The position numbers and the translations under genes were made by a program. From Jannaschia helgolandensis (lineage in GTDB: Bacteria > Pseudomonadota > Alphaproteobacteria > Rhodobacterales > Rhodobacteraceae): a stretch of DNA of 64,000 nucleotides. The stretch lies in assembly GCF_900109285.1 (NCBI RefSeq), contig NZ_FNZQ01000001.1, forward strand, positions 773,001 to 837,000. Reading direction: 5' to 3'. The stretch's first letter is position 1; each line of letters begins with the position of its first letter. Below the pieces are notes generated by a model that saw nothing but the letters and a program-made list of their open reading frames with translations, was not told the origin of the DNA and did not search any database. This document shows, piece after piece, positions 1 through 64,000 of this stretch.

Positions 1-2392
1 TGATCCCGGCCATGAACTCAACCGGGTGGTTCGCCTTGAGCCATGCCGTCTGATAGCTGACGACGGCATAGGCGGCGGCGTGCGACTTGTTGAAACCGTA
101 GTTGGCGAACTTGTCGAGCAGGTTCCAGACTTCCATCGCCTTGGCCTTGTCGACACCGTTCTTCGCGGCCCCTTCCAGGAAAAGCGGTCGCTGGGCGTCC
201 ATCTCGGCCTGGATCTTCTTGCCCATCGCGCGGCGCAGAAGGTCAGCCCCGCCAAGCGAGTATCCCGCCATTTCCTGCGCGATCTGCATCACCTGTTCCT
301 GATAGACGATGATGCCCTGCGTCTCGTCCAGAATGTGGTCGATCGACGGGTGCAGCGCGTCACGCTTGGACAGACCGTTCTTGACCTCGCAATATTTCGG
401 AATGTTCTCCATCGGGCCGGGACGGTAGAGCGCCACCAGCGCTACGATATCCTCGATGCAGGTCGGTTTCATGCGCCGCAGCGCATCCATCATTCCGGTC
501 GATTCCACCTGGAAGACGGCGACCGCGCGGGCGGCGGAGTACAATTCGTAGCTGGCCTTGTCGTCCAGCGGGATCGCATTGATGTCGTTCACTGTCCCAG
601 GCGCCGGTTCATACAATTGACGGCCGTCGGCGGCAAAGTGAATGTCCCGTCCCTGTTCGCGGATCAGGCGCACCGCATCGGCGACCTGCGTCAGCGTTTT
701 CAGGCCAAGGAAGTCGAACTTCACCAGACCGGCCTTTTCGACCCATTTCATGTTGAACTGCGTCGCCGGCATATCCGACCGCGGGTCTTTATAAAGTGGC
801 ACCAGCGCGTCCAGCGGACGGTCCCCGATCACCACACCGGCGGCATGGGTCGAGGCATTTCGCAGCAACCCCTCCAGTTTCTCGGCATAATCCAGCAGGC
901 GCTTGACGGGGTTCGTGCGACCGTCGCGCCGATCCTGCTCGCTCTCGCGCGCGGCTTCGCGCAGGCGCGGCTCGTCGGCGAGCGCCTTGGTGATGCTGAC
1001 CGGCTTTACCCCCTCGACCGGGATCATCTTCGACAGCTGGTCGCATTGAAAATACGACATGCCCAACACACGGCCTACATCGCGCACCGCGGCCTTGGAC
1101 AGAAGCGCGCCGAATGTGATGATTTGGCCCACGCGGTCACGGCCGTACTTGCCCTGAACGTAGGTGATGACCTCTTCCCGGCGGTCCATGCAGAAGTCGA
1201 TGTCGAAGTCCGGCATCGACACCCGTTCGGGGTTCAGAAACCGCTCGAACAGCAGACCGTAGCGCAGCGGATCAAGGTCAGTGATCGTCAGCGCATAGGC
1301 CACCAGCGACCCGGCACCCGACCCGCGTCCCGGCCCGACCGGGATGTCCTGATCCTTGGCCCATTTGATGAAATCGGCGACGATCAGGAAGTAGCCCGGA
1401 AAGCCCATCCCTTCGATTACGCCCAACTCGTAGTCGAGCCGTTTCTCATACTCCTCGACAGATGCCGCATGCGGGATGACGGCAAGCCGCGCCTTCAGCC
1501 CCTCCTGCGATTGGCGACGCAGTTCGGCCACTTCGTCATCCGCGAACTTCGGCAGGATCGGGTCGCGGCCATACGCCTTGAAGGCGCAGCGCCGCGCGAT
1601 CTCCAAGGTGTTTTCCAGCGCCTCGGGCAGATCGGCGAACAATACTTCCATCTCGCCCTGCGTGGCGAAATGGTGGCGCGGGGTGACCTGTCGGCGTGGG
1701 GCCTGCTGATCGACATAGGCCCCCTCGGCGATGCACAGGAAGGCGTCGTGGGCTTCGTGCATTTTCGGATCGGGAAAATAGACATCGTTGGTCGCCACCA
1801 GCGGCAACCCACGGGCATAAGCCTGTTCGACGTGAAACCGCTCGGTCGGCTCAGGGCTTCGATGGCGCTGCAATTCGACATACAGCCGGTCGGCGAAGAT
1901 GCCGTGCAACCGTCCCAGCACCGCTTCGGCCTTGGGCTCCTGGCCGTCCGCGACCAATCGCCCGACGGCCCCGTCCGGTCCGCCGGTCAGGCAAATCAGT
2001 CCCTCGGCATATTCCGCCAATTCCTCCATCGTTACCTGCGGCGCCATCTCCGGACGGTTCAGATACAGGCAGGAGTTCAGCTTCATGAGGTTTTCGTACC
2101 CGACCTCGGTCTGCGCCAGCAGGACAACGGGTGCGGGCTTGCGCGGTTTTTCCCCCGGCGCGGCAGGGTCGTGCATGACGTCGATCTGGCAACCCATGAT
2201 CGGCTGGATGCCACGTGCCGCCAGACTGCTGGCCGCTTCCAGCGCGGCGAACATGTTGTTGGTATCGGTCATCGCAACGGCCGGCATCTGCGCGCGCGCC
2301 ACCAGATCGGGCAGGCCCTTCAGCCGGATCGCGCCTTCCAGCAGCGAATATTCGGTGTGCAGGCGCAGGTGGATGAATCGGGGACTGCTCAT
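1..2392 (-). CDS. dnaE: DNA polymerase III alpha subunit, 5' part only
   Basis: This is the replicative polymerase subunit of the Pol III holoenzyme. The reading frame runs off the left window edge, so only about 797 N-terminal residues of a protein usually near 1,150-1,200 are present. The translation opens MSSPRFIHLRLHTEYSLLEG, the PHP-domain start typical of DnaE. It continues through the Pol III core, where VGPGRGSGAGS and the aspartate motif PDFDIDFCMDRR are legible near residues 350-400. I chose ATG 2392-2390 because it matches the E. coli-type start. An in-frame ATG three codons upstream (2401) lies directly after a TAA and is also possible. The gene is divergent from xdhA. Confidence 0.96.
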   Translation of the reverse strand, partial: MSSPRFIHLRLHTEYSLLEGAIRLKGLPDLVARAQMPAVAMTDTNNMFAALEAASSLAARGIQPIMGCQIDVMHDPAAPGEKPRKPAPVVLLAQTEVGYENLMKLNSCLYLNRPEMAPQVTMEELAEYAEGLICLTGGPDGAVGRLVADGQEPKAEAVLGRLHGIFADRLYVELQRHRSPEPTERFHVEQAYARGLPLVATNDVYFPDPKMHEAHDAFLCIAEGAYVDQQAPRRQVTPRHHFATQGEMEVLFADLPEALENTLEIARRCAFKAYGRDPILPKFADDEVAELRRQSQEGLKARLAVIPHAASVEEYEKRLDYELGVIEGMGFPGYFLIVADFIKWAKDQDIPVGPGRGSGAGSLVAYALTITDLDPLRYGLLFERFLNPERVSMPDFDIDFCMDRREEVITYVQGKYGRDRVGQIITFGALLSKAAVRDVGRVLGMSYFQCDQLSKMIPVEGVKPVSITKALADEPRLREAARESEQDRRDGRTNPVKRLLDYAEKLEGLLRNASTHAAGVVIGDRPLDALVPLYKDPRSDMPATQFNMKWVEKAGLVKFDFLGLKTLTQVADAVRLIREQGRDIHFAADGRQLYEPAPGTVNDINAIPLDDKASYELYSAARAVAVFQVESTGMMDALRRMKPTCIEDIVALVALYRPGPMENIPKYCEVKNGLSKRDALHPSIDHILDETQGIIVYQEQVMQIAQEMAGYSLGGADLLRRAMGKKIQAEMDAQRPLFLEGAAKNGVDKAKAMEVWNLLDKFANYGFNKSHAAAYAVVSYQTAWLKANHPVEFMAGI

Positions 2393-2686
2393 GCACGGCA
2401 TTTAGCAATGCCGCGCACGCGCCGAAAGGTCCGTCCGCCGCCCAGCGCCGGATAAACGGCATTGACCGCCATCAGCATTCCCGACAGAAGCCGTCCCCCC
2501 AGGTATTTGGTCACGTCGTGGAATCGTATCGGTCAGCGCCATGGTCTCGGTGACACCGGGTGAAGGGCTTCGGGGCATGGACCCCTTGCAAAACGTGGCC
2601 GGGGCGGGTTTTCTGTAACGGCACCCTCTACGCCGCATCGAGGGGCAGCGAGCTGAGCCAATTTGTATCGCGGCGAAAGATCCTGC
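2393..2686. other. Divergent intergenic region between dnaE and xdhA
   Basis: About 290 bases between two divergent genes; it must hold both promoters. I see no convincing -35/-10 pair, no RNA gene and no strong inverted repeat. A 40-codon frame on the minus strand ends within a few bases of the dnaE start (GTG around 2513) but has no ribosome-binding site and no recognisable composition, so I do not call it. Confidence 0.5.
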
Positions 2687-4048
2687 ATGGACATCCCTTT
2701 CCGCTTGAATGGCGAGGACGTCACCGCCGCGACCTCCGACCCGACCGCGACCCTGCTGGACTGGCTGCGCGAGACGCGGGGCCTGACCGGCACCAAGGAG
2801 GGCTGCAACGAGGGCGATTGCGGGGCATGTTCTGTGATCGTGACCGGGGCGGATGGCACGTCCAGGGCCCTGAACGCCTGCATCCTGTTTCTGCCGCAAC
2901 TGGTCGGCAAGACCGTTCGCACCGTCGAAGGGCTGGCCGCCCCGGATGGCACGCTGCACCCGGTTCAGCAGGCGATGGTCGATCATCACGGGTCGCAATG
3001 CGGGTTTTGCACGCCGGGTTTTGTCACGACGATGGCGGCGGCCCATACGGTGGGGGCGACCGATCATACCGACCAGATTGCCGGAAACCTGTGCCGTTGC
3101 ACCGGCTACGCCCCGATCCTGCGCGCGGCGCGCGCCGTCGTGACCGCACCTGTGCCGCAACACATGCGCGAAGCCCCCGCCCCCGGTTCCCGAATATCCA
3201 ACTCGGGTCATCATCATCCGCGGGACGCCGACGATCTGGCGCAATGGTATCTCGATAACCCCGACGCCACTCTGGTTGCGGGCGCGACGGACGTCGGCCT
3301 GTGGGTCACCAAGCAGTTTCGCCCCCTCGGCAGGCTGGCCTTCCTTGCCGGGTGCGACGACCTGCGCGGCGTCACCGTGACCGACGGTGCAATCGAAATC
3401 GGCGCGATGACGGACATGGAAACCCTGAGACACGCCATCGCTCCGCACCATCCGTCCTTTGCCGAACTTCTGCGCCGGTATGGCAGTGTGCAGGTCCGCA
3501 ATGCGGCGACGATCGGCGGGAACATCGCCAACGGCTCGCCCATCGGCGACAGCCCTCCGCCGCTGATCGCGCTGGGCGCGACCCTGCATCTGCGGCGCGG
3601 GGACGCCCGGCGGTCGATGCCGCTGGAGGAGTTCTTTATCGACTACGGCAAGCAGGACCGGCAGCCCGGCGAATTCGTCGAGCGTGTGACGATCCCGCGT
3701 CAGCCCGACACGCTGACCTGTCACAAGCTGTCCAAACGCTTCGATCAGGACATTTCCGCCGTCTGCGCGGCTTTCAATATGGCCGTCGAAAATGGCGTCA
3801 TCACCAACCCCCGTGTGGCATTCGGCGGCATGGCCGGCATACCGAAACGCGCAGCCCGGACCGAAGCGGCGCTGGAAGGTCAGCCCCTGACCCAGGCAAC
3901 GCTGGCGGAGGCGGCCAGAGACCTTGCGCAGGATTTCACACCGATGTCCGACATGCGCGCCAGCGCGACCTATCGTCTGGCAGCCGCGCAGGGGATGCTG
4001 CTGCGTCTGGTCCTGGACGCGCCCGACCTGCTGGCGGTGCAGCCATGA
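2687..4048 (+). CDS. xdhA: Xanthine dehydrogenase small subunit (2Fe-2S and FAD domains)
   Basis: Electron-transfer subunit of the cytoplasmic molybdenum enzyme that oxidises hypoxanthine to xanthine and xanthine to urate. The 453 residues begin with a plant-type ferredoxin domain: C40, C45, C48 in [10 protein letters not shown] and C65 bind the first cluster. A second 2Fe-2S domain carries QCGFCTPGF and LCRCTGY near 104-140. The FAD-binding domain follows, with [17 protein letters not shown] near 285, and then a CO-dehydrogenase-flavoprotein-like C-terminus. ATG 2687 is preferred over a TTG at 2663 because the ferredoxin domain begins directly after it. The stop overlaps the xdhB start as ATGA, so the two are translationally coupled. 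Confidence 0.95.
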
Positions 4049-6360
4049 GCGTTGCCAAACCCCTGCCGCATGAAAGCGCGCGCCTGCATGTGACCGGCAC
4101 CGCGCGCTACACCGACGATATTCCGGCCCCCTCCGGATGCCTGCATCTGGCCTTCGGCTTGTCCGAGGTCGCCTCCGCATCGCTCGATACCCTCGATCTG
4201 GACGCCGTCCGCGCCGCACCCGGCGTCGTCGCCGTAATGACGGCGGACGATCTGGATCCGATGCCCGACTGTTCCCCGTCGAACCGGGACGAGCCTCTGC
4301 TTTGCACCGGGACGATCCACTATGCCGGTCAACCACTGTATCTGGTGATTGCCGACAGTCATCTGAACGCCCGTCGCGCAGCCCGGCTGCACAGTGCGGG
4401 GGTCACCGAACATAAGCCGATCCTGACCATCGAAGAGGCGCTTTCAGCAGAATCGTGGTTCGATGGCGGCCCCCGCATCTGGACCGACGGCGACGTCGAC
4501 GCGGCGTTGGAAAGCGCCCCTCATCACCTGTCCGGGCAGATCGAGATGGGCGGTCAGGAGCATTTCTACCTGGAAGGCCACGCAGCACTTGCCCAACCAT
4601 CCGAGGCCGGGGAGATGCATGTCTTCACCTCGACCCAGCACCCTACCGAAATCCAGCACAAGGTGGCGGATGCTCTGGGCGTCCCGATGCATGCCATCCG
4701 GTCGGAAGTGCGACGCATGGGCGGCGGCTTCGGCGGTAAGGAAAGCCAGGGCAATGCTTTGGCAATCGCCTGTGCCGTTGCCGCGCGCCTGACCGGCAAG
4801 GCCTGCCGGATGCGCTATGACCGAGACGACGATTTCACTGTCACCGGAAAACGCCACGATTTCCGCGTGGCCTATGATGTGGGTCATGACGCCGAAGGTC
4901 GCGTGCTGGCCGTTCGGTTCCGACACTGGACACGCTGCGGTTGGTCGCAGGACCTGTCATTGCCGGTCGCCGACCGGGCGATGCTGCACGCCGACAACGC
5001 CTATGACATCCCGGTCATGGCAATCGAAAGCTGGCGGCTGCGGACCAATACGCAATCCGCCACCGCCTTTCGCGGTTTCGGAGGGCCGCAGGGCATGCTC
5101 GGGATCGAGCGGGTGATGGACCATGTTGCCCATGTCCTGGAACGCGATCCGTTGCAGGTGCGGCGATTGAATTTCTACGATGATACAGGATGCGAAGTTG
5201 CTGCCTCCGGCGGGAATATTTCCGGAGCAAAGACGGGGCGGACGCACTACGGGCAGGCGGTCACTGACTTCTGTCTGGGTGCGATGACCGACCGGTTGGC
5301 CGCAAGCTGCGACTACGACGCGCGGCGGGCGCGGGTGGCGGAATGGAATGCGGTGAATCCGGTGCTGAAACGGGGGATCGCCCTGACGCCGGTGAAATTC
5401 GGGATTTCGTTCACCCTGACTCATCTTAACCAGGCGGGCGCTCTGGTGCATGTCTATGCCGACGGGTCGATCCATCTGAACCACGGTGGCACCGAGATGG
5501 GGCAGGGGCTGCATTCGAAAGTCGCACAGGTCGCGGCGGACCGGTTCGGATGCGATCTGGCGCGCGTGAAGGTGACGGCAACGGATACCGCCAAGGTGCC
5601 GAATACGTCGGCGACGGCGGCGTCGTCGGGCGCGGATCTGAACGGCATGGCGGTCAAGGCGGCCTGCGATACGATCCGGGCACGCATCGCGGATTGGCTG
5701 GCCGCGGAACACCAGGCCGATGCCTCGTCGGTGGTCTTTGCCGATGATGCCGTGCAGGTCGGTGGTGCGACCTATTCCTTCGAGAAAGTCGCCGCGATGG
5801 CCTTTGCGGGTCGGGTTTCGCTGTCGTCCACGGGCTTCTACGCCACCCCGGAAATCAGTTGGGACCGGGAGGCGGGGCAGGGTCGCCCGTTCTTCTATTT
5901 CGCGTATGGCGCAGCCTGTTCGGAAGTCGTGATCGACACATTGACGGGCGAGAACCGCATCCTGCGTACCGATATCCTGCACGATGCAGGGGCGTCCCTG
6001 AATCCGGCGCTGGACATTGGTCAGATCGAAGGCGGTTTCGTGCAGGGTGCCGGGTGGCTGACCACGGAGGAGCTGGTCTGGGATGACGCAGGCCGTCTGC
6101 GGACGCACGCGCCGTCTACCTACAAAATCCCCTGCGCGTCTGACATTCCGGCCATCTTCAATGTCGCGCTTTGGGACGCTCCCAATCCGGAGGATACGAT
6201 TTACAGATCCAAGGCCGTAGGCGAGCCGCCATTGATGCACGGAAACAGCGTATTGATGGCGCTGTCGGATGCCATTGCGGCTTGCGGTGCCGCGTATCCC
6301 GCGCTGAACGCCCCCGCCACGGCAGAACGGGTGCTGGCCGCGGTGAGGGCCCTGAAATGA
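4045..6360 (+). CDS. xdhB: Xanthine dehydrogenase molybdopterin-binding subunit
   Basis: Large catalytic subunit of xanthine dehydrogenase, 771 residues, the usual length. It opens with the aldehyde-oxidase/XDH a/b-hammerhead domain ([13 protein letters not shown] near residue 20). The molybdopterin-binding segments are legible: [30 protein letters not shown], the [11 protein letters not shown] loop and [11 protein letters not shown], where the glutamate is the expected catalytic base. The frame is open far upstream, but the ATG at 4045 overlaps the xdhA stop (ATGA) and starts at the conserved N-terminus. The 3' end again overlaps the next start by ATGA. No key residue appears to be missing. 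Confidence 0.96.
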
Positions 6361-7199
6361 GCATCAATGTCCGCCGGCTGCGCGCCATGTTGGCCGCGCG
6401 GGGGACGCTGGTCCGTGTCGTGGTGGCTGATGTGCGGGGATCGGCACCGCGCGAGGCCGGGGCCGAGATGCTGGTCTGGGCAGACGGGTTTCACGGCACG
6501 ATCGGCGGCGGTGCGCTGGAATGGCGGGCACTCCGGATTGCGCGCGAGGTTCTGCGGACAGGTGCAACGCGGGTCGAGCGAATACCGCTTGGTCCCGGGC
6601 TGGGTCAGTGCTGTGGCGGGGCCGTCACGTTGGTTTTCGAACGGCTGGACGCTGTGCCGCCGATGCCCTGGCGCCGTGAAATCGCGGGGTTCGGGCTGCT
6701 CGAAGAAGACGGCACCGGGTCGTCGGCCCCACTCTGGATCTGGGGCGCCGGGCATGTGGGGCGTGCACTGGTCGCAACACTGGCACCGCTCCGCGATATT
6801 GTCTGGGTGGACGATGCGGCGGCGCGCTTCCCGGTAACCATGCCCGACGAGGTAGAGCGACTTGTGGCCGCCGACATGCCGCGCGCCATGGCCTTCGCGC
6901 CCGGTGACGTCGATCACCTTATCCTGACATATTCGCACGAAATCGACCTGGCGCTGTGTCACGAGGCGCTAAACCAGGGGTTTCGAACCTGCGGGCTGAT
7001 CGGATCGGCCACCAAGTGGGCGCGGTTCCGGTCGCGTCTGCTGGCGCTGGGGCATGAAAAACAGGCGATCGACCGCATCACCTGTCCGATCGGGAACCCC
7101 GCGCTGGGCAAGCATCCACAAGCCATTGCCGTTGGTGTCGCCGCCGCGCTACTCTCGCCAGAGTTGTCCGCAGAGACGACGGAAGGGACGCCCGCTTGA
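6357..7199 (+). CDS. xdhC: Xanthine dehydrogenase accessory protein XdhC
   Basis: Chaperone that binds molybdenum cofactor, helps its sulfuration and delivers it to XdhB; it does not remain in the mature enzyme. The 280 residues show the XdhC/CoxI N-terminal motif GSAPREAGAEMLVW near residue 30, GTIGGGALEW, and the GLGQCCGG segment near 85. A Rossmann-like C-terminal part follows with WIWGAGHVGRALV near 130 and CGLIGSATKWARF near 215. Start ATG 6357 overlaps the xdhB stop. It is third in a tightly coupled set, and the next gene (an importer ATPase) overlaps its stop, so cofactor insertion and substrate import are made from one message. Confidence 0.94.
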   Translation: MSINVRRLRAMLAARGTLVRVVVADVRGSAPREAGAEMLVWADGFHGTIGGGALEWRALRIAREVLRTGATRVERIPLGPGLGQCCGGAVTLVFERLDAVPPMPWRREIAGFGLLEEDGTGSSAPLWIWGAGHVGRALVATLAPLRDIVWVDDAAARFPVTMPDEVERLVAADMPRAMAFAPGDVDHLILTYSHEIDLALCHEALNQGFRTCGLIGSATKWARFRSRLLALGHEKQAIDRITCPIGNPALGKHPQAIAVGVAAALLSPELSAETTEGTPA

Positions 7200-8710
7200 C
7201 CACACTTCTGGAGCTTTCCGGTCTGACAAAGGCCTACCCCGGCGTGGTCGCCAATTCGGACGTCTCGTTTTCCATCGCGCGAGGCGGCGTGCATGCCCTG
7301 CTGGGCGAGAACGGTGCTGGAAAGTCGACGCTGGTCAAGACGATCTATGGCCTGGTCAAGCCCGACAGCGGTTCGATGCGCCTGAACGGCAAGCCGTATA
7401 CCCCGTCCGAGCCGCGCGATGCGCGGGCGGCGGGCGTGGCGATGGTATTTCAGCACTTCAGCCTGTTCGAGGCCTTGTCAGTTGCTGAAAACGTCGCCTT
7501 GGGCATGGAAACCCCGCCGCCGATGCGCGACCTCAGCCGTCGTATCCGTGAGGTGTCGGAGGCTTATGGCCTGCCGCTCGACCCGACGCGCCGCGTTGGC
7601 GACCTGTCGGCAGGAGAGCGGCAACGGGTCGAGATCGTGCGGTGCCTGTTGCAGGATCCCAGCCTGCTGATCATGGATGAGCCGACCAGTGTGCTGACTC
7701 CGCAGGAAGTGGGAATTCTGTTCGCGACGTTGCGCAAGCTGGCGCTGGAGGGGACGTCGATCCTGTATATATCGCACAAGCTTGAGGAAATCCGTGCACT
7801 GTGTGATGCGGCGACGATCCTGCGGGGCGGCAAGGTGGTGGGCGAAGCCAATCCGCGCAAGGCATCGGCGGCGGAACTGGCGGAACAGATGGTGGGCACG
7901 AAACTGACGCCGCCAAAGGCCCGTGCCGGGGCCGTCGGCGAGATCATCCTGCAGGTGTCGCGTCTGTCGATGCCACCGGCGTCACAGTTCGGCACGCCGT
8001 TGAAGAACGTCTCGCTGGCCGTGCGGGCTGGCGAGGTTCTGGGTATCGGCGGGGTCGCCGGCAACGGTCAGGACGAGCTGCTGTCGGCCCTGTCCGGGGA
8101 ACGTCGGACGTCGCGGGAAACGGTGCTTCTGGAGGGCACCGACGTGTCGCGCATGCCCCCATCCGCCCGGCGCGCGGCAGGTCTTCTGACCGCCCCGGAG
8201 GAGCGTTTGGGCCATGCGGCCGCACCGGATATGTCATTGACGGAAAACGCGGTTCTGACAGGTACTGCGCGCATGGGGTTGTTGCGAAACGGTTTCCTCA
8301 GCTGGTCCCGCGCCCGCAGCTTCGCGAAGGATATCATCGCCCAATTCGACGTGCGCACACCCGGCCCGGGGGTGGCGGCGCGGAGCTTGTCGGGGGGGAA
8401 CCTGCAGAAGTTCGTGATCGGGCGCGAGGTATTGCAGGGACCCCGTGTGCTGGTGGTCAATCAGCCGACCTGGGGGGTCGATGCAAGTGCCGCCGCGGCC
8501 ATCCGGCAGGCACTTCTGGACCTTGCCGCCGAGGGGGCCGGAATCGTCGTCATCTCGCAGGATCTGGATGAATTGCTTGAGATTTCCGACAGGTTCGCGG
8601 CTCTTAACGGTGGGGCTCTGGGCGAGGCGGTGCCGACCTCCAGCCTGACGATGGAACAGATCGGACTGATGCTGGGCGGGGCGCACGACCTGGAGGAAGC
8701 GCATGTGTAA
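7196..8710 (+). CDS. ABC transporter ATP-binding protein, two ATPase domains (nucleoside/purine type)
   Basis: Energising subunit of an importer of the BMP/NupNOPQ class (known members import nucleosides or purines). It has 504 residues and two tandem ABC domains. The first is complete: Walker A GENGAGKST near 37, signature LSAGERQ near 142, Walker B LLIMDEPT near 162. The second is degenerate, as in this family: GVAGNGQDEL in place of Walker A, signature LSGGNLQK, and VLVVNQPTWGVDA in place of a canonical Walker B. The start is TTG 7196, which overlaps the xdhC TGA; a GGAAGG at 7181-7186 is suitably placed upstream. Coupling to xdhABC argues that the substrate is a purine, which is inference. 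Confidence 0.92.
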   Translation: MTTLLELSGLTKAYPGVVANSDVSFSIARGGVHALLGENGAGKSTLVKTIYGLVKPDSGSMRLNGKPYTPSEPRDARAAGVAMVFQHFSLFEALSVAENVALGMETPPPMRDLSRRIREVSEAYGLPLDPTRRVGDLSAGERQRVEIVRCLLQDPSLLIMDEPTSVLTPQEVGILFATLRKLALEGTSILYISHKLEEIRALCDAATILRGGKVVGEANPRKASAAELAEQMVGTKLTPPKARAGAVGEIILQVSRLSMPPASQFGTPLKNVSLAVRAGEVLGIGGVAGNGQDELLSALSGERRTSRETVLLEGTDVSRMPPSARRAAGLLTAPEERLGHAAAPDMSLTENAVLTGTARMGLLRNGFLSWSRARSFAKDIIAQFDVRTPGPGVAARSLSGGNLQKFVIGREVLQGPRVLVVNQPTWGVDASAAAAIRQALLDLAAEGAGIVVISQDLDELLEISDRFAALNGGALGEAVPTSSLTMEQIGLMLGGAHDLEEAHV

Positions 8711-8715
8711 CGGAC

Positions 8716-8757
8716 GTGCATACCGCCGTGCATATACAGGTATTACGTCGGTATTAC
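8716..8757. repeat. Two adjacent short direct-repeat pairs in the ATPase-permease gap
   Basis: GTGCATA occurs at 8716-8722 and 8728-8734 (period 12). GGTATTAC occurs at 8739-8746 and 8750-8757 (period 11). Both pairs fall in the 66-base gap before the first permease gene. No function can be assigned. Confidence 0.5.
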
Positions 8758-8776
8758 CCTTTTGCGGGGCGATGTC

Positions 8777-9859
8777 GTGATCCGGCTGGAACGTCGCCCG
8801 ACCCCGTCCCGCGTCTGGGCCGCCGCCTCGCCCCTGGTGGCAGTGGCGCTGACGATGGTGGCGGGCGGATTGATGTTCGCGGCCCTGGGCAAGGACCCGT
8901 TCGAAGCGATCCGCACGATCTTCTGGGACCCGGTGTTCGGCGAGTTCGCCTGGTACTTCCGCGGCCAGCTTCTGGTCAAGGCCGCGCCGCTGATCCTGAT
9001 CGCGGTCGGGTTGGCGATGGGATTCCGGGCGGGCATCTGGAACATCGGGGCCGAGGGGCAATACATCGTCGGCGCGATCTGCGGGGCTGCCGCCGGTCTG
9101 GCGTTCTATCCGTCCGAATCGTGGCTGATCTTTCCGCTGATGGTGATCGCGGGGGCCTTGGGCGGGTTCCTTTGGGCGATGATCCCGGCGCTGCTGAAAC
9201 TGCGCTTCGGGACGAACGAGATTCTGGTGTCGCTGATGCTGGTCTATGTGGCCGAGAACCTGCTGGCCTCGGCTGCGGTGAACTGGCTCAGGAACCCGGA
9301 CGCGGTGGGCTTTCCGGGCTCGCGCAATCTGGGCCGTTGGGAGGCGGCGTCGAACCCTGAACTGATCGCGGGCACCGGTGCGCATTGGGGGGTGGTCGCT
9401 GCCGTGATCGCGGTGATCTTCGCGCAGATCATGATGACGCGGCACCTGATGGGGTTCCAGATCCGGCTGGCCGGAGCGGCCCCGCGCGCGGCGCGCTTCG
9501 GTGGCGTCAACACCGCGCGGCTGGTGATATTCTGCCTTGGTCTGTCGGGGATGCTGGCGGGCCTGGCCGGGCTGTTTGAGGTGGCGGGGCCTGCGGGTCA
9601 GATCAGCATCGACTTTGCATCCGGCTATGGCTTCACGGCGATCATCGTGGCGTTTCTGGGCCGGTTGAACCCGCTGGGTATCGTCGCGGCGGGCCTGCTG
9701 ATGGCGCTGACCTATGTGGGCGGCGAGGCGGCGGCAGCCAATCTGGGCCTGCCCGGCGCGGCGATCTCGGCGTTTCAGGGGATGCTGCTCTTCTTCCTGC
9801 TGGCCGTGGACGTGCTGTCGAATTTCCGGGTGCGGGTTGGCCGGGGGGTGGTGGCGTGA
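8777..9859 (+). CDS. ABC transporter permease 1 (nucleoside/purine uptake)
   Basis: Inner-membrane channel subunit of the importer, 360 residues, of the BPD-transporter permease family seen in NupP-type systems. After a short basic N-terminus the sequence is a series of hydrophobic helices. The conserved permease loop lies near 185-270 (RFGTNEILVSLM, GFQIRLAGAAPRAARFGGVN). I chose GTG 8777, which gives the N-terminus VIRLERRPTPSR common to relatives, with GGGG at 8766-8769 as a plausible ribosome-binding site. A TTG at 8762 would add five residues. A 66-base spacer separates it from the ATPase gene, unlike the overlaps upstream. Confidence 0.9.
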   Translation: MIRLERRPTPSRVWAAASPLVAVALTMVAGGLMFAALGKDPFEAIRTIFWDPVFGEFAWYFRGQLLVKAAPLILIAVGLAMGFRAGIWNIGAEGQYIVGAICGAAAGLAFYPSESWLIFPLMVIAGALGGFLWAMIPALLKLRFGTNEILVSLMLVYVAENLLASAAVNWLRNPDAVGFPGSRNLGRWEAASNPELIAGTGAHWGVVAAVIAVIFAQIMMTRHLMGFQIRLAGAAPRAARFGGVNTARLVIFCLGLSGMLAGLAGLFEVAGPAGQISIDFASGYGFTAIIVAFLGRLNPLGIVAAGLLMALTYVGGEAAAANLGLPGAAISAFQGMLLFFLLAVDVLSNFRVRVGRGVVA

Positions 9860-9897
9860 CGACTGCCGCACAAAGGGTCCGCTCGATGGGCACCATC

Positions 9898-9939
9898 GGG
9901 CAGCCCCCGACGGCCCCCACCCGCGGCCGGGGGCTGCCC
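9898..9939 (+). other. Strong stem-loop between the two permease genes
   Basis: A perfect 12-bp inverted repeat: GGGCAGCCCCCG at 9898-9909 pairs with CGGGGGCTGCCC at 9928-9939, with an 18-base loop. The loop contains a second C-tract (GGCCCCC) that could compete for the same G-rich arm. There is no T-run after it, so it is not a standard intrinsic terminator. An mRNA stability or processing element that sets the subunit ratio is more likely; that is inference. Confidence 0.75.
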
Positions 9940-9983
9940 TGTATTATATACACCGCGGTCAGTAGCCGATTGCCGAGGATATT

Positions 9984-10913
9984 ATGGACCTGAGCAGTAT
10001 CTCCCCCACCCTTCTCATTGCGTCCCTGATGGTCGCGGCGACCCCGATTCTGCTGGCCGCCCTCGGCGAAATGGTCGTCGAAAAAGCAGGTGTCCTGAAC
10101 CTCGGGGTCGAGGGGATGATGATCATGGGTGCGATCAGCGGCTTCATCGCGGGCGTCGAGACCGGGTCGCCGTGGCTGGGCTTTTTCGTCGCGGCCATCG
10201 GCGGGGCGGCCATGGCGTTGCTGTTCGGGGTGCTGACGCAGGTGTTATTGTCCAATCAGGTGGCGACCGGACTGGCGCTGACACTGTTCGGGTTGGGGCT
10301 GTCGAGCCTGTTCGGGCAGGGATACGTGGGCATCAAGGCGAACTCCCTGAAACGGCTCGACATGGGGTTTCTTTCCGATCTGCCGTTTTTCGGACGTGTC
10401 GTCTTCGGTCATGATCCCATCGTCTATCTGAGCCTTCTTCTGGTTTTCGCCGTCTGGGCGTTTCTGAAATTCACCCGCGCCGGGCTGGTCCTGCGGGCGG
10501 TGGGCGAGTCGCACGATGCGGCGCATGCGCTGGGCTATCACGTGCGCCGGGTGCGGATGATGGCGATTGCCTTTGGCGGGGCCTGCGCGGGCCTGGGCGG
10601 CGCGTATCTGTCGCTGGTCCGCGTGCCACAATGGACCGAGGGCATGACGGCGGGCGCGGGATGGATCGCACTGGCCATCGTCGTTTTCGCGTCATGGCGG
10701 GCGGGCCGGGTTCTGATTGGCGCCTATCTTTTCGGCGGTATCGTCGTGTTGCAGCTTAACTTGCAGACGGCCGGGGCGAAGGTTCCGGTGGAGTTGCTGT
10801 CGGCGGCCCCCTATCTTGTCACCATCATCGTCCTCGTGCTTATTTCCGGACGTGCCGGGCGGGGCGGAGACACACCTGCCGATCTGGGCAAACCGTTCCA
10901 CGCGTCCACCTGA
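9984..10913 (+). CDS. ABC transporter permease 2 (nucleoside/purine uptake)
   Basis: Second inner-membrane subunit of the importer, 309 residues, NupQ-like. The N-terminus MDLSSISPTLLIASLMVAAT leads into GEMVVEKAGVLNLGVEGMM near residues 30-50, the hallmark of this permease subfamily. The permease loop LRAVGESHDAAHALGYHV lies near 170-190. About eight hydrophobic helices are visible. ATG 9984 is preceded by GAGGA. It lies 124 bases after permease 1, and that gap holds the hairpin at 9898-9939, so a lower or separately tuned level of this subunit is possible. The binding-protein gene follows after 30 bases. Confidence 0.91.
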   Translation: MDLSSISPTLLIASLMVAATPILLAALGEMVVEKAGVLNLGVEGMMIMGAISGFIAGVETGSPWLGFFVAAIGGAAMALLFGVLTQVLLSNQVATGLALTLFGLGLSSLFGQGYVGIKANSLKRLDMGFLSDLPFFGRVVFGHDPIVYLSLLLVFAVWAFLKFTRAGLVLRAVGESHDAAHALGYHVRRVRMMAIAFGGACAGLGGAYLSLVRVPQWTEGMTAGAGWIALAIVVFASWRAGRVLIGAYLFGGIVVLQLNLQTAGAKVPVELLSAAPYLVTIIVLVLISGRAGRGGDTPADLGKPFHAST

Positions 10914-10943
10914 GCGACGCGGGTCACCAAAGGGGAGACTACA

Positions 10944-12035
10944 ATGAAATTGACTACACTTCTGGCGGGCGCGATGGCGCTTGGCCTGTCCACGCCAGTC
11001 CTTGCCGACGCCCATGACCCGGTGAAGGTCGGCTTCATCTATGTCGGGCCGATCGGCGACGGCGGCTGGACCTATCAGCACGATCAGGGTCGTCTGGCCG
11101 TGGAAGCGGAATACGGCGACAAGGTCGAGACCGTGTTCCAGGAATCCGTGCCCGAAGGGGCCGACGCCGAACGCGCGATCACGCAAATGGCGCTGGGCGG
11201 GGCGGACATCATCTTCACCACATCCTTTGGATACGGAGAAGCGACGAATGCCGTCGCGGCCAAGTTCCCGGATGTGAAATTCGAACACGCGACAGGTTTC
11301 ATGCGCGAGTATCCGAACGTGTCGACCTATGATGCGCGCTTCTACGAGGGCCGTGCCGTCACCGGCACACTGGCGGGTTATCTGACCGAGACGAACAAGA
11401 TCGGCTATATCGGGTCGTTTCCGATCCCCGAGGTGATCCAGGGCATAAACGCCAGCTATCTGCACGCCAAGAAGATCAACCCGGACGTCGAGATGGTCGT
11501 GACCTGGGCCTATACCTGGTTCGACCCCGCGAAAGAGGCCGATGCCGCGCGCGCGATGATCGACCAGGGCGTCGACGTGATTCTGCAACACACCGATTCG
11601 ACCGCGCCGCAGGCCGCCGCGCAGGAAGCCAACGAGAACGGGGGCCGGGTGTTCACCTTCGGTCAGGCGTCCGACATGGCACAGTTCAAGCCGAGCCCGC
11701 GGGTCGCATCCATCATCGACGACTGGGCCCCCTACTACATCGAACGTGTGGGCGCCGTCATTGACGGCACATGGGAGCAGCAGGCATCCTGGGGCGGCAT
11801 GCCCGAAGGCGAGGTCGTCATCGGCGAGATCACCGATGCGGTGCCCGCCGAGGCGAAGGCCGCCGCAGAAGAGATGATCGCGGCGATCACGGCGGGCGAA
11901 TACCATCCGTTCACCGGCCCGATCAACAAACAGGACGGCACGCCCTGGCTGGCTGACGGCGAAGTGGCCGATGATGGCACGCTGGCGGGCATGGATTTCT
12001 ACGTCGAGGGTATTTCGGGCGATATCCCGAACTGA
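10944..12035 (+). CDS. BMP-family periplasmic purine/nucleoside-binding protein
   Basis: Solute-binding protein that delivers the ligand to the permeases; 363 residues. It has a cleavable type I signal peptide of about 22 residues ending at LADA, with no lipobox cysteine, so it should be a soluble periplasmic protein rather than a lipoprotein as in Gram-positive relatives. The mature part begins VKVGFIYVGPIGDGGWTYQHD, the BMP/Med ligand-binding signature. Near 70-110 it has GADIIFTTSFGYGE, and further on KIGYIGSFPIPEVIQGINA. ATG 10944 follows a strong AGGGGAGA. It is the last gene of the operon and is followed by a hairpin terminator. Purine specificity is inferred from linkage to xdhABC. Confidence 0.92.
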   Translation: MKLTTLLAGAMALGLSTPVLADAHDPVKVGFIYVGPIGDGGWTYQHDQGRLAVEAEYGDKVETVFQESVPEGADAERAITQMALGGADIIFTTSFGYGEATNAVAAKFPDVKFEHATGFMREYPNVSTYDARFYEGRAVTGTLAGYLTETNKIGYIGSFPIPEVIQGINASYLHAKKINPDVEMVVTWAYTWFDPAKEADAARAMIDQGVDVILQHTDSTAPQAAAQEANENGGRVFTFGQASDMAQFKPSPRVASIIDDWAPYYIERVGAVIDGTWEQQASWGGMPEGEVVIGEITDAVPAEAKAAAEEMIAAITAGEYHPFTGPINKQDGTPWLADGEVADDGTLAGMDFYVEGISGDIPN

Positions 12036-12056
12036 TTTTCGGGTCAGATAAGATTG

Positions 12057-12091
12057 AAACGCCCGGCGGAGTGATCTGCCGGGCGTTTCTT
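12057..12091 (+). terminator. Intrinsic terminator of the xdh-importer operon
   Basis: The stem AAACGCCCGGC / GCCGGGCGTTT encloses a 10-base loop (12068-12077) and ends in TTTCTT, 22 bases after the binding-protein stop. It is the best rho-independent terminator in the window and closes the purine operon. Confidence 0.88.
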
Positions 12092-12141
12092 GTCGACCAC
12101 GGAAGCTTATCTATCTTTCCCGGCCTTCATGGTTTGTCGCC

Positions 12142-13275
12142 TCAGGCCGCGACATCCTTCCGTTTCAGCGTCGGATAGTCCACATATCCCCCGGCCCCGC
12201 CGCCGTAGAACGTATTCGGATCCGGGTCGTTGTATGGCCCGTCGGCGGCGATGCGGGCGGGCAGGTCGGGGTTGGCAAGGAACAGACGACCGTAGCAGAT
12301 GGCGTCGGCCCGGTCCTCGGCCAGCCAACTTGCGCCTTCCGCGGGGTCGAAGCCGCCATTGACGATCAGCGGGCCGTCGAAGGCCGCACGCATCGATGCG
12401 ACGATCTCGCCTGCCGCGGCTGCGTCACCGCCGCCGTGGCTGTTGGGGCGGACGACGTGCAGATAGGCCAGCCCGCGCCCGGCGCAGAGTTTCGCCACCG
12501 CCGTATAGGTGCCCTTGGGGTCGGCGTCGGAACTGCCGCCCGCACCGCCCGATGGCGACAGGCGGATGCCGATGCGGCCCGGATCCATCTCGTCGGCCAG
12601 GGCGTCGAGCACCTCGCCGACGATGCGGATGCGGTTTTCGACCGGACCGCCGTACTTGTCGTCGCGCGTATTGACCGACGAGCGGATGAACTGGTCCATC
12701 AGGTAGCCGTTGGCGGCATGCAGCTCGACTCCGTCAAACCCGGCGGCCAGCGCGCAGCGGGCCGCATGGCGATAGTCGGCGATCAGGCGGGGGATCTCGT
12801 CGGTGTCGAGCGCGCGGGCTTCGGGGTGCGGAAGGGTCGGGCCATCGGGGTGATAGTCACCGACAAAGGCCTCTCCCTCGGGCGTCCAGACCGATGACGA
12901 CACCGGGGCCGCGTTGTTTTCCTGAAAGCAATTGTGCGAAATCGCGCCGACGTGCCAAAGCTGACAGAAGATGCGCCCGCCCGCGTTGTGCACGGCGTCG
13001 GTGACCAGCTTCCAGCCCTCGACCTGCTCGTCGGTATAGATACCTGGCGTCCAGGCGTAGCCCTGACCTTCGCGGCTGATCTGCGTCGCTTCGCCGACGA
13101 TGAGGCCGGCACCGGCCCGTTGCGCATAATACAAAGCGTGCAGCGGCGTCTGGACGTGCCCCGGTACTTTGGAGCGCGAGCGGGTCAGCGGAGCCATCAC
13201 GACCCGGTTGTCGAGGGTGATCGGCCCGATATCGAGCGGCGTGAACAGCGAGGCGTTGGCAGGCGTGTCGGTCAT
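12142..13275 (-). CDS. Old Yellow Enzyme family NADH:flavin oxidoreductase (NemA-like alkene reductase)
   Basis: FMN-dependent TIM-barrel reductase that reduces electron-poor alkenes, nitro compounds or N-ethylmaleimide with NAD(P)H. The 377 residues have the family start LFTPLDIGPITLDNRVVMAP, a flavin-contacting CQLWHVG near 100, the substrate-binding pair H and N in VELHAANGYLMDQF near 180, and the phosphate-binding end YGRLFLANPDLPARI near 335. Length is normal. It is monocistronic on the minus strand and converges with the purine operon. The physiological substrate cannot be read from the sequence; many relatives act in detoxification of reactive electrophiles. Confidence 0.9.
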   Translation of the reverse strand: MTDTPANASLFTPLDIGPITLDNRVVMAPLTRSRSKVPGHVQTPLHALYYAQRAGAGLIVGEATQISREGQGYAWTPGIYTDEQVEGWKLVTDAVHNAGGRIFCQLWHVGAISHNCFQENNAAPVSSSVWTPEGEAFVGDYHPDGPTLPHPEARALDTDEIPRLIADYRHAARCALAAGFDGVELHAANGYLMDQFIRSSVNTRDDKYGGPVENRIRIVGEVLDALADEMDPGRIGIRLSPSGGAGGSSDADPKGTYTAVAKLCAGRGLAYLHVVRPNSHGGGDAAAAGEIVASMRAAFDGPLIVNGGFDPAEGASWLAEDRADAICYGRLFLANPDLPARIAADGPYNDPDPNTFYGGGAGGYVDYPTLKRKDVAA

Positions 13276-13370
13276 TGTCTGGCTCCAGAAGTAATCGGTT
13301 CACCTGCGACATAGGAGCGGATCGGCGCAGGCAAAGGTGCGCAGGCGCACGAGGTTCCCGCGATATCCGC

Positions 13371-14609
13371 CTATTCGCCGAACTCCGCCTGGTCGGGAAT
13401 TCGACCGAAGGCGATCTTCGCGCCGGTATAAGGCACCTTGTGCGGCGGCAATTCACCGAAGCGGATGGTGTCCTGACCGAACCGGGCATTGAGCGCGTCG
13501 ATCTGGGTGCAGAGCCGTTCGCGCGCCGTCTGCTGCCCCGCCGCGCGGTCTTCGAAAAGGTCGGCGACATGGGCCTGCCGGTCCTGCAGGCCGCCCAGCA
13601 TGACCGATACCGACAGGGGGTAAGCACAGGTCAATCGCGCCCAGTAGCGACCGAAGGCCTGCGACAGGGCGAAGGTATCCTGCGTCGCCGTGATTTCCCC
13701 GTCGTGCGATTGCCGTCCGTGCTGCGCACATTCCAGACCGATATGCAGCGACCGGGCGAACAGCCCCTCGCGGCGCAGGCGGGAGGCTGATTTGATCAGC
13801 AGTCTGCGCGCCACCGCCCGCGCGCCCTCGGGCGTCCGGTTCAGGGGGGTCAGGCGCTGCCCGTGGCCCAGCGAATGACGCCGCGTGGCGGGATAAACCA
13901 CGGTTTCGCCGTGGAGCTGGCGCAGGAAGCGCTCTCCTTCGACGCTGCCCCAAAGGTGCCGGGCCCGCGCGGGGGTCATCGCGAAAAGCTGAGCCACGGT
14001 GTCGATTTCCGCACGCGCCAGACGGGCCCCGATCCCGCGGGAGATGCCGGGCAGGTCCCGCAACTGAAGATGCGCGATCTTGCCCGGCAGCACGTCGACC
14101 GTCAGCCAGTCGAGGCCCGCGGGCTTGTGCAGTTCCGCCGCGATCTTGGCCAGAAGCTTGTTCGGCGCGACCCCAACCGAAGATGTCAGCGCCGGGTGCA
14201 CCTGCGTCAGGATCGCGCGCTGCACCGCCGCCCCGATCTGCAAGGCGCGGGGCAGGATCTGCTGCGACCCGGTCAACCGGCAGGAGAATTCATCCACGGA
14301 ATGCGTCCGGTCGATCGGCAGAACGGTGTCGACCGCCGCCCGGATACGGTGGTGATACTCGACGAAGACGTCGTGTTTCGCCGCCCGAAAGACGATGCCG
14401 GGGCAAAGTTTGCGCGCCTCGGCCACACGGGTGCCCATGCCGATGCCGCGCATCTTGGCCTCGCGGCTGGCGGCGATCAGGGCGGCGCCGGGCGCATCCG
14501 TCGTCACCACGCCAAGGGGTCGGCCCATCAGCACCGGCTCCTCTGCCTGACAGACCGAGGCAAAGTAGGAGTTCATATCGAAGAAAAGGGTGGAGACGCG
14601 GATTTCCAT
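13371..14609 (-). CDS. dinB: Y-family DNA polymerase (DinB/Pol IV-type), SOS-controlled
   Basis: Error-prone translesion polymerase, 412 residues. The first catalytic motif is FFDMNSYFASV near residue 10 (aspartate present), and the second is HSVDEFSC near 105 (aspartate and glutamate present), so it should be active, unlike ImuB-type homologues that lack these. The helix-hairpin-helix segment LRDLPGISRGIGARLARAEI is near 180. The C-terminal little-finger region follows but lacks an obvious beta-clamp peptide at its end. ATG 14609 starts the conserved core directly. A LexA-type site lies 38 bases upstream, which supports damage induction. It is divergent from the aldo/keto reductase gene. Confidence 0.88.
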   Translation of the reverse strand: MEIRVSTLFFDMNSYFASVCQAEEPVLMGRPLGVVTTDAPGAALIAASREAKMRGIGMGTRVAEARKLCPGIVFRAAKHDVFVEYHHRIRAAVDTVLPIDRTHSVDEFSCRLTGSQQILPRALQIGAAVQRAILTQVHPALTSSVGVAPNKLLAKIAAELHKPAGLDWLTVDVLPGKIAHLQLRDLPGISRGIGARLARAEIDTVAQLFAMTPARARHLWGSVEGERFLRQLHGETVVYPATRRHSLGHGQRLTPLNRTPEGARAVARRLLIKSASRLRREGLFARSLHIGLECAQHGRQSHDGEITATQDTFALSQAFGRYWARLTCAYPLSVSVMLGGLQDRQAHVADLFEDRAAGQQTARERLCTQIDALNARFGQDTIRFGELPPHKVPYTGAKIAFGRIPDQAEFGE

Positions 14610-14646
14610 GGTTCTGCCTGCAGATTCGGGGGCTCAAGCAAGTCTG

Positions 14647-14661
14647 GAACAAAAAGAGAAC
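14647..14661 (-). promoter_or_regulatory. Alphaproteobacterial LexA (SOS) box upstream of dinB
   Basis: GAACAAAAAGAGAAC on the plus strand, which reads GTTC-N7-GTTC toward dinB. This is the exact direct-repeat SOS box known for Alphaproteobacteria. It is centred about 45 bases before the dinB start, where LexA would block transcription, and about 60 bases before the divergent aldo/keto reductase, which may be affected as well. Confidence 0.85.
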
Positions 14662-14713
14662 ATTTGAAAGGTGCACGCTTGGCGACGGGGCTGGCCTGGG
14701 CTAGGATCAATCC

Positions 14714-15646
14714 ATGACTGAAATCACAAGCCTGAACGGCACCGCCCTTTCGCCCCTTTGTTTCGGCACGATGCAGTTCGGCGGCAAGGCCGACGCAGCA
14801 GACAGCCGGGCAATGTTCGACGCCTGTCGCGCGGCGGGGGTGACATTCTTCGACACCGCCCATGTCTATACCGACGGCGCATCCGAGACCCTGCTGGGGG
14901 AGTTTGCGGCGGCCGAGCGCGAGAGTCTGATCGTCGCGACCAAGGCGGCCTATGGTGAGGGCGCAGGACGCAGGAACATTCTCGACAGTCTGGAGACCAG
15001 CCGCAAACGGATGAAGATGGACGTGATCGACATCCTGTATCTGCACCGCTGGGACGGCGACACGCCGCTGGAGGAGAGCTTCGAGACGCTGGCCCGCCTG
15101 CAATCGGACGGCACGATCCGCCACATCGCCGTCAGCAACTTCGCCGCCTGGCAGGTGGTCAAGGCGCAGGGTGTGGCCGCGACCTTCGACACCCGCATCG
15201 ACATGATCCAGCCGATGTATTCCCTGGTCAAGCGACAGGCGGAGGTCGAGATTCTGCCGATGGCAGCCGATCAGGGTATCGCGGTCGCGCCCTACTCGCC
15301 CCTGGGCGGGGGGCTGCTGTCCGGCAAATACGCGCAGGGCGGCACCGGGCGGCTGACGGAAGACGACCGCTATGCCGCGCGCTATGCCCCGGACTGGATG
15401 CATGCCGCGGCGCGCGGGCTATCTGAACTGGCGTCCGAGGTCGGTCTGCACCCTGCGACACTGGCCGTCGCATGGGTCGCGTCGCACCCGGCGGTCACCG
15501 CGCCGATCATCAGCGCGCGCAACGCCCAACAGCTGGCTCCGTCACTGGCCGCGTCGGACGTGACGCTGGACCCCGATCTGATGGCACGGCTGACCGCGTT
15601 GACACCGACGCCCGCCCCCGCGACCGATCGGCTGGAAGAGGTCTAG
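14714..15646 (+). CDS. Aldo/keto reductase
   Basis: NADPH-dependent TIM-barrel oxidoreductase of 310 residues. The AKR signature is clear: FFDTAHVYTDGASETLLGE near 45-65 supplies the catalytic aspartate and tyrosine, and DVIDILYLHRWDGDTP near 105 supplies the catalytic histidine. The cofactor end carries PIISARNAQQL near 255. It starts at ATG 14714 with AGGATCA upstream. It is followed after three bases by the OsmC-family gene, so the two probably form an operon. The substrate is unknown. Closeness to an SOS-type promoter and an OsmC-like protein is compatible with a stress-related carbonyl reductase, which is inference. Confidence 0.88.
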   Translation: MTEITSLNGTALSPLCFGTMQFGGKADAADSRAMFDACRAAGVTFFDTAHVYTDGASETLLGEFAAAERESLIVATKAAYGEGAGRRNILDSLETSRKRMKMDVIDILYLHRWDGDTPLEESFETLARLQSDGTIRHIAVSNFAAWQVVKAQGVAATFDTRIDMIQPMYSLVKRQAEVEILPMAADQGIAVAPYSPLGGGLLSGKYAQGGTGRLTEDDRYAARYAPDWMHAAARGLSELASEVGLHPATLAVAWVASHPAVTAPIISARNAQQLAPSLAASDVTLDPDLMARLTALTPTPAPATDRLEEV

Positions 15647-15649
15647 GCC

Positions 15650-16111
15650 GTGGCATCTGTCCACGTCGCTACCATCGAATGGGTTCGCGACGGGGCCGAT
15701 TTCGCGGATAGCGCCTATGCCCGGCGGCACCACTGGACGTTCGACGGTGGCGCGGTAATCGCGGCCTCCTCCTCGCCACATGTCGTGCCGGTGCCGATGT
15801 CCGATGCCAGTGCCGTCGATCCCGAGGAGGCATTCGTCGCGGCCCTGTCGTCGTGCCACATGCTGTGGTTTCTGGACCTGGCGCGGCGCGGCGGGTTCAC
15901 GGTCGACCGCTACGCAGATGCGGCGACCGGCACGATGGGACGAACCGGCGAGGGTGCGTTCTGGGTCGCGAAGGTCGATCTGCATCCGGTGACGGATTGG
16001 GTGGGCGATGGCCCGGACGCGGCGGCATTGCGCGCGTTGCACGACGCGGCGCATCAGGCCTGTTTCATCGCCAACTCCGTCCGGTCCGAGGTCGTCGTGC
16101 ACCTGGACTGA
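15650..16111 (+). CDS. OsmC-family protein
   Basis: Small dimeric thiol-dependent hydroperoxide-reductase-type fold, 153 residues. The OsmC core motif with the first cysteine is FVAALSSCHMLWFLDLAR near residues 64-80. The second conserved cysteine is in AAHQACFIANSV near 135, so both reactive cysteines of the family are present. The start is GTG at 15650, three bases after the aldo/keto reductase stop. Other OsmC-like proteins act on organic hydroperoxides or have unknown roles; the sequence does not separate these. Its coupling to a carbonyl reductase suggests a joint role in oxidative or aldehyde stress. Confidence 0.85.
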   Translation: MASVHVATIEWVRDGADFADSAYARRHHWTFDGGAVIAASSSPHVVPVPMSDASAVDPEEAFVAALSSCHMLWFLDLARRGGFTVDRYADAATGTMGRTGEGAFWVAKVDLHPVTDWVGDGPDAAALRALHDAAHQACFIANSVRSEVVVHLD

Positions 16112-16200
16112 TGCAAGGACCTGACTGATCGGCGCGAAAAACAGGGCGTTCCTGTCGTGCCGCTTGAGGGAGTCTGCCGTGATGTGACAGTGTTCCGCCC

Positions 16201-17256
16201 GTGGAATGGGATTTTCTGATTATCGGCGGGGGCATCGCCGGGGCATCTGTCGGCGCGGCGCTGGCTGACCATGGCTCTGTCGCCTTGTGGGAGGCGGAGG
16301 ACGCCTTTGGCTATCACGCGTCCGGCCGGTCCGCCGCCCTGTTCGAGGAGAGCTATGGCCTGCCGCCGGTCGTCGCGCTGAACCGGGCCTCGCGGGCGGA
16401 TCACGCAGCGAATGGCTGGATGACGCCGCGCGGGCTGATGCTGCTGGCTGTGGCGGGACAGGAAGACACCTTCGATCACGACCTGACGCATATGGCGATG
16501 GAACCGCTGTCGCTGGACGAGGCTCGCGCGATGGTCCCGATCCTGTCGCCGGACGTCACGCGCGCCGCGCTCCACGTCGAGGCCTTCGATCTCGATACGG
16601 ACGCGATGATCCAGACCGGCCTGAGGGCTGTCGGGCAAGCGCGGGCCGGGCGGCGGGTGACCACGATCACACGCATTGCGGGCGGCTGGCGCGTGCAGGC
16701 CGGACCGGATGAAGCGACCGCGCGGCAGATCGTGAACGCCGCCGGACCCTGGGCCGACAGGATTGCCGCCATGGCCGGGGTGCGCCCGCTGGGCCTGACG
16801 CCACTGCGCCGGTCGATGGCGCGGATCAGGGCACCCGGCGGTCACGACGTCGCCCGCTGGCCGATGCTTATGGGAGCAGGCGAGACATGGTACGCAAAGC
16901 CCGATGCGGGCGCGCTGATCGTATCCCCGGCAGAGGAAGCGCCGTCCGACCCGGTGGATGCCTTCGCCGACGACATGACCCTGGCGGAAGGCATGGCCCG
17001 CTATCAGGCGGCGGTGACGCCCGAGGTGACGCGCCCGATCTCGACCTGGGCCGGTCTGCGGACGTTCACACCGGATCGCTGTCTGGCGCTTGGCGGATCC
17101 GAGGTCGAGGGGTTCTGGTGGTGCGCCGGGCAGGGCGGCTATGGGTTCCAGACGGCCCCTGCCGCCGCGCGTCTGCTGGCCGACCTGATTGCGGGGCGCG
17201 CGCCCGAACTCGATACGGCGACGGTTGCGGCGCTTGATCCGGGGCGGCTTCGGTGA
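16201..17256 (+). CDS. FAD-dependent oxidoreductase of the DAO family (D-arginine dehydrogenase-like)
   Basis: Flavoprotein amine/amino-acid dehydrogenase of 351 residues. The N-terminal dinucleotide fold DFLIIGGGIAGASVGAALA binds FAD. The following GYHASGRSAALFEESYG closely follows the DauA/D-arginine dehydrogenase pattern. NAAGPWADRIA near 180 and a C-terminal WCAGQGGYGFQTAPA near 305 complete the FAD pocket. The start is GTG 16201, which lies immediately before the Rossmann strand. The downstream methyltransferase gene overlaps its stop. D-amino-acid oxidation is the likeliest activity; glycine oxidase or another DAO-family amine dehydrogenase cannot be excluded. Confidence 0.85.
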   Translation: MEWDFLIIGGGIAGASVGAALADHGSVALWEAEDAFGYHASGRSAALFEESYGLPPVVALNRASRADHAANGWMTPRGLMLLAVAGQEDTFDHDLTHMAMEPLSLDEARAMVPILSPDVTRAALHVEAFDLDTDAMIQTGLRAVGQARAGRRVTTITRIAGGWRVQAGPDEATARQIVNAAGPWADRIAAMAGVRPLGLTPLRRSMARIRAPGGHDVARWPMLMGAGETWYAKPDAGALIVSPAEEAPSDPVDAFADDMTLAEGMARYQAAVTPEVTRPISTWAGLRTFTPDRCLALGGSEVEGFWWCAGQGGYGFQTAPAAARLLADLIAGRAPELDTATVAALDPGRLR

Positions 17257-17903
17257 TGCGCCGCCTTCGATTGCCGGATGCGCCGCTGCCCGACAAGGAT
17301 GGACGGCTGACCGCCGCTGCCGCCGCCCGCAACCGCGAGGCCATTCTGGGCGTCCTGCTTCCCCGTCTGCCGCGTCAGGGCGATGTGCTGGAAATCGCGT
17401 CCGGCACCGGCCAGCATATCGCCGCGCTGGCGGCGCACCGGCCCGATCTGTCGTTCCATCCCAGCGATCCCGACCCGGTGCGCCGGGTGTCCATCGATGC
17501 CTATTGCACGGGTTTGCCAAATGTCGCGCAAGCGGGCGATCTGGATGCCTGCCAACCCGGATGGGCGATCGAAGCGGCAATGGATATGGTGTTGATCGTC
17601 AACCTGCTGCACCTGATTTCAGATGGCGAACTATCGATTCTGCTGGACGAGGTGCGGCGGATCCTTGCCCCGGATGGTCTGCTGTCGATCTATGGACCGT
17701 TTCTGCGGGGCGGCCAGACGACCAGCGACGGCGACCGTGCGTTCGATGCCAGCTTGCGGGCGCAGGACGCGGCCATCGGCTACAAGGAGATCGAGGCGAT
17801 CCAATCCGTTCTGACCGCACTCGACCTGTCCGTCGAACTTGTCGAAATGCCCGCGAACAATCTGATGATTCTTGCACGAGCGCCGATGGTTTCGGGGCTT
17901 TAG
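17256..17903 (+). CDS. DUF938-family SAM-dependent methyltransferase-like protein
   Basis: Predicted class I methyltransferase fold, 215 residues. The glycine-rich SAM loop is VLEIASGTGQHIAALA near 45-60; IASGTGQH and FHPSDPDP are hallmarks of the DUF938 family. NLLHLIS and GLLSIYGPF follow near 115-145. ATG 17256 shares bases with the upstream stop (TGATG); a GTG one codon earlier is possible. Its 3' end overlaps the convergent hisG: the two stop codons share two bases on opposite strands. The methylated substrate is unknown. Confidence 0.85.
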   Translation: MRRLRLPDAPLPDKDGRLTAAAAARNREAILGVLLPRLPRQGDVLEIASGTGQHIAALAAHRPDLSFHPSDPDPVRRVSIDAYCTGLPNVAQAGDLDACQPGWAIEAAMDMVLIVNLLHLISDGELSILLDEVRRILAPDGLLSIYGPFLRGGQTTSDGDRAFDASLRAQDAAIGYKEIEAIQSVLTALDLSVELVEMPANNLMILARAPMVSGL

Positions 17904-18586
17904 ACGCCCAACCGCAGGCGCAGATCGTCCAGGTCCGTCTTCTGCGATTTGGTCCACTTCGCCGTCCGCGACCGGAACAAGGTCGCCTGACTGGCATGGA
18001 TCATGCCGTCGGACAGCACCTTCAGATGGTTCGCGCGCAGGGTCTCGCCGGTCGAGGTGATATCGGCGATCATCTCGGCGGTATGGTTCAGGACGGTGCC
18101 TTCGGTTGCGCCCTGACTGTCAACAAGTTGATAGTCAGCCACGCCGTTATCCTGAAGGAATTCGCGCACCTGCCGGTGATATTTCGTCGCGATCCGCAGG
18201 CGGTGCCCGTGCCGCGCCCGGAATTGCGCCGCGGCGGCGTCCAGATCGTCCAGCGTGTCCACGTCGATCCAGACCTTCGGCACGGCAAGGATCAGATCGG
18301 CGTGACCGAAGTCCATCCTGGCAAGGGTCTCGACCTTGCTGTTCCAGCGGGTCAGCTTTTCGCGCACCAGATCGCTGCCGGTGACGCCCAGATGAAGGCG
18401 TCCCTCGGCCAGTTCGCGCGGCACCTCGCCCGCCGAAAGCAGGACCAGCGCGATATCGGCACCGTCCACCCGGCCCGCGTATTCGCGGTCGGACCCGGTG
18501 CGCGACAGGGTCAGGCCGTGCTTCCCGAACCAGTCGAAGGTCTTTTCCATCAACCGCCCCTTGGACGGCACGCCAAGCCGGATCAT
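17900..18586 (-). CDS. hisG: ATP phosphoribosyltransferase, short form
   Basis: First enzyme of histidine biosynthesis, joining ATP and PRPP to phosphoribosyl-ATP. At 228 residues it is the short HisG type, which lacks the C-terminal regulatory domain and needs HisZ. The N-terminus is LGVPSKGRLMEKT, and the PRPP-type loop region includes HLGVTGSDLVREKL near 66 and TSTGETLRANHLK near 180. It overlaps hisZ by ATGA, and its own stop overlaps the convergent DUF938 gene. Regulation by histidine is expected to act through HisZ, from family knowledge. Confidence 0.95.
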   Translation of the reverse strand: MIRLGVPSKGRLMEKTFDWFGKHGLTLSRTGSDREYAGRVDGADIALVLLSAGEVPRELAEGRLHLGVTGSDLVREKLTRWNSKVETLARMDFGHADLILAVPKVWIDVDTLDDLDAAAAQFRARHGHRLRIATKYHRQVREFLQDNGVADYQLVDSQGATEGTVLNHTAEMIADITSTGETLRANHLKVLSDGMIHASQATLFRSRTAKWTKSQKTDLDDLRLRLGV

Positions 18587-19674
18587 GCAAGATCTCCCAG
18601 CAGGCCGGGGCGGATCACGCCACCGACCGCGGGTACACCGCGTCCGCGGCCCAGAACGGATGTCAGCGCATCGTAGCGTCCGCCGGTCGCCAGGGGCGCC
18701 AGATCGAGACGGCCCGGCGCGGTAAACGTGAAGGTGAACCCGTCATAATATTCCATCGCCGTGCGGCCCCGTGCGGGTGCGAACGGCAGGGTATCGGGCG
18801 TGTGCCCCCGACGGGCCAACGCTGCAGCCCGCGCTTCCAGCCGGTCGATGGCCGGGATCAGGCTGGGCAGGTCGACGGCCATATCCCGCAACGGCGAGAT
18901 CGCCTGCGCCATCGGGCAATCCAGCGCAAGAAGCATGCCGATCACTTCGGCCTCGGTGTGCGAAACCGGCGGCAGGGCGGCGTCTTCCGTCAGTGCCCTG
19001 ACACGTGCCGCGATCTCGTCCGCGCTGCGCAACCCGACAGCCGGGCCTGCCGCATCGATCAGCGCTTCGACAGAGGTTTCGGCGACCTGTGCCAGCAAAG
19101 CGGTGCGCGTGGCGGGCACCGCGGCCTTGCCGGTGAACCGGTCCATCAAGCGGCGGAAGCGGCTGGGCCGCCAGATGTGACGGCGCAGCGCGGCACGACG
19201 CGGCTCGGACGTGGTCAAACCATCGACGGCGGCGGTCAGGATGCCCAGATCGCCGGTCACCGGATGGGTCGACCACGGGGCGAGGGCCGTGGCGATCAGG
19301 TCGAAGACCTCCGCATCGGCGGCGGCGGGATCGGTGCCGTCGAAGACCTCGAACCCGACTTGCAGGTATTCGCGGGGGCGGCCCTCGTCGACCTCCTGAC
19401 GCCGGAAGACTTCGCCCGCATAACAGTACCGTGCGACGTCCGCCCCGTTGTTCATGTGCGCCTGAACGACGGGCACCGTGAAGTCCGGGCGCAGCATCGC
19501 CTCGCCCGTCAGCGGGTCATGGGTGGTGAAGGCGCGGGCGCGGATATCTTCGCCATACAGATCCAGCAGGGTGCCCGCCGGTTGCAGGATTTCGGTCTCG
19601 ACAAGGGTCGCGCCCGCGTCGAGGAAACCTTGCAGAAGGGCCGCGGCCCGTTGGCGGTCGGCGGTGCGGATCAT
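18583..19674 (-). CDS. hisZ: ATP phosphoribosyltransferase regulatory subunit
   Basis: Catalytically inactive paralogue of histidyl-tRNA synthetase that forms the allosteric hetero-octamer with short HisG. It has 363 residues. Recognisable class II synthetase-derived parts are [14 protein letters not shown] near 80, [22 protein letters not shown] near 105-125, and [12 protein letters not shown] near the C-terminus. The open frame extends upstream, but ATG 19674 overlaps the hisS stop (ATGA) and begins the conserved region. The order hisS-hisZ-hisG with overlaps makes one translational unit coupling tRNA charging and histidine synthesis. Confidence 0.94.
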
Positions 19675-21185
19675 GCCAGAAGCGACTGGATGAATGGCAC
19701 GAGGTCGGCCAGTTTCACTTCGGTCTGGGAGGGGTTTTCCTTCCATTCCTCGACCGTCGCGTCCTGCGCCAGTTTCGCGCCGAGGATCAGGTCCTTGACC
19801 TGCACGACACCGCGCGCGGCCTCGTCCGTGCCCTGGATGATGGCCGCCGGGGAGCCGCGTTTGTCGGCGTATTTCAACTGGTTGCCGAAGTTCTTCGGGT
19901 TGCCCAGGTAGACCTCCGCCCGGATGCCCGCCTGCCGCAGCGTGGCGCAGATCGACTGGTAATCGGCCATCCGGTCGCGGTCCATCACGGTCACGATGAC
20001 CGGGCCCTGCGGCGTTCTGTCGATGCGCCCCTTGGCGGTCAGGGCGGCCAGCAAACGGTCGACGCCGATGGAAACGCCGGTGGCGGGCACGGCCTGTCCG
20101 GTGAAGCGCGTGACCAGATCGTCGTAGCGCCCGCCGCCGGCAACGGAGCCGAATTGCCGTGGGCGGCCCTTCTCGTCCTTGATCTCGAAGGTCAGTTCGG
20201 CCTCGTAGACCGGGCCGGTGTAGTAGCCGAGCCCGCGCACGACGGAGGGGTCGATGACGATCCGGTCGGGGCCGTAGCCTTGGGCGCCGAGGAGTTGAGA
20301 AATCTGACGGAGTTCTTCGATACCATCTGCACCAACAGGGCTTTCGCCCACAGCGATCAGTAAGTTCGCAAGAGTTTCTTTTGAAGTCGAACCCTTTGAA
20401 GTTAAAAACGCAATGACAGGGTCCGCTTGAGAATCGGTGAGACCGACCCCATCGATGAACGCACCCGATTCATCTTTTCGGCCTACCGTCAGAAGCTGCT
20501 TTACGCCCGTAGCACCGACTCTATCAAATTTATCGATCGTTCTAAGAACGTCATCTCGCTTGGTTGCGGTGTCGTAGGCTGCGCCAAGCTGTGCGTCTTC
20601 TGTGCCTTCATCAAAACCGAAAACACTGTGGAGCACCCCAGTCAAAACCTTCCGGTTGTTCACCCGGATCACATAGTCCCCGCGCTCGATCCCCACCGCC
20701 TCCAGCGTATCGGCCAGCATCGCGCAGATCTCCGCATCCGCCGCCACGCTCGCCGTGCCCACCGTATCCGCATCGCACTGATAGAACTGCCGAAACCGCC
20801 CCGGTCCGGGTTTCTCGTTGCGCCAGACGGGGCCCATCGCATAGCGGCGATAGGGTGTGGGCAGATCGTTGCGGTGCTGGGCATAGACGCGGGCCAGCGG
20901 GGCGGTCAGGTCATAGCGCAGGGCCATCCAGTCGCCGTCATCCTCGCCCGCTTCCTGCCACGCGAAGACACCCGCGTTCGGGCGGTCGACGTCGGGCAGG
21001 AACTTGCCCAGGCTCTCGACGGTTTCGACGGCGGCGCTTTCCAGAGCCTCGAACCCATAGAGGTGGTAGACCTCGGCGATCTTGTCCAGCATGGCCTTGC
21101 GTTCGGTCACTTCAGCGCCGAAATAGTCGCGGAACCCCTTGGGCGTTTCGGCCCGGGGGCGGCGGATCTTGTCTTTTTTGGCCAT
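19671..21185 (-). CDS. hisS: Histidyl-tRNA synthetase, with a low-GC internal patch
   Basis: Charges tRNA-His; class II synthetase of 504 residues. Motif 1 lies around the [10 protein letters not shown]-terminus, motif 2 is [13 protein letters not shown] near 135, and the histidine-specific segment is [11 protein letters not shown] near 320. ATG 21185 ([10 protein letters not shown]) has GGAAG upstream. Residues about 178-296 (bases about 20296-20650) are encoded in strikingly different composition. Two 60-base lines there (20341-20400 and 20521-20580) have 27 G+C each, against 43 of 60 at 20701-20760, and the codons are AT-ended. The frame stays open and the protein reads normally across it, so a recombinant allele segment is likely. 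Confidence 0.95.
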
Positions 21186-21258
21186 GTCGCTTCCGATCCC
21201 GTCAATCGCCCGCGTGCATACGTCCAGCGCCCTGCGCGCGCAACCTGAGGACACCTTC

Positions 21259-21453
21259 ATGCAAGACCTCGAAGAACGCATCGCTCATCTGACCCGGCAG
21301 GTCGAGGACCTGTCCGATGTCGTCGCGCGTCAGGCCGACGAGATCACGACCCTGCAACGCCGCGTGTTGCGCCTTATGGAACGCGCCGCCACTGCGGAGG
21401 CCTCAGGCGGGGCTTCCGTCCCGCTGGCCGATCAGCGCCCGCCGCATTGGTAG
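21259..21453 (+). CDS. slyX: SlyX family coiled-coil protein
   Basis: Small protein of 64 residues: [19 protein letters not shown], a heptad pattern throughout, and the family's C-terminal PPHW. SlyX is widespread but its biochemical role is not settled. ATG 21259 follows TGAGGA at a good distance, and the frame upstream of it has no family character. It is divergent from hisS with about 73 bases between starts, which must hold both promoters. Confidence 0.88.
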
Positions 21454-21567
21454 GGCCGCGCTGATCGACGAACCCACCGAGTTACGCTGGTACAGTCGAG
21501 GGACGGGTCGCAGGCTGGCAGGACCCGAGCCTCAGGCGGAGGCGTCTCTGGCCTGCTGCGGTCCCGG

Positions 21568-22548
21568 TCAGTCGGCGACCGGGATGCGCCCGTCCAGTTC
21601 GTCCTCGATATGCGCGCGGATGATGGCATCCATGTCCGGCTCGGCCTCGAACCCCAGGGCGCGGGCACGGGCCGGGTCGAAGGCCTGCGGCCAGCCCGCC
21701 ACGATCTTTGCGATCGTCGCGTCCGGTTCGCGCCGGATCAGGGCGACGGCTTTCGGTCCCGCGATCCGCTCCAGCGCCGCGATCTCGTCGCCCACTGTGG
21801 CATCGACGCCGGGCAGCGACAGGGCGCGGTTCTGCCCAAGCGGCGTCAGATCCATCTCGGCGGCATGGATCAGAAACCCCACGGCGGCGCGGGGTGAGGC
21901 AAACCAGTGTCGCGTTGTATCGGGCACCGGCAGAACCGCCGGATCGCCCACCAGAGGCTCCCGCAGGATCGAGGAATAGAAGCCCGAGGCAGCCGCGTTC
22001 GGCTTGCCCGGCCGGATGCAGATCGTCGGCAGGCGCAGGGCGATCCCGTCCAGCGCGCCGCGCCGGGACAGGTCGGAGATCAGCATCTCTCCCATCGCCT
22101 TCTGCGTGCCGTAACTGGTCAGCGGCAAGGTCGGCTGATCGTCGGGAATGACATCGGGCAGAGGTGCCCCGAAAACCGCGATGGACGACGCGAAAACAAA
22201 GCGCGGGCGATAATCCTCCTGCCGGGTGATTGCGTCGCAAAGCGCCAGCGTGCCGTGCAGGTTGACGGCGTATCCCTTGTGCAGATCGGCTTCCGCCTCG
22301 CCCGAGACGATGGCGGCCAGGTGGAAGATCACGTCCGGTCGCGCGTCGATCAGGGCGGGGGCGGCGGCGGCGTCCGACAGGTCGGCGGCCAGGGCCGCGC
22401 CGGGGACCCCGTCGGGCAGCACCGGAGCCGTGATATCCACCAGGGTCAGTCCGGTGATCGGCTGGTCCTGCAAGCTGCCTTTCGCCACCAGGGCTGCCGT
22501 CAATTTGCGACCGATCATGCCGGACGCGCCTGTGATGAGAATGTGCAT
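21568..22548 (-). CDS. denD: NAD-dependent epimerase/dehydratase family, D-erythronate dehydrogenase-like
   Basis: Extended short-chain dehydrogenase of 326 residues. The NAD-binding loop is MHILITGASGMIGRKL at the N-terminus. FHLAAIVSGEAEAD near 75, the catalytic FASSIAVFG and SYGTQKAMGE (tyrosine and lysine present) near 115-145, and RLPTICIRPGKPN near 165 all follow the DenD pattern, the first enzyme of D-erythronate catabolism. ATG 22548 has GGAAGGAA upstream. No other den genes (kinase, decarboxylase) lie nearby, so the pathway role is family-based; other sugar-acid substrates are possible. Confidence 0.8.
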   Translation of the reverse strand: MHILITGASGMIGRKLTAALVAKGSLQDQPITGLTLVDITAPVLPDGVPGAALAADLSDAAAAPALIDARPDVIFHLAAIVSGEAEADLHKGYAVNLHGTLALCDAITRQEDYRPRFVFASSIAVFGAPLPDVIPDDQPTLPLTSYGTQKAMGEMLISDLSRRGALDGIALRLPTICIRPGKPNAAASGFYSSILREPLVGDPAVLPVPDTTRHWFASPRAAVGFLIHAAEMDLTPLGQNRALSLPGVDATVGDEIAALERIAGPKAVALIRREPDATIAKIVAGWPQAFDPARARALGFEAEPDMDAIIRAHIEDELDGRIPVAD

Positions 22549-22626
22549 GGCCGTTCCTTCCGCCAGATATATCGTCACGCTAGGCGACGGGGCGGCCCTG
22601 TGCCAGCCCCGCCGGATCGCAGATCG

Positions 22627-23613
22627 TCAGGTCAGCCCATGTGCGGCGAATAACGCGGCCACATTTTCCTGCGGGCGGGGACCGAAGTGGCCGATGACTT
22701 CATGCGCGCAGACCACGCCCATGCGCGCCGCCGTTTCCAGGTCGCGGCCCGATGCCACGCCATACAGGAAACCGGCGGCGAACTGATCGCCCGCGCCGGT
22801 GGCGTCGACGACCTGCGTCGGCGTGACGGGCGCGGTCAAGCGGGTATCGCCCGACCGGACCCAGACGTCTTCTCCGCTGCGCGTGCAGACGACGACATCA
22901 CAAACCTCGGCCGCCTTGCCGATGGCGCGGTCCAGATCGTCGGTTTCATACAGCGTCGTCCATTCGGCGGCGTTGCCGATGGCGATGTCCATACCGTCGG
23001 CGATCAGGCGCAGGAAATCGTCGCGGTGGCGGTCGGCACAGAATGGGTCGCTGAGGGTGATGGCGGATCGCCCGCCTGCGGCTTTCATTTTGGCGGCGGC
23101 CTCGGCGAAGGCGGTTTTTCCCTCGGGCTTGTCGAACAGGTAACCTTCAAGGAAGAGCAGCCCTCCGCCGTCGAACATGTCGGGCACTTCCGACGACGAG
23201 ATATCGGCACCCGCCCCCAGATAGGTGTTCATCGACCTCTCCCCGTCGGGCGAGACGAAGATCATCGACCGCGACGTTGGCAGGTCCACGGCCTGCGGCG
23301 GATACGGAAAGGCCGTGCCGGACGCTTCCATCGTCTGCGCGTAAAACCGCCCCAGCGCGTCGTCTTTCACCTTGCCGATGAACGCCGTCGACAGGCCCAG
23401 CGCACCGATTCCGGCCAGCGTGTTGGCGACCGATCCGCCGGGCGCTTCGACCCGTTCGGACATGGAGGCATAGAGAAGTTCCGCACGCTCCCGCTCGATC
23501 AGCTGCATGATGCCCTTTTCGATGCCCATCTGGTCGAGGAATGTGTCCGGCGCGGGCGAGATCACGTCGACGATGGCGTTGCCGATGCCGATGACGTCGT
23601 AGGTCTGGTTCAT
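22627..23613 (-). CDS. PfkB-family sugar/nucleoside kinase (adenosine-kinase-like)
   Basis: Ribokinase-fold kinase of 328 residues. The first signature, APGGSVANTLAGIGALG near 55, and the C-terminal anion-hole signature VVDATGAGDQFAAGFLYG near 270, with its catalytic aspartate, are both intact. The N-terminus YDVIGIGNAIVDVI is typical of the group annotated as adenosine kinase in Rhodobacteraceae. ATG 23613 is preferred over a frame extension upstream because AGGACG precedes it. It lies 76 bases from nth on the same strand. The substrate (adenosine or a sugar) is not decided by the sequence; a salvage role would fit the purine operon in the window. Confidence 0.85.
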   Translation of the reverse strand: MNQTYDVIGIGNAIVDVISPAPDTFLDQMGIEKGIMQLIERERAELLYASMSERVEAPGGSVANTLAGIGALGLSTAFIGKVKDDALGRFYAQTMEASGTAFPYPPQAVDLPTSRSMIFVSPDGERSMNTYLGAGADISSSEVPDMFDGGGLLFLEGYLFDKPEGKTAFAEAAAKMKAAGGRSAITLSDPFCADRHRDDFLRLIADGMDIAIGNAAEWTTLYETDDLDRAIGKAAEVCDVVVCTRSGEDVWVRSGDTRLTAPVTPTQVVDATGAGDQFAAGFLYGVASGRDLETAARMGVVCAHEVIGHFGPRPQENVAALFAAHGLT

Positions 23614-23689
23614 GGAGGCGTCCTTGATGATAGCGTCCGAGCGGGCGTTCTGCCGCCGCACGGTTGAGATATTTGAATGAAGTGATGCG

Positions 23690-24340
23690 TCAGGCCGGTT
23701 CGGTCTTGTCCTCGAACTGGCACAGATCCCGGATCAGGCAAGCACCGCATTTCGGTTTTCGCGCCACGCAGATGTAACGCCCATGCAGGATCAGCCAATG
23801 GTGCGCGTGGTGCTGATATTCGGCAGGCACGTTATCCTCGATGGCACGTTCGACGGCATCGACGTCCTTGCCCGGTGCAATGCCGCTGCGGTTGCCGACG
23901 CGGAATATATGGGTGTCGACGGCCTGCGCCGGATGACCGAACCACATGTTCAGCACGACGTTTGCCGTCTTGCGACCGACGCCCGGCAGGCGGGTCAGGG
24001 CGGCGCGCGACGATGGGACTTCACCGCCATAATCGTCGACGATCATCTGGCTCAGCTTGATGATGTTTTTTGCCTTCTGTCTGAATAACCCGATGGTCTT
24101 GATATGTTCGGTCACGCCGTCAAGTCCCAGCGCCAGCATCTTCTGCGGCGTATCGGCCACTGCGAACAATCCACGTGTGGCCTTGTTGACGCCGGCGTCC
24201 GTCGCCTGCGCCGACAGGGCCACCGCGACGACAAGGGTAAAGGCATTCACATGCTCCAATTCGCCCTTCGGTTCCGCCTCGGCGGTCTGGAAGCGGGCGA
24301 AGATCTCGCGCATTGCGGGGTAGGGAAGCTGTTTGGCCAT
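23690..24340 (-). CDS. nth: Endonuclease III (DNA glycosylase/AP lyase)
   Basis: Base-excision repair enzyme that removes oxidised pyrimidines; 216 residues, normal length. The helix-hairpin-helix is LPGVGRKTANVVL near 115, containing the catalytic lysine. The catalytic aspartate is in VDTHIFRV near 140. The 4Fe-4S cluster cysteines are spaced C-X6-C-X2-C-X5-C in CVARKPKCGACLIRDLC near 190-206. ATG 24340 (MAKQLPYP) is chosen; the frame extends 12 residues upstream without family support. It is divergent from the AraC-Ogt gene, another alkylation/oxidation repair function. Confidence 0.95.
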   Translation of the reverse strand: MAKQLPYPAMREIFARFQTAEAEPKGELEHVNAFTLVVAVALSAQATDAGVNKATRGLFAVADTPQKMLALGLDGVTEHIKTIGLFRQKAKNIIKLSQMIVDDYGGEVPSSRAALTRLPGVGRKTANVVLNMWFGHPAQAVDTHIFRVGNRSGIAPGKDVDAVERAIEDNVPAEYQHHAHHWLILHGRYICVARKPKCGACLIRDLCQFEDKTEPA

Positions 24341-24444
24341 CGGGCGGGGTATGGCAAGCGCGGGCGCAGGGGGCAAGGTTTCCGCAGGTTCCGGGTCGCG
24401 GGACGGGCGCGCCGGGCGTAGGTTGCGGATCAGGAGACAGCCTC

Positions 24445-25311
24445 ATGACCGATCTTGCGCCCCACACCCGACCTGACACCGACAGTCGCTATCACTACGC
24501 ATTGATGCGGCGTGCCATCGACCTGATCGACGCGCAGGCCGATTCGCCGCAGTCGCTGGACGATCTGGCCCGCCAGATGAATCTCAGCCCCGCGCATTTC
24601 CAGCGGGTCTTCAGCGCCTGGGCCGGGGTCAGCCCGAAGCGGTTCCGGCAATATCTGACGCTGGGCCATGCCAAGGTGCTTTTGTCGGAGCGGTTCACCC
24701 TGCTGGATACGGCCCTGAGCACCGGCCTGTCGGGCACCGGACGCCTGCATGATCTGTTTCTGCGCTGGGAAGCGATGTCGCCCGGCGAATATGCGCGCGG
24801 TGGTGCGGGTCTGACAATTCGCCACGGCTGGTTCGACGGACCTTTCGGCGAGATGCTGGTGATGGCGACCGACCGGGGCATCTGCGGGCTGGCCTTCTCG
24901 TCCGAGACCGGGCGCGACGGAGCATACGCCGACATGTCCAGCCGCTGGCCCGCCGCGACCTTCGTGGAAGACGCCGCAGCGCTGGCCCCACAGGCGCAGG
25001 CCCTGACGGATTTGCGCGGCGAGGCGCATCTGCACCTGATCGGCGCGCCGTTCCAGATCAAGGTGTGGGAGGCGTTGATGCGCATCCCCTCGGGCCACGT
25101 CACCACGTATGGCGAGATCGCGAATGCGGTCGGCAACCCCAGGGCGGTGCGCGCCGTAGGGACGGCTGTCGGCAGAAATCCGGTCAGCTGGCTGATTCCC
25201 TGTCACCGGGCGCTGCGCAAATCCGGTGGACTTGGCGGGTATCACTGGGGTCTGCCGGTCAAGCGCGCCATGCTGGCATGGGAGGGTGCACGACTGGACG
25301 CGACCGGATGA
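24445..25311 (+). CDS. AraC-type regulator fused to O6-methylguanine-DNA methyltransferase (Ada-like, short)
   Basis: A 288-residue protein with an N-terminal AraC helix-turn-helix region (SLDDLARQMNLSPAHFQRVFSAWAG near residues 33-57) and a C-terminal alkyltransferase domain. The acceptor cysteine lies in SWLIPCHRAL near 250, with FQIKVWEAL and GHVTTYGEIA upstream. Unlike E. coli Ada it has no N-terminal Cys4-zinc phosphotriester-acceptor domain, so it cannot sense methylphosphotriesters in the same way. ATG 24445 follows CAGGAGA. The single cysteine transfer both repairs DNA and might signal to the AraC part; that is inference. It is divergent from nth. Confidence 0.88.
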   Translation: MTDLAPHTRPDTDSRYHYALMRRAIDLIDAQADSPQSLDDLARQMNLSPAHFQRVFSAWAGVSPKRFRQYLTLGHAKVLLSERFTLLDTALSTGLSGTGRLHDLFLRWEAMSPGEYARGGAGLTIRHGWFDGPFGEMLVMATDRGICGLAFSSETGRDGAYADMSSRWPAATFVEDAAALAPQAQALTDLRGEAHLHLIGAPFQIKVWEALMRIPSGHVTTYGEIANAVGNPRAVRAVGTAVGRNPVSWLIPCHRALRKSGGLGGYHWGLPVKRAMLAWEGARLDATG

Positions 25312-25461
25312 CCGACGACTGTTATTGCCTATCTGGCGATCCGCGCGCACCTGCTGCGGCGGACGCCCGCGCACCAGGTCAGAATCCGACCGTGACGATG
25401 GAACGGGTTATCGCAATCGTGCGTTGTGCCACGGCATAACCGAAAAACCGGAAAGACGGAC

Positions 25462-26112
25462 ATGACCCTATTCAAGACCCCCCTCGTAATTGCCCTTGGC
25501 GGCACGCTGACCCTCGCGGGATGTGTGGATGTCACGACGGGCGAACCGAACCGCACCCGCAACGGTGCCCTGATCGGTGCCGGTATCGGTGCCGCAGCCG
25601 GTGCCATCACCGGCGAAGGCAGCCGCCGTGACGAAATCCTGATCGGCGCCGCGGTCGGTGGACTCGCCGGTGGGGCAATCGGTGCCAACTTGGACCGTCA
25701 GGCCGCCGATTTGCGCCGCCAGTTGGGCGATGATCGCATCCTGATCACCAACACCGGCAACGAACTCATCGTGACTCTGCCTCAGGATATCCTGTTCGAC
25801 ACCGACAGCGCCGCGCTGCGGGCTGACCTTCAGGCTGACATTCGTGCCCTGGGTCGCAACCTGAACCAGTATCCGAACACCCGCGTACAGGTCATCGGCC
25901 ATACCGACAGCCAGGGTTCTGCCGCCTACAACCAGGATCTTTCGGAACGTCGTGCCCGCGCCGTCACCAATATCCTGCTGCAGCAGGGTGTGCCGGGCAA
26001 TCGTGTGATCCCGATCGGTCGGGGCGAATCGCAGCCCGTCGCGTCCAACAATACTGCCGAGGGACGTCGTCAGAACCGCCGGGTCGAGGTCATCATCACA
26101 CCCACCCGCTGA
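25462..26112 (+). CDS. OmpA-family lipoprotein with glycine-zipper region
   Basis: Envelope protein of 216 residues that should tether the outer membrane to peptidoglycan. The signal peptide ends in a lipobox (LTLAGC, cysteine near 20). Next comes a glycine-zipper segment (GALIGAGIGAAAGAITGEG and a second copy near 60-75), as in YiaD/Pal-like proteins. The C-terminal OmpA domain (about 95-216) has QDILFDTDSAALR, the peptidoglycan-binding HTDSQGSAAYNQDLSERRA and GRGESQP. ATG 25462 has GGAAAGA upstream. It is monocistronic, with a hairpin terminator after it. Confidence 0.92.
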   Translation: MTLFKTPLVIALGGTLTLAGCVDVTTGEPNRTRNGALIGAGIGAAAGAITGEGSRRDEILIGAAVGGLAGGAIGANLDRQAADLRRQLGDDRILITNTGNELIVTLPQDILFDTDSAALRADLQADIRALGRNLNQYPNTRVQVIGHTDSQGSAAYNQDLSERRARAVTNILLQQGVPGNRVIPIGRGESQPVASNNTAEGRRQNRRVEVIITPTR

Positions 26113-26133
26113 TCCGATCCGATCAATCAGTCG

Positions 26134-26162
26134 CAGGCCTCCGGTTCATCGCCGGGGGCCTG
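26134..26162 (+). terminator. Hairpin terminator after the OmpA-like lipoprotein gene
   Basis: The stem CAGGCCTCCGG / CCGGGGGCCTG has 11 pairs including one G-T, with loop 26145-26151. It lies 21 bases after the stop. The T-run is short (TGTTG), so termination may be partial or factor-assisted. Confidence 0.6.
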
Positions 26163-26285
26163 TTGCATTGGCGGAACCGTAGTTTCCGGAATGCTTCAAT
26201 GCTGGAATGACTTTTGCCGCCCTCCGCTCCGCCACTCCCGGCAACCGGGCAGGGGGTCACAGTTTCTGGTTGCGTTCCTTCCGCG

Positions 26286-26304
26286 TGGTCATATCTTCTG
26301 ACCA
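26286..26304. promoter_or_regulatory. Palindrome upstream of the FadR-type regulator, probable autoregulatory operator
   Basis: TGGTCATATCTTCTGACCA, a perfect 6-bp inverted repeat (TGGTCA/TGACCA), 17 bases before the GTG start of the GntR gene. FadR-subfamily regulators usually bind TGGT-N3-ACCA. Here the TGGT and ACCA half-sites are 11 bases apart, so the site is unusual in spacing but right in half-site and place. Confidence 0.6.
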
Positions 26305-26321
26305 ATTCCCGGAGAGTCCCC

Positions 26322-27089
26322 GTGCCATTCCAGAAGATCACGTCCGAAAAGCTGGCCTCTGCCGTGACCCGGCAGATCGAACAGCTGATCCTGCGGGGCA
26401 TCCTGCGTCCGGGTGATCGTCTGCCGCCGGAGCGGGAGCTGTCGGACAGGATGGGCGTGTCGCGCCCCTCCCTGCGTGAGGCCGTGGCGGAGTTGCAGGA
26501 CCGTGGACTGCTGGCAACCCGCGCCGGGGCCGGGATCTATGTCGCCGATGTTCTGGGCAACGCCTTCTCGCCCGCGCTGACCCGCCTGTTCGCCAGCCAC
26601 GAAGACGCGCTCTTCGACTATATTGCCTTTCGTCGTGACATGGAGGGGTTGGCCGCCGCCCGCGCCGCCACACATGGCAGCGATACCGATCTGGCGCTGG
26701 TCGACACGATCTTTCGCAAGATGGAAGCCGCCCACGACAAGCGCGACCCGACCGACGAGGCGGCACTGGACGCCGATTTTCACATGGCCATTGTCGAGGC
26801 GTCGCACAACGTCATCATGCTGCACATGATGCGCTCCATGATGGACCTGCTGCGCGAAGGCGTGTTCTACAATCGCTCCGTCATGTTCCGGCAACGCACG
26901 ACGCGCGACACCCTGCTGGATCAGCACCGGACGATCAACTTGGCCTTGCAGGCGCGCGATCCCGAGGCTGCGAAACAGGCGATCGAGGCACATTTGAACT
27001 ATGTCCGCGGCAGCTTGGCCGACCAGAAGGAAGCCGACCGGCACGAGGGCGTGGCGAAGCTGCGGTTGCAGCAGGAGGTCGGGCGCTAG
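26322..27089 (+). CDS. GntR-family transcriptional regulator, FadR subfamily (FCD domain)
   Basis: DNA-binding metabolite sensor of 255 residues. The winged helix spans about residues 10-75: QLILRGILRPGDRLPPEREL, MGVSRPSLREAVAELQDRGLL. The FCD ligand domain follows (about 90-235), with FRRDMEGLAAARAA, the metal-ligand-type DADFHMAIVEASHN and DQHRTINLALQARDPEAA. This arrangement resembles PdhR/LldR regulators of pyruvate or lactate use. The start is GTG 26322 with GGAGAG at 26311-26316. No metabolic gene lies beside it in the same direction, so targets are elsewhere or it acts on itself through the palindrome upstream. Confidence 0.88.
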   Translation: MPFQKITSEKLASAVTRQIEQLILRGILRPGDRLPPERELSDRMGVSRPSLREAVAELQDRGLLATRAGAGIYVADVLGNAFSPALTRLFASHEDALFDYIAFRRDMEGLAAARAATHGSDTDLALVDTIFRKMEAAHDKRDPTDEAALDADFHMAIVEASHNVIMLHMMRSMMDLLREGVFYNRSVMFRQRTTRDTLLDQHRTINLALQARDPEAAKQAIEAHLNYVRGSLADQKEADRHEGVAKLRLQQEVGR

Positions 27090-27122
27090 GCAACGGCAAC
27101 CAGATCCCCATCACCGGCCACA

Positions 27123-29354
27123 TCACCGCGCGCGCAGATAGTCCATCACTGCGGGCCGGACGGTCTGATCCCCCGCCTCGCGCGCTGTTTCTATGACCCG
27201 GCGCACTTCACCCAGATCGGCCTTCAGCAACATGTTCTTGACCGGGCCGATGGAGGCGGGCCGCATCGACAGGCACCGCAGACCCATCGCTGCAAAGCAC
27301 AGCGCCTCGACCGGGCGACCGGCATCCTCGCCGCAGAACGACACCGGGGTCTTCGTTTCGGCGCAGCGGCTCACGATCTTGTCCAGCAGGGACAGATAGC
27401 TGACATTGAGCGTGTCATAGCGACGGCGCACCCGCTCGTTCTCGCGGTCGGCGGCGAAGAAGAATTGCTTCAGGTCATTGCCACCGATCGAGATGAAATC
27501 CGCCTCCTCGAAAAACTTGCGCGGAGCGAAGGCCATCGACGGCGTTTCCAGCATCGAGCCGACGCTCAGGCTTTCGGGTAAAGCGTGACCCAGCGATTTC
27601 TCGCGATGAACTTCGTTCAAAAGATGCGCCCGCGCCTCGAGAAACTCTTCCATTTGTGCGACGAATGGGAACATGACCCGTAAGGGACGACCGTTGGCGG
27701 CGCGCAACAGCGCCTGCAACTGCATCCGCATCACGCCCTTCTTGTCCAGTCCGACACGGATCGCGCGCCAGCCCAGTGCCGGATTCGGCTCCTCGGTGGC
27801 CTTCATGTAGGGCAGCACCTTGTCCGAGCCGATATCCAGCGTGCGGAACACCACCGGCTTGTCGCCCGCCGCATCCATCACACCCGAATACAGCGTCGCC
27901 AACTCGCCGCGTTTGGGCACCTTGTTGCGGGTCAGGAACTGAAGCTCGGTGCGGAACAGGCCCACGCCCTGCGCCCCCGATGTGGGCAGGGACGGAAGAT
28001 CCGCCATAAGCCCGGCGTTCATCATCAACTCGATCCGGTGACCGTCTTCCGTTACGCAGTCGGTATCGCGGATCGAAGCATAGCGCTGCTGCGCCCGCTC
28101 GGCCATCGCCAGCTTCTCGCCGAAGGCTGACCGCACCATGTCGTCGGGGCGCAGGTGCACGACACCCTGATCGCCGTCGACAAGAATCCTGTCGCCCGAC
28201 AGCGCCTCGGTGACGATGCCCCGCGCCTGGATGACCAGCGGTATGGCCCAGGCACGGGCCACGACAGCGGCATGACTGCCGACCGATCCGTCCTCCAGCA
28301 CCACACCGCGCAGCGTGCGCCCGTATTCCAGCAACTCGCCCGGCCCGATGTTGCGCGCCACAAGCACAGCGTTGTCGGGCAGCGTGCCCCGGTCGCGCCC
28401 CTGTCCCGTCAGCATCCGCAACAGCCGGTTCGACAGGTCGTCCAGATCCGCCAGCCGGTCGCGCAGATACGGATCGGCCCGCGCCATGCGCGCGCGGGCG
28501 ACGGTCTGTTCCTTTTCAACGGCGGCCTCGGCGGTCAGGCCGGCGTTGATGTCTTCTTCCATGCGGCGCAGCCAGGACCGGGAATAGGCGAACATGCGAA
28601 AGGCTTCGATCACCTCCTCCTGTTCGCGGTCGCCCGAGGCCTGCGTCAGCATCCGGTCGACCGACAGCCGCAGCTTGTCGACGGCTTCATTCAGGCGAAC
28701 CTTTTCGCCCTCGGGGTCATCGCTGACCGGATTGGAAATCACGACACGCGGATCGTGCAGATGCACGACACCCTCGGTGGCGCCTTCCTGCCCGGTGACA
28801 CCGCGAAACAGCACCTGCTGACGGTGCCGCGGCTTCAGGGCCTCGCCCTCGCCGGTAAACGCGCCCAGTTCGGTCATTTCGGCCAGAACCATCGCCACGA
28901 CCTCGAGCGCATAGACTTCGTCGTCGGAAAACTCCCGCGCGTCCTTGGACTGCACCACCAGAACCCCCAGCCGTTCGCCCAGACGCTGTAACGGCACGCC
29001 GAGAAAGCTGGAATATACCTCCTCGCCCGTTTCCGGCATGTACCGGAAACCCTTGGTGGATGGAGCATCGGCGGTATTGATCGGTGCCCGTCTGCGGGCG
29101 ACGCTTCCGACCAGACCTTCGCCCACGCGCATCCGGGTGACGTGGACAGCGTCGGGGTTCAACCCCCGCGTCGCGCATAATTCCAGCGTCTGGTCGTCGC
29201 GATGAAGATAAATGGAACAGACCTCGGTCGCCATCGACGAGGCGACAAGCGTCACGATCCGGTCGAGCCGTTCCTGCCCCGCAGCTGCTTCTGCCATGAC
29301 GGCCTGAAGCCGCCGCAGAAGTTTGCGGCTGTCACTGTCTTTTGGCGCTGACAT
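27123..29354 (-). CDS. ptsP: Phosphoenolpyruvate-protein phosphotransferase PtsP (EI-Ntr)
   Basis: First kinase of the nitrogen phosphotransferase chain (PtsP to NPr to EIIA-Ntr), taking phosphate from PEP. The 743 residues show a GAF sensor domain (about 20-165), then the EI N-terminal part, the swivelling phosphohistidine domain with DGSVGSHAAVVARAWAIPLV (histidine near 361), and the PEP-binding TIM barrel with GVGLFRTELQF and, near the end, SFCGEDAGRPVEALCFAAMGL. The GAF domain is what separates EI-Ntr from sugar EI, and known homologues bind glutamine through it. It lies downstream of lysC on the same strand, 232 bases away. No terminator is visible in the 33 bases between it and the convergent regulator gene. 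Confidence 0.94.
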   Translation of the reverse strand: MSAPKDSDSRKLLRRLQAVMAEAAAGQERLDRIVTLVASSMATEVCSIYLHRDDQTLELCATRGLNPDAVHVTRMRVGEGLVGSVARRRAPINTADAPSTKGFRYMPETGEEVYSSFLGVPLQRLGERLGVLVVQSKDAREFSDDEVYALEVVAMVLAEMTELGAFTGEGEALKPRHRQQVLFRGVTGQEGATEGVVHLHDPRVVISNPVSDDPEGEKVRLNEAVDKLRLSVDRMLTQASGDREQEEVIEAFRMFAYSRSWLRRMEEDINAGLTAEAAVEKEQTVARARMARADPYLRDRLADLDDLSNRLLRMLTGQGRDRGTLPDNAVLVARNIGPGELLEYGRTLRGVVLEDGSVGSHAAVVARAWAIPLVIQARGIVTEALSGDRILVDGDQGVVHLRPDDMVRSAFGEKLAMAERAQQRYASIRDTDCVTEDGHRIELMMNAGLMADLPSLPTSGAQGVGLFRTELQFLTRNKVPKRGELATLYSGVMDAAGDKPVVFRTLDIGSDKVLPYMKATEEPNPALGWRAIRVGLDKKGVMRMQLQALLRAANGRPLRVMFPFVAQMEEFLEARAHLLNEVHREKSLGHALPESLSVGSMLETPSMAFAPRKFFEEADFISIGGNDLKQFFFAADRENERVRRRYDTLNVSYLSLLDKIVSRCAETKTPVSFCGEDAGRPVEALCFAAMGLRCLSMRPASIGPVKNMLLKADLGEVRRVIETAREAGDQTVRPAVMDYLRAR

Positions 29355-29586
29355 TTCTTGCCCCGGCTTGCCTGTTGCGACCGACCCTACGCGAGCGGAT
29401 GCCGAAAGGGGAGGGGCGACGTCGCCCCAATGGCCCTACAGTGTAACGGGATCACGACATTGCCCAACAGACAGGCACGCGCCAGACCCCGGTTTTTCGC
29501 GGCCCTGACACCTCCTGTAGCGTCTGAACGTACGGTGTCATGCACTTGCGGTCGGTCTCAGAATGCCGCGTAAGCGCGATGTGCGG

Positions 29587-30822
29587 CTACGCTTTCTCCA
29601 GTCCGAACACGTCATGAAGCGCCTGGACGGCCAGCTCCATGTATTTGCGGTCGATAAGAACGCTGATCTTGATCTCGGAGGTGGTGATGACCTTGATGTT
29701 GATGCCCTCCGCCGAGAGTGCGCCGAACATCCTGGCCGCAACGCCCGCGTGGCTGCGCATACCGATGCCGACGACCGAGACCTTGCTGACATCAGTGTCC
29801 GCGATCAGATCATGGAAATTGATCTCCTCGCGCGCCATCGCCTCCCGCACCGCTTTTTCGGCCCGCGCGACCTGATCGACCGGCAGACTGAAGGTCATGT
29901 CGGTCCGCCCGTCTTCGGCGATGTTCTGCACGATCATGTCGACGTTCACGCCCGCCTCGGCCAGCGGTCCGAAGATCGCCGCCGACACGCCGGGCCTGTC
30001 CGCGACCGAGATCAGCGTCATCTTGGCCTCGTCGCGCACGAAGGCGACTCCGGCGACCACGTTGCTTTCCATGATGTCCTCCTCGGCGCAGACCAGCGTG
30101 CCCGCATCATCGCCCATATCTTCGAAACTCGACAGCACCCGCAGGCGCACCTTGTAGCGCATCGCCAGTTCGACCGACCGCGTCTGCAACACCTTGGCCC
30201 CCAGGGATGCCAGCTCCAGCATCTCCTCGAAGGCGATCCGGTCCAGCTTGCGGGCCTTCGACGTGATCCGCGGGTCGGTCGTATAGACGCCGTCGACGTC
30301 GGTATAGATATCGCAGCGCTCCGCCTGATGGGCCGCCGCGAAGGCCACCGCCGTCGTGTCGCTGCCGCCGCGCCCCAGAGTCGTGATCCGGCCTTCCGCC
30401 GATACGCCCTGGAACCCCGCGACCACGGCGACCTTCATGCCCTCGGCGAACTTGGCATCGAAGTTGGCAGTCGGAATATCCAAGATCCGCGCCGTGGAAT
30501 GCGCCGAGGAGGTCTTCACCGGCACCTGCCACCCTTGCCACGACCGCGCATCGACGCCGTTTTCCTGCAGGATCAGCGCCAGCAACCCGGCCGTCACGTT
30601 CTCGCCCGACGACACCACCGCATCGTATTCGCGCGCATCAAAAAGCGGCGAGGTCTCGTTCACCCAGCCCACCAGTTCGTTCGTCTTGCCCGACATGGCC
30701 GACACCACCACGATCACCTCGTAGCCCTTGGCCACCTCGACGCCCACGCGCTTGGCCACGCGGCGGATGCGGTCGAGATTGGCGACGGAGGTCCCGCCGA
30801 ATTTCATGACGAGTCGCGGCAT
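29587..30822 (-). CDS. lysC: Aspartate kinase
   Basis: First enzyme of the aspartate-family pathway (lysine, methionine, threonine, diaminopimelate). It has 411 residues, the normal length for a two-ACT-domain monofunctional enzyme. The nucleotide/aspartate motif is VMKFGGTSVANLDRIRRVA at the N-terminus, TTLGRGGSDTTAVAFAAA is near 170, and the two ACT domains occupy about 265-411 (MTLISVADRPGVSAAIFG, VSVVGIGMRSHAGVAARMF). It carries its own start at ATG 30822, directly after a stem-loop that covers the ribosome-binding region. Its first 22 codons and leader recur 1.5 kb upstream as a degenerate copy. Confidence 0.96.
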   Translation of the reverse strand: MPRLVMKFGGTSVANLDRIRRVAKRVGVEVAKGYEVIVVVSAMSGKTNELVGWVNETSPLFDAREYDAVVSSGENVTAGLLALILQENGVDARSWQGWQVPVKTSSAHSTARILDIPTANFDAKFAEGMKVAVVAGFQGVSAEGRITTLGRGGSDTTAVAFAAAHQAERCDIYTDVDGVYTTDPRITSKARKLDRIAFEEMLELASLGAKVLQTRSVELAMRYKVRLRVLSSFEDMGDDAGTLVCAEEDIMESNVVAGVAFVRDEAKMTLISVADRPGVSAAIFGPLAEAGVNVDMIVQNIAEDGRTDMTFSLPVDQVARAEKAVREAMAREEINFHDLIADTDVSKVSVVGIGMRSHAGVAARMFGALSAEGINIKVITTSEIKISVLIDRKYMELAVQALHDVFGLEKA

Positions 30823-30879
30823 GGCGGCCCCCGGTGATTGGTCCGGGGCCTGTTAGGCGAGGGGGGCGTCGGGGGCAAG
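30757..30879. repeat. Left copy of a 123-bp direct repeat (lysC 5' end and leader)
   Basis: Aligns without gaps to 32276-32398, offset 1,519 bases. I count 9 mismatches in 123 (about 93% identity), with an unbroken identical run of about 46 bases over the start codon and leader hairpin. It is the native copy, joined to intact lysC. Confidence 0.9.
30826..30850 (-). promoter_or_regulatory. Stem-loop covering the lysC ribosome-binding region
   Basis: Read toward lysC, GGCCCCGG-ACCAATCA-CCGGGGGCC forms an 8-9 bp stem with one bulged base. It ends three bases before the ATG. The only G-rich Shine-Dalgarno-like bases are inside the 3' arm, so folding should limit initiation. The stem is preserved in the duplicated copy near 32.35 kb apart from its last pair. 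Confidence 0.55.
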
Positions 30880-31027
30880 TCGTCGCGGCGTCGGGATATA
30901 TACGAACCCGATCCCTAATCGTCCGCAATAAGTTGCCGTCGAATCTGGGCGCGCCGGGGTGACGACTTGTGATAACTGCATTACTTTGCCCGTTATTCGG
31001 GCACGAATTGGCATCAGGACAACACCA

Positions 31028-32230
31028 GTGAATGTATCAGAAGATTTTTCCGAAGACATCGAATCCATAGGCATAAACAAGATTGTCCCGACCCTGCTGG
31101 AGACGGCCCTTCTGGCCACGGGCATGGGTTTTGCCGCCGTCGCCCGCGTAACAGAATCCCGCTGGGTCACCTGTCAGGCAGTGGACAACATTTCCTTCGG
31201 ACTGACTCCGGGCGACGAATTGCCGGTCGAGACGACGCTCTGCCACGAAGTTCGCCAGTTCGATCAGGAAATCGTCATCGACGATGTGGAGGGCGATCCG
31301 GTCTATCGCGATCATCATTGCCCCGTCCGGTATCAGTTTCGCAGCTACATCTCGCTTCCGATCTACAGGGCCGACGGTTCGTTCTTCGGGACCATCTGTG
31401 CCATCGACCCCGAACCACGCAGCCTGAAACGGGATGCTGTCGTCTCGATGTTCCGGCTGTTTGCGCGTCTGATCGGCGAAAGCCTCGATACCGAGGCGGT
31501 CCTGGCGCAGAATCGCGACGATCTGAAGCGCGAACGCAACCTGACTGACGTGCAGGAGAAGTTCATCGCGATCCTGGCCCACGACCTGCGCAACCCGATC
31601 AGTGCCTTGTCTGCCGGTTTCCGACTGCTCGAAAGGGACAAACCCAGCCCCAGGTCAAGTCAGCTCATCGGTTTGATGAAGGGGTCCGTGCAACGCATGT
31701 CTCTGCTGATCGAGAACCTGCTGGACCAGGCCCGCAGTCGGGACGGCGGCGCGATCATCATCGAGCATAATCCGGAGACGACACTGGAGGCGGCACTCCG
31801 TCAGATCCTGTCGGAGTTTCAGGCCACCGCCCCGGAACGGATCATGGACATAGAGATCGACATCCCCGGCACCGTGTATTGCGACAGTGCGCGTATCGCG
31901 CAGCTTTTCTCGAACCTGGTATCCAATGCGGTCACCCACGGGACCTCGAACCAACCGATCGTTGTCAGAGCGGTCATCCAGGACGACGACTTCGTCCTGT
32001 CGGTCGCCAATTCAGGCACGCCCATCGCGGGCGAACAGATCGAAACGCTGTTCATGCCCTATGAGCGCGGTGCGGACCGGCCCAGCCGGGAAGGTCTGGG
32101 ACTGGGCCTGTTCATCGCCTCCGAGATTGCCAAGGGGCATGATGGAACGCTGGACGCCTCATCCGACGACCGGATAACGGTTTTCACGTTCCGAATGCCG
32201 CGCGACGCGCGGGTGCGTCAGACCGGCTGA
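31028..32230 (+). CDS. Sensor histidine kinase with N-terminal GAF domain
   Basis: Cytoplasmic two-component sensor of 400 residues with no membrane segment. A GAF domain (about 20-165: ALLATGMGFAAVARVTE, CHEVRQFDQEIVIDDVEGDP, SYISLPIYRADGSFFGTICA) feeds a HisKA phosphoacceptor helix (ILAHDLRNPISALSAG, histidine near 185) and an HATPase domain (N-box NLVSNAVTHG, SVANSGTPI, G-box EGLGLGLFIASEIAKGHDG). GTG 31028 is chosen because AGGA sits eight bases before it; the frame is open back to 30959. No response regulator gene lies in the window. The gene is enclosed by the two copies of the lysC 5' repeat, and its first part looks less GC-rich than its neighbours, so it may be a recent insertion. 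Confidence 0.88.
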   Translation: MNVSEDFSEDIESIGINKIVPTLLETALLATGMGFAAVARVTESRWVTCQAVDNISFGLTPGDELPVETTLCHEVRQFDQEIVIDDVEGDPVYRDHHCPVRYQFRSYISLPIYRADGSFFGTICAIDPEPRSLKRDAVVSMFRLFARLIGESLDTEAVLAQNRDDLKRERNLTDVQEKFIAILAHDLRNPISALSAGFRLLERDKPSPRSSQLIGLMKGSVQRMSLLIENLLDQARSRDGGAIIIEHNPETTLEAALRQILSEFQATAPERIMDIEIDIPGTVYCDSARIAQLFSNLVSNAVTHGTSNQPIVVRAVIQDDDFVLSVANSGTPIAGEQIETLFMPYERGADRPSREGLGLGLFIASEIAKGHDGTLDASSDDRITVFTFRMPRDARVRQTG

Positions 32231-32275
32231 CGGGAAGTCGGGGTTCAGGTCTGACCCGGTCGCGGCGCCCGCCGT

Positions 32276-32341
32276 CACGCGCCGGATGCGGTCGAGGTTG
32301 GCGACGGAGGTGCCGTCGAATCTCATGACGAGTCGCGGCAT
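32276..32341 (-). pseudogene. lysC 5' fragment (dead copy of the first 22 codons)
   Basis: The frame from ATG 32341 reads MPRLVMRFDGTSVANLDRIRRV against MPRLVMKFGGTSVANLDRIRRV in lysC, then loses all similarity. The KFGG motif, which holds the catalytic lysine, has become RFDG. It cannot encode a kinase. It may still contribute a promoter and leader hairpin pointing toward the end of the histidine kinase gene, giving antisense transcription; that is inference. Confidence 0.85.
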
Positions 32342-32398
32342 GGCGGCCCCCGGTGATTGGTCCGGGGCGTGTTCGGCGCGGGGGACGTCGGGGGCAAG
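32276..32398. repeat. Right copy of the 123-bp direct repeat (lysC 5' end and leader)
   Basis: Second copy of the sequence at 30757-30879, in the same orientation, about 93% identical. Together the copies bracket bases 30880-32275, which hold only the histidine kinase gene. Recombination between them would delete that gene cleanly and leave an intact lysC leader. Confidence 0.9.
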
Positions 32399-32549
32399 GT
32401 GGGCGTGGGGGATGAACCACGTCGCACGAATATCTGATGAGCTCTTTGACCCAATTAGCAACTTTCTGAGGCGCAGCGAATGGCAGCTTTCCTCAGAGCA
32501 AATAGAGAGTTACGTCTGACTGGTCACTCTTGCCATAAAGGCTCATGCG

Positions 32550-33866
32550 ATGTTTTCCATCCTTGCAGACCGCACCTATCGACACCTGTTCCTGGCGCAG
32601 ATCGTCGCGCTGTTGGGCACCGGGATGGCAACCATAGCACTCGGGCTGCTGGCCTACGATCTGGCGGGCGACCGCGCGGCGCTTGTTCTGGGCACGGTGT
32701 TCACGATCAAGATGATCGCCTACGTCGGCATCGCGCCCATTGCTGGGGCCTTTGCAAACCGCTGGCCCCGACGCGCTATGCTGGTAAGTCTTGATCTGAT
32801 ACGTGCCGTCGTCGCGCTGAGCCTGCCGTTCGTGACCGAAATCTGGCAGGTCTACATCCTGATCTTCATGCTTCAATCCGCCTCGGCGGCTTTCACACCG
32901 ACGTTTCAGGCCACGATCCCCGACGTTCTGCCGGAAGAGAACCGCTACACCCGGGCCCTTTCGCTCTCGCGGCTGGCCTACGATCTGGAGAACCTGATCA
33001 GTCCGGCACTGGCCGCGATCCTGCTGGCTTTCGTCAGCTACCAAGTGCTGTTCTATGGAACTGTCATCGGGTTTATCGCCTCCGCTCTGCTGGTCGTCTC
33101 GGTGGTGTTGCCAAGTCCGCAACCCATGGCCCCGCGCGGCATCTATGACCGAACCACGCGCGGCCTGCGTATCTATCTGGCAACGCCAAGGCTGCGTGGA
33201 CTTCTATCACTGAACCTCGCGGCGGCTTCTGCCGGGGCGATGGTTCTCGTGAACACCGTCATTTTGGTGAAATCCGATCTGGGCCTTGGCGATACGCAGG
33301 TTGCCATGGCGCTTGGTGCCTTCGGTGGCGGCTCCATGTTGGCGGCACTGGGCCTTCCCCGTCTTCTTGACAGTCGGCCAGATCGACCTGTGATGATTGC
33401 GGGTGCGCTAAGTCTGGTCGTCGTGCTGCTGGCATCGGGCTTGTGGGTCGCCGTCGTTGGACCTGTTTGGAGTGTCCTGCTTATCGGCTGGCTCGCAATC
33501 GGCGTTGGCTATTCCGTTGTGCTGACGCCCTCGGGCCGGCTTCTGAAAAGGTCCGCCCACCCTGAGGATCGACCTGCGGTCTACGCCGCCCAATTTGCAC
33601 TATCGCATGCCTGCTGGCTGCTGACCTATCCGTTGGCAGGGTGGCTGATCACGGCGTTCGGGGCCGTCGTCGGATTTATCGTCCTGGCACTGGTGGCAGG
33701 CGCTGGGCTATTGGGAGGGATGCTGTTTTGGCCACATCAGCAGGATGCGTCGCTTCCGCATAATCATGATGATCTACCACCGGATCATCCCCATCTCGCG
33801 GGTCGGCTTACGCATAGCCACCCGATCGTGATCGACGATTACCATCCGCATTGGCCACGGGCATGA
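32550..33866 (+). CDS. MFS transporter with histidine-rich C-terminal tail
   Basis: Twelve-helix major facilitator exporter of 438 residues, of the MFS_3/EntS-like group (YRHLFLAQIVALLGTGMATIAL at the N-terminus; the loop ANRWPRRAMLVSLDLIRA near 70). The last 44 or so residues, after helix 12, contain nine histidines in PHNHDD, DHPHLA, THSHP and YHPHW clusters. A histidine-rich C-terminus on an MFS protein is a feature of NreB-type nickel exporters, so metal efflux is a reasonable guess but only that. ATG 32550 has AAAGG upstream. It stands alone, converging with the AlkD-like gene. Confidence 0.85.
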   Translation: MFSILADRTYRHLFLAQIVALLGTGMATIALGLLAYDLAGDRAALVLGTVFTIKMIAYVGIAPIAGAFANRWPRRAMLVSLDLIRAVVALSLPFVTEIWQVYILIFMLQSASAAFTPTFQATIPDVLPEENRYTRALSLSRLAYDLENLISPALAAILLAFVSYQVLFYGTVIGFIASALLVVSVVLPSPQPMAPRGIYDRTTRGLRIYLATPRLRGLLSLNLAAASAGAMVLVNTVILVKSDLGLGDTQVAMALGAFGGGSMLAALGLPRLLDSRPDRPVMIAGALSLVVVLLASGLWVAVVGPVWSVLLIGWLAIGVGYSVVLTPSGRLLKRSAHPEDRPAVYAAQFALSHACWLLTYPLAGWLITAFGAVVGFIVLALVAGAGLLGGMLFWPHQQDASLPHNHDDLPPDHPHLAGRLTHSHPIVIDDYHPHWPRA

Positions 33867-33963
33867 GGGACGCCCTTTTGACATCGACCTTATAGCAGAC
33901 CTGCAAGCGACCAAGGTCAGGGTCCATAAAGTCCTGCGAAGCGGTCGCTGCGCCCGAAGCGAT

Positions 33964-34638
33964 CTAAGCCCTCCGGAACGCCGCGACCCGCGCCGGATCC
34001 CGCTTCGCCAGATCCCGCAGCCACCCTTCCACCGCCTGCCGGATCACGGGGCGGTCGTCCCCGGCCATTCCGGCCAGCCAGCCCAGCACCCGCTCCCGCG
34101 CGGCAAGGTCTGCCTCTGACGGATGATTCATCTTGGCCCAGGGCGCGGTCGCTGCAATTGCCGTGCGCCGGGTCCAGACGTTGGCCGCCTGCATCCAGTC
34201 CGCGACCACATCCAGCCGCGCCGGGTCCGCCATCAGACGGCGGGAAATCGCACCGGCCCCTGCGTCGGCAATGGCCCGGCAGTCGAATTGCACCACCCAT
34301 TCCGTCAGCCGCGCCCAGACCCCGTCGTCGGGCCGGATGCGCGCCTGCGTCAGAAGTCGCAGCGCCAGAAGCCGGGCATCGAAAGTGCCGTCCTGCCACA
34401 GCGCGTCTGCAAGGATGACCCGGTGATCCACCGACAGCTTCTCGCGCAGCGTTCTGGCCAAGTCCCCGAGGGCAGAAGCAGGCACCCCCAACGTCTTGCG
34501 CGTCGTCCTGTTGGCCGCCTTGTCCCGCGCCGCGCGACCCGCGTCGCCAAGAGTGTGCAATTGCGCCAGCGCCTCAGCCACTTTCGCCGTCAAGCCGGTG
34601 TCATGTGCGGGGGACGTGGCAGATGTCTCATCCGTCAT
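33964..34638 (-). CDS. DNA alkylation repair protein (AlkD/AlkC-like HEAT-repeat fold)
   Basis: All-helical DNA glycosylase-like protein of 224 residues, of the family that excises 3- and 7-alkylpurines without base flipping. The helical repeats include LREKLSVDHRVILADALWQDG, LLALRLLTQARIRPD, and the conserved NVWTRRTAIAATAPWAK near 155-172, which supplies the tryptophan/arginine pair of the active cleft. The VIRQAVEGWLRDLAKRDPARVAAFRR end is typical. ATG 34638 is chosen; a GTG at 34671 would add 11 residues. It is one of three alkylation/oxidation repair genes in the window, with nth and the AraC-Ogt fusion. Confidence 0.8.
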   Translation of the reverse strand: MTDETSATSPAHDTGLTAKVAEALAQLHTLGDAGRAARDKAANRTTRKTLGVPASALGDLARTLREKLSVDHRVILADALWQDGTFDARLLALRLLTQARIRPDDGVWARLTEWVVQFDCRAIADAGAGAISRRLMADPARLDVVADWMQAANVWTRRTAIAATAPWAKMNHPSEADLAARERVLGWLAGMAGDDRPVIRQAVEGWLRDLAKRDPARVAAFRRA

Positions 34639-34771
34639 GTCGGCAACCGTCCGTCCGTGGACGCGGCGCACCGCACCGTTGCCGATGAAGAGCCAATGCT
34701 CGGTGCGAAAATCAGGTATGATCTGGATAATACCTTCGTATGCACTGTCGTATGTACGTCCCGCAGGCCCG

Positions 34772-36577
34772 TCATTCGACCGTCACCGACTTCGCCAGAT
34801 TACGCGGCTGATCCACGTCGGTGCCTTTGTGGACCGCCGTGTGATAAGCCAGCAACTGCGCCGGAAGGGCATAGAGGATCGGGGCGAAAACCGGGTCGAT
34901 CCTTGGCATCACCAACACCTCCCAGACCCCGTCGGAGGCCTGTTTTGCCCCATCGGCATCGGTCACCAGCAGAACCTGGCCTTCACGGGCCATGACCTCC
35001 TGCATGTTGCTGACGGTTTTCTCGAAAAGCGGGTCCATCGGCGCGAAAACAACCACGGGCAGCGTGCGATCGACCAGCGCGATGGGGCCGTGCTTCAATT
35101 CACCGCTGGCATAGGCTTCGGCATGTATATAGCTGATTTCCTTCAGTTTAAGAGCGCCTTCATGGGCCATTGGGTACATCGGGCCCCGGCCCAGGAACAG
35201 GATGTCCGACGCCTCCGACAGGCGTGAAGCCAAAGCCTCGCAGCGTTCCTCGATGGTAAGACCTTGCGACATCAACCCCGGCAGGAGCTTCAATCCCGCA
35301 ACCAGTTCCGCCTCGCGCTGGGCGTCGATCTCGCCGCGCTGCACCCCTGCCGCGATGGCAAGACACAGAAGCACCGCGAGCTGATTGACGAAGGCTTTGG
35401 TCGAAGCCACGCCGACCTCGACCCCGGCATGGATCGGGTAAATGATGTCGCTGTCGCGCGCGATGCTGCTTTCGACAACGTTCACCACCGACAGAATCGC
35501 CCGCGCTTTTCCCCTGGCATAACGCAAGGCCGCCAAAGTGTCGGCAGTTTCGCCCGACTGGCTGACAAAAAGTGCTGTGGTATCAATGCCTACCGGCCCT
35601 TCACGGTAGCGATATTCCGATGCGATATCGACTTCGGCAGGCAGGCGGGCCAGGGCTTCGAACCAGTATTTGGCGACCGAACAGGCGATCTGCGCCGTGC
35701 CGCAGGCGACCATCTGTATGCGGTCGGTCGCGGAGAAATCGTAATCGGTGGGCAGAACGATCCGATCACCCTCGATGTAGCGGGAAAGCACACCCGACAG
35801 GGTTTGCGGCTGTTCGTGAATTTCCTTGCCCATGAAATGCCGGTGACCGGCCTTTTCGATCCGCGTGGCATCGACATGAATGCGCTTCATTTCCCGGTTG
35901 GTCTGGCGGCCATCGGCGTCGAAGATGCGAACACCGGCACGGGTCACCACGGCGCGGTCGCCCTCCTCCAGATAGGTCAGGCGGTCGGTCAGCGGGCCGA
36001 GCGCGATTGCGTCGGAGCCTACGAACATTTCGTTGTCGCCATGGCCGATGGCCAGGGGCGATCCGACGCGCGCGGCAATCAACAGGTCAGGTTCGCCGTC
36101 GAACAGGAAACACAGGGCATAAGCCCCTTCCAGCCTGTCGATGGTCGCAAACGCCGCATCCTGCGGCTCCATTCCGTCTTCGAGAAACAATTCGCAAAGG
36201 CGAACGATGACCTCGGTGTCGGTCTCGCTTTCGTAGGGGCCGGAGGCTTCGCGGCGCAACTCGCGGAAGTTTTCGATGATGCCATTATGGACGACGGCGA
36301 CGCGGTCCGCGCGGTGCGGGTGAGCGTTGGCGACGGAGGGCGCGCCATGGGTCGCCCAGCGCGTATGTCCGATGCCGGCGAAACCCGACAGGGGGTCCGT
36401 CACCAGAAGATCGGCAAGGTTCACCAGCTTGCCGACCGCGCGGCGACGATCCAGCACGCCATCTTCGACGGTGGCGATCCCGGCGCTGTCATAGCCGCGA
36501 TATTCCAGCCGTTTCAGTGCCTCGACCATGATCGGCGCGGCCTGGTGTTTGCCCAGTATTCCGATGATACCACACAT
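34772..36577 (-). CDS. glmS: Glutamine-fructose-6-phosphate aminotransferase (isomerizing)
   Basis: Makes glucosamine-6-phosphate, the entry to peptidoglycan and LPS amino-sugars. It has 601 residues. The N-terminal glutaminase domain starts MCGIIGILGKHQAAP with the nucleophile Cys2, and has RLEYRGYDSAG and GHTRWATHGAPS near 70-85. Two SIS domains follow (VSQSGETADTLAALRYA near 340, the AFVNQLAVL region), and the protein ends in DQPRNLAKSVTVE. The start ATG 36577 shares its first base with the glmU stop (TGATG); the long open frame upstream is only glmU read out of frame. No glmS ribozyme is present. Confidence 0.97.
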   Translation of the reverse strand: MCGIIGILGKHQAAPIMVEALKRLEYRGYDSAGIATVEDGVLDRRRAVGKLVNLADLLVTDPLSGFAGIGHTRWATHGAPSVANAHPHRADRVAVVHNGIIENFRELRREASGPYESETDTEVIVRLCELFLEDGMEPQDAAFATIDRLEGAYALCFLFDGEPDLLIAARVGSPLAIGHGDNEMFVGSDAIALGPLTDRLTYLEEGDRAVVTRAGVRIFDADGRQTNREMKRIHVDATRIEKAGHRHFMGKEIHEQPQTLSGVLSRYIEGDRIVLPTDYDFSATDRIQMVACGTAQIACSVAKYWFEALARLPAEVDIASEYRYREGPVGIDTTALFVSQSGETADTLAALRYARGKARAILSVVNVVESSIARDSDIIYPIHAGVEVGVASTKAFVNQLAVLLCLAIAAGVQRGEIDAQREAELVAGLKLLPGLMSQGLTIEERCEALASRLSEASDILFLGRGPMYPMAHEGALKLKEISYIHAEAYASGELKHGPIALVDRTLPVVVFAPMDPLFEKTVSNMQEVMAREGQVLLVTDADGAKQASDGVWEVLVMPRIDPVFAPILYALPAQLLAYHTAVHKGTDVDQPRNLAKSVTVE

Positions 36578-37920
36578 CAGCTTGTCTCCTTTGCGGCGCG
36601 CAGCTTTGCCATCAACCGACGCGCGAAGCCGTCCTTGTTGACCTGTCTTGCCCGGCCCAGCGCCAGCGCACCGTCCGGGACGTCCATTGTCACGACCGAG
36701 CCGGAGGCCGTCATCGCATCGTCCCCCACGCGGACCGGGGCCACCAGCGCGGTGTTCGACCCGATGAAGGCATTCGCACCGATCACCGTGCGATGCTTGA
36801 ATACGCCGTCGTAATTGCAGGTGATCGTGCCCGCGCCGACGTTGGCCCGCGCCCCCACGTCGGCGTCGCCGATATAGGACAGGTGGTTCAGCTTCGCGCC
36901 TTCGGCCACTTGCGCATTCTTGACCTCGACGAAGTTGCCGACGCGCACACCCCGGTCCAGCTCCGCGCCGGGACGCAGGCGGGCGTAGGGCCCAACGACG
37001 CATTCGTCCGCAACATGGCAGCCTTCCAGGTGGCTGAAGGCACGGATCGTGGCACCGGATTCGATGGTGACATCGGGACCGAAGACCACGTGCGGTTCGA
37101 TCACGACGTCACGCCCGATTACCGTGTCATAGGCCAGAAAAACCGTATCGGGTGCCGTCAGCGTGGCACCGTTGTCCATCGCCTGGGCCCGCGCCCTGTC
37201 CTGAAAGGCGGCTTCCGCAGCGGCAAGATCGGCGCGCGTATTGACGCCCATCGTCTCGACCTCGGGGCAGGTCACGACCCGTGCCGACATGCGCGCCGCC
37301 CGCGCCAGACTAACGATGTCGGTCAGGTAATATTCACCCGCCGCGTTGTCGTTGCCCACATGGTCGATCAGATCGAAAAGGGTGTTGGCATCAGCCGCGA
37401 TCACGCCGGAGTTGCACAGGGTAATCGCCAGTTCTTCGGGCGTGGCGTCCTTGGCCTCGACGATCTTTTCCAGCCGGTCGCCGTTCGCGACCAGACGCCC
37501 ATACCGACCGGGTTCAGTGGCGCGGAATCCCAGAACCACGATATCCGCGCCATCGCGCCGGGCGGCCTGCATCGCCTCCAGCGTTTCCGGGCGGATGAAT
37601 GGCGTATCGCCGTAAAGCACGATAACATCGCCATCGAACCCGTCCAGTGCAGCGCGGGCCTGCGCCACCGCATGCGCAGTGCCCAGTTGTTCGGTCTGAC
37701 GCACGACGACGGCGTCTGCGTCATGAATTCGAACCATCGCCGCCACCCGGTCGCCGCCGTGGCCCGCGACGATGACAGTGCGGTCCGGTGACAGACTTTC
37801 GCCCGACCGCAATGCATGGACCAGAAGCGGCGCATGCGCCACGCGGTGCAGCACCTTCGGCAGGTCGGATTGCATGCGGCTGCCCTGTCCGGCGGCCAGA
37901 ACGATCAACGCTGTCGGCAT
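36577..37920 (-). CDS. glmU: Bifunctional UDP-N-acetylglucosamine pyrophosphorylase / glucosamine-1-phosphate acetyltransferase
   Basis: Carries out the last two steps to UDP-GlcNAc. It has 447 residues. The N-terminal uridylyltransferase domain holds LAAGQGSRMQSDLPKVLH, VILYGDTPFIRPET near 100 and NSGVIAAD near 165. The C-terminal left-handed beta-helix (about 250-430) shows the hexapeptide pattern and the active-site HLSYIGDADVGARANVGAGT. ATG 37920 has GGAAAG upstream; a TTG one codon earlier is less likely. It is coupled to glmS. The divergent gph lies about 90 bases away, a common Rhodobacteraceae arrangement. Confidence 0.97.
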   Translation of the reverse strand: MPTALIVLAAGQGSRMQSDLPKVLHRVAHAPLLVHALRSGESLSPDRTVIVAGHGGDRVAAMVRIHDADAVVVRQTEQLGTAHAVAQARAALDGFDGDVIVLYGDTPFIRPETLEAMQAARRDGADIVVLGFRATEPGRYGRLVANGDRLEKIVEAKDATPEELAITLCNSGVIAADANTLFDLIDHVGNDNAAGEYYLTDIVSLARAARMSARVVTCPEVETMGVNTRADLAAAEAAFQDRARAQAMDNGATLTAPDTVFLAYDTVIGRDVVIEPHVVFGPDVTIESGATIRAFSHLEGCHVADECVVGPYARLRPGAELDRGVRVGNFVEVKNAQVAEGAKLNHLSYIGDADVGARANVGAGTITCNYDGVFKHRTVIGANAFIGSNTALVAPVRVGDDAMTASGSVVTMDVPDGALALGRARQVNKDGFARRLMAKLRAAKETS

Positions 37921-38012
37921 CAAATGTCTTTCCCTGAGTCACAGGCCGTTCTAACCGAGGGGCGATATGCTGCAACCCGCCATGGGATCAGGATAGCGAA
38001 AGGGTGCCGACA

Positions 38013-38684
38013 ATGAAACGATGCGTGATCTTCGATCTGGACGGAACGTTGTGCGACACATCCGGCGATCTGCTGGCCGCCGCCAACGTGGCGTTCGCGC
38101 ATCTGGGGCACGATATCCGGCTGGACCCGATGGCGGCGCAGGACCGGGCCGCGGCTTTGAAGGGCGGGCGGTCAATGCTGCGTCTCGGGTTCTCGCGGGC
38201 AGGGGACGTGGATGAAGGGCAGGTCGACGCCGGATATCAGCCCCTGCTGGATGCTTATGACGGGTCCATTGCGGTTCATACGACGTTCTACCCGGGTGCG
38301 CTGGATGCGGTGCGGCGTCTGCGCGCGCGCGGCGATGCCGTGGCGATCTGCACCAACAAGCCCGAAGCGCTGGCGATCAAGCTGGTGGCGCAACTCGGCG
38401 CAAGTGACCTGTTCGACGCGCTGGTCGGGGCCGACACGCTTCCGGTGCGCAAGCCGGACCCGGAACACCTATGGGAAACCATACGTCGGGCGGGCGGCGA
38501 CCCGGCGCGCGCGGTGTTGATCGGTGACACCGATACCGATCGCAATACGGCGGCGGCGGCGGCGGTGCCTTGCGTGCTGGTGACCTTCGCGCCTGCAGGT
38601 CAATCGGTGGCGGAGCTTTTGCCCGAGGCATTGCTGGACGATTATGCCGATCTGGACGGTATTCTGGAGGGGTTGCTGACATGA
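38013..38684 (+). CDS. gph: HAD-superfamily phosphatase, phosphoglycolate phosphatase-like
   Basis: Hydrolase of 223 residues that probably clears 2-phosphoglycolate. HAD motif I is VIFDLDGTLCDT at residues 5-16 (nucleophile aspartate). Motif II is AICTNKPEALA near 110. Motif III/IV spans KPDPEHLWETI and VLIGDTDTDRNTAAAA near 150-185. AAAGGG at 37999-38004 is correctly spaced for ATG 38013; the frame is open three codons further upstream to a GTG. Its stop overlaps the DegT gene by ATGA. HAD substrate assignments within this clade are uncertain without assay. Confidence 0.85.
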   Translation: MKRCVIFDLDGTLCDTSGDLLAAANVAFAHLGHDIRLDPMAAQDRAAALKGGRSMLRLGFSRAGDVDEGQVDAGYQPLLDAYDGSIAVHTTFYPGALDAVRRLRARGDAVAICTNKPEALAIKLVAQLGASDLFDALVGADTLPVRKPDPEHLWETIRRAGGDPARAVLIGDTDTDRNTAAAAAVPCVLVTFAPAGQSVAELLPEALLDDYADLDGILEGLLT

Positions 38685-39853
38685 CCGAGGTTTTCACCAA
38701 GCCGTTCATCCGCCAAGAGCCGATCCCCGAGTCCGCGATCGCCGCCGCGGTCGAGGTCCTGCGTTCCGGCGCGCTGCACCGTTATGGCGCGCAGCCGTCG
38801 CAGGTCGCGGCACTGGAGATCGAATTCGCCGCCCAGACCGGCGCGGCGCATGCGCTGGCAGTGGCATCGGGCGGATACGCGATGGGCTGCGCCCTGCGCG
38901 CGCTGGGGGTGGGTCCGGGCGATCCGGTGCTGACCAATGGCTGGACGCTGGCCCCGGTGCCGGGTGCCATCGCCGCCGTCGGCGCGCGCCCCGTGCTGGT
39001 CGAGGTCGGGCGCGATCTGTGTATCGACCTGGATGATCTGGAAGCGAAAGCCCCGCAGGCAAACGTCCTGATGCTGTCGCATATGCGCGGGCATATCGCC
39101 GACATGCGCCGTCTGATGGCAATTTGCGATGCCCACGACATCGCCGTGATCGAGGATTGTGCGCATACCATGGGCGCCGACTGGGACGGCCATCCATCAG
39201 GACGCTGGGGCGCGATCGGCTGCTATTCCTGCCAGACCTACAAACATGTCAATTCGGGCGAGGGCGGGCTGATCGTCACCGACGACGCCGATCTGGCGGC
39301 GAAGATGATCCTGCTGTCGGGCAGTTACATGCTTTATGCGCGCAATGGCACGGCGCCGTCCGAGGAGGTATTCGCGCGGCACAAGGGCACGATGCCCAAC
39401 GTATCGGGCCGTATGGACGAGTTGCGTGCAGCGATCCTGCGTCCGCAACTGGCCGACCTTCCGGCACAGGTCGCGCGCTGGAACGAACGCTACCGCGCGC
39501 TGGAGACGGGGTTTCGCAACCTGCCCGGCCTACACGTCATCGACCGCCCCGCGTCCGAGGGCTATGTCGGATCGTCGATCCAGCTGCTGGCGGACGACCC
39601 CGAAAAGATCCCCGGTTTCATTGCGGGCTGTGCGGCGCGCGGCGTCGACTGGAAATGGTTCGGCCATGCGACGGCGCAGGGCTTTACCTCGTCGCATCAC
39701 CACTGGGCCTATGTCGAAGCGCAGAGCCTGCCGCAAACCGATGCCGTGCTTGCCCGGCTTCTGGATATGCGCGTGCCGCTGACGTTCGATCTGGCCGACT
39801 GCGCCGTTATCGCGCGGATCGTGGCAGAAGAGGCAGCCGAAAGCCTGCGCTAA
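38681..39853 (+). CDS. DegT/DnrJ/EryC1-family PLP aminotransferase
   Basis: Sugar-aminotransferase-type PLP enzyme of 390 residues. The PLP lysine lies in YSCQTYKHVNSGEGGLIVT near 185-200, and the preceding VIEDCAHTMGADWDG supplies the PLP-contacting aspartate. ASGGYAMGCALRALGVGPGDPVLTNGWT near 65-90 is the phosphate-binding region. ATG 38681 overlaps the gph stop (ATGA); the open frame before it is gph sequence. Family members make amino sugars for surface polysaccharides or secondary metabolites. No other sugar-modifying genes are adjacent apart from glmU/glmS, so the substrate is unknown. Confidence 0.87.
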   Translation: MTEVFTKPFIRQEPIPESAIAAAVEVLRSGALHRYGAQPSQVAALEIEFAAQTGAAHALAVASGGYAMGCALRALGVGPGDPVLTNGWTLAPVPGAIAAVGARPVLVEVGRDLCIDLDDLEAKAPQANVLMLSHMRGHIADMRRLMAICDAHDIAVIEDCAHTMGADWDGHPSGRWGAIGCYSCQTYKHVNSGEGGLIVTDDADLAAKMILLSGSYMLYARNGTAPSEEVFARHKGTMPNVSGRMDELRAAILRPQLADLPAQVARWNERYRALETGFRNLPGLHVIDRPASEGYVGSSIQLLADDPEKIPGFIAGCAARGVDWKWFGHATAQGFTSSHHHWAYVEAQSLPQTDAVLARLLDMRVPLTFDLADCAVIARIVAEEAAESLR

Positions 39854-39989
39854 CTATGCGATAAACTCACGACATCATCGAATATTATGAATTTTTCTTA
39901 GGTGTGCTCAGCGCCTATCTGTCCCTCAAGCCGAAGGGCCTCCGCCGGTTTCGCCGTCGGACCTGACTTTCCTTGAAAGGGATTTCACG

Positions 39990-40817
39990 ATGAAAACGAT
40001 CGCTACACTCGCTGCCACGACTGTGCTCGCGCTGACCGTCTCCATCCCTGCCTTCGCGCAGGACAACCTGACCGGTGTTTCGCGTCTTGATGACCGCATC
40101 GACGACATCACCGAAGCCGCCCAGGACGATCTGGACCGTGGCGAAGATGACGAGCGCTTCAGCCCCAACGGCGTCGTTCAGGGCTTCCGCGGCTCGGCCG
40201 CACTGACCGCATCCGGCGCGTCGGGCAACACCGACACGGGCGAGCTGTCGTTCGCCGGTCGCTTGTCCTATGGCCTTGGCGAATGGAGCCACCTGATCGG
40301 TTTTGCCGGTGAATATGGCGAAGCCAACGGTATCAAGAACGAAGAAGAATTTTTTGCGATCTACGAAGGCAGCCGCTATTTCACGCCGCAGGTCTATGCC
40401 TTCGGCACCGGCCGTTTCGAATACGACGGCTTCGACACCAACGAGCGTGACGCGTTCATCGGCGGCGGTCTGGGCTATCGCATCGTAAATACCCGCCAGA
40501 TGGCCTGGCGCGTTCAGGCCGGACCCGGCATTCGCTATATCGCCGATCAGGCGGGCAACGATGAAACCGAAGGCGCAGGCATCGCCTCGTCGCGCTTCTA
40601 TTATGGCTTCAACGACGTCGTATCGCTGACCAATGACACCGACATCCTGTCGTCGTCGGCGGATACCGTGGTGACCAACGACTTCGGCGTGAACTTCAGG
40701 ATGACCGACACCCTGTCGACCCGCGTCAGCTATCGTACCGACTATACGTCGAACCCGCTGCCCGGCCTGAAGTCCACCGACAACACAGTCGGCCTGTCGC
40801 TGGTCGTTGGCTTCTGA
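39990..40817 (+). CDS. DUF481-family outer-membrane beta-barrel protein (YdiY-like)
   Basis: Predicted outer-membrane protein of 275 residues. The signal peptide ends near residue 23 (IPAFAQ). The acidic stretch DDRIDDITEAAQDDLDRGEDDE follows, and then alternating amphipathic strands with GFRGSAALTASGASGNTDTGE near 65, the usual DUF481 entry, ending in an aromatic residue (VVGF), the normal C-terminal barrel signature. GAAAGGGA precedes ATG 39990. The 136 bases upstream contain an AT-rich tract (39880-39900) that may hold the promoter, and a hairpin terminator follows. The role of the family is not established. Confidence 0.87.
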   Translation: MKTIATLAATTVLALTVSIPAFAQDNLTGVSRLDDRIDDITEAAQDDLDRGEDDERFSPNGVVQGFRGSAALTASGASGNTDTGELSFAGRLSYGLGEWSHLIGFAGEYGEANGIKNEEEFFAIYEGSRYFTPQVYAFGTGRFEYDGFDTNERDAFIGGGLGYRIVNTRQMAWRVQAGPGIRYIADQAGNDETEGAGIASSRFYYGFNDVVSLTNDTDILSSSADTVVTNDFGVNFRMTDTLSTRVSYRTDYTSNPLPGLKSTDNTVGLSLVVGF

Positions 40818-40864
40818 GGCGAATTCGGCCCGTCCAGACTGACGAATGTCAGGGTCGGATCAAC

Positions 40865-40889
40865 AGGGGGCGGCGCAAGTCGCCCCTTT
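40865..40889 (+). terminator. Hairpin terminator after the DUF481 gene
   Basis: The stem AGGGGGCG / CGCCCCTT has eight pairs including one G-T, with an eight-base loop (40873-40880), followed by TTTC. It lies 48 bases after the stop. Confidence 0.6.
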
Positions 40890-40912
40890 CGTCATCTCAC
40901 CGACGGAGGCAG

Positions 40913-41299
40913 ATGCAAATCGTGACTCAGAGCAAGACCGCTTCATTTTTCAAAGCCCCGAACCGCATTGCATCGAATTGCCGGATCGCCAGCCGACTTG
41001 GTGGTCTGCGCCCCGGTCCCGCGCTGCTGGTGGCCACGGGTCCGGGTCTATTCGATCCGCTTGGCCAACGTCTCTCAGCCCTGCCCAGCCTGCCCTGGAT
41101 GCGCGGCAGTATGACACTGGTATCGCTGTGGGACGCCTGCGACACCCTGCCGGATCGTGATTTCGATGACGTTCTGACCCTGCTGCAGGTCGACATCCAC
41201 CCGGATACGGTCAGTGCCGCCTATTGGACGATTCTGCGCAAAGCCACGGTTCTGGGCATGATCGAAGGGCGCGGTGTTCCGGTTTTCCCAAACGCCTGA
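40913..41299 (+). CDS. Hypothetical protein, unrecognised
   Basis: A frame of 128 codons on the plus strand with GGAGG at 40905-40909. ATG 40913 is only three bases after that site, so GTG 40922 may be the real start. The protein has no signal peptide or membrane segment. Legible stretches are RIASRLGGLRPGPALLVATGPG, LPWMRGSMTLVSLWDACDTLP and DFDDVLTLLQVDIHPDTVSAAYWTILRKATVLGMI, which read like a folded cytoplasmic protein with Trp-rich helices. I do not recognise a family. It converges with the broken gene at 41312-41609, only 12 bases away. Confidence 0.6.
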   Translation: MQIVTQSKTASFFKAPNRIASNCRIASRLGGLRPGPALLVATGPGLFDPLGQRLSALPSLPWMRGSMTLVSLWDACDTLPDRDFDDVLTLLQVDIHPDTVSAAYWTILRKATVLGMIEGRGVPVFPNA

Positions 41300-41311
41300 C
41301 ACCACGGGCGG

Positions 41312-41609
41312 TCAGCCCAGCGCCCCGCCCATTTCGGCTTCGTCGTCCAGCACGATCAAACGGAGCAGCGCCTGCGCATTGTCCAAGGTCGTGACATGGT
41401 CCCGGATCGCCCGCAACAGATCGCCCGGCGATTTGGCGTGTGGCATCGACAGGCCCAGTGCATAGGCAATCAGTTCCGAGCAATACCAACGCCCCCGCGA
41501 ATTGCGGCGAAAGTTGAACAACTGGCTCAGAACCATCGACCAGAGTTCATAGGGCGGACCCAATTTCTCGGCGACCTCGGCCGCGATAGAAGGCGACGTA
41601 ATACCGCAT
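41312..41609 (-). pseudogene. Remnant of a small papain-like (YiiX/NlpC-type) or related hypothetical gene, internally deleted
   Basis: A strong ribosome-binding site (AAGGAG, plus-strand complement 41617-41622) is seven bases before ATG 41609, which starts MRYYVAFYRGRG, a recognisable opening of small permuted papain-like hydrolase or phage-type proteins. That frame stops after 20 codons at 41547. The matching C-terminal half is present in another frame from about 41575 to 41312: AAEVAEKLGPPYELW, RGRWYCSELIAYALGL and a helical end. An internal deletion plus frameshift seems to have removed the middle, including any catalytic histidine. The family label is tentative; the broken structure is well supported. 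Confidence 0.65.
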
Positions 41610-41753
41610 CGTAATTCTCCTTCGGGCAATGGCGGCAGGCTGCGTGCAGATCAGCTGTACGTAAAATAAGGTAAACCTGAAGGTCCGCCTTGACCGGAGG
41701 CCCGGTCGCGCCGGTATGATCTGTCGAAAAGCGGCATCGCGGAAGGAAACGTC

Positions 41754-42353
41754 ATGAGGATTCTGGTGGTCGGGGCCGCGGGCGACATCGGACAGGTCGT
41801 CTGCGATGAGCTGGGTCAGCGGCATGACCTGATCCGCGCCGGGCGGAGCAGCGGTGACGTGCAGGTCGACCTGGCCGATGCGGCATCGGTTGCGGCGATG
41901 TATGCCAAGATCGGGCCGCCCGATGCCGTTATTTCGACCACCGGCGACGTGCATTTCGCGCCCGTGTCACAGCAAACCGCGCAGACCTTTCTGGACAGCC
42001 TGCAACAGAAGGTGATCGGACAGGTCAATCTTGTCCTCGCCGGGCTGGACGTGGTGGCGGATGGCGGGTCGTTCACGCTGACCAGCGGCATCCTCGACCG
42101 CGTGCCGATTCCGATGGGGTCCGCCGCGGCGATGGCCAACGGCGCTCTGGGCGGTTTCGTGCGCGGTGCGGCGGGCGAAATGCCACGCGGCCTGCGCATC
42201 AATGTCGTCAGCCCCGGTCTTCTGGAGGTGTCGGTCCCGCGCTATGGCGCATGGTTCCCCGGCCATGTCCCGGTCGCATCGGACCGTGTCGCGCAGGCCT
42301 TCGCCTTCAGTGTGGAGGGCACCGCCACGGGGCAGGTCATCACTGTCGACTAA
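41754..42353 (+). CDS. Short-chain dehydrogenase/reductase family protein, compact
   Basis: NAD(P)-binding protein of 199 residues. The N-terminal MRILVVGAAGDIGQVVCDEL binds the cofactor; VDLADAASVAAM, VISTTGDVHFAPV and SFTLTSGILDRVPIPMGSAAAMANGALGGFVRG follow. The catalytic YxxxK of classical SDRs is not seen at the usual place: the segment reads PMGSAAAMANGAL. It may therefore be a divergent or non-canonical SDR. NVVSPGLLEVSV and a GTATGQVITVD end are normal. GGAAGGAAACG precedes ATG 41754. It lies 96 bases before ivd but is not clearly part of that operon. Confidence 0.82.
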   Translation: MRILVVGAAGDIGQVVCDELGQRHDLIRAGRSSGDVQVDLADAASVAAMYAKIGPPDAVISTTGDVHFAPVSQQTAQTFLDSLQQKVIGQVNLVLAGLDVVADGGSFTLTSGILDRVPIPMGSAAAMANGALGGFVRGAAGEMPRGLRINVVSPGLLEVSVPRYGAWFPGHVPVASDRVAQAFAFSVEGTATGQVITVD

Positions 42354-42449
42354 CCGGGCCATTGGTCCGATCCTGAAAGCGATGGTAGACGCAAGACAAC
42401 TGCCGCACTATGAACTGAACAAGTGTTCAATTCCTGGGGAGGAAGCCTG

Positions 42450-43613
42450 ATGTTCACCGCCACGATGCAGTTTGATCTTGGGGAAGACGTGAACGCCCTG
42501 CGCGAATTGGTGCATCGCTGGGCGCAGGAGCGCATCAAGCCGCTCGCGGGTGAAATCGACGCGACCAATACTTTTCCCGCCGACCTCTGGACTGAAATGG
42601 GCGATCTGGGCTTGCTGGGCGTTACCGTGCCCGAGGCGGATGGCGGAGCCGACATGGGATACCTCGCCCATGTAATCGCGGTCGAGGAAATTGCCCGCGC
42701 CAGTGCCTCCGTCTCCCTGTCGTATGGCGCGCACAGCAACCTGTGCGTCAATCAGATCGCGCTGAACGGCACGGCGGAGCAGAAGGCGAAATACCTGCCG
42801 GGGCTGATATCGGGCGAACATGTCGGTGCGCTTGCCATGTCCGAGGCCGGGGCAGGGTCCGACGTCGTGTCGATGAAATTGCGCGCTGAAAAACGGAACG
42901 ACCACTTCCGCTTGAACGGCACGAAATACTGGATCACCAACGGTCCCGACGCCACCACGCTGGTCGTCTACGCCAAGACCGACCCCGACGCCGGGTCCAG
43001 GGGCATGACGGCCTTCCTGATCGAAAAGTCGATGACGGGGTTCAGCACCAGCCCGCATTTCGACAAGCTGGGGATGCGCGGATCGAACACGGCGGAACTT
43101 GTGTTCGAAGACGTCGAAGTCCCCTTTGACAACATCCTGGGCGAGGAAGGCGGCGGCGTGCGCGTCTTGATGTCCGGCCTCGATTACGAACGCGTGGTTC
43201 TGTCGGGCATCGGCACCGGCATCATGGCCGCCTGTCTCGACGAGGTGATGCCCTATCTGGCCGAGCGCAAGCAATTCGGCAAACCCATCGGGTCGTTCCA
43301 GCTGATGCAAGGCAAGATTGCCGATATGTATACAGCGATGAACTCCGCACGGGCCTACGTCTACGAAGTCGCCAAGGCCTGCGACCGGGGTCAGGTCACG
43401 CGGCAGGACGCAGCGGCCTGCGTTCTCTATGCGTCGGAGGAAGCCATGAAGCAGGCCCATCAGGCGGTGCAGGCGATGGGCGGTGCGGGTTTCATGAACG
43501 ACAGCCCCGTCAGTCGCATCTTTCGCGATGCCAAACTGATGGAGATCGGGGCTGGGACCAGTGAAATCCGTCGCATGCTGATCGGACGGGAACTGATGGA
43601 GGCGATGAGGTGA
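42450..43613 (+). CDS. ivd: Isovaleryl-CoA dehydrogenase
   Basis: FAD-dependent acyl-CoA dehydrogenase of 387 residues that converts isovaleryl-CoA to 3-methylcrotonyl-CoA in leucine breakdown. Family marks are [14 protein letters not shown] near 90, the signature [19 protein letters not shown] near 130, and [16 protein letters not shown] near 245. The glutamate in that last segment is at the position of the isovaleryl-specific catalytic base, which sits there rather than near residue 370 as in most acyl-CoA dehydrogenases. ATG 42450 follows a strong GGGGAGGA. It is first in the leucine operon, although 57 bases and a four-gene cassette separate it from mccB. Confidence 0.94.
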
Positions 43614-43670
43614 AAATAATGCCGACAGCCCCGGTTTGTTTCATGATACCGATAATCCTACGGTAAACAC

Positions 43671-44081
43671 ATGGAACAGAACTCCTCCTCTTTTTTCGAC
43701 TACGTCCGCGAAGACGCCATTCTGCAAGACGAAATCTATTGGCTTGTCTACGTCCTGGAATGGGCCGCAACGGCCATCGACATTTTCGCCTCTCTGATCC
43801 TGCTGCTCGGCGCGATTCGGTTCATCTGGGGCTTCGTGAAAGCCGAATTCAGCCGCGATGCTGACACCCGCGTCAAAGGTGTCAACAGGGAGCGGGTGGA
43901 GCTTGGTCGGTATATCCTCGCCGGTCTGGAATTGCTGATCGTCTCCGATATCATTCTCACCGCGCTCAGCCTCGCGATGGCGGACCTTGTGTTCCTCGGC
44001 CTGCTCGTGGTGATCCGCTCGCTGGTCTCCTTCTTTCTCGACCGGGAGCTGGAGCAGGTAAAAAAGGAGCTCAAGACATGA
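43671..44081 (+). CDS. DUF1622-family membrane protein
   Basis: Small inner-membrane protein of 136 residues with three hydrophobic segments (about 24-55, 80-95, 100-118). The DUF1622 core is VLEWAATAIDIFASLILLLGAIRFI followed by VNRERVELGRYILAGLELLIVSDII near 68-95. The function of the family is unknown. It is the first of a four-gene cassette between ivd and mccB, and its stop overlaps the next start by ATGA. This gene is not part of the usual liu/leucine operon, so the cassette looks inserted. Confidence 0.85.
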   Translation: MEQNSSSFFDYVREDAILQDEIYWLVYVLEWAATAIDIFASLILLLGAIRFIWGFVKAEFSRDADTRVKGVNRERVELGRYILAGLELLIVSDIILTALSLAMADLVFLGLLVVIRSLVSFFLDRELEQVKKELKT

Positions 44082-44584
44082 TCCGCACGTTCGTTTTCCT
44101 GTTTCTGCTGGCCACGCCTGCTGCTGCGCAGTTCGCCGAGCCGGATATGTTCCGCGCCCGGTTCGACGCATGCGTGTCGGGCGCTGATACCGCGTCCGGT
44201 CTCGCCAGTTGCAAAAACCTTGCAGCAAATCTCTGCCAGGCAGAGATCGAGGGTGGCCAGACGACGCTGGGCATCACCAGCTGCAACCAGGTGGAAGCGG
44301 CGCTCTGGGACGATCTGCTGAATGCCGACTGGCCGAAACATCGGAAGTTGGCCAAGGCCGGAGACGATGCGGAGCGACCGTATTTCGACGGCCGGTTCAC
44401 CAACCGCGCCGAAACGCTTCTGACGGCGCAGCGCGCCTGGATCGCTTTCCGCGACGCGGAATGCGCGCTGGCCTATGCGTCCTGGGGTTCCGGTTCGATG
44501 CGCAACATCGCAGCTTCCGCCTGCATGGCGGATATGACGGCGGACCGAGTCATCGCCTTACGCCAACTAACCGAAGGATACTGA
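44078..44584 (+). CDS. LprI/DUF1311-like secreted protein
   Basis: Predicted periplasmic protein of 168 residues. The signal peptide is MIRTFVFLFLLATPAAAQ. Six cysteines in the mature part and the segment LLTAQRAWIAFRDAECALAYASWGSG near 110-135 fit the LprI-type (lysozyme-inhibitor-like, DUF1311) domain. Family members include an inhibitor of lysozyme, but most are uncharacterised. It overlaps the DUF1622 gene by ATGA, and the reductase gene follows after two bases. A shortened relative of this domain is encoded at 45354-45614. Confidence 0.8.
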   Translation: MIRTFVFLFLLATPAAAQFAEPDMFRARFDACVSGADTASGLASCKNLAANLCQAEIEGGQTTLGITSCNQVEAALWDDLLNADWPKHRKLAKAGDDAERPYFDGRFTNRAETLLTAQRAWIAFRDAECALAYASWGSGSMRNIAASACMADMTADRVIALRQLTEGY

Positions 44585-44586
44585 CC

Positions 44587-45354
44587 ATGACCCTGCATCC
44601 CAAGGCCGAGGCCACCTGCGGTCCCGACAACCGCGACGCCCCCGATTACAGCGGGCTCAAGGCTGTTTTCGTCAATACGTCGCTGAAGGCCGCGAACGGT
44701 GACAGTCACACCGCGATCCTGCTTGAACAGATCGCCACACTGATGACGCGGGCCGGGGTATCGGTCGACAACATCCACATGCGCGACCACCATGTCGCCT
44801 ATGGGGTGCAACCCGATATGACCGAACACGGGGAAGACCGCGATGACTGGCCCGCCCTTTGGCAGCGGATCAAACCGGCCAATATCCTTGTCGTCGGCAC
44901 ACCGCTTTGGCTGGGTGAGGAATCGTCTGTCTGCCGGGTACTGATCGAGCGGTTGTATGGCATGTCAGGGGAACTCAACGACAAGGGCCAGTCCAGCTAC
45001 TACGGTCGCGTCGGTGGCAGCGTCGTGACCGGCAACGAAGATGGCATCAAACACGCCGCCATGACCATCGGCTACGCCCTCTCGCATCTGGGCTACACCA
45101 TCCCGCCGCAGGCCGATTGCGGCTGGATCGGCGAAGCGGGGCCGGGGCCGTCCTATGGCGACCCCAAGGAGGACGGCACCAAGGTGGGTTTCGACAACGA
45201 CTTCACCGCCCGCAACGCGACGATCATGGCGTGGAACCTGATGCACATGGCGCACCTGTTGCGCGACGGTATCTCGAACCACGGCAACGATCGTCGCGTC
45301 TGGCAGGCCGAAGGCTGCGACCCCAGCTTGCCCAACCCGGAACATCGGGTGTGA
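44587..45354 (+). CDS. NADPH-dependent FMN reductase / flavodoxin-like oxidoreductase
   Basis: Cytoplasmic flavodoxin-fold protein of 255 residues. The FMN phosphate loop is in VFVNTSLKAANGDSHTAIL near 25-45. NILVVGTPLWLGEESSVCRVLIERLYG near 95-120 and YYGRVGGSVVTGNEDGIKHAAMTIGYALSHLGYTIPP near 135-170 complete the flavin site, as in NAD(P)H-dependent quinone or FMN reductases. ATG 44587 is two bases after the LprI-like gene, and its stop shares a base with the next start (TGATG). It is possibly a redox partner for the neighbouring cysteine-rich secreted proteins or for the flavin enzymes of the operon; both are guesses. Confidence 0.83.
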   Translation: MTLHPKAEATCGPDNRDAPDYSGLKAVFVNTSLKAANGDSHTAILLEQIATLMTRAGVSVDNIHMRDHHVAYGVQPDMTEHGEDRDDWPALWQRIKPANILVVGTPLWLGEESSVCRVLIERLYGMSGELNDKGQSSYYGRVGGSVVTGNEDGIKHAAMTIGYALSHLGYTIPPQADCGWIGEAGPGPSYGDPKEDGTKVGFDNDFTARNATIMAWNLMHMAHLLRDGISNHGNDRRVWQAEGCDPSLPNPEHRV

Positions 45355-45614
45355 TGATCCGTCTCACCGTTGTTCCTGCGCTGCTCTCTACATCCGGTGC
45401 CGCGCTGCATCGCGCAGAGGATACCGAGAACGTCTTCCGGGGCCAGTTGAACCTGCGGGACGTGCAGCGGACATGGATCGCCTGTCGCGCCGCAACCTGC
45501 GACCGGGAACGCGCGCAATGGGGGAGCGGGACCGGGCAGGGGGCAGTCGGGGCGAAGTGCCTGAATAGCGACCGGACGCTATTTATGGAATCGCGATTTG
45601 AGGGGCGAACATGA
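45354..45614 (+). CDS. Short LprI-like secreted protein, probable truncated paralogue
   Basis: An 86-residue protein with an N-terminal signal-like stretch ([17 protein letters not shown]). Its segment [16 protein letters not shown], then RAQWGSG and KCLNSD, follows the second half of the LprI-like protein at 44078-44584 (same QR-WIA-R-A-C and WGSG pattern). The first half of that domain is missing, so it is either a minimal version or a decaying duplicate. Start and stop are both overlapped (TGATG before, ATGA with mccB after). The frame therefore bridges the cassette to mccB, which may be why it is kept. Confidence 0.65.
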
Positions 45615-47212
45615 AACTTGCCTCGACCCTCATCCCTGCCTCCGAACAGGCGAAAGCCAACCGCGCGGCCCATCTTGCCGCGCTGACCGAGGTTCGCGAG
45701 GCCGCCGAACGCGCGGCGGCAGGCGGTGGCGGGACATCCCGCGACCGGCATCTGTCGCGCGGCAAGATGCTGCCCCGCGACCGGGTGGCGGGCCTGCTGG
45801 ACCCGGGCTCTCCGTTTCTCGAAATCGGCGTCTTCGCGGGTCACGGCATGTACGACGATGCCTCCCCCGGCGGCGGCGCGATTGCGGGCGTGGGCCGGGT
45901 GCACGGCCGCGATGTCATGGTCGTCTGCAACGATGCCACCGTGAAGGGCGGCACGTATTATCCGATCACCGTCAAGAAGCACCTGCGCGCACAGGAAATC
46001 GCCGAGGAATGCCGTCTGCCCTGCGTCTATCTGGTCGACTCGGGCGGGGCGAACCTGCCCAATCAGGACGAAGTATTCCCCGACCGCGACCACTTTGGGC
46101 GCATCTTCTACAATCAGGCGCGGATGTCGGCCAAGGGCATCGCCCAGATCGCCGTCGTCATGGGGTCCTGCACGGCGGGCGGGGCCTATGTGCCTGCAAT
46201 GTCTGACGTTTCGATCATCGTGCGGGATCAGGGGACGATCTTTCTGGCCGGTCCACCGCTGGTGAAAGCCGCGACGGGCGAAGTCGTCACAGCCGAAGAC
46301 CTTGGCGGCGGCGACGTGCACACCCGGCTGTCCGGCGTCGCGGATTACCTTGCCGAAAGCGACGCCCACGCGCTTGCCCTGGCGCGTCAGGCGGTGGGAA
46401 ACCTGAACCGGGGACCGGGTCTGGCCGTTGCTGCGGGGTTCGAACCGCCGGCCTATGACCCGGAGGAATTGCTCGACGTCGTGCCTGCCGACCTGCGCAC
46501 GCCCTATGACATCCGCGAGGTCATCATGCGCCTGGTCGATGGCAGCCGCTTCGACGAGTTCAAGGCGCGTTTCGGCGAAACGCTGGTGACCGGATTCGCC
46601 CATGTCGAAGGTATGCCGGTGGGGCTTGTCGCCAACAACGGCGTGCTGTTCTCCGAGGCCGCGTCGAAGGGTGCGCATTTCATCGAACTGTGCAGTCAGC
46701 GGAATATCCCGTTGGTCTTCCTGCAGAATATCACCGGCTTCATGGTCGGGCGAAAGTACGAAAACGAAGGTATCGCGCGGCACGGGGCCAAGATGGTCAC
46801 CGCCGTCGCCACCACCAATGTGCCCAAGATTACCATGATCGTCGGCGGCAGTTTCGGCGCCGGCAATTACGGCATGGCGGGCCGCGCGTATCAGCCGAAC
46901 TTCCTGTGGACCTGGCCGAATTCGCGCATCTCGGTGATGGGCGGGCCGCAGGCGGCGGGAGTTCTGGCGACCGTCAAACGCGACGCCATGGAGCGTGCCG
47001 GGCAGGACTGGTCGACCGAGGCGGAGGCCGCATTCAAACGTCCGACGGAGGAGATGTTCGCGCGGCAATCGCACCCGCTCTATGCCTCGGCACGGCTTTG
47101 GGACGACGGCATCATCGACCCGCGCAAGTCCCGCGATGTGCTCAGCCTGAGCCTGAGGGCCGCGCTCAACGCACCGATCGAGGATACACGCTTCGGCGTG
47201 TTCCGCATGTGA
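45611..47212 (+). CDS. mccB: 3-methylcrotonyl-CoA carboxylase, carboxyltransferase (beta) subunit
   Basis: Transfers carboxyl from biotin to 3-methylcrotonyl-CoA, giving 3-methylglutaconyl-CoA. It has 533 residues with tandem crotonase-like halves of the acyl-CoA carboxyltransferase family. [28 protein letters not shown] near 40-70, [31 protein letters not shown] near 140-165, [16 protein letters not shown] near 180, and [25 protein letters not shown] near 375 are typical of MccB rather than propionyl-CoA PccB. ATG 45611 overlaps the preceding small gene by ATGA. It pairs with mccA 565 bases further on. Confidence 0.95.
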
Positions 47213-47230
47213 TGGGTGCGCTGATGCCGA

Positions 47231-47311
47231 TGCACCCCCCGTGCACCCCCGGTACACCCCCCGTGCAGACGCGGGATGCCGGGTGGAAGGCCGCGTCGTG
47301 GAAGGCCGCGT
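47231..47311. repeat. Tandem 11-bp C-rich repeats and a 15-bp direct repeat in the mccB-ASCH spacer
   Basis: TGCACCCCCCG (47231-47241), TGCACCCCCGG (47242-47252) and TACACCCCCCG (47253-47263) are three consecutive 11-base units, followed by TGCAG. Shortly after, GTGGAAGGCCGCGT occurs at 47283-47296 and 47298-47311, period 15. The 136-base spacer between mccB and the ASCH gene is therefore mostly short repeats, open to slippage. Confidence 0.8.
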
Positions 47312-47348
47312 GGGAATATTTGCAGTGCAAAGACGGAGGGAGCGCGCG

Positions 47349-47777
47349 ATGAGCCGGACCTTGCAGGAGATCATCGACGCCAACCCGGAGGCGGAGACGT
47401 TCCGTTTCGGAGACAGCAAGGCGCTTTGCGATGAAATTCTGGCGCTCGTGCGGGCGGGCACCAAGACCGCGACCTGCGAGGCCGCCCGGCACTATGGCCC
47501 GAAGGGTGACACCTGGCCCGAGGTCGGGCGGCAGGACGTGGCGCTGGAATGGGACGGCATGCCCGCCGTGATGATCGAGACGGTCGAGGTCTCGACGCGG
47601 CGCTGGTCGGAAATGGACGCGGAATTCGTCGCGGCCCAGGGTGAATTCCGCGATCTGGACCATTGGCGTGAGGTTTACCGTCCGTATTTCGAGCGAACGG
47701 GCGGTTGGTCGGAGGACATGAAGATCATGTGCGAGCGTTTCCGCGTGGTCGAGGATTATGCGGAAGGGAAATCCTGA
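47349..47777 (+). CDS. ASCH-domain protein
   Basis: Small cytoplasmic protein of 142 residues with an ASCH fold, related to PUA-type RNA-binding domains. FRFGDSKALCDEILALVRAGTKTATCEAARHY near 18-50 is the diagnostic beta-alpha entry with the G-x-K-x-x-T motif. VEVSTRRWSEMDAEFVAAQGEFRDLDHWREVYRPYF near 78-115 is the usual C-terminal part. Some ASCH proteins hydrolyse N4-acetylcytidine; most are unknown. GGAGGG at 47335-47340 precedes ATG 47349; the open frame upstream is repeat sequence. Its stop shares a base with the mccA start. Confidence 0.87.
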   Translation: MSRTLQEIIDANPEAETFRFGDSKALCDEILALVRAGTKTATCEAARHYGPKGDTWPEVGRQDVALEWDGMPAVMIETVEVSTRRWSEMDAEFVAAQGEFRDLDHWREVYRPYFERTGGWSEDMKIMCERFRVVEDYAEGKS

Positions 47778-49711
47778 TGTTCACCAGGATCCTGATCGCC
47801 AACCGGGGCGAGATCGCCTGTCGGGTGATCGACACCTGCCGTCGTCTGGGCGTCCAGACGGTCGCGGTGCATTCCGACGTGGACGCGCGCGTCCGGCACG
47901 TGGCGATGGCGGATCAGGCGGTGTCTTTGGGCGGGGCGGCACCGGCGGAAAGCTATCTGCGGGGCGATGCGATCATCGACGCGGCACGGGCCACAGGGGC
48001 GCAGGCCATCCATCCCGGATATGGTTTCCTGTCCGAGAATCCGGAGTTCGTCGAGGCGGTGGAGGCGGCAGGACTTGTGTTTATCGGGCCGTCGGCCAGT
48101 GCGATCCGGGCGATGGGGCTGAAGGACGCGGCCAAGGATCTGATGGCGCAGGCGGGCGTACCCGTGGTGCCGGGGTATCAGGGCCAAGGGCAGGTCCCGG
48201 CGGATCTGGCGGCGGAGGCCGACAACATCGGGTATCCGGTGCTGATCAAGGCGGTCGCGGGCGGCGGCGGCAAGGGGATGCGCAAGGTCGATGTGCCGGG
48301 CGGATTCGCGGACGCGCTGGAATCGGCGCAGTCGGAGGCCAGGAAAGCCTTTGGCAACGCGCATGTCCTGATCGAAAAGTGGGTCACCACGCCGCGCCAC
48401 ATCGAGGTGCAAGTCTTCGGGGATGGCGAGAAGGCCGTGCATCTGTTCGAGCGCGATTGTTCGTTGCAGCGCCGCCATCAGAAAGTGATCGAGGAGGCCC
48501 CCGCGCCGGGGATGACGGTAGAAATGCGGGAGGCCATGGGGGACGCCGCCGTGCGTGCCGCCGAAGCCATCGGATATTCCGGGGCGGGGACCGTGGAATT
48601 CATCGTCGATGCCTCGGATGGCCTGCGCGCGGATGGATTCTGGTTCATGGAAATGAACACGCGGTTGCAGGTCGAACACCCCGTGACCGAGGCGATCACC
48701 GGCGTCGATCTGGTGGAATGGCAGTTGCGCGTGGCCAGTGGTGAGGGGTTGCCGATGTCGCAGCACCAGTTGTCGATCAACGGGCATGCTTTCGAGGCGC
48801 GGCTCTATGCCGAGGATACCGCGAACGGCTTCCTGCCACAGACCGGGACGCTGACTCATCTGCGGTTTCCCGACGGCGCGCGGGCCGAAACCGGGGTGCG
48901 TCCGGGCGATGCGATTTCGCCGTGGTACGATCCGATGATTGCCAAGATCGTGGTTCACGGGCCGACGCGGGCGACGGCGTTGCTGTCGCTGGAACGGGCG
49001 CTGGCGGGGACACAGGTGGCCGGGACGGTGACGAATTTGTCGTTCCTGCGAAAGCTGTCGCAACATGATGCATTTCGCGCGGGCGACGTCGATACCGGGC
49101 TGATCGACCGCGATGTCGAGGTGTTGTCGGCGCGGCCCGACCCATGTTCGCGGGCGCGCGCGATTGCGGCACTGGCGGCACTGGGGCTGCACCGGGCGCA
49201 GGGGGCCGAGGCGCTGCACCTGTGGGTCCCGATGGTCTGGACGGCGCATCTGGTCTGGGGCGACGAGGCGATTGCCGCGCGTGTCGAAGGGCTGGGCGGG
49301 GATCGGTATCGGGTGACACTGGACGGGGCGAGCCATGTCGTGACGCGCGTCGGCGGATGGCGGGTCGATGACGTGGCGGTGTCGGCCGAAGTGGGACATG
49401 GGCCGGGGATCGTCCATGTCTTCTGGGGCAACGTCTATTCTTTCGCCGTGCCCGACCCGCTGGCGGTGGATGCGGCGGGGGGCGCGGGCTCCGGTGTGAT
49501 CGAAGCGCCGATGCCGGGGCTGGTGAAGTCGGTTCACGTCGCGCCGGGCGACAGTGTCGTCGCGGGCGCGCGGCTGGCGGTGCTGGAAGCGATGAAAATG
49601 GAACACGCGATGGTCGCGCCACGCGACGGCATCGTGGGCGAGGTGCTGGTGGCGGCAGGCGATCAGGTCGAGGCCGGGGCCGCGCTGGTGCGGATGGAAG
49701 AGGACGCATGA
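47777..49711 (+). CDS. mccA: 3-methylcrotonyl-CoA carboxylase, biotin-containing (alpha) subunit
   Basis: Carboxylates biotin with ATP and bicarbonate. It has 644 residues: biotin carboxylase domains (RILIANRGEIACRVI at the start; VIKAVAGGGGKGMRKV-type ATP-grasp loop near 160, here LIKAVAGGGGKGMRKVD; FMEMNTRLQVEHPVTEAITG near 290) and a C-terminal biotinyl domain with the biotin lysine in LEAMKMEHAMVAP near 600. ATG 47777 overlaps the ASCH gene stop (TGATG), and its own stop overlaps the GST gene (ATGA). Length and the BT-type middle region fit MccA. With mccB it forms the 3-methylcrotonyl-CoA carboxylase holoenzyme. Confidence 0.95.
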   Translation: MFTRILIANRGEIACRVIDTCRRLGVQTVAVHSDVDARVRHVAMADQAVSLGGAAPAESYLRGDAIIDAARATGAQAIHPGYGFLSENPEFVEAVEAAGLVFIGPSASAIRAMGLKDAAKDLMAQAGVPVVPGYQGQGQVPADLAAEADNIGYPVLIKAVAGGGGKGMRKVDVPGGFADALESAQSEARKAFGNAHVLIEKWVTTPRHIEVQVFGDGEKAVHLFERDCSLQRRHQKVIEEAPAPGMTVEMREAMGDAAVRAAEAIGYSGAGTVEFIVDASDGLRADGFWFMEMNTRLQVEHPVTEAITGVDLVEWQLRVASGEGLPMSQHQLSINGHAFEARLYAEDTANGFLPQTGTLTHLRFPDGARAETGVRPGDAISPWYDPMIAKIVVHGPTRATALLSLERALAGTQVAGTVTNLSFLRKLSQHDAFRAGDVDTGLIDRDVEVLSARPDPCSRARAIAALAALGLHRAQGAEALHLWVPMVWTAHLVWGDEAIAARVEGLGGDRYRVTLDGASHVVTRVGGWRVDDVAVSAEVGHGPGIVHVFWGNVYSFAVPDPLAVDAAGGAGSGVIEAPMPGLVKSVHVAPGDSVVAGARLAVLEAMKMEHAMVAPRDGIVGEVLVAAGDQVEAGAALVRMEEDA

Positions 49712-50349
49712 GCGAGATCATCCTGCACCACGTTCCCGGCAGCCGCTCGCAGCGGGTTTTGTGGTTGCTTCACGAGTTGGAACTGGATTTTGACGTTCGG
49801 GTCTGGCCCTTCGACAAGACGCTGCGGAGCGCGGAGTTTCTGGCGCTGAATCCGGCGGGACGGGTGCCTGCGCTGGAACTCGATGGACGGTCGATCTGGG
49901 AGACGGGCGCACTCATCGAGATACTTTGCGAACGGACGGGACGCCTGGGCCGTCCGCCCGGTGATGCGGAGCGTGTGGACTGGCTGATCTGGGTGCATTT
50001 CGCCGAGACGATTTCCCAGCATGCGGCGACCTGCACGCAACAGCATCTGATGCTGCGCGAGGCATCGATGCGCTCCCCTGTCGTGATGAAGCTGGAGTCG
50101 GCGCGGATCGGCAAATGCTTCGATGCCATCGAGGCGCGGCTGGCGGGCGATTGGCTGCTGTCGTCGTTTTCGGCGGCGGACGTGGCGGTCGGCCAGGCGG
50201 CGATGATGGCGCGGCGGTTCCACCGGGTGGGGGATCGCCCGCGGATGGCCGGTTGGATCGATCGGATCGAGGCGCGGGACGGTTGGCGCAGGGCCAGCGA
50301 CGCCAAGGGATTCTACGACAGGGACTTCTATGAGGTGCCGGATGTCTGA
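49708..50349 (+). CDS. Glutathione S-transferase family protein
   Basis: A 213-residue protein with an N-terminal thioredoxin-like domain (IILHHVPGSRSQRVLWLLHELELDFDV; the serine at position 12-14 is the likely catalytic residue, with the cis-proline GRVPALELDG near 52 and the glutathione-binding E-T-GA in IWETGALIEIL). The all-helical C-terminal domain has DWLLSSFSAADVAVGQAAMMARR near 150. ATG 49708 overlaps mccA (ATGA). Its 3' end overlaps hmgL by eight bases. Its presence inside the leucine operon suggests it handles reactive unsaturated CoA thioesters or their by-products, which is inference. Confidence 0.88.
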   Translation: MSEIILHHVPGSRSQRVLWLLHELELDFDVRVWPFDKTLRSAEFLALNPAGRVPALELDGRSIWETGALIEILCERTGRLGRPPGDAERVDWLIWVHFAETISQHAATCTQQHLMLREASMRSPVVMKLESARIGKCFDAIEARLAGDWLLSSFSAADVAVGQAAMMARRFHRVGDRPRMAGWIDRIEARDGWRRASDAKGFYDRDFYEVPDV

Positions 50350-51193
50350 GCAGATCGAAATCTTCGAGGTCGGCCCGCGCGACGGTTTGCAGAACGAAAA
50401 GCGGATGATTCCCGCGTCCGAGAAAATTGCCCTGATCGACCTTTTGTCGCGCGCCGGTTTCCGCCGTATCGAAGTGGCGAGTTTCGTGTCTCCCAAGTGG
50501 GTTCCGCAGATGGCCGATGGCGCCGAGGTGCTGGCCGGTCTCGCGCGTGCGCCGGGCGTGTCCTATGCCGCACTGACACCCAACATCAAAGGATACGAGA
50601 GAGCGCGCGCGGCCCGCGCGGACGAGGTGGCGATTTTCGTCAGCGCATCGGAAGGGTTCTCCAAGGCAAATCTGAACGCGACTATCATTGAAAGCCTGGA
50701 ACGGTTCAGCCCCGTCGTCGCTGCGGCCAGGGCCGACGATGTGCCGGTGCGGGGCTATGTGTCCTGCGTCACGGACTGCCCGTTCGACGGGCCGACCGCG
50801 CCCGGCGATGTCGCGGCGGTGGTTGCGGCGATGCAGGCGTTCGGCTGTTACGAGGTCAGTCTGGGCGATACCATCGGACGCGGCACACCCGAGGCGGTGG
50901 ACGCGATGCTGGACGCCGTGCTGGACGAGATCGGGGCGGATCAGCTGGCCGGACATTTCCACGACACGGCGGGGCGCGCGCTGGCCAACGTGGATGTCGC
51001 GCTGGCGCGCGGGTTGCGGGTGTTCGATGCCGCCGTGGGCGGGCTGGGGGGATGTCCCTATGCGCCCGGCTCGGCCGGCAACGTGGCGACCGAGGCGGTG
51101 ATGACCCATGCCGCGGCGGCGGGGTTCGAGACCGGGCTGAACCCGGAAATCGTCGCGCAGGCCGCGGCGATGGCGAAGGAGATGCGGGGATGA
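50342..51193 (+). CDS. hmgL: Hydroxymethylglutaryl-CoA lyase
   Basis: Splits HMG-CoA into acetyl-CoA and acetoacetate, the last step of leucine degradation. It has 283 residues in a TIM barrel of the DRE-metallolyase class. VGPRDGLQNEKRM near 10-22 holds the catalytic arginine and metal-binding aspartate. GHFHDTAGRALANVDVALARG near 200-220 holds two metal histidines. FDAAVGGLGGCPYAPGSAGNVATE near 225-250 holds the catalytic cysteine of the GGCPYAPG motif. ATG 50342 overlaps the GST gene; four extra codons upstream are possible. The following hydratase gene overlaps by ATGA. Confidence 0.95.
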   Translation: MSEQIEIFEVGPRDGLQNEKRMIPASEKIALIDLLSRAGFRRIEVASFVSPKWVPQMADGAEVLAGLARAPGVSYAALTPNIKGYERARAARADEVAIFVSASEGFSKANLNATIIESLERFSPVVAAARADDVPVRGYVSCVTDCPFDGPTAPGDVAAVVAAMQAFGCYEVSLGDTIGRGTPEAVDAMLDAVLDEIGADQLAGHFHDTAGRALANVDVALARGLRVFDAAVGGLGGCPYAPGSAGNVATEAVMTHAAAAGFETGLNPEIVAQAAAMAKEMRG

Positions 51194-51972
51194 CGTATGA
51201 CACGCTGGACGTGAGCCGCGATGGGCGGGGCGTCGTGACGGTGCGCCTGACCCTGCCGGAGACGCACAACGCGCTTTCGGCGCGGATGATGGACGAACTG
51301 ACAGCGGTGGCGGGTGTTCTGGGCGGGGACGAGAGCCGGGTCGTCGTGCTGACCGGGACCGGAAAGTCGTTTTGCGCCGGTGGTGATCTGCGCTGGATGC
51401 GGGCGCAATTCGATGCCGATGCCGCCGGTCGTGCCCGCGAGGGCAAGCGGCTGGCAGGCATGTTGCAGGCGTTGAACACGATGCCCAAGCCGTTGGTGGT
51501 CAGGGCGCAGGGCAACGCCTTCGGCGGTGGTGTGGGCCTGTGTTGTGTGGCCGATGTGGCGATCGGGGCAGACACGGCGCTGTTCGGCCTGACCGAGACG
51601 CGGCTGGGCCTGATCCCTGCGACAATCGGGCCTTATGTCATCGCTCGGATGGGCGAGGGGCGGGCGCGCCGGGTGTTCATGAATGCGCGGCGGTTCGATG
51701 CGTCCGAAGCGGTCGATCTGGGCATTCTGGCCCGCGCCGTCGCCGCCGACGATCTGGATGCGGCCGTGGAAGCGGAAGTCATTCCCTATCTGGCCTGCGC
51801 GCCCGGTGCGGTGGCGGATGCCAAACGCCTGGCGCGCAGCCTGGGCCCGGTCATTGACGAGACGGTGATTGCCGCGACCATCGACGCATTGGCCGCACGG
51901 TGGAAGGGCGACGAGGCGGTCGAGGGGGTCGGTGCGTTCTTCGATAAGCGCAAACCGAAATGGGCGAAGTAA
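51190..51972 (+). CDS. Enoyl-CoA hydratase/isomerase family, probable methylglutaconyl-CoA hydratase
   Basis: Crotonase-fold protein of 260 residues, expected to hydrate 3-methylglutaconyl-CoA to HMG-CoA. The oxyanion-hole segments are KSFCAGGDLRWMRAQFD near 60-75 and GNAFGGGVGLCCVADVAIGA near 107-125. The second catalytic region, FGLTETRLGLIPATIGPYVI near 132-150, has the glutamate expected for hydratase activity. ATG 51190 overlaps hmgL (ATGA). The reaction is assigned from position as the only crotonase between the MCC genes and hmgL, corresponding to liuC in liu operons. Confidence 0.9.
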   Translation: MTYDTLDVSRDGRGVVTVRLTLPETHNALSARMMDELTAVAGVLGGDESRVVVLTGTGKSFCAGGDLRWMRAQFDADAAGRAREGKRLAGMLQALNTMPKPLVVRAQGNAFGGGVGLCCVADVAIGADTALFGLTETRLGLIPATIGPYVIARMGEGRARRVFMNARRFDASEAVDLGILARAVAADDLDAAVEAEVIPYLACAPGAVADAKRLARSLGPVIDETVIAATIDALAARWKGDEAVEGVGAFFDKRKPKWAK

Positions 51973-52068
51973 GCGGCGGGATTCCACCGGATTCTGCAAT
52001 GGCCCCTTGGTCCGACTGCGGGCGCACGATAGGCTGCCGAAAACCCCTCGTCAGAAGGATCAACAGGC

Positions 52069-53190
52069 ATGTTTACCCGTCGCACATTCACCCTGCTGCT
52101 TGCCGCAGTCCCCTTGTCGGCCTGCGCCGCCGACCCCGTGATTTCAGCGGGGTCCAGCGCCCGGACCACCGATCCGGCCCTGCTCCCGCAGCCGAATCCG
52201 GGCTGGAGCGACTGGGTCGCAGGTTTCAAGGGACGGGCCGCTGCCAAGGGCATCCGGGCGGACGTGACCGACAGGGCGTTTCGGGGGGCAGGATACCTGC
52301 CTGGCGTGGTCGCGCGCGATCGCAACCAGACCGAATTCAAGCGCAGTTTCGAGGACTACATCGCCATCGTCGCCCCCGAGTCGAAGGTTCAGGCCGGGCG
52401 CGCGGCCTTTGCCCGCAATCGCAACACCTTGAATGCCATCGAGAGCCGATACGGAGTGCCCGCGCAGATCGTCTGCGCGATCTGGGGCGTCGAGAGCAAT
52501 TACGGCGTGCGGCGCGGCGATATCCCGACCATATCGGCCCTGTCGACGCTTGCCTATGACGGACGTCGCGGCGCGTTTTTCGAGGGGCAGTTGATCGCTG
52601 CGCTGCAAATCCTCCAGGCCGGAGACGTGACGCCTGCGCGCATGGTCGGAAGCTGGGCGGGGGCGATGGGGCACACACAGTTCATTCCGACGTCTTATCT
52701 GCAATCCGCCGTCGATTTCACCGGCGACGGGCGACGCGATATCTGGGGTGACGACCCGGCCGATGCGCTGGCCTCGACGGCATCCTATCTTTCGGGCGCG
52801 GGCTGGAAGCGCGGGGCAAGCTGGGCGGTCGAGGACGCGGATGGCAATCTGACGCCCGACGCGGGCGGCCCGTCGTTCCGCACCGGGCCGAATTTCCGTG
52901 TCATCAAGCGCTACAACAATTCTGACAGCTATGCGCTGGGTGTCGGACATCTGGCGGATCGGATCGCTGGCGGTGGTCCGCTGCGACAGGCATTCGGGCC
53001 CGACCGCTTTGGCATGACCATCGACCAGCGGAAGGCATTGCAGCGCAAACTGACCGCCGCCGGGTTCGATACCGACGGCAGTGATGGTGTGATCGGACCG
53101 AAAAGCCGGGCCGCCATCTCTGCTTATCAGCAGTCACGCGGGATGGCGGTGACGGGCGATCCGTCCCTGACTTTGCTGAACGCGATCTAG
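52069..53190 (+). CDS. Lytic murein transglycosylase (MltB family) with peptidoglycan-binding domain
   Basis: Outer-membrane lipoprotein that cleaves peptidoglycan glycan strands; 373 residues. The signal peptide ends in a lipobox, LSAC (cysteine near 19). The SLT2/MltB catalytic domain covers about 45-300: CAIWGVESNYGVRRGDIPTISALSTLAYDGRR contains the catalytic glutamate (VESNYG) near 145, and SWAGAMGHTQFIPTSYLQSAVDFTGDGRRDIW near 195-225 is diagnostic. A C-terminal PG_binding_1 repeat follows (LQRKLTAAGFDTDGSDGVIGPKSRAAISAYQQSRG). GAAGGATC precedes ATG 52069. It is monocistronic, with an inverted repeat after it. Confidence 0.93.
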   Translation: MFTRRTFTLLLAAVPLSACAADPVISAGSSARTTDPALLPQPNPGWSDWVAGFKGRAAAKGIRADVTDRAFRGAGYLPGVVARDRNQTEFKRSFEDYIAIVAPESKVQAGRAAFARNRNTLNAIESRYGVPAQIVCAIWGVESNYGVRRGDIPTISALSTLAYDGRRGAFFEGQLIAALQILQAGDVTPARMVGSWAGAMGHTQFIPTSYLQSAVDFTGDGRRDIWGDDPADALASTASYLSGAGWKRGASWAVEDADGNLTPDAGGPSFRTGPNFRVIKRYNNSDSYALGVGHLADRIAGGGPLRQAFGPDRFGMTIDQRKALQRKLTAAGFDTDGSDGVIGPKSRAAISAYQQSRGMAVTGDPSLTLLNAI

Positions 53191-53587
53191 GCGTTCGGGT
53201 TCCGGCATCCTGTCTCTGACCGTGTTGGAGACAGGCTGCTCTGGAGCGCGGGGTCGGGATTGTATGCGGAAAGGCGCGCTGTTTCTTGGCTATGTCGCAG
53301 CTTCCATATCTTTCGGCGCGATTCGCGGCGGGGGCAGCCAGACTGTCGGCAGCGGGGCGGGTAGCCACGACACTGCGCGACTTATAAAACCGTCAGGGCC
53401 GGAGTCGGAATACGGCGAGCGAGTTGCGGGCGGCGATGGGCGTGGTTATTCAATAACTTCCGCATGGGCCGGTCGGGTTCTTGCACAAACCGCAGCCTGT
53501 CTGCCATTGCGGGCAAAGCATTGCATACAGGGTCAGGTCGGATATCAGCCCGATGTCGTCGACCGGATCTGACAACGGGAGCTTGCC
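53191..53587. other. 397-base intergenic region without a convincing gene
   Basis: Besides the inverted repeat at 53209-53235 it contains TATAAAA at about 53383 and the palindrome GTTATTCAATAAC at 53445-53457. Either could belong to the promoter region of the SH3 gene. An open frame from 53222 to 53572 exists, but its translation has no family resemblance, and its glycine/arginine-rich middle looks like non-coding GC-rich sequence. Confidence 0.5.
53209..53235. terminator. Inverted repeat after the lytic transglycosylase gene
   Basis: CCTGTCTC (53209-53216) and GAGACAGG (53228-53235) pair perfectly around an 11-base loop, 18 bases after the stop. No T-run follows, so it may end or protect the transcript rather than act as a classic intrinsic terminator. 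Confidence 0.5.
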
Positions 53588-54427
53588 ATGAAATCAGCCG
53601 TTCTTGCCCTTCTCATGCTGGTGAGTCCGTCGTTCGCGGTCGCGGAACCGATGCGCAATGCGAACACCTATCCGGTCAACATGCGGGGCGGGCCGGGGGT
53701 CGGATTCGCCGTGCTGGACCAGCTTGATCCGGGTGAAGTGGCCGAGCGGGGACGCTGTGACCTGCGTGGATTGTGGTGCCTGATGTCGACGGACCAAAAG
53801 GTCGGATGGATCAATACGTCCATCCTGCGGACGACACAGGCGGAGGTCGTGCCTGGGACTGACCAGGCAGCGCCCGCCGATCCGCTGACGGTCGGCCCTG
53901 TTCCGATCAATCCGGTCTTCGTCGAACCGTTGCCAGAGGCCCCGACGGCAGAACCCCGTGCCTCCGTCGGAAGTGGCATCACGCGATCTCAGCCGGAGCC
54001 GGATAACGAGACGCCCGGACAGATTGCGCCGGTCCGCCCCCTGCCGGACGACACGGATACAGTCCGGACCCTTCCGGACGACACGGATACTGTCCGGACC
54101 CTTCCGGACGCTGCAAACCCGGTTCTGTCCGAGCCGGACCCCGTCGAGCCGGTCTGGCCCCGGCGGGACGTGGCCGGCCTGATCGTACCGGGCGCCGACA
54201 TACCGCTGATCTTCGCGACCGATGCGCCGTTCTATAACGTCACGGATGGGTATGTGAATCTTCGCGCCGGACCGGGGACTGACAACGAGATCATCGGACA
54301 GTTGCAGCCGGGCGAGGGGGGATATCTGGATATCTGCGCGCCGGGGCAGAGCTGGTGCAGGGTTGAGACACCCGGCGTCGGGCTGGCCTGGGTCAAGATG
54401 ACGCTGATGGGCACGCGGGGGTTCTGA
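53588..54427 (+). CDS. Secreted protein with two bacterial SH3 domains and a repeat-containing linker
   Basis: Exported protein of 279 residues. The signal peptide ends near residue 19 (FAVAE). The first SH3b domain (about 22-85: YPVNMRGGPGVGFAVLDQLDPGEVAERGR, VGWINTSIL) and the second (about 218-279: YVNLRAGPGTDNEIIGQLQPGEGGYL, VGLAWVKMTL) probably bind peptidoglycan or a protein partner. The long proline/acid-rich linker contains a 10-residue unit LPDDTDTVRT twice in tandem and a third partial copy. It lies between the MltB gene and the nuo operon and is probably a separate envelope gene. It resembles SH3 proteins that accompany cell-wall hydrolases. Confidence 0.85.
   Translation: MKSAVLALLMLVSPSFAVAEPMRNANTYPVNMRGGPGVGFAVLDQLDPGEVAERGRCDLRGLWCLMSTDQKVGWINTSILRTTQAEVVPGTDQAAPADPLTVGPVPINPVFVEPLPEAPTAEPRASVGSGITRSQPEPDNETPGQIAPVRPLPDDTDTVRTLPDDTDTVRTLPDAANPVLSEPDPVEPVWPRRDVAGLIVPGADIPLIFATDAPFYNVTDGYVNLRAGPGTDNEIIGQLQPGEGGYLDICAPGQSWCRVETPGVGLAWVKMTLMGTRGF
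54041..54112 (+). repeat. 30-bp tandem repeat inside the SH3 protein gene
   Basis: Unit 1 (54041-54070) and unit 2 (54071-54100) differ by two bases, and a third partial unit follows to 54112. The unit length is a multiple of three, so copy-number change would lengthen or shorten the linker by ten residues without a frameshift. Confidence 0.88.
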
Positions 54428-54436
54428 TGCCCTGCG

Positions 54437-54464
54437 TTGACGCCATGCCGCGCCAGGCTTAACA
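54437..54464 (+). promoter_or_regulatory. Possible sigma-70-type promoter of the nuo operon
   Basis: TTGACG at 54437-54442 is a good -35 element. TTAACA at 54459-54464 is a weak -10 element, 16 bases further. A strong GGAGGT (54485-54490) then precedes the nuoA start. Only the -35 and position support it. Confidence 0.4.
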
Positions 54465-54494
54465 GCAAAGTGACAGATACCTCCGGAGGTCCCG

Positions 54495-54860
54495 ATGGAC
54501 GAGATGCTGCGTGAATACCTGCCTATCATGATCTTCCTTGGCGTGGCCATCGCGCTGGGCCTCATGCTGATCATGGCGGCCGCCATCATCGCCGTGCGCG
54601 CGCCGGACCCGGAAAAGGTCTCGGCCTACGAATGCGGGTTCAATGCCTTCGATGATGCGCGGATGAAATTCGACGTGCGGTTCTATCTGGTTGCGATCCT
54701 GTTCATCATCTTCGATCTGGAAATGGCCTTCCTGTTCCCCTGGGCGGTGTCGTTCGCCGGGCTGACAGACGCGGCCTTCTGGTCGATGATCGTGTTCCTG
54801 GTCGTCCTGACGGTAGGGTTTGCCTACGAGTGGAAAAAGGGCGCGATGGAGTGGGATTGA
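54495..54860 (+). CDS. nuoA: NADH-quinone oxidoreductase subunit A
   Basis: Membrane subunit of respiratory complex I, 121 residues with three transmembrane helices (about 8-35, 62-85, 92-112). The conserved loop [43 protein letters not shown] near 40-82 identifies it; the cysteine in YECGF is the conformation-sensitive residue known in the ND3/NuoA family. ATG 54495 has GGAGGT upstream. It should be the first gene of the operon. The usual close spacing to nuoB is broken by 467 bases. Confidence 0.95.
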
Positions 54861-54912
54861 GCGCGGGCGTTCACTGACGTCGCTGGCGAATGCCGGGAGT
54901 GTGACGCCGCGC
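54861..54912 (+). other. Inverted repeat directly after nuoA
   Basis: GCGCGGGCGTTCAC (54861-54874) can pair with GTGTGACGCCGCGC (54899-54912) over most of its length with one bulge and one mismatch, loop 24 bases. There is no T-run. It would make a transcript end or processing signal after nuoA. Confidence 0.5.
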
Positions 54913-55284
54913 CTCTGGCAATTGCTCCAAGCGGGGGATTACCCGTTCTGGACCGATGTATGATTGTAAATCAGGTCGCCCTGTCCGGCGATGCCCCCCC
55001 TCGCTGGAATTACCCGCAGACCCGTCCTCAGGGTTTCGTGGCGGGCAGGCGGTCAGTCCGTATCGTGAAGACGGCAATCAGACGGCGAAAGTATTGTTGC
55101 AGATCGCTTCGGGCCAGCCTTGACCGAAAGGGATGAATCGTCTTGGGCGCGGCTCGCGGCAGCGAATGGCCCAGGCCGACGATGCGGCGACCTGGCGATG
55201 GCTGGAAAGTCGCGCGATCGGACCGATATCATAAAGGTGTCCGCGTTGACCCTTCATGGGGCGCGGGATACACCGCAACGCGAC

Positions 55285-55303
55285 CGGGGGCTTCGTGCCC
55301 CCG
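55285..55303 (+). other. Hairpin upstream of the nuoB ribosome-binding site
   Basis: CGGGGGC (55285-55291), loop TTCGT, GCCCCCG (55297-55303): a perfect 7-bp GC stem ten bases before the GAAGGAG of nuoB. It leaves the ribosome site free, so a 5' stability or attenuator role is more likely than translational blocking. Confidence 0.6.
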
Positions 55304-55327
55304 CGAGATTCCCGAAGGAGCGGCATC

Positions 55328-55861
55328 ATGGGCGTGCAGACCGGATTGAACACCGCAGGTGGCGACAAGGAACACGGCACGCAACTTCTGAACCGGGAGT
55401 TGCAGGACAAGGGGTTCCTGCTGACCTCGACCGAGGACATGATCAACTGGGCGCGCACCGGGTCGCTGCACTGGATGACCTTCGGGCTGGCCTGCTGCGC
55501 GGTCGAGATGATGCACACCGCCATGCCGCGGTATGACATGGAGCGTTTCGGCACCGCGCCCCGCGCGTCCCCCCGCCAGTCGGACCTGATGATCGTGGCG
55601 GGCACGCTGACCAACAAGATGGCACCCGCTCTGCGCAAGGTCTATGACCAGATGCCCGAGCCTCGATATGTGCTGTCGATGGGGTCCTGTGCGAACGGCG
55701 GCGGTTATTATCACTACAGCTACAGTGTCGTGCGCGGGTGTGACCGGATCGTGCCGGTCGATCTGTATGTGCCGGGCTGCCCGCCGACCGCGGAAGCGTT
55801 GCTCTACGGTTTGTTGCAACTGCAGCGGAAGATCCGCCGCACGGGGACTTTGGTGCGCTGA
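55328..55861 (+). CDS. nuoB: NADH-quinone oxidoreductase subunit B
   Basis: Peripheral-arm subunit carrying the N2 4Fe-4S cluster next to the quinone site; 177 residues. Cluster ligands are visible: the tandem cysteines in [11 protein letters not shown] near 55, the cysteine in [24 protein letters not shown] near 118-140, and [11 protein letters not shown] near 150. ATG 55328 follows GAAGGAG; a longer open frame upstream has no family support. The stop shares a base with the nuoC start (TGATG). Confidence 0.96.
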
Positions 55862-56487
55862 TGGAAACTCAGGTTCAGATTGACCAACTGGAAGAACTGG
55901 CCACGCATATCGAGTTGCGGCAGGCCGATCTGGTATCGTCGCATTCGATCACGCTGGGCGAGCTGACGCTGGAAGCGACCGCATCGGACATTCCCGCGCT
56001 GGTGGAGTTCCTCAAGTCCGACGAACAGTGCCGTTTCGCGTCTTTGGTCGACATCACGGCGATCGACTATCCGGGTAACGAACGACGATTCTGCGTCGTT
56101 TATCACTTCCTGTCGATGTATCTGAACCACCGCATCCGCGTGAAGGTTCGCGTCCGCGAAGAAGAGATCGTGCCATCCATCACCGGCATCCATCCCTCGG
56201 CCAACTGGTTCGAGCGGGAGGTCTTCGACATGTTCGGCATCCTTTTCTCGGATCATCCGGACCTGCGGCGCATTCTGACGGATTACGGATTTCGCGGCTA
56301 TCCGCTGCGCAAGGACTTCCCGACCACGGGCTATACCGAGGTGCGGTATGACGAAGTGCAGAAGCGTGTCGTCTATGAGCCGGTGTCGCTGACGCAGGAA
56401 TATCGGCAGTTCGACTTCATGTCGCCCTGGGAGGGTGCGGAATACGTGCTGCCCGGTGACGAAAAGAAGACAGGGGAGGCGAAGTGA
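55861..56487 (+). CDS. nuoC: NADH-quinone oxidoreductase subunit C
   Basis: Structural peripheral-arm subunit (30-kDa homologue), 208 residues. The diagnostic segment is [50 protein letters not shown] near 102-150. It is coupled to nuoB. It is a separate protein from NuoD, unlike the fused NuoCD of E. coli. The stop overlaps the next small gene (TGATG), so a non-core protein is translated from the same coupled message. Confidence 0.96.
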
Positions 56488-56876
56488 TGGACGCTTCCGT
56501 CCCGTCTCTGGACGTTGTGCGCGAGCTTGCCGTCGCCTATTGTAACGGCATTCACCATTCGCGGACCGAAATTTTCGAGACCATGTGTCACGACCGCTTT
56601 ATCATGACCGCAGTCACTGGGTCAGGCGGCGCACAGTTCTGGGACAAGGCGGCTTACCTGGAGCGTGTCAGCGGACGGGAGCCGTTTCCGGGTGAGCCTT
56701 CCTATGAGATCCTCGGCGTGGATGTGGCAGGGGACGAAACGGCGCGCGTCCATCTGTGGGTCGATGTGCCGCCACGGCGGTTCGAGGATCATCTGGGCTT
56801 CATCCGCGCAGATGGGCAATGGAAACTTATCACCAAGGTGTTCCGGACCATGCGCGGTCCGGCACTCGAAGGTTGA
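56487..56876 (+). CDS. NTF2-like (lumazine-binding-type) accessory protein in the nuo operon
   Basis: Small cytoplasmic protein of 129 residues with the cone-shaped NTF2-like fold. It has an N-terminal helix (VVRELAVAYCNGIHHSRTEIFETMCHDRFIMTAV), a loop, and C-terminal strands VHLWVDVPPRRFEDHLGFIRADGQWKLITKVFRT, the last resembling the putative lumazine-binding (Lumazine_bd_2) group. ATG 56487 shares a base with the nuoC stop, and GGGGAGG at 56473-56479 serves as its ribosome site; GTG 56484 is an alternative. Not a complex I core subunit; role unknown. Ligand binding or assembly help is possible. Confidence 0.75.
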   Translation: MDASVPSLDVVRELAVAYCNGIHHSRTEIFETMCHDRFIMTAVTGSGGAQFWDKAAYLERVSGREPFPGEPSYEILGVDVAGDETARVHLWVDVPPRRFEDHLGFIRADGQWKLITKVFRTMRGPALEG

Positions 56877-56888
56877 GGAGACGACGCG

Positions 56889-57086
56889 ATGACGTATGGA
56901 ATGGGGTTTTCGGGTCTTCTGGTGATGCTCGTCATGGCTGTGCTGCTGGTCGTGCCATTCTGGAAGCTCCTGCCCAAATTCGGATATTCGTCATGGATTT
57001 CGCTTGTCGCAATTATCCCGCTCGGAGCCTTGGTTCTGATCTGGATTCTTGCGTTCAGTGAACCGAAACCGAGGAATGCAGCATGA
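56889..57086 (+). CDS. Small two-helix membrane protein in the nuo operon
   Basis: A 65-residue protein with two hydrophobic segments (about 7-27 and 36-56) separated by [13 protein letters not shown] and ending in SEPKPRNAA. It has a good ribosome site (AGGAG, 56877-56881) before ATG 56889, and its stop overlaps nuoD as ATGA. I do not recognise a named family. Tight coupling to nuoD suggests it is made in proportion to the hydrophilic arm; it may be a supernumerary subunit or assembly factor, which is inference. Confidence 0.75.
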
Positions 57087-58318
57087 TGGACGGCGATCTG
57101 ACCAATCCGCGCGGGTATCAAGACGCTCTGACCGGCGAGCAGAAGATCCGCAATTTCAACATCAACTTCGGGCCACAGCATCCGGCGGCGCACGGCGTGC
57201 TGCGGCTGGTGCTGGAGTTGGACGGAGAAATTGTGGACCGCTGCGATCCGCATATCGGCCTGCTGCACCGTGGCACCGAAAAGCTGATGGAAAGCCGGAC
57301 GTATCTGCAGAACCTGCCCTATATGGACCGGCTGGATTACGTGGCACCGATGAACCAGGAACATGCCTGGTGTATGGCGATCGAGCGACTGACCGGCACG
57401 CCGGTGCCGCGCCGCGCGTCCCTGATCCGGGTGTTGTTCAGCGAGATCGGACGTATCCTGTCGCACCTGTTGAACGTGACGACACAGGCGCTTGATGTTG
57501 GCGCGCTGACGCCACCGCTCTGGGGGTTCGAGGAGCGCGAGAAGCTGATGGTGTTCTATGAACGCGCATCCGGTGCACGTCTGCACGCCGCGTATTTCCG
57601 GCCCGGTGGCGTGCATCAGGATCTGACGCCCGACCTGATCGACGATATCGAGGCGTGGTGCGAAACCTTCCCGAACGCGCTGGCCGATATTGACGAGTTG
57701 CTGACAGAGAACCGCATCTTCAAGCAGCGCAACGTCGATATCGCCATCGTCTCCGAGCAGGAGGTCATGGACTGGGGCTTTTCGGGCGTCATGGCGCGCG
57801 GGTCGGGTCTGGCGTGGGATTTGCGGCGGGCGCAGCCTTATGAATGTTATGATGAATTCGATTTCCTGATTCCGACGGGCAACAACGGTGACTGCTATGA
57901 CCGTTTTCTCGTTCGGATCGAGGAGATGCGGCAGTCGATCCGCATCATGAAGCAGGCCATCGCCAAGCTGCGGGAGCCTGAGGGTCAGGGCGACGTGCTG
58001 GCGCGCGGCAAGATGACGCCGCCGTTGCGCGCCGATATGAAAACGTCGATGGAAAGCCTGATCCATCACTTCAAGCTGTATACCGAAGGGTTCCACGTGC
58101 CTGCCGGAGAGGTCTATGCCGCCGTCGAGGCCCCCAAGGGCGAGTTCGGCGTCTATATGGTGTCGGACGGATCGAACAAGCCGTACCGCGCCAAGCTGCG
58201 TGCGCCGGGGTTCCTGCATCTGCAGGCGATGGACCACATCGCACGCGGGCATCAACTGGCCGATGTGGCCGCGATTATCGGGACGCTGGATGTGGTGTTC
58301 GGGGAGATCGATCGGTGA
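57083..58318 (+). CDS. nuoD: NADH-quinone oxidoreductase subunit D
   Basis: Core subunit forming most of the quinone-binding chamber (49-kDa homologue), 411 residues. [28 protein letters not shown] near 24-50, [33 protein letters not shown] near 55-88, and the C-terminal [33 protein letters not shown] near 350-385 are intact. ATG 57083 overlaps the preceding small gene; a second ATG follows immediately. The next small gene overlaps its stop as GTGA. Confidence 0.97.
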
Positions 58319-58632
58319 GGAAGTTCGCATTCACAAGCCTTGCAATCCTGTCTATCGGGACGATTGCCACTGCCCAGACCGCTGCGGAATACGAGGCCGG
58401 AGTTCTCGACGCGCTGAGTCTGCGGAACTGTTCGTTCGATGCGTCCACGCCTGAAGATCGCCTGGCGTTTGCCCGTCAGATGTCGATTCATATCGGCGTC
58501 CCTGCCGCGGAACTGGTTGCAAGAAACGGGCTACATTATGCCCGGCTTACCCGTGCCATCGGTGAACTGGCCGACCGCGGTGTCGTGACGGTCGATGGGG
58601 CCATGCTGACCCGTACAAACTGCAAGCGTTAG
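58315..58632 (+). CDS. Small secreted hypothetical protein in the nuo operon
   Basis: A 105-residue protein starting at GTG 58315, overlapping the nuoD stop (GTGA). It has a signal peptide ([21 protein letters not shown]). The mature part is about 84 residues with two cysteines (RNCSFDAST and the near-terminal TNCKR) that may form a disulfide. It contains [37 protein letters not shown], which looks helical. No family is recognised. As an exported protein from a complex I operon it is out of place for a core subunit. Confidence 0.7.
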
Positions 58633-58698
58633 GGTCCGACCGCTTGTGGGTCGATCCGCTTTGTTCCAGATAGCCTGCGCCATACCGAAGGAACCGAA

Positions 58699-59979
58699 AT
58701 GCTCCGCCGCCTCCACAAAGACCAGCCCGAGACCTTCGCCTTCACGCCCGCCAATCAGGCCTGGGCCGAGGCGCAGATGACGAAATACCCCGAAGGGCGG
58801 CAAGCTTCCGCGATCATCCCGCTTTTGTGGCGTGCGCAGGAGCAGGAGGGGTGGCTGACGCGGCCTGCCATCGAGCACATCTCCGAGATGCTGGGCCTTG
58901 CCTATATCCGAGGGCTGGAGGTGGCGACGTTCTATTTCATGTTCCAGCTTCAACCCGTCGGCAAGACAGCGCATATCCAGATTTGTGGCACCACGTCCTG
59001 CATGATCTGCGGGGCCGAGGACCTGATCGCTGTCTGCCGCGAGAAGATCGCCATGCGACCGCATGACATCAGCGAAGACGGTCAGTTGTCGTGGGAAGAG
59101 GTCGAGTGTCTGGGGGCCTGTTCCAACGCGCCGATGGCCCAGATCGGCAAGGATTATTATGAAGATCTGACGGTCGAGCGGTTCAGCGAAATGCTGGACG
59201 AGTTCCGTGCGGGCCAAGTGCCGGTGCCAGGTCCGCAGAACGGGCGCTTTGCGTCCGAACCTATGGGCGGCGCGACAACGCTGACCGATGCAGCAGGCAA
59301 CAAAGACCACGATCAGAACGCCAGCGTCGCCCTGGCGACCGAACTGGGCGACACGATCAAGCGGATCGACGGCACGGAAGTGCCTCTGCGCGCGCCGTGG
59401 CGGAAAGCCGAACAGGCCGATCCCAATGCTGAGGTTGCCGCGCGCGACCCGATGTTGCCGCCCAGCGGGCCGGATGGAAAACAGGCCGGACGTGTTCGCG
59501 GACAGTCCGATGCGAACCGCAGGCGGGGCGATGCAAGCGACGGCGTGGCCGAAGTGCGCGGATCGGATGCCCAGACCAAGGGCAGGCCCGATAGCGGCGA
59601 AGTTGCACCAGCGACAAAATCGGGTGCAGGGGCCGATTTCCGCGCAGAACCCGAAGTAGTGCTGGAACCGGATGCATCCGAATCGCCTGAAACGCCTTCC
59701 GATGTGGCCAGGCCAGCGGGTCTGAGCGCCCCGCGCGACGGTAAGGCCGACGACCTGCAGTCCATCAGGGGAATCGGGCCGAAGTTGGAAAAAATATGTA
59801 ATTCCATGGGGTTCTGGCATTTTGACCAGATTGCATCCTGGTCTGCGGACGAAATCGCCTGGGTCGATTCGCACCTTGAAGGGTTCAAGGGGCGCGTGAC
59901 GCGTGACGAATGGGTCAAACAGGCTAAGGTGTTGACGGAAGGCGGGCAGAAGACGGAGTTTCCGACCCGCACGAACTAG
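58699..59979 (+). CDS. nuoE: NADH-quinone oxidoreductase subunit E with long C-terminal extension
   Basis: A 24-kDa-type electron-input subunit with the N1a 2Fe-2S cluster. It has 426 residues, while the family core is about 160-240. The core occupies about 1-190: [35 protein letters not shown] near 75-110 and [19 protein letters not shown] near 135-155 give the four cluster cysteines. Then comes an acidic, low-complexity linker (about 195-350) rich in Asp, Ala, Gly and Pro. The end is a helix-hairpin-helix domain at about 351-412, [20 protein letters not shown] then [13 protein letters not shown] 58699 follows GAAGGAACCGAA. The tail is absent from E. coli NuoE. Confidence 0.93.
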
Positions 59980-60026
59980 GGGGCCGATCCAGGATCTGAT
60001 CCCCCGCCAGTCTGGGGAGATATATC

Positions 60027-60818
60027 ATGGACGACACCGGAACTACTGTTCACCGCAATCGGATGCCTATCGCTGCCGGCAGCGGCGTGATTTTTTTTCT
60101 GCTGTTCTGGCTTGCCATGGGCTGGGGGTTCTTCTGGGCTCTGATCGGCGGGGTCGTCATATTCGCGATCCTGCTGGTCGTTCTGGGAATGATCGGTGAC
60201 GACAGCGCAAGCGCGACGGGAACCTCCGGAACTGCGATGCAGGGTGATCCGCCCGCATCCGCCTCCGAGACCGCGCGGCCCGCCGGTCATGTCGGCGCGG
60301 ATGCTGGCGGCAGCACGGTTCCCCCCTCGGTTGCCGGGGGAGGCGCCGCCGCCGGGGGCGGCGCCGCTGGCGGCACATCGCCCGCCGCAACCGGAACGTC
60401 GATCGGCGAAGGTGCCGACGCAGCTTCGGCCAGAACCGACGCGGACGCCGCAGCCGCATCAGCCACACACGACAGCGCGCCCGTGAAAACGTCGGCCGCC
60501 GCTCCGACCAGCGCGGTGCCATCCGGCGGTGTCATCGGCACCAAGCCCGAAACCCTGGATGCCCCGCGCGGGACCGGTGCGGACGATCTGAAGAAAATCA
60601 AGGGTGTGGGGCCGAAGCTGGAGGCGATGTGCAACCGTATGGGCTTTTGGCACTATGACCAGATCGCAGGGTGGTCCGAACGCGAGGTGGCTTGGGTCGA
60701 TGATAATCTGGAAGGTTTCAAGGGCCGGGTGCAGCGCGACGATTGGGTCAGTCAGGCCAAGACCCTGGCATCGGGAGGCGAGACGGCGTTTTCCCGCAAG
60801 GCCAGCAAGGAGCGCTGA
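60027..60818 (+). CDS. Membrane-anchored protein with the same helix-hairpin-helix domain as NuoE
   Basis: A 263-residue protein. Two close hydrophobic segments near 15-55 (SGVIFFLLFWLAMGWGFFWAL, then VVIFAILLVVLGMI) anchor it. An alanine/glycine-rich linker of about 130 residues follows, and the C-terminal domain at about 186-247, DDLKKIKGVGPKLEAMCNRM then FWHYDQIAGW, matches the NuoE tail at 44 of 62 positions with no gaps. The start at 60027 is ATG after GGGGAGA. It lies directly after nuoE. It is probably a duplicate of the NuoE tail or its source. The domain type is also seen fused to other Rhodobacteraceae proteins; function unknown. Confidence 0.85.
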   Translation: MDDTGTTVHRNRMPIAAGSGVIFFLLFWLAMGWGFFWALIGGVVIFAILLVVLGMIGDDSASATGTSGTAMQGDPPASASETARPAGHVGADAGGSTVPPSVAGGGAAAGGGAAGGTSPAATGTSIGEGADAASARTDADAAAASATHDSAPVKTSAAAPTSAVPSGGVIGTKPETLDAPRGTGADDLKKIKGVGPKLEAMCNRMGFWHYDQIAGWSEREVAWVDDNLEGFKGRVQRDDWVSQAKTLASGGETAFSRKASKER

Positions 60819-60893
60819 TCCAGTCATCGGGCCGGGCCGCGACCCTCTGGCCGCTTGACGACACCTGTCGCGACCTGTTCAACAGGGCCCGAA

Positions 60894-61121
60894 ATGACCG
60901 GACCTTCTGACCTAGACACGGCGATCGCCAAACGCTCCGGCAGGGTGGCCATCCTGATCCTTGCCGTGTTCGCGGGTTGGGGTCTGCTGCAATTCCTGGG
61001 CGTGCAGTTGGAGCTGTCGCGCCGTGTCATGGGTCTGGGGGATGCGGTTGCGCTGGTCGGGATGGGCTGGGCGATCTATGAGACGGCTATGATCTGGCGG
61101 ATGCGCCGCGAGAAGGAGTGA
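60894..61121 (+). CDS. Small two-helix membrane protein of the nuo operon (DUF5337-like)
   Basis: A 75-residue protein with two hydrophobic helices (about 17-36 and 46-62), basic ends and a C-terminal WRMRREKE. It resembles the DUF5337 proteins found in Rhodobacteraceae nuo loci; that name is from memory and should be checked. ATG 60894 is chosen although the frame is open to TTG 60855; no strong ribosome site is visible. It is five bases before nuoF. Confidence 0.7.
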
Positions 61122-61125
61122 CGAC

Positions 61126-62421
61126 ATGCTGCAAGACCGGGACCGGATCTTCACCAATATCTATGGCATGGCCGACCGCAGCCTGAAGGGCGCGCAGTCG
61201 CGGGGGCAGTGGGACGGCACCAGGGACCTGATCGGACTTGGCCGCGACAAGATCGTCGAAATCATGAAATCTTCCGGTCTGCGCGGTCGTGGCGGCGCTG
61301 GCTTCCCGACCGGTCTGAAATGGTCGTTCATGCCCAAGGAAAGCGACGGGCGTCCTTCCTATCTGGTGATCAATGCCGACGAATCCGAGCCGGGCACCTG
61401 CAAGGACCGGGAGATCATGCGCCATGATCCCCACACCCTGATCGAAGGCGCGCTGATCGCGTCTTTCGCGATGAACGCGCACGCCTGCTACATCTATATC
61501 CGCGGCGAGTATATCCGCGAGAAAGAGGCGCTGCAAAACGCCATCGACGAGGCCTATGAAGCCGGTCTGCTGGGAAAGGATGCCGCGAAATCCGGCTGGG
61601 ACTTCGATCTGTATCTGCACCACGGCGCGGGGGCCTATATCTGCGGCGAGGAAACCGCGCTTCTGGAAAGCCTCGAGGGCAAGAAGGGGATGCCGCGCAT
61701 GAAGCCGCCGTTCCCGGCGGGTGCGGGTCTGTATGGCTGTCCGACGACGGTGAACAACGTCGAGTCGATTGCCGTTGTGCCGACGATCCTGCGACGTGGC
61801 GCGGAATGGTTCGCGGGCTTCGGGCGGGCGAACAATGCTGGCACCAAGCTGTTCGCGATATCGGGTCATGTAAATCGGCCCTGCGTTGTCGAAGAGGCCA
61901 TGTCGATTTCCTTCGAAGAGCTTATCGAGACCCATTGCGGCGGTATCCGCGGCGGCTGGGACAATCTGAAGGCCGTGATACCCGGCGGGTCGTCGGTGCC
62001 GATGATCCCCGGTCGCGACATGCGCGAAGCGATCATGGATTTCGACTATCTGAAAGAACAGAAATCCGGCCTGGGCACGGCGGCGGTAATCGTGATGGAT
62101 AACTCCACCGACGTTATCAAGGCGATCTGGCGGCTGTCTGCATTCTACAAGCACGAAAGCTGCGGCCAGTGCACGCCCTGTCGCGAAGGCACGGGCTGGA
62201 TGATGCGGGTCATGGACCGGCTGGTGAAGGGTGACGCGGACGTCGAAGAGATCGACATGCTGCTGGATGTCACCAAGCAGGTCGAAGGGCATACGATCTG
62301 TGCTCTGGGCGATGCGGCGGCCTGGCCGATCCAGGGTCTGATCCGCCATTTCCGCGACGAAATCGAGGATCGCATCAAACACAAGCGGACGGGTCGCGTG
62401 TCGGCGGTGGCTGCCGAATGA
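61126..62421 (+). CDS. nuoF: NADH-quinone oxidoreductase subunit F
   Basis: The NADH-oxidising subunit with FMN and cluster N3; 431 residues. The NADH/FMN site shows [21 protein letters not shown] near 48-68, [21 protein letters not shown] near 82-102, and [36 protein letters not shown] near 163-200. The 4Fe-4S ligands are in [16 protein letters not shown] near 344-360 and the later [13 protein letters not shown] near 390. ATG 61126 is used. The stop overlaps a 28-codon micro-ORF as ATGA. Confidence 0.97.
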
Positions 62422-62504
62422 CTGATGCGATTGCTCATAGCCCATACGCGCTGGCTGTTTCAGATGGCTGGGCAATGCTGGCTGTCGGACCCTGCGCGCT
62501 GTGA
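62418..62504 (+). CDS. 28-residue micro-ORF coupled at both ends (candidate small protein)
   Basis: It starts at ATG 62418, overlapping the nuoF stop by ATGA. It runs 28 codons, and its TGA (62502-62504) shares a base with the ATG of the next gene. The peptide begins [18 protein letters not shown] and ends AVGPCAL, with two tryptophan/cysteine-type residues but no signal peptide or clear membrane helix. Exact filling of an 82-base gap with stop/start overlaps on both sides is the same pattern used by the real genes of this operon. It might be a true small protein or only a coupling device. Confidence 0.55.
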
Positions 62505-62893
62505 TGCGTCTGGTGATCCTCGTCCTGGCAGCGACGCCCGCAATGGCACAGGACACCGTTCCTGCACCGGAATATTTCGTCACCTCCGCCATGGCGACGT
62601 CCACGGCGCAGATCGTGGCGGTGAATTGCGGCACGCTTTCGGTGAACCCGGCCGCGATGACGCAAAGCACCGATGCCACGCTCGCCGCATTGGCCGAGGA
62701 CGGGTTCACGCCCGAGAATCTGACCACGCGGATGCAGGACCCCGGCGACCGGATTGCCGTGTTGCAACAGGCGTTCATGGAAAAGCACGGTCTGACCGAT
62801 GGCGCGACCGAAACGACGGTCTGCGCGGCGGGACGCCGGGAAATCACTGAGGGGACCGAGATCGGCGCCCTGCTTCTGGAGGTCGAAAGATGA
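62504..62893 (+). CDS. Small secreted protein of the nuo operon (DUF5333-like)
   Basis: A 129-residue protein with a signal peptide ([16 protein letters not shown]). The mature part shows SAMATSTAQIVAVNCGTLSVNP, DGFTPENLTTRMQDPGDRIAVLQQAFMEKHGL and the end CAAGRREITEGTEIGALLLE. The cysteine pair and the C-AGR--I-x-GT-IG-LL end recur in the protein at 63387-63785, so the two appear to be paralogues. Both resemble Rhodobacteraceae DUF5333 proteins (from memory). ATG 62504 is used; a GTG one codon earlier is possible. The next gene overlaps by ATGA. Confidence 0.75.
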   Translation: MRLVILVLAATPAMAQDTVPAPEYFVTSAMATSTAQIVAVNCGTLSVNPAAMTQSTDATLAALAEDGFTPENLTTRMQDPGDRIAVLQQAFMEKHGLTDGATETTVCAAGRREITEGTEIGALLLEVER

Positions 62894-63273
62894 AGTTCAC
62901 GGTTCTGTTGGTCGGCGCAGCATTCGCGCTGTCGGGCTGCGGCGCGATCGGAAGCTTGGCGTCGGGGGCTTCGGGTCCATTCAGCGGCGGCGGGTTGCGC
63001 GGCAGCGGCACTGAGATCGACGGCGTGCGGTTCCGAACCCGTGTCCAGTCCAGCAAGGAAAACCGCCGCGACTTCACGACCGTGACACGGAATGCAGGCC
63101 GCGATCTGAGCGGTGCGGTCGAGGCCGGTCGGGTTCAGGCGGTGGAATACTGTCTGCGCCAGGTCGGAGGGTCGGAAATTCTGTGGTCGCAGGGACCCGA
63201 CCGGCCAATCGAGCAGATCGCCATCGGCGAAGGCGGCGACCTGGTGCTGACCGGAACCTGCATTTCGCGCTGA
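62890..63273 (+). CDS. Small lipoprotein of the nuo operon
   Basis: A 127-residue lipoprotein: the signal peptide ends in ALSGC (cysteine 17), followed by a glycine/serine-rich stretch. The folded part is VRFRTRVQSSKENRRDFTTVTRNAGRDLSGAVEAGRVQAVEYCLRQVGGSEILWSQGP, with one cysteine in VEYCLRQ and one near the end (GTCISR), a possible disulfide. ATG 62890 overlaps the preceding gene. No family is recognised. As a periplasm-facing lipoprotein it cannot be a hydrophilic-arm subunit of complex I. Confidence 0.75.
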   Translation: MKFTVLLVGAAFALSGCGAIGSLASGASGPFSGGGLRGSGTEIDGVRFRTRVQSSKENRRDFTTVTRNAGRDLSGAVEAGRVQAVEYCLRQVGGSEILWSQGPDRPIEQIAIGEGGDLVLTGTCISR

Positions 63274-63346
63274 TCCTTCGGGCCCCTGATCCGGCATGCC
63301 ATCGCCTGACAGACCCGCAGATATTGAATAGCCGACGATAGATGCC

Positions 63347-63369
63347 AAGGTTCACCACCAGCGAACCTT
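63347..63369. other. Inverted repeat upstream of the last accessory gene
   Basis: AAGGTTC (63347-63353) and GAACCTT (63363-63369) pair around a nine-base loop, 17 bases before the ATG at 63387. It could be an operator, an mRNA hairpin or chance. Confidence 0.4.
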
Positions 63370-63386
63370 ATCGAAAGTCGAGCCAT

Positions 63387-63785
63387 ATGACCCTGCGCCC
63401 CCTTTGCCTGACGCTTGCCGCCCTGCTGACGTCCGCCCCCGCCTTTGCCGATCTGAAGGACGAACGGCGGATCAGCGAGGGGCTGATTACGGTGGGTATC
63501 GCCTATGAAATTTCGGAAGTGTGCCCCGATATCAGCGCGCGCAAGATACGCGGCCTGCGATATCTGCTGGCGTTGAAATCGGCGGCCAGCGGCCTTGGAT
63601 ATTCTTCCGACGAAATTGACGCCTACATCGATGATGACGTCGAAAAGGACCGGCTGGAAGTTATCGCGCGCCAGCGTCTGGCCGCATTGGGAGCGCGCAA
63701 GGGCGACGTGGCGGCGCATTGTGCCGTCGGACGTGCGCAGGTCGCGCAGGATACGCAGGTCGGGCGGCTTCTGAACCCGCGCTGA
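63387..63785 (+). CDS. Small secreted protein of the nuo operon (DUF5333-like)
   Basis: A 132-residue protein with signal peptide MTLRPLCLTLAALLTSAPAFA. The mature part is helical: LKDERRISEGLITVGIAYEISEVCPDISARKIRGLRYLLALK, then GYSSDEIDAYIDDDVEKDRLEVIARQRLAALGARKGDVAAHC and AVGRAQVAQDTQVGRLLN. The pattern of two cysteines and the C-xxGR---x-x-T-xG-LL end matches the protein at 62504-62893, so they are probable paralogues. It fits the DUF5333 type as I remember it. ATG 63387 lies right before the signal peptide. nuoG follows after 99 bases. Confidence 0.78.
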   Translation: MTLRPLCLTLAALLTSAPAFADLKDERRISEGLITVGIAYEISEVCPDISARKIRGLRYLLALKSAASGLGYSSDEIDAYIDDDVEKDRLEVIARQRLAALGARKGDVAAHCAVGRAQVAQDTQVGRLLNPR

Positions 63786-63884
63786 ACGGTCGCGCGTTTT
63801 GGCGGGGCAATGACTGGCTTCCGCCGTTCGGGCGGGCTAGAACCCCATCGATACGCGCTGTTTTAGCTGACCGGAGCGATGGGC

Positions 63885-64000
63885 ATGGCCGACCTCAAGA
63901 AAATCCTGATCGACGGAACCGAAGTCGAGGCACCGGGGGAGATGACCCTGATCCAGGCCTGCGAACTGGCCGGCATCGAAATTCCCCGCTTCTGTTATCA
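63885..64000 (+). CDS. nuoG: NADH-quinone oxidoreductase subunit G, 5' end only
   Basis: The first 38 codons of the large iron-sulfur subunit (75-kDa homologue), cut by the right edge of the window. [20 protein letters not shown] then [19 protein letters not shown] is the N-terminal ferredoxin-like domain, and the cysteine in FCYH is the first ligand of its 2Fe-2S cluster. ATG 63885 is eight bases after GGAG (63873-63876); the in-frame ATG at 63879 is too close to that site. Confidence 0.93.

Follow-up and report, generated by a model that had tools for sequence, protein, structure and literature searches.

The complex I subunit NuoE of Jannaschia helgolandensis ends in a helix-hairpin-helix type domain that recurs on the membrane-anchored protein encoded next to it; this much had been claimed by the original prediction, and it is borne out by both the identity and the architecture of the two proteins. 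Judged from the sequences of its hosts, this tail moves between proteins as a C-terminal module and, within the sampled phylum, hardly occurs outside one class; its best explanation (to which a probability of slightly under one half is given) is that it would tether both complex I and the membrane flexibly to the nucleoid, or to nucleic acid. The window (the whole stretch of 64,000 nucleotides that was analysed) holds a nuo operon in which nuoE, a gene of 263 residues, a DUF5337 gene and nuoF follow in order. The features referred to throughout are the following:

58699..59979, forward strand: long-form nuoE, 426 aa, with [2Fe-2S] core, linker and tail (NCBIfam NF009040, Pfam PF01257)
59290..59709, forward strand: low-complexity linker of NuoE, about residues 198-337, between core and tail (from the sequence itself)
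59710..59943, forward strand: NuoE tail domain, residues 338-415, helix-hairpin-helix type (PhaH profile alignment)
60014..60019, forward strand: GGGGAG, likely ribosome-binding site of the neighbour gene (as read from the sequence)
60027..60818, forward strand: protein-O-like gene, 263 aa (position between nuoE and nuoF, as for protein-O of D. shibae)
60045..60203, forward strand: two-helix membrane hairpin, residues 7-59
60204..60542, forward strand: Ala/Gly/Ser/Thr/Pro-rich linker, residues 60-172 (low pLDDT)
60543..60776, forward strand: tail domain of the protein-O-like protein, residues 173-250 (pLDDT block means 84-97)
60777..60815, forward strand: C-terminal extension, GGETEFSKRVxKGDVY-like in relatives (alignment A5)
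60894..61121, forward strand: gene of a DUF5337 protein, between the protein-O-like gene and nuoF (Pfam PF17272, 49.6 bits)
61126..62421, forward strand: nuoF (open reading frame; marks the end of the nuoE-nuoF interval)

The long form of NuoE is an annotated family already and is not new. Specifically, the whole protein, tail included, fits NF009040 (PRK12373) with no essential difference (561.4 bits against a cut-off of 514, residues 1-421, in the NCBIfam search), and the Pfam search places PF01257 on residues 24-169. The neighbour gene follows nuoE after a gap of 47 bases, and the linker of its product has pLDDT block means of 48-54 (residues 61-170) and aligns poorly among relatives; in many of these relatives NuoE and the neighbour end in a similar C-terminal extension. 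The linker of several protein-O relatives (e.g. in loci L173, L177, L183 and L223) contains a conserved short motif resembling LAGRKGxWxY (alignment A5), which is doubled in L173 and has a similar stretch in protein-O of Dinoroseobacter shibae. Elsewhere in the window, the region downstream of nuoF encodes two DUF5333 (PF17267) proteins that differ from each other, at a short distance (62501-62890 and 63342-63782), and a Lumazine_bd_2 (PF12893) protein (56484-56873) is encoded just upstream of the open reading frame 57083-58318, which by its place in the gene order would be nuoD.

Between residues 351-412 of NuoE and 186-247 of the neighbour, 44 of 62 positions are identical without gaps, a count that had been given earlier and is exact on recomputation, as compared with 13-14 for five shuffled copies (at best 14). 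Both tails also align with the C-terminal part of the PhasinPhaH model (NF045508), of which positions 135-232 of 234 correspond to NuoE 315-413 (E 4.5e-16) and positions 119-232 to neighbour residues 135-248 (E 2.7e-17). The full-length scores (63.7 and 59.7 bits) are far under the cut-off of 250, and the two proteins are therefore not PhaH; no phasin Pfam match was found for them either. According to a review, the N-terminal part of PhaH binds PHB granules in Caulobacter, its C-terminal helix-hairpin-helix domain binds DNA nonspecifically, and the protein places the granules along the nucleoid.

The genome of J. helgolandensis carries three copies of the tail (on NuoE, on the neighbour and on the ribosomal protein bL21), and at least 137 of the 150 genomes of a family sample, each from a different genus, carry one copy or more. 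At the level of the phylum, 53 of 199 sampled genomes match, 50 of them in the same class (the J. helgolandensis genome included) and 3 outside it, all from one family. A search of the class with profile A2 gave a match in 29 of 289 genomes, with a single match in many of them. Among the tail hosts in the 40 loci that were read, covering 42 of the 56 matches listed, are NuoE, bL21, uS2, bL27, bS1, a phasin and many proteins that, as judged by eye, start with one or two hydrophobic helices; the phasin (PF05597), L27, S2 and S1 hosts are confirmed by NCBIfam and Pfam. Within the family, the tail was found on 43 of 50 bL21 proteins read, a non-random set made up of the 30 best matches to the J. 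helgolandensis bL21 and 20 proteins from genomes with both other tails. The bL21 and uS2 families annotated with a C-terminal extension (NF008915, NF008916 and NF008966) bear the same tail on a linker, but here the host is a ribosomal protein, and the bL21 tails are about 49% identical to those of NuoE and the protein-O-like proteins.

When 22 chosen genomes were searched again with a broader profile, eight of them (G020, G023, G029, G112, G249, G336, G386 and G426) kept one match at E <= 0.01, a count from which very divergent copies may escape; among the other 14, G067 and G070 gained a clear second copy and the rest have matches at E 1e-5 or weaker. Pairing of tails is therefore not needed, and the single-match genomes suit a partner other than a second tail. 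Tandem copies, two or three per open frame, occur in G485:C17:92431-93390, G579:C49:70114-71235, L137 and L139, and two bL21 matches (G014:C7:132528-132845 and G092:C1:929929-930246) have their frame interrupted by a single TAA within the match. Another type of tail protein starts with a single hydrophobic stretch (MFREWGFLL-like) and has a charged stretch ahead of the tail; it was observed in L171, L204, L238, L240-L243 and L246, loci in which neither NuoE nor NuoF was found.

Among 269 aligned tail rows (268 distinct), the glycines at positions 21 and 23 of the first hairpin are each present in 268, and Arg62 and Arg65 are present in 251 each. The charge of the whole domain, near-neutral to slightly acidic, is uninformative, and it was split by hairpin afterwards; by this post hoc test the two hairpins have mean net charges of +1.6 and +2.7 in NuoE tails (both positive in 90 of 95) and +1.7 and +2.8 in protein-O-like tails (76 of 83), with both positive in 10 of 43 bL21 tails and in none of three uS2 tails. 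DNA-binding domains of the (HhH)2 kind typically make contact through both of their hairpins. The tether is favoured because the PhaH profile aligns, PhaH binds DNA as reviewed, the hairpins are basic and such contact is typical of the (HhH)2 type; DNA binding by the NuoE and protein-O-like tails, and hence a tethering role, is suggested by this analogy. The predicted fold, nearest to known helix-hairpin-helix domains, the conserved hairpin residues, the purifying selection on the domain and the genomes with a single match fit this reading as well. More specifically, a module of putative (HhH)2 type on a long flexible linker would bind DNA, or nucleic acid generally, via its two basic hairpins. 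The tail of NuoE sits at the end of complex I that faces the cytoplasm and oxidises NADH, and that of the protein-O-like protein is held in the membrane by the two-helix hairpin; each would form a leash to the nucleoid, keeping complex I and the membrane in loose attachment to the chromosome or distributed along it, much as PhaH acts on PHB granules in Caulobacter. The two tails would have a partner in common and no need to touch. The original prediction had allowed for a common partner (nucleic acid or protein), and it is this part of it that the evidence favours, the binding itself being deduced.

The main rival, unlikely as it is, would be that the tail, like the AR2 domain of NusA or the N-terminal domain of RAD51, is a protein-docking domain, and that one common protein partner (from the machinery of transcription or of assembly, for instance) brings together ribosomes, complex I, granules and membrane anchors. 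Indeed, the predicted tail fold is nearest to the helix-hairpin-helix domains of RadA/RAD51 (N-terminal) and NusA AR2, the latter solved with SuhB, in weak matches with 22-25% identity (four best rows) that are a likeness of fold only and say nothing on function; Foldseek with both models gave nothing at E <= 0.001. A docking role would also suit the near-neutral to acidic overall charge and the fact that the hosts belong to large assemblies. Against it stand the GxGP hairpin, which is kept in nearly all tails, the basic character of both hairpins in most NuoE and protein-O-like tails, and the DNA binding of PhaH, the relative with a reported activity. At the level of Pfam, HHH_5 (PF14520) matches NuoE with 14.9 bits, below the gathering cut-off of 27, and does not match the neighbour, while one tail-bearing phasin exceeds the cut-off (28.9, L156). 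A trypanosome mitoribosomal protein (PDB 6yxx/6yxy/7aoi, chain BS) is a weak top fold match to the tail.

Binding to RNA (rRNA or mRNA), by which translation would be linked to complex I and the membrane for co-translational insertion, is distinctly improbable. Several soluble hosts are ribosomal, with bL21 in the family and uS2, bL27 and bS1 elsewhere, as this reading would have it, but the activity reported for PhaH is on DNA, and the bL21 tails are among the least basic, the opposite of what RNA binding would predict for ribosomes.

The original prediction saw in NuoE and its neighbour a possible tethering pair of complex I, and the reading of an exclusive pair can be judged from the nuo loci of the family. 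Within the 150-genus sample, nuoE was found in 147 genomes, the J. helgolandensis genome included; of the other 146 nuoE loci, 120 were read and 26 were left out by hand (fragmented assemblies, list order), and with L077 dropped (contig edge) and the window added, 120 loci remain (119 others and the window). Both tails are present in 72 of these loci, the NuoE tail only in 22, a tail gene in the nuoE-nuoF interval only in 10 and neither in 16. The tail is thus carried by NuoE in 94 loci and by an intergenic gene in 82, and a sporadic fusion without conservation in related nuo operons, which had been named as evidence against the prediction, is not what is found. Eight loci have two tail genes in the interval, and a split of the interval proteins by hydropathy yields 83 protein-O-like (82 loci) and 7 phasin-like proteins, the latter label being tentative because the second interval proteins of L199, L212 and L227 have no phasin Pfam match. 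In L102, the nuoF reading frame is open far upstream.

Across genomes, the tails of the two hosts are nearly equal in identity (NuoE-NuoE 0.642, i.e. a mean of 64% in 72 genomes; O-O 0.650; NuoE-O 0.638), and within a genome NuoE and protein-O-like tails are more alike than permuted pairs (0.678 vs 0.639; 0 of 5000 permutations, n=72). The tails of bL21, used as a control, have no such within-genome excess (NuoE-bL21 p 0.54, n=37; O-bL21 p 0.33, n=35), and neither shared composition nor a drifting common partner can therefore account for it. The excess persists when only the 34 genomes whose bL21 tail was read are taken (0.688 vs 0.656), as well as after removal of five hand-picked genomes of high synonymous identity (0.671 vs 0.639, n=67). 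In L073, the tails of NuoE and the neighbour share 99% of their synonymous codons, and 267 of 270 bases are identical over a stretch that takes in the last part of the linker and the tail, with identity lost on either side. The simplest reading of these sequence patterns is occasional gene conversion between adjacent copies, in which the tails would be exchanged as a cassette and so kept alike within a genome. The tail pair of the window itself has a synonymous identity of 0.50 vs 0.47 expected, i.e. no recent conversion event. In cross-genome NuoE-neighbour pairs, synonymous codons agree at nearly the chance rate (0.493 observed vs 0.471 expected) and the amino acids of the tail are kept; the domain is therefore under purifying selection. 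An ancient duplication with separate histories was considered and is unsupported in its simple form, given that the cross-genome identities are nearly equal and the within-genome identity is higher. The homology of the two tails stands, and their exchange by local gene conversion is supported.

Direct binding between the two tails, which would link the membrane to the NADH-dehydrogenase module (and, where there is phototrophy, RC-LH1 to complex I), is very unlikely. The genes are adjacent, the tails co-occur (Fisher p 6e-4 for the counts above, without correction for phylogeny), tails of the same genome are the more alike, and relatives of the neighbour sit in RC-LH1 structures; but one tail lacks the other in 32 of the 120 loci, gene conversion of adjacent copies accounts for the alikeness, and eight of the 22 re-searched genomes have one match only. 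The unpaired loci and the single-match genomes make exclusive NuoE-neighbour pairing less likely, although the two may touch where both exist, and the claim of exclusivity fails further on the occurrence of the tail on ribosomal proteins, a phasin and unrelated membrane anchors and on that of the neighbour's relatives in RC-LH1 structures.

Some of this ground has been covered for a photosystem. In PMC12079452, protein-O is described as a new RC-LH1 subunit of D. shibae with its gene between nuoE and nuoF, its tail is said to resemble NuoE tails as well as proteins that bear the annotations ATP synthase subunit E and endonuclease, and the role of such tail domains is termed obscure; the likeness of the NuoE and neighbour tails is therefore already published. 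Chain O of PDB 8yy9 matches the window protein with E 8e-38, mostly through the tail and with little contribution of the membrane part, and profile A2 with E 2.6e-39. The two proteins share the nuoE-nuoF position, the two-helix membrane hairpin, the long linker and the same tail; in contrast, protein-O has a cysteine pair in its hairpin (Cys10-Cys59) where the window protein has no Cys in residues 1-60 (the pair is variable, being present by a rough position rule in 30 of 42 proteins from non-phototrophs and in 21 of 40 from phototrophs), and protein-O is part of a photosystem whereas the J. helgolandensis genome (99.56% complete) has no photosynthetic reaction-centre match (PF00124). Another relative is chain a of PDB 9wqv, which is named 'NADH:ubiquinone oxidoreductase 41 kd complex i subunit' in an entry titled LH1-RC from Rhodovulum sulfidophilum; no paper for this entry was found in the open-access literature.

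A reaction-centre match is present in 56 genomes of the 150-genus sample. A link of the protein-O-like gene to phototrophy was considered, and with 40 of 52 phototroph loci vs 42 of 68 others (Fisher p 0.11) it is not significant. The carriers without a reaction-centre match are J. helgolandensis and 41 of 67 other loci, and 12 of 52 phototroph loci have no such gene in the nuoE-nuoF interval. Protein-O would appear to be a family-wide nuo-operon protein that was recruited into RC-LH1 in at least some phototrophs. A role of the neighbour as an assembly subunit in membrane complexes, played through its membrane hairpin with the tail incidental, is hardly probable at all: its hairpin matches chain O of 8yy9, and the authors of PMC12079452 speculate on an assembly role of protein-O by analogy to protein-U in RC-LH1, but conservation is much stronger in the tail than in the hairpin (every invariant column of a 36-protein alignment is in the tail), and both the carriers without a reaction centre and the phototroph loci lacking the gene speak against it.

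The link of PhaH to the tails of NuoE, protein-O and the ribosomal proteins appears new, since it was not met in the open-access literature searched, in which no paper joining the NuoE tail or the bL21 tail with the helix-hairpin-helix domain was found; protein-O outside phototrophs and tail gene conversion were not met in the literature searched on tails. An extension of the tether, which is rather unlikely as it stands, would make one movable DNA-binding tail the general alphaproteobacterial leash of large machines to the nucleoid, and thus the basis of a chromosome-centred order of the cell: ribosomes would be held via bL21, uS2, bL27 and bS1, complex I via NuoE, granules via phasins, and the photosystem and inner membrane via protein-O-like and other anchors. 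PhaH and protein-O are joined here, and the protein-O-like gene is common also in genomes without photosynthesis. An orphan photosystem subunit, an unexplained extension of complex I and the extensions of ribosomal proteins are thereby brought under one testable hypothesis, and if the NuoE tail does bind DNA, the cell would have one of its respiratory enzymes tied to the chromosome.
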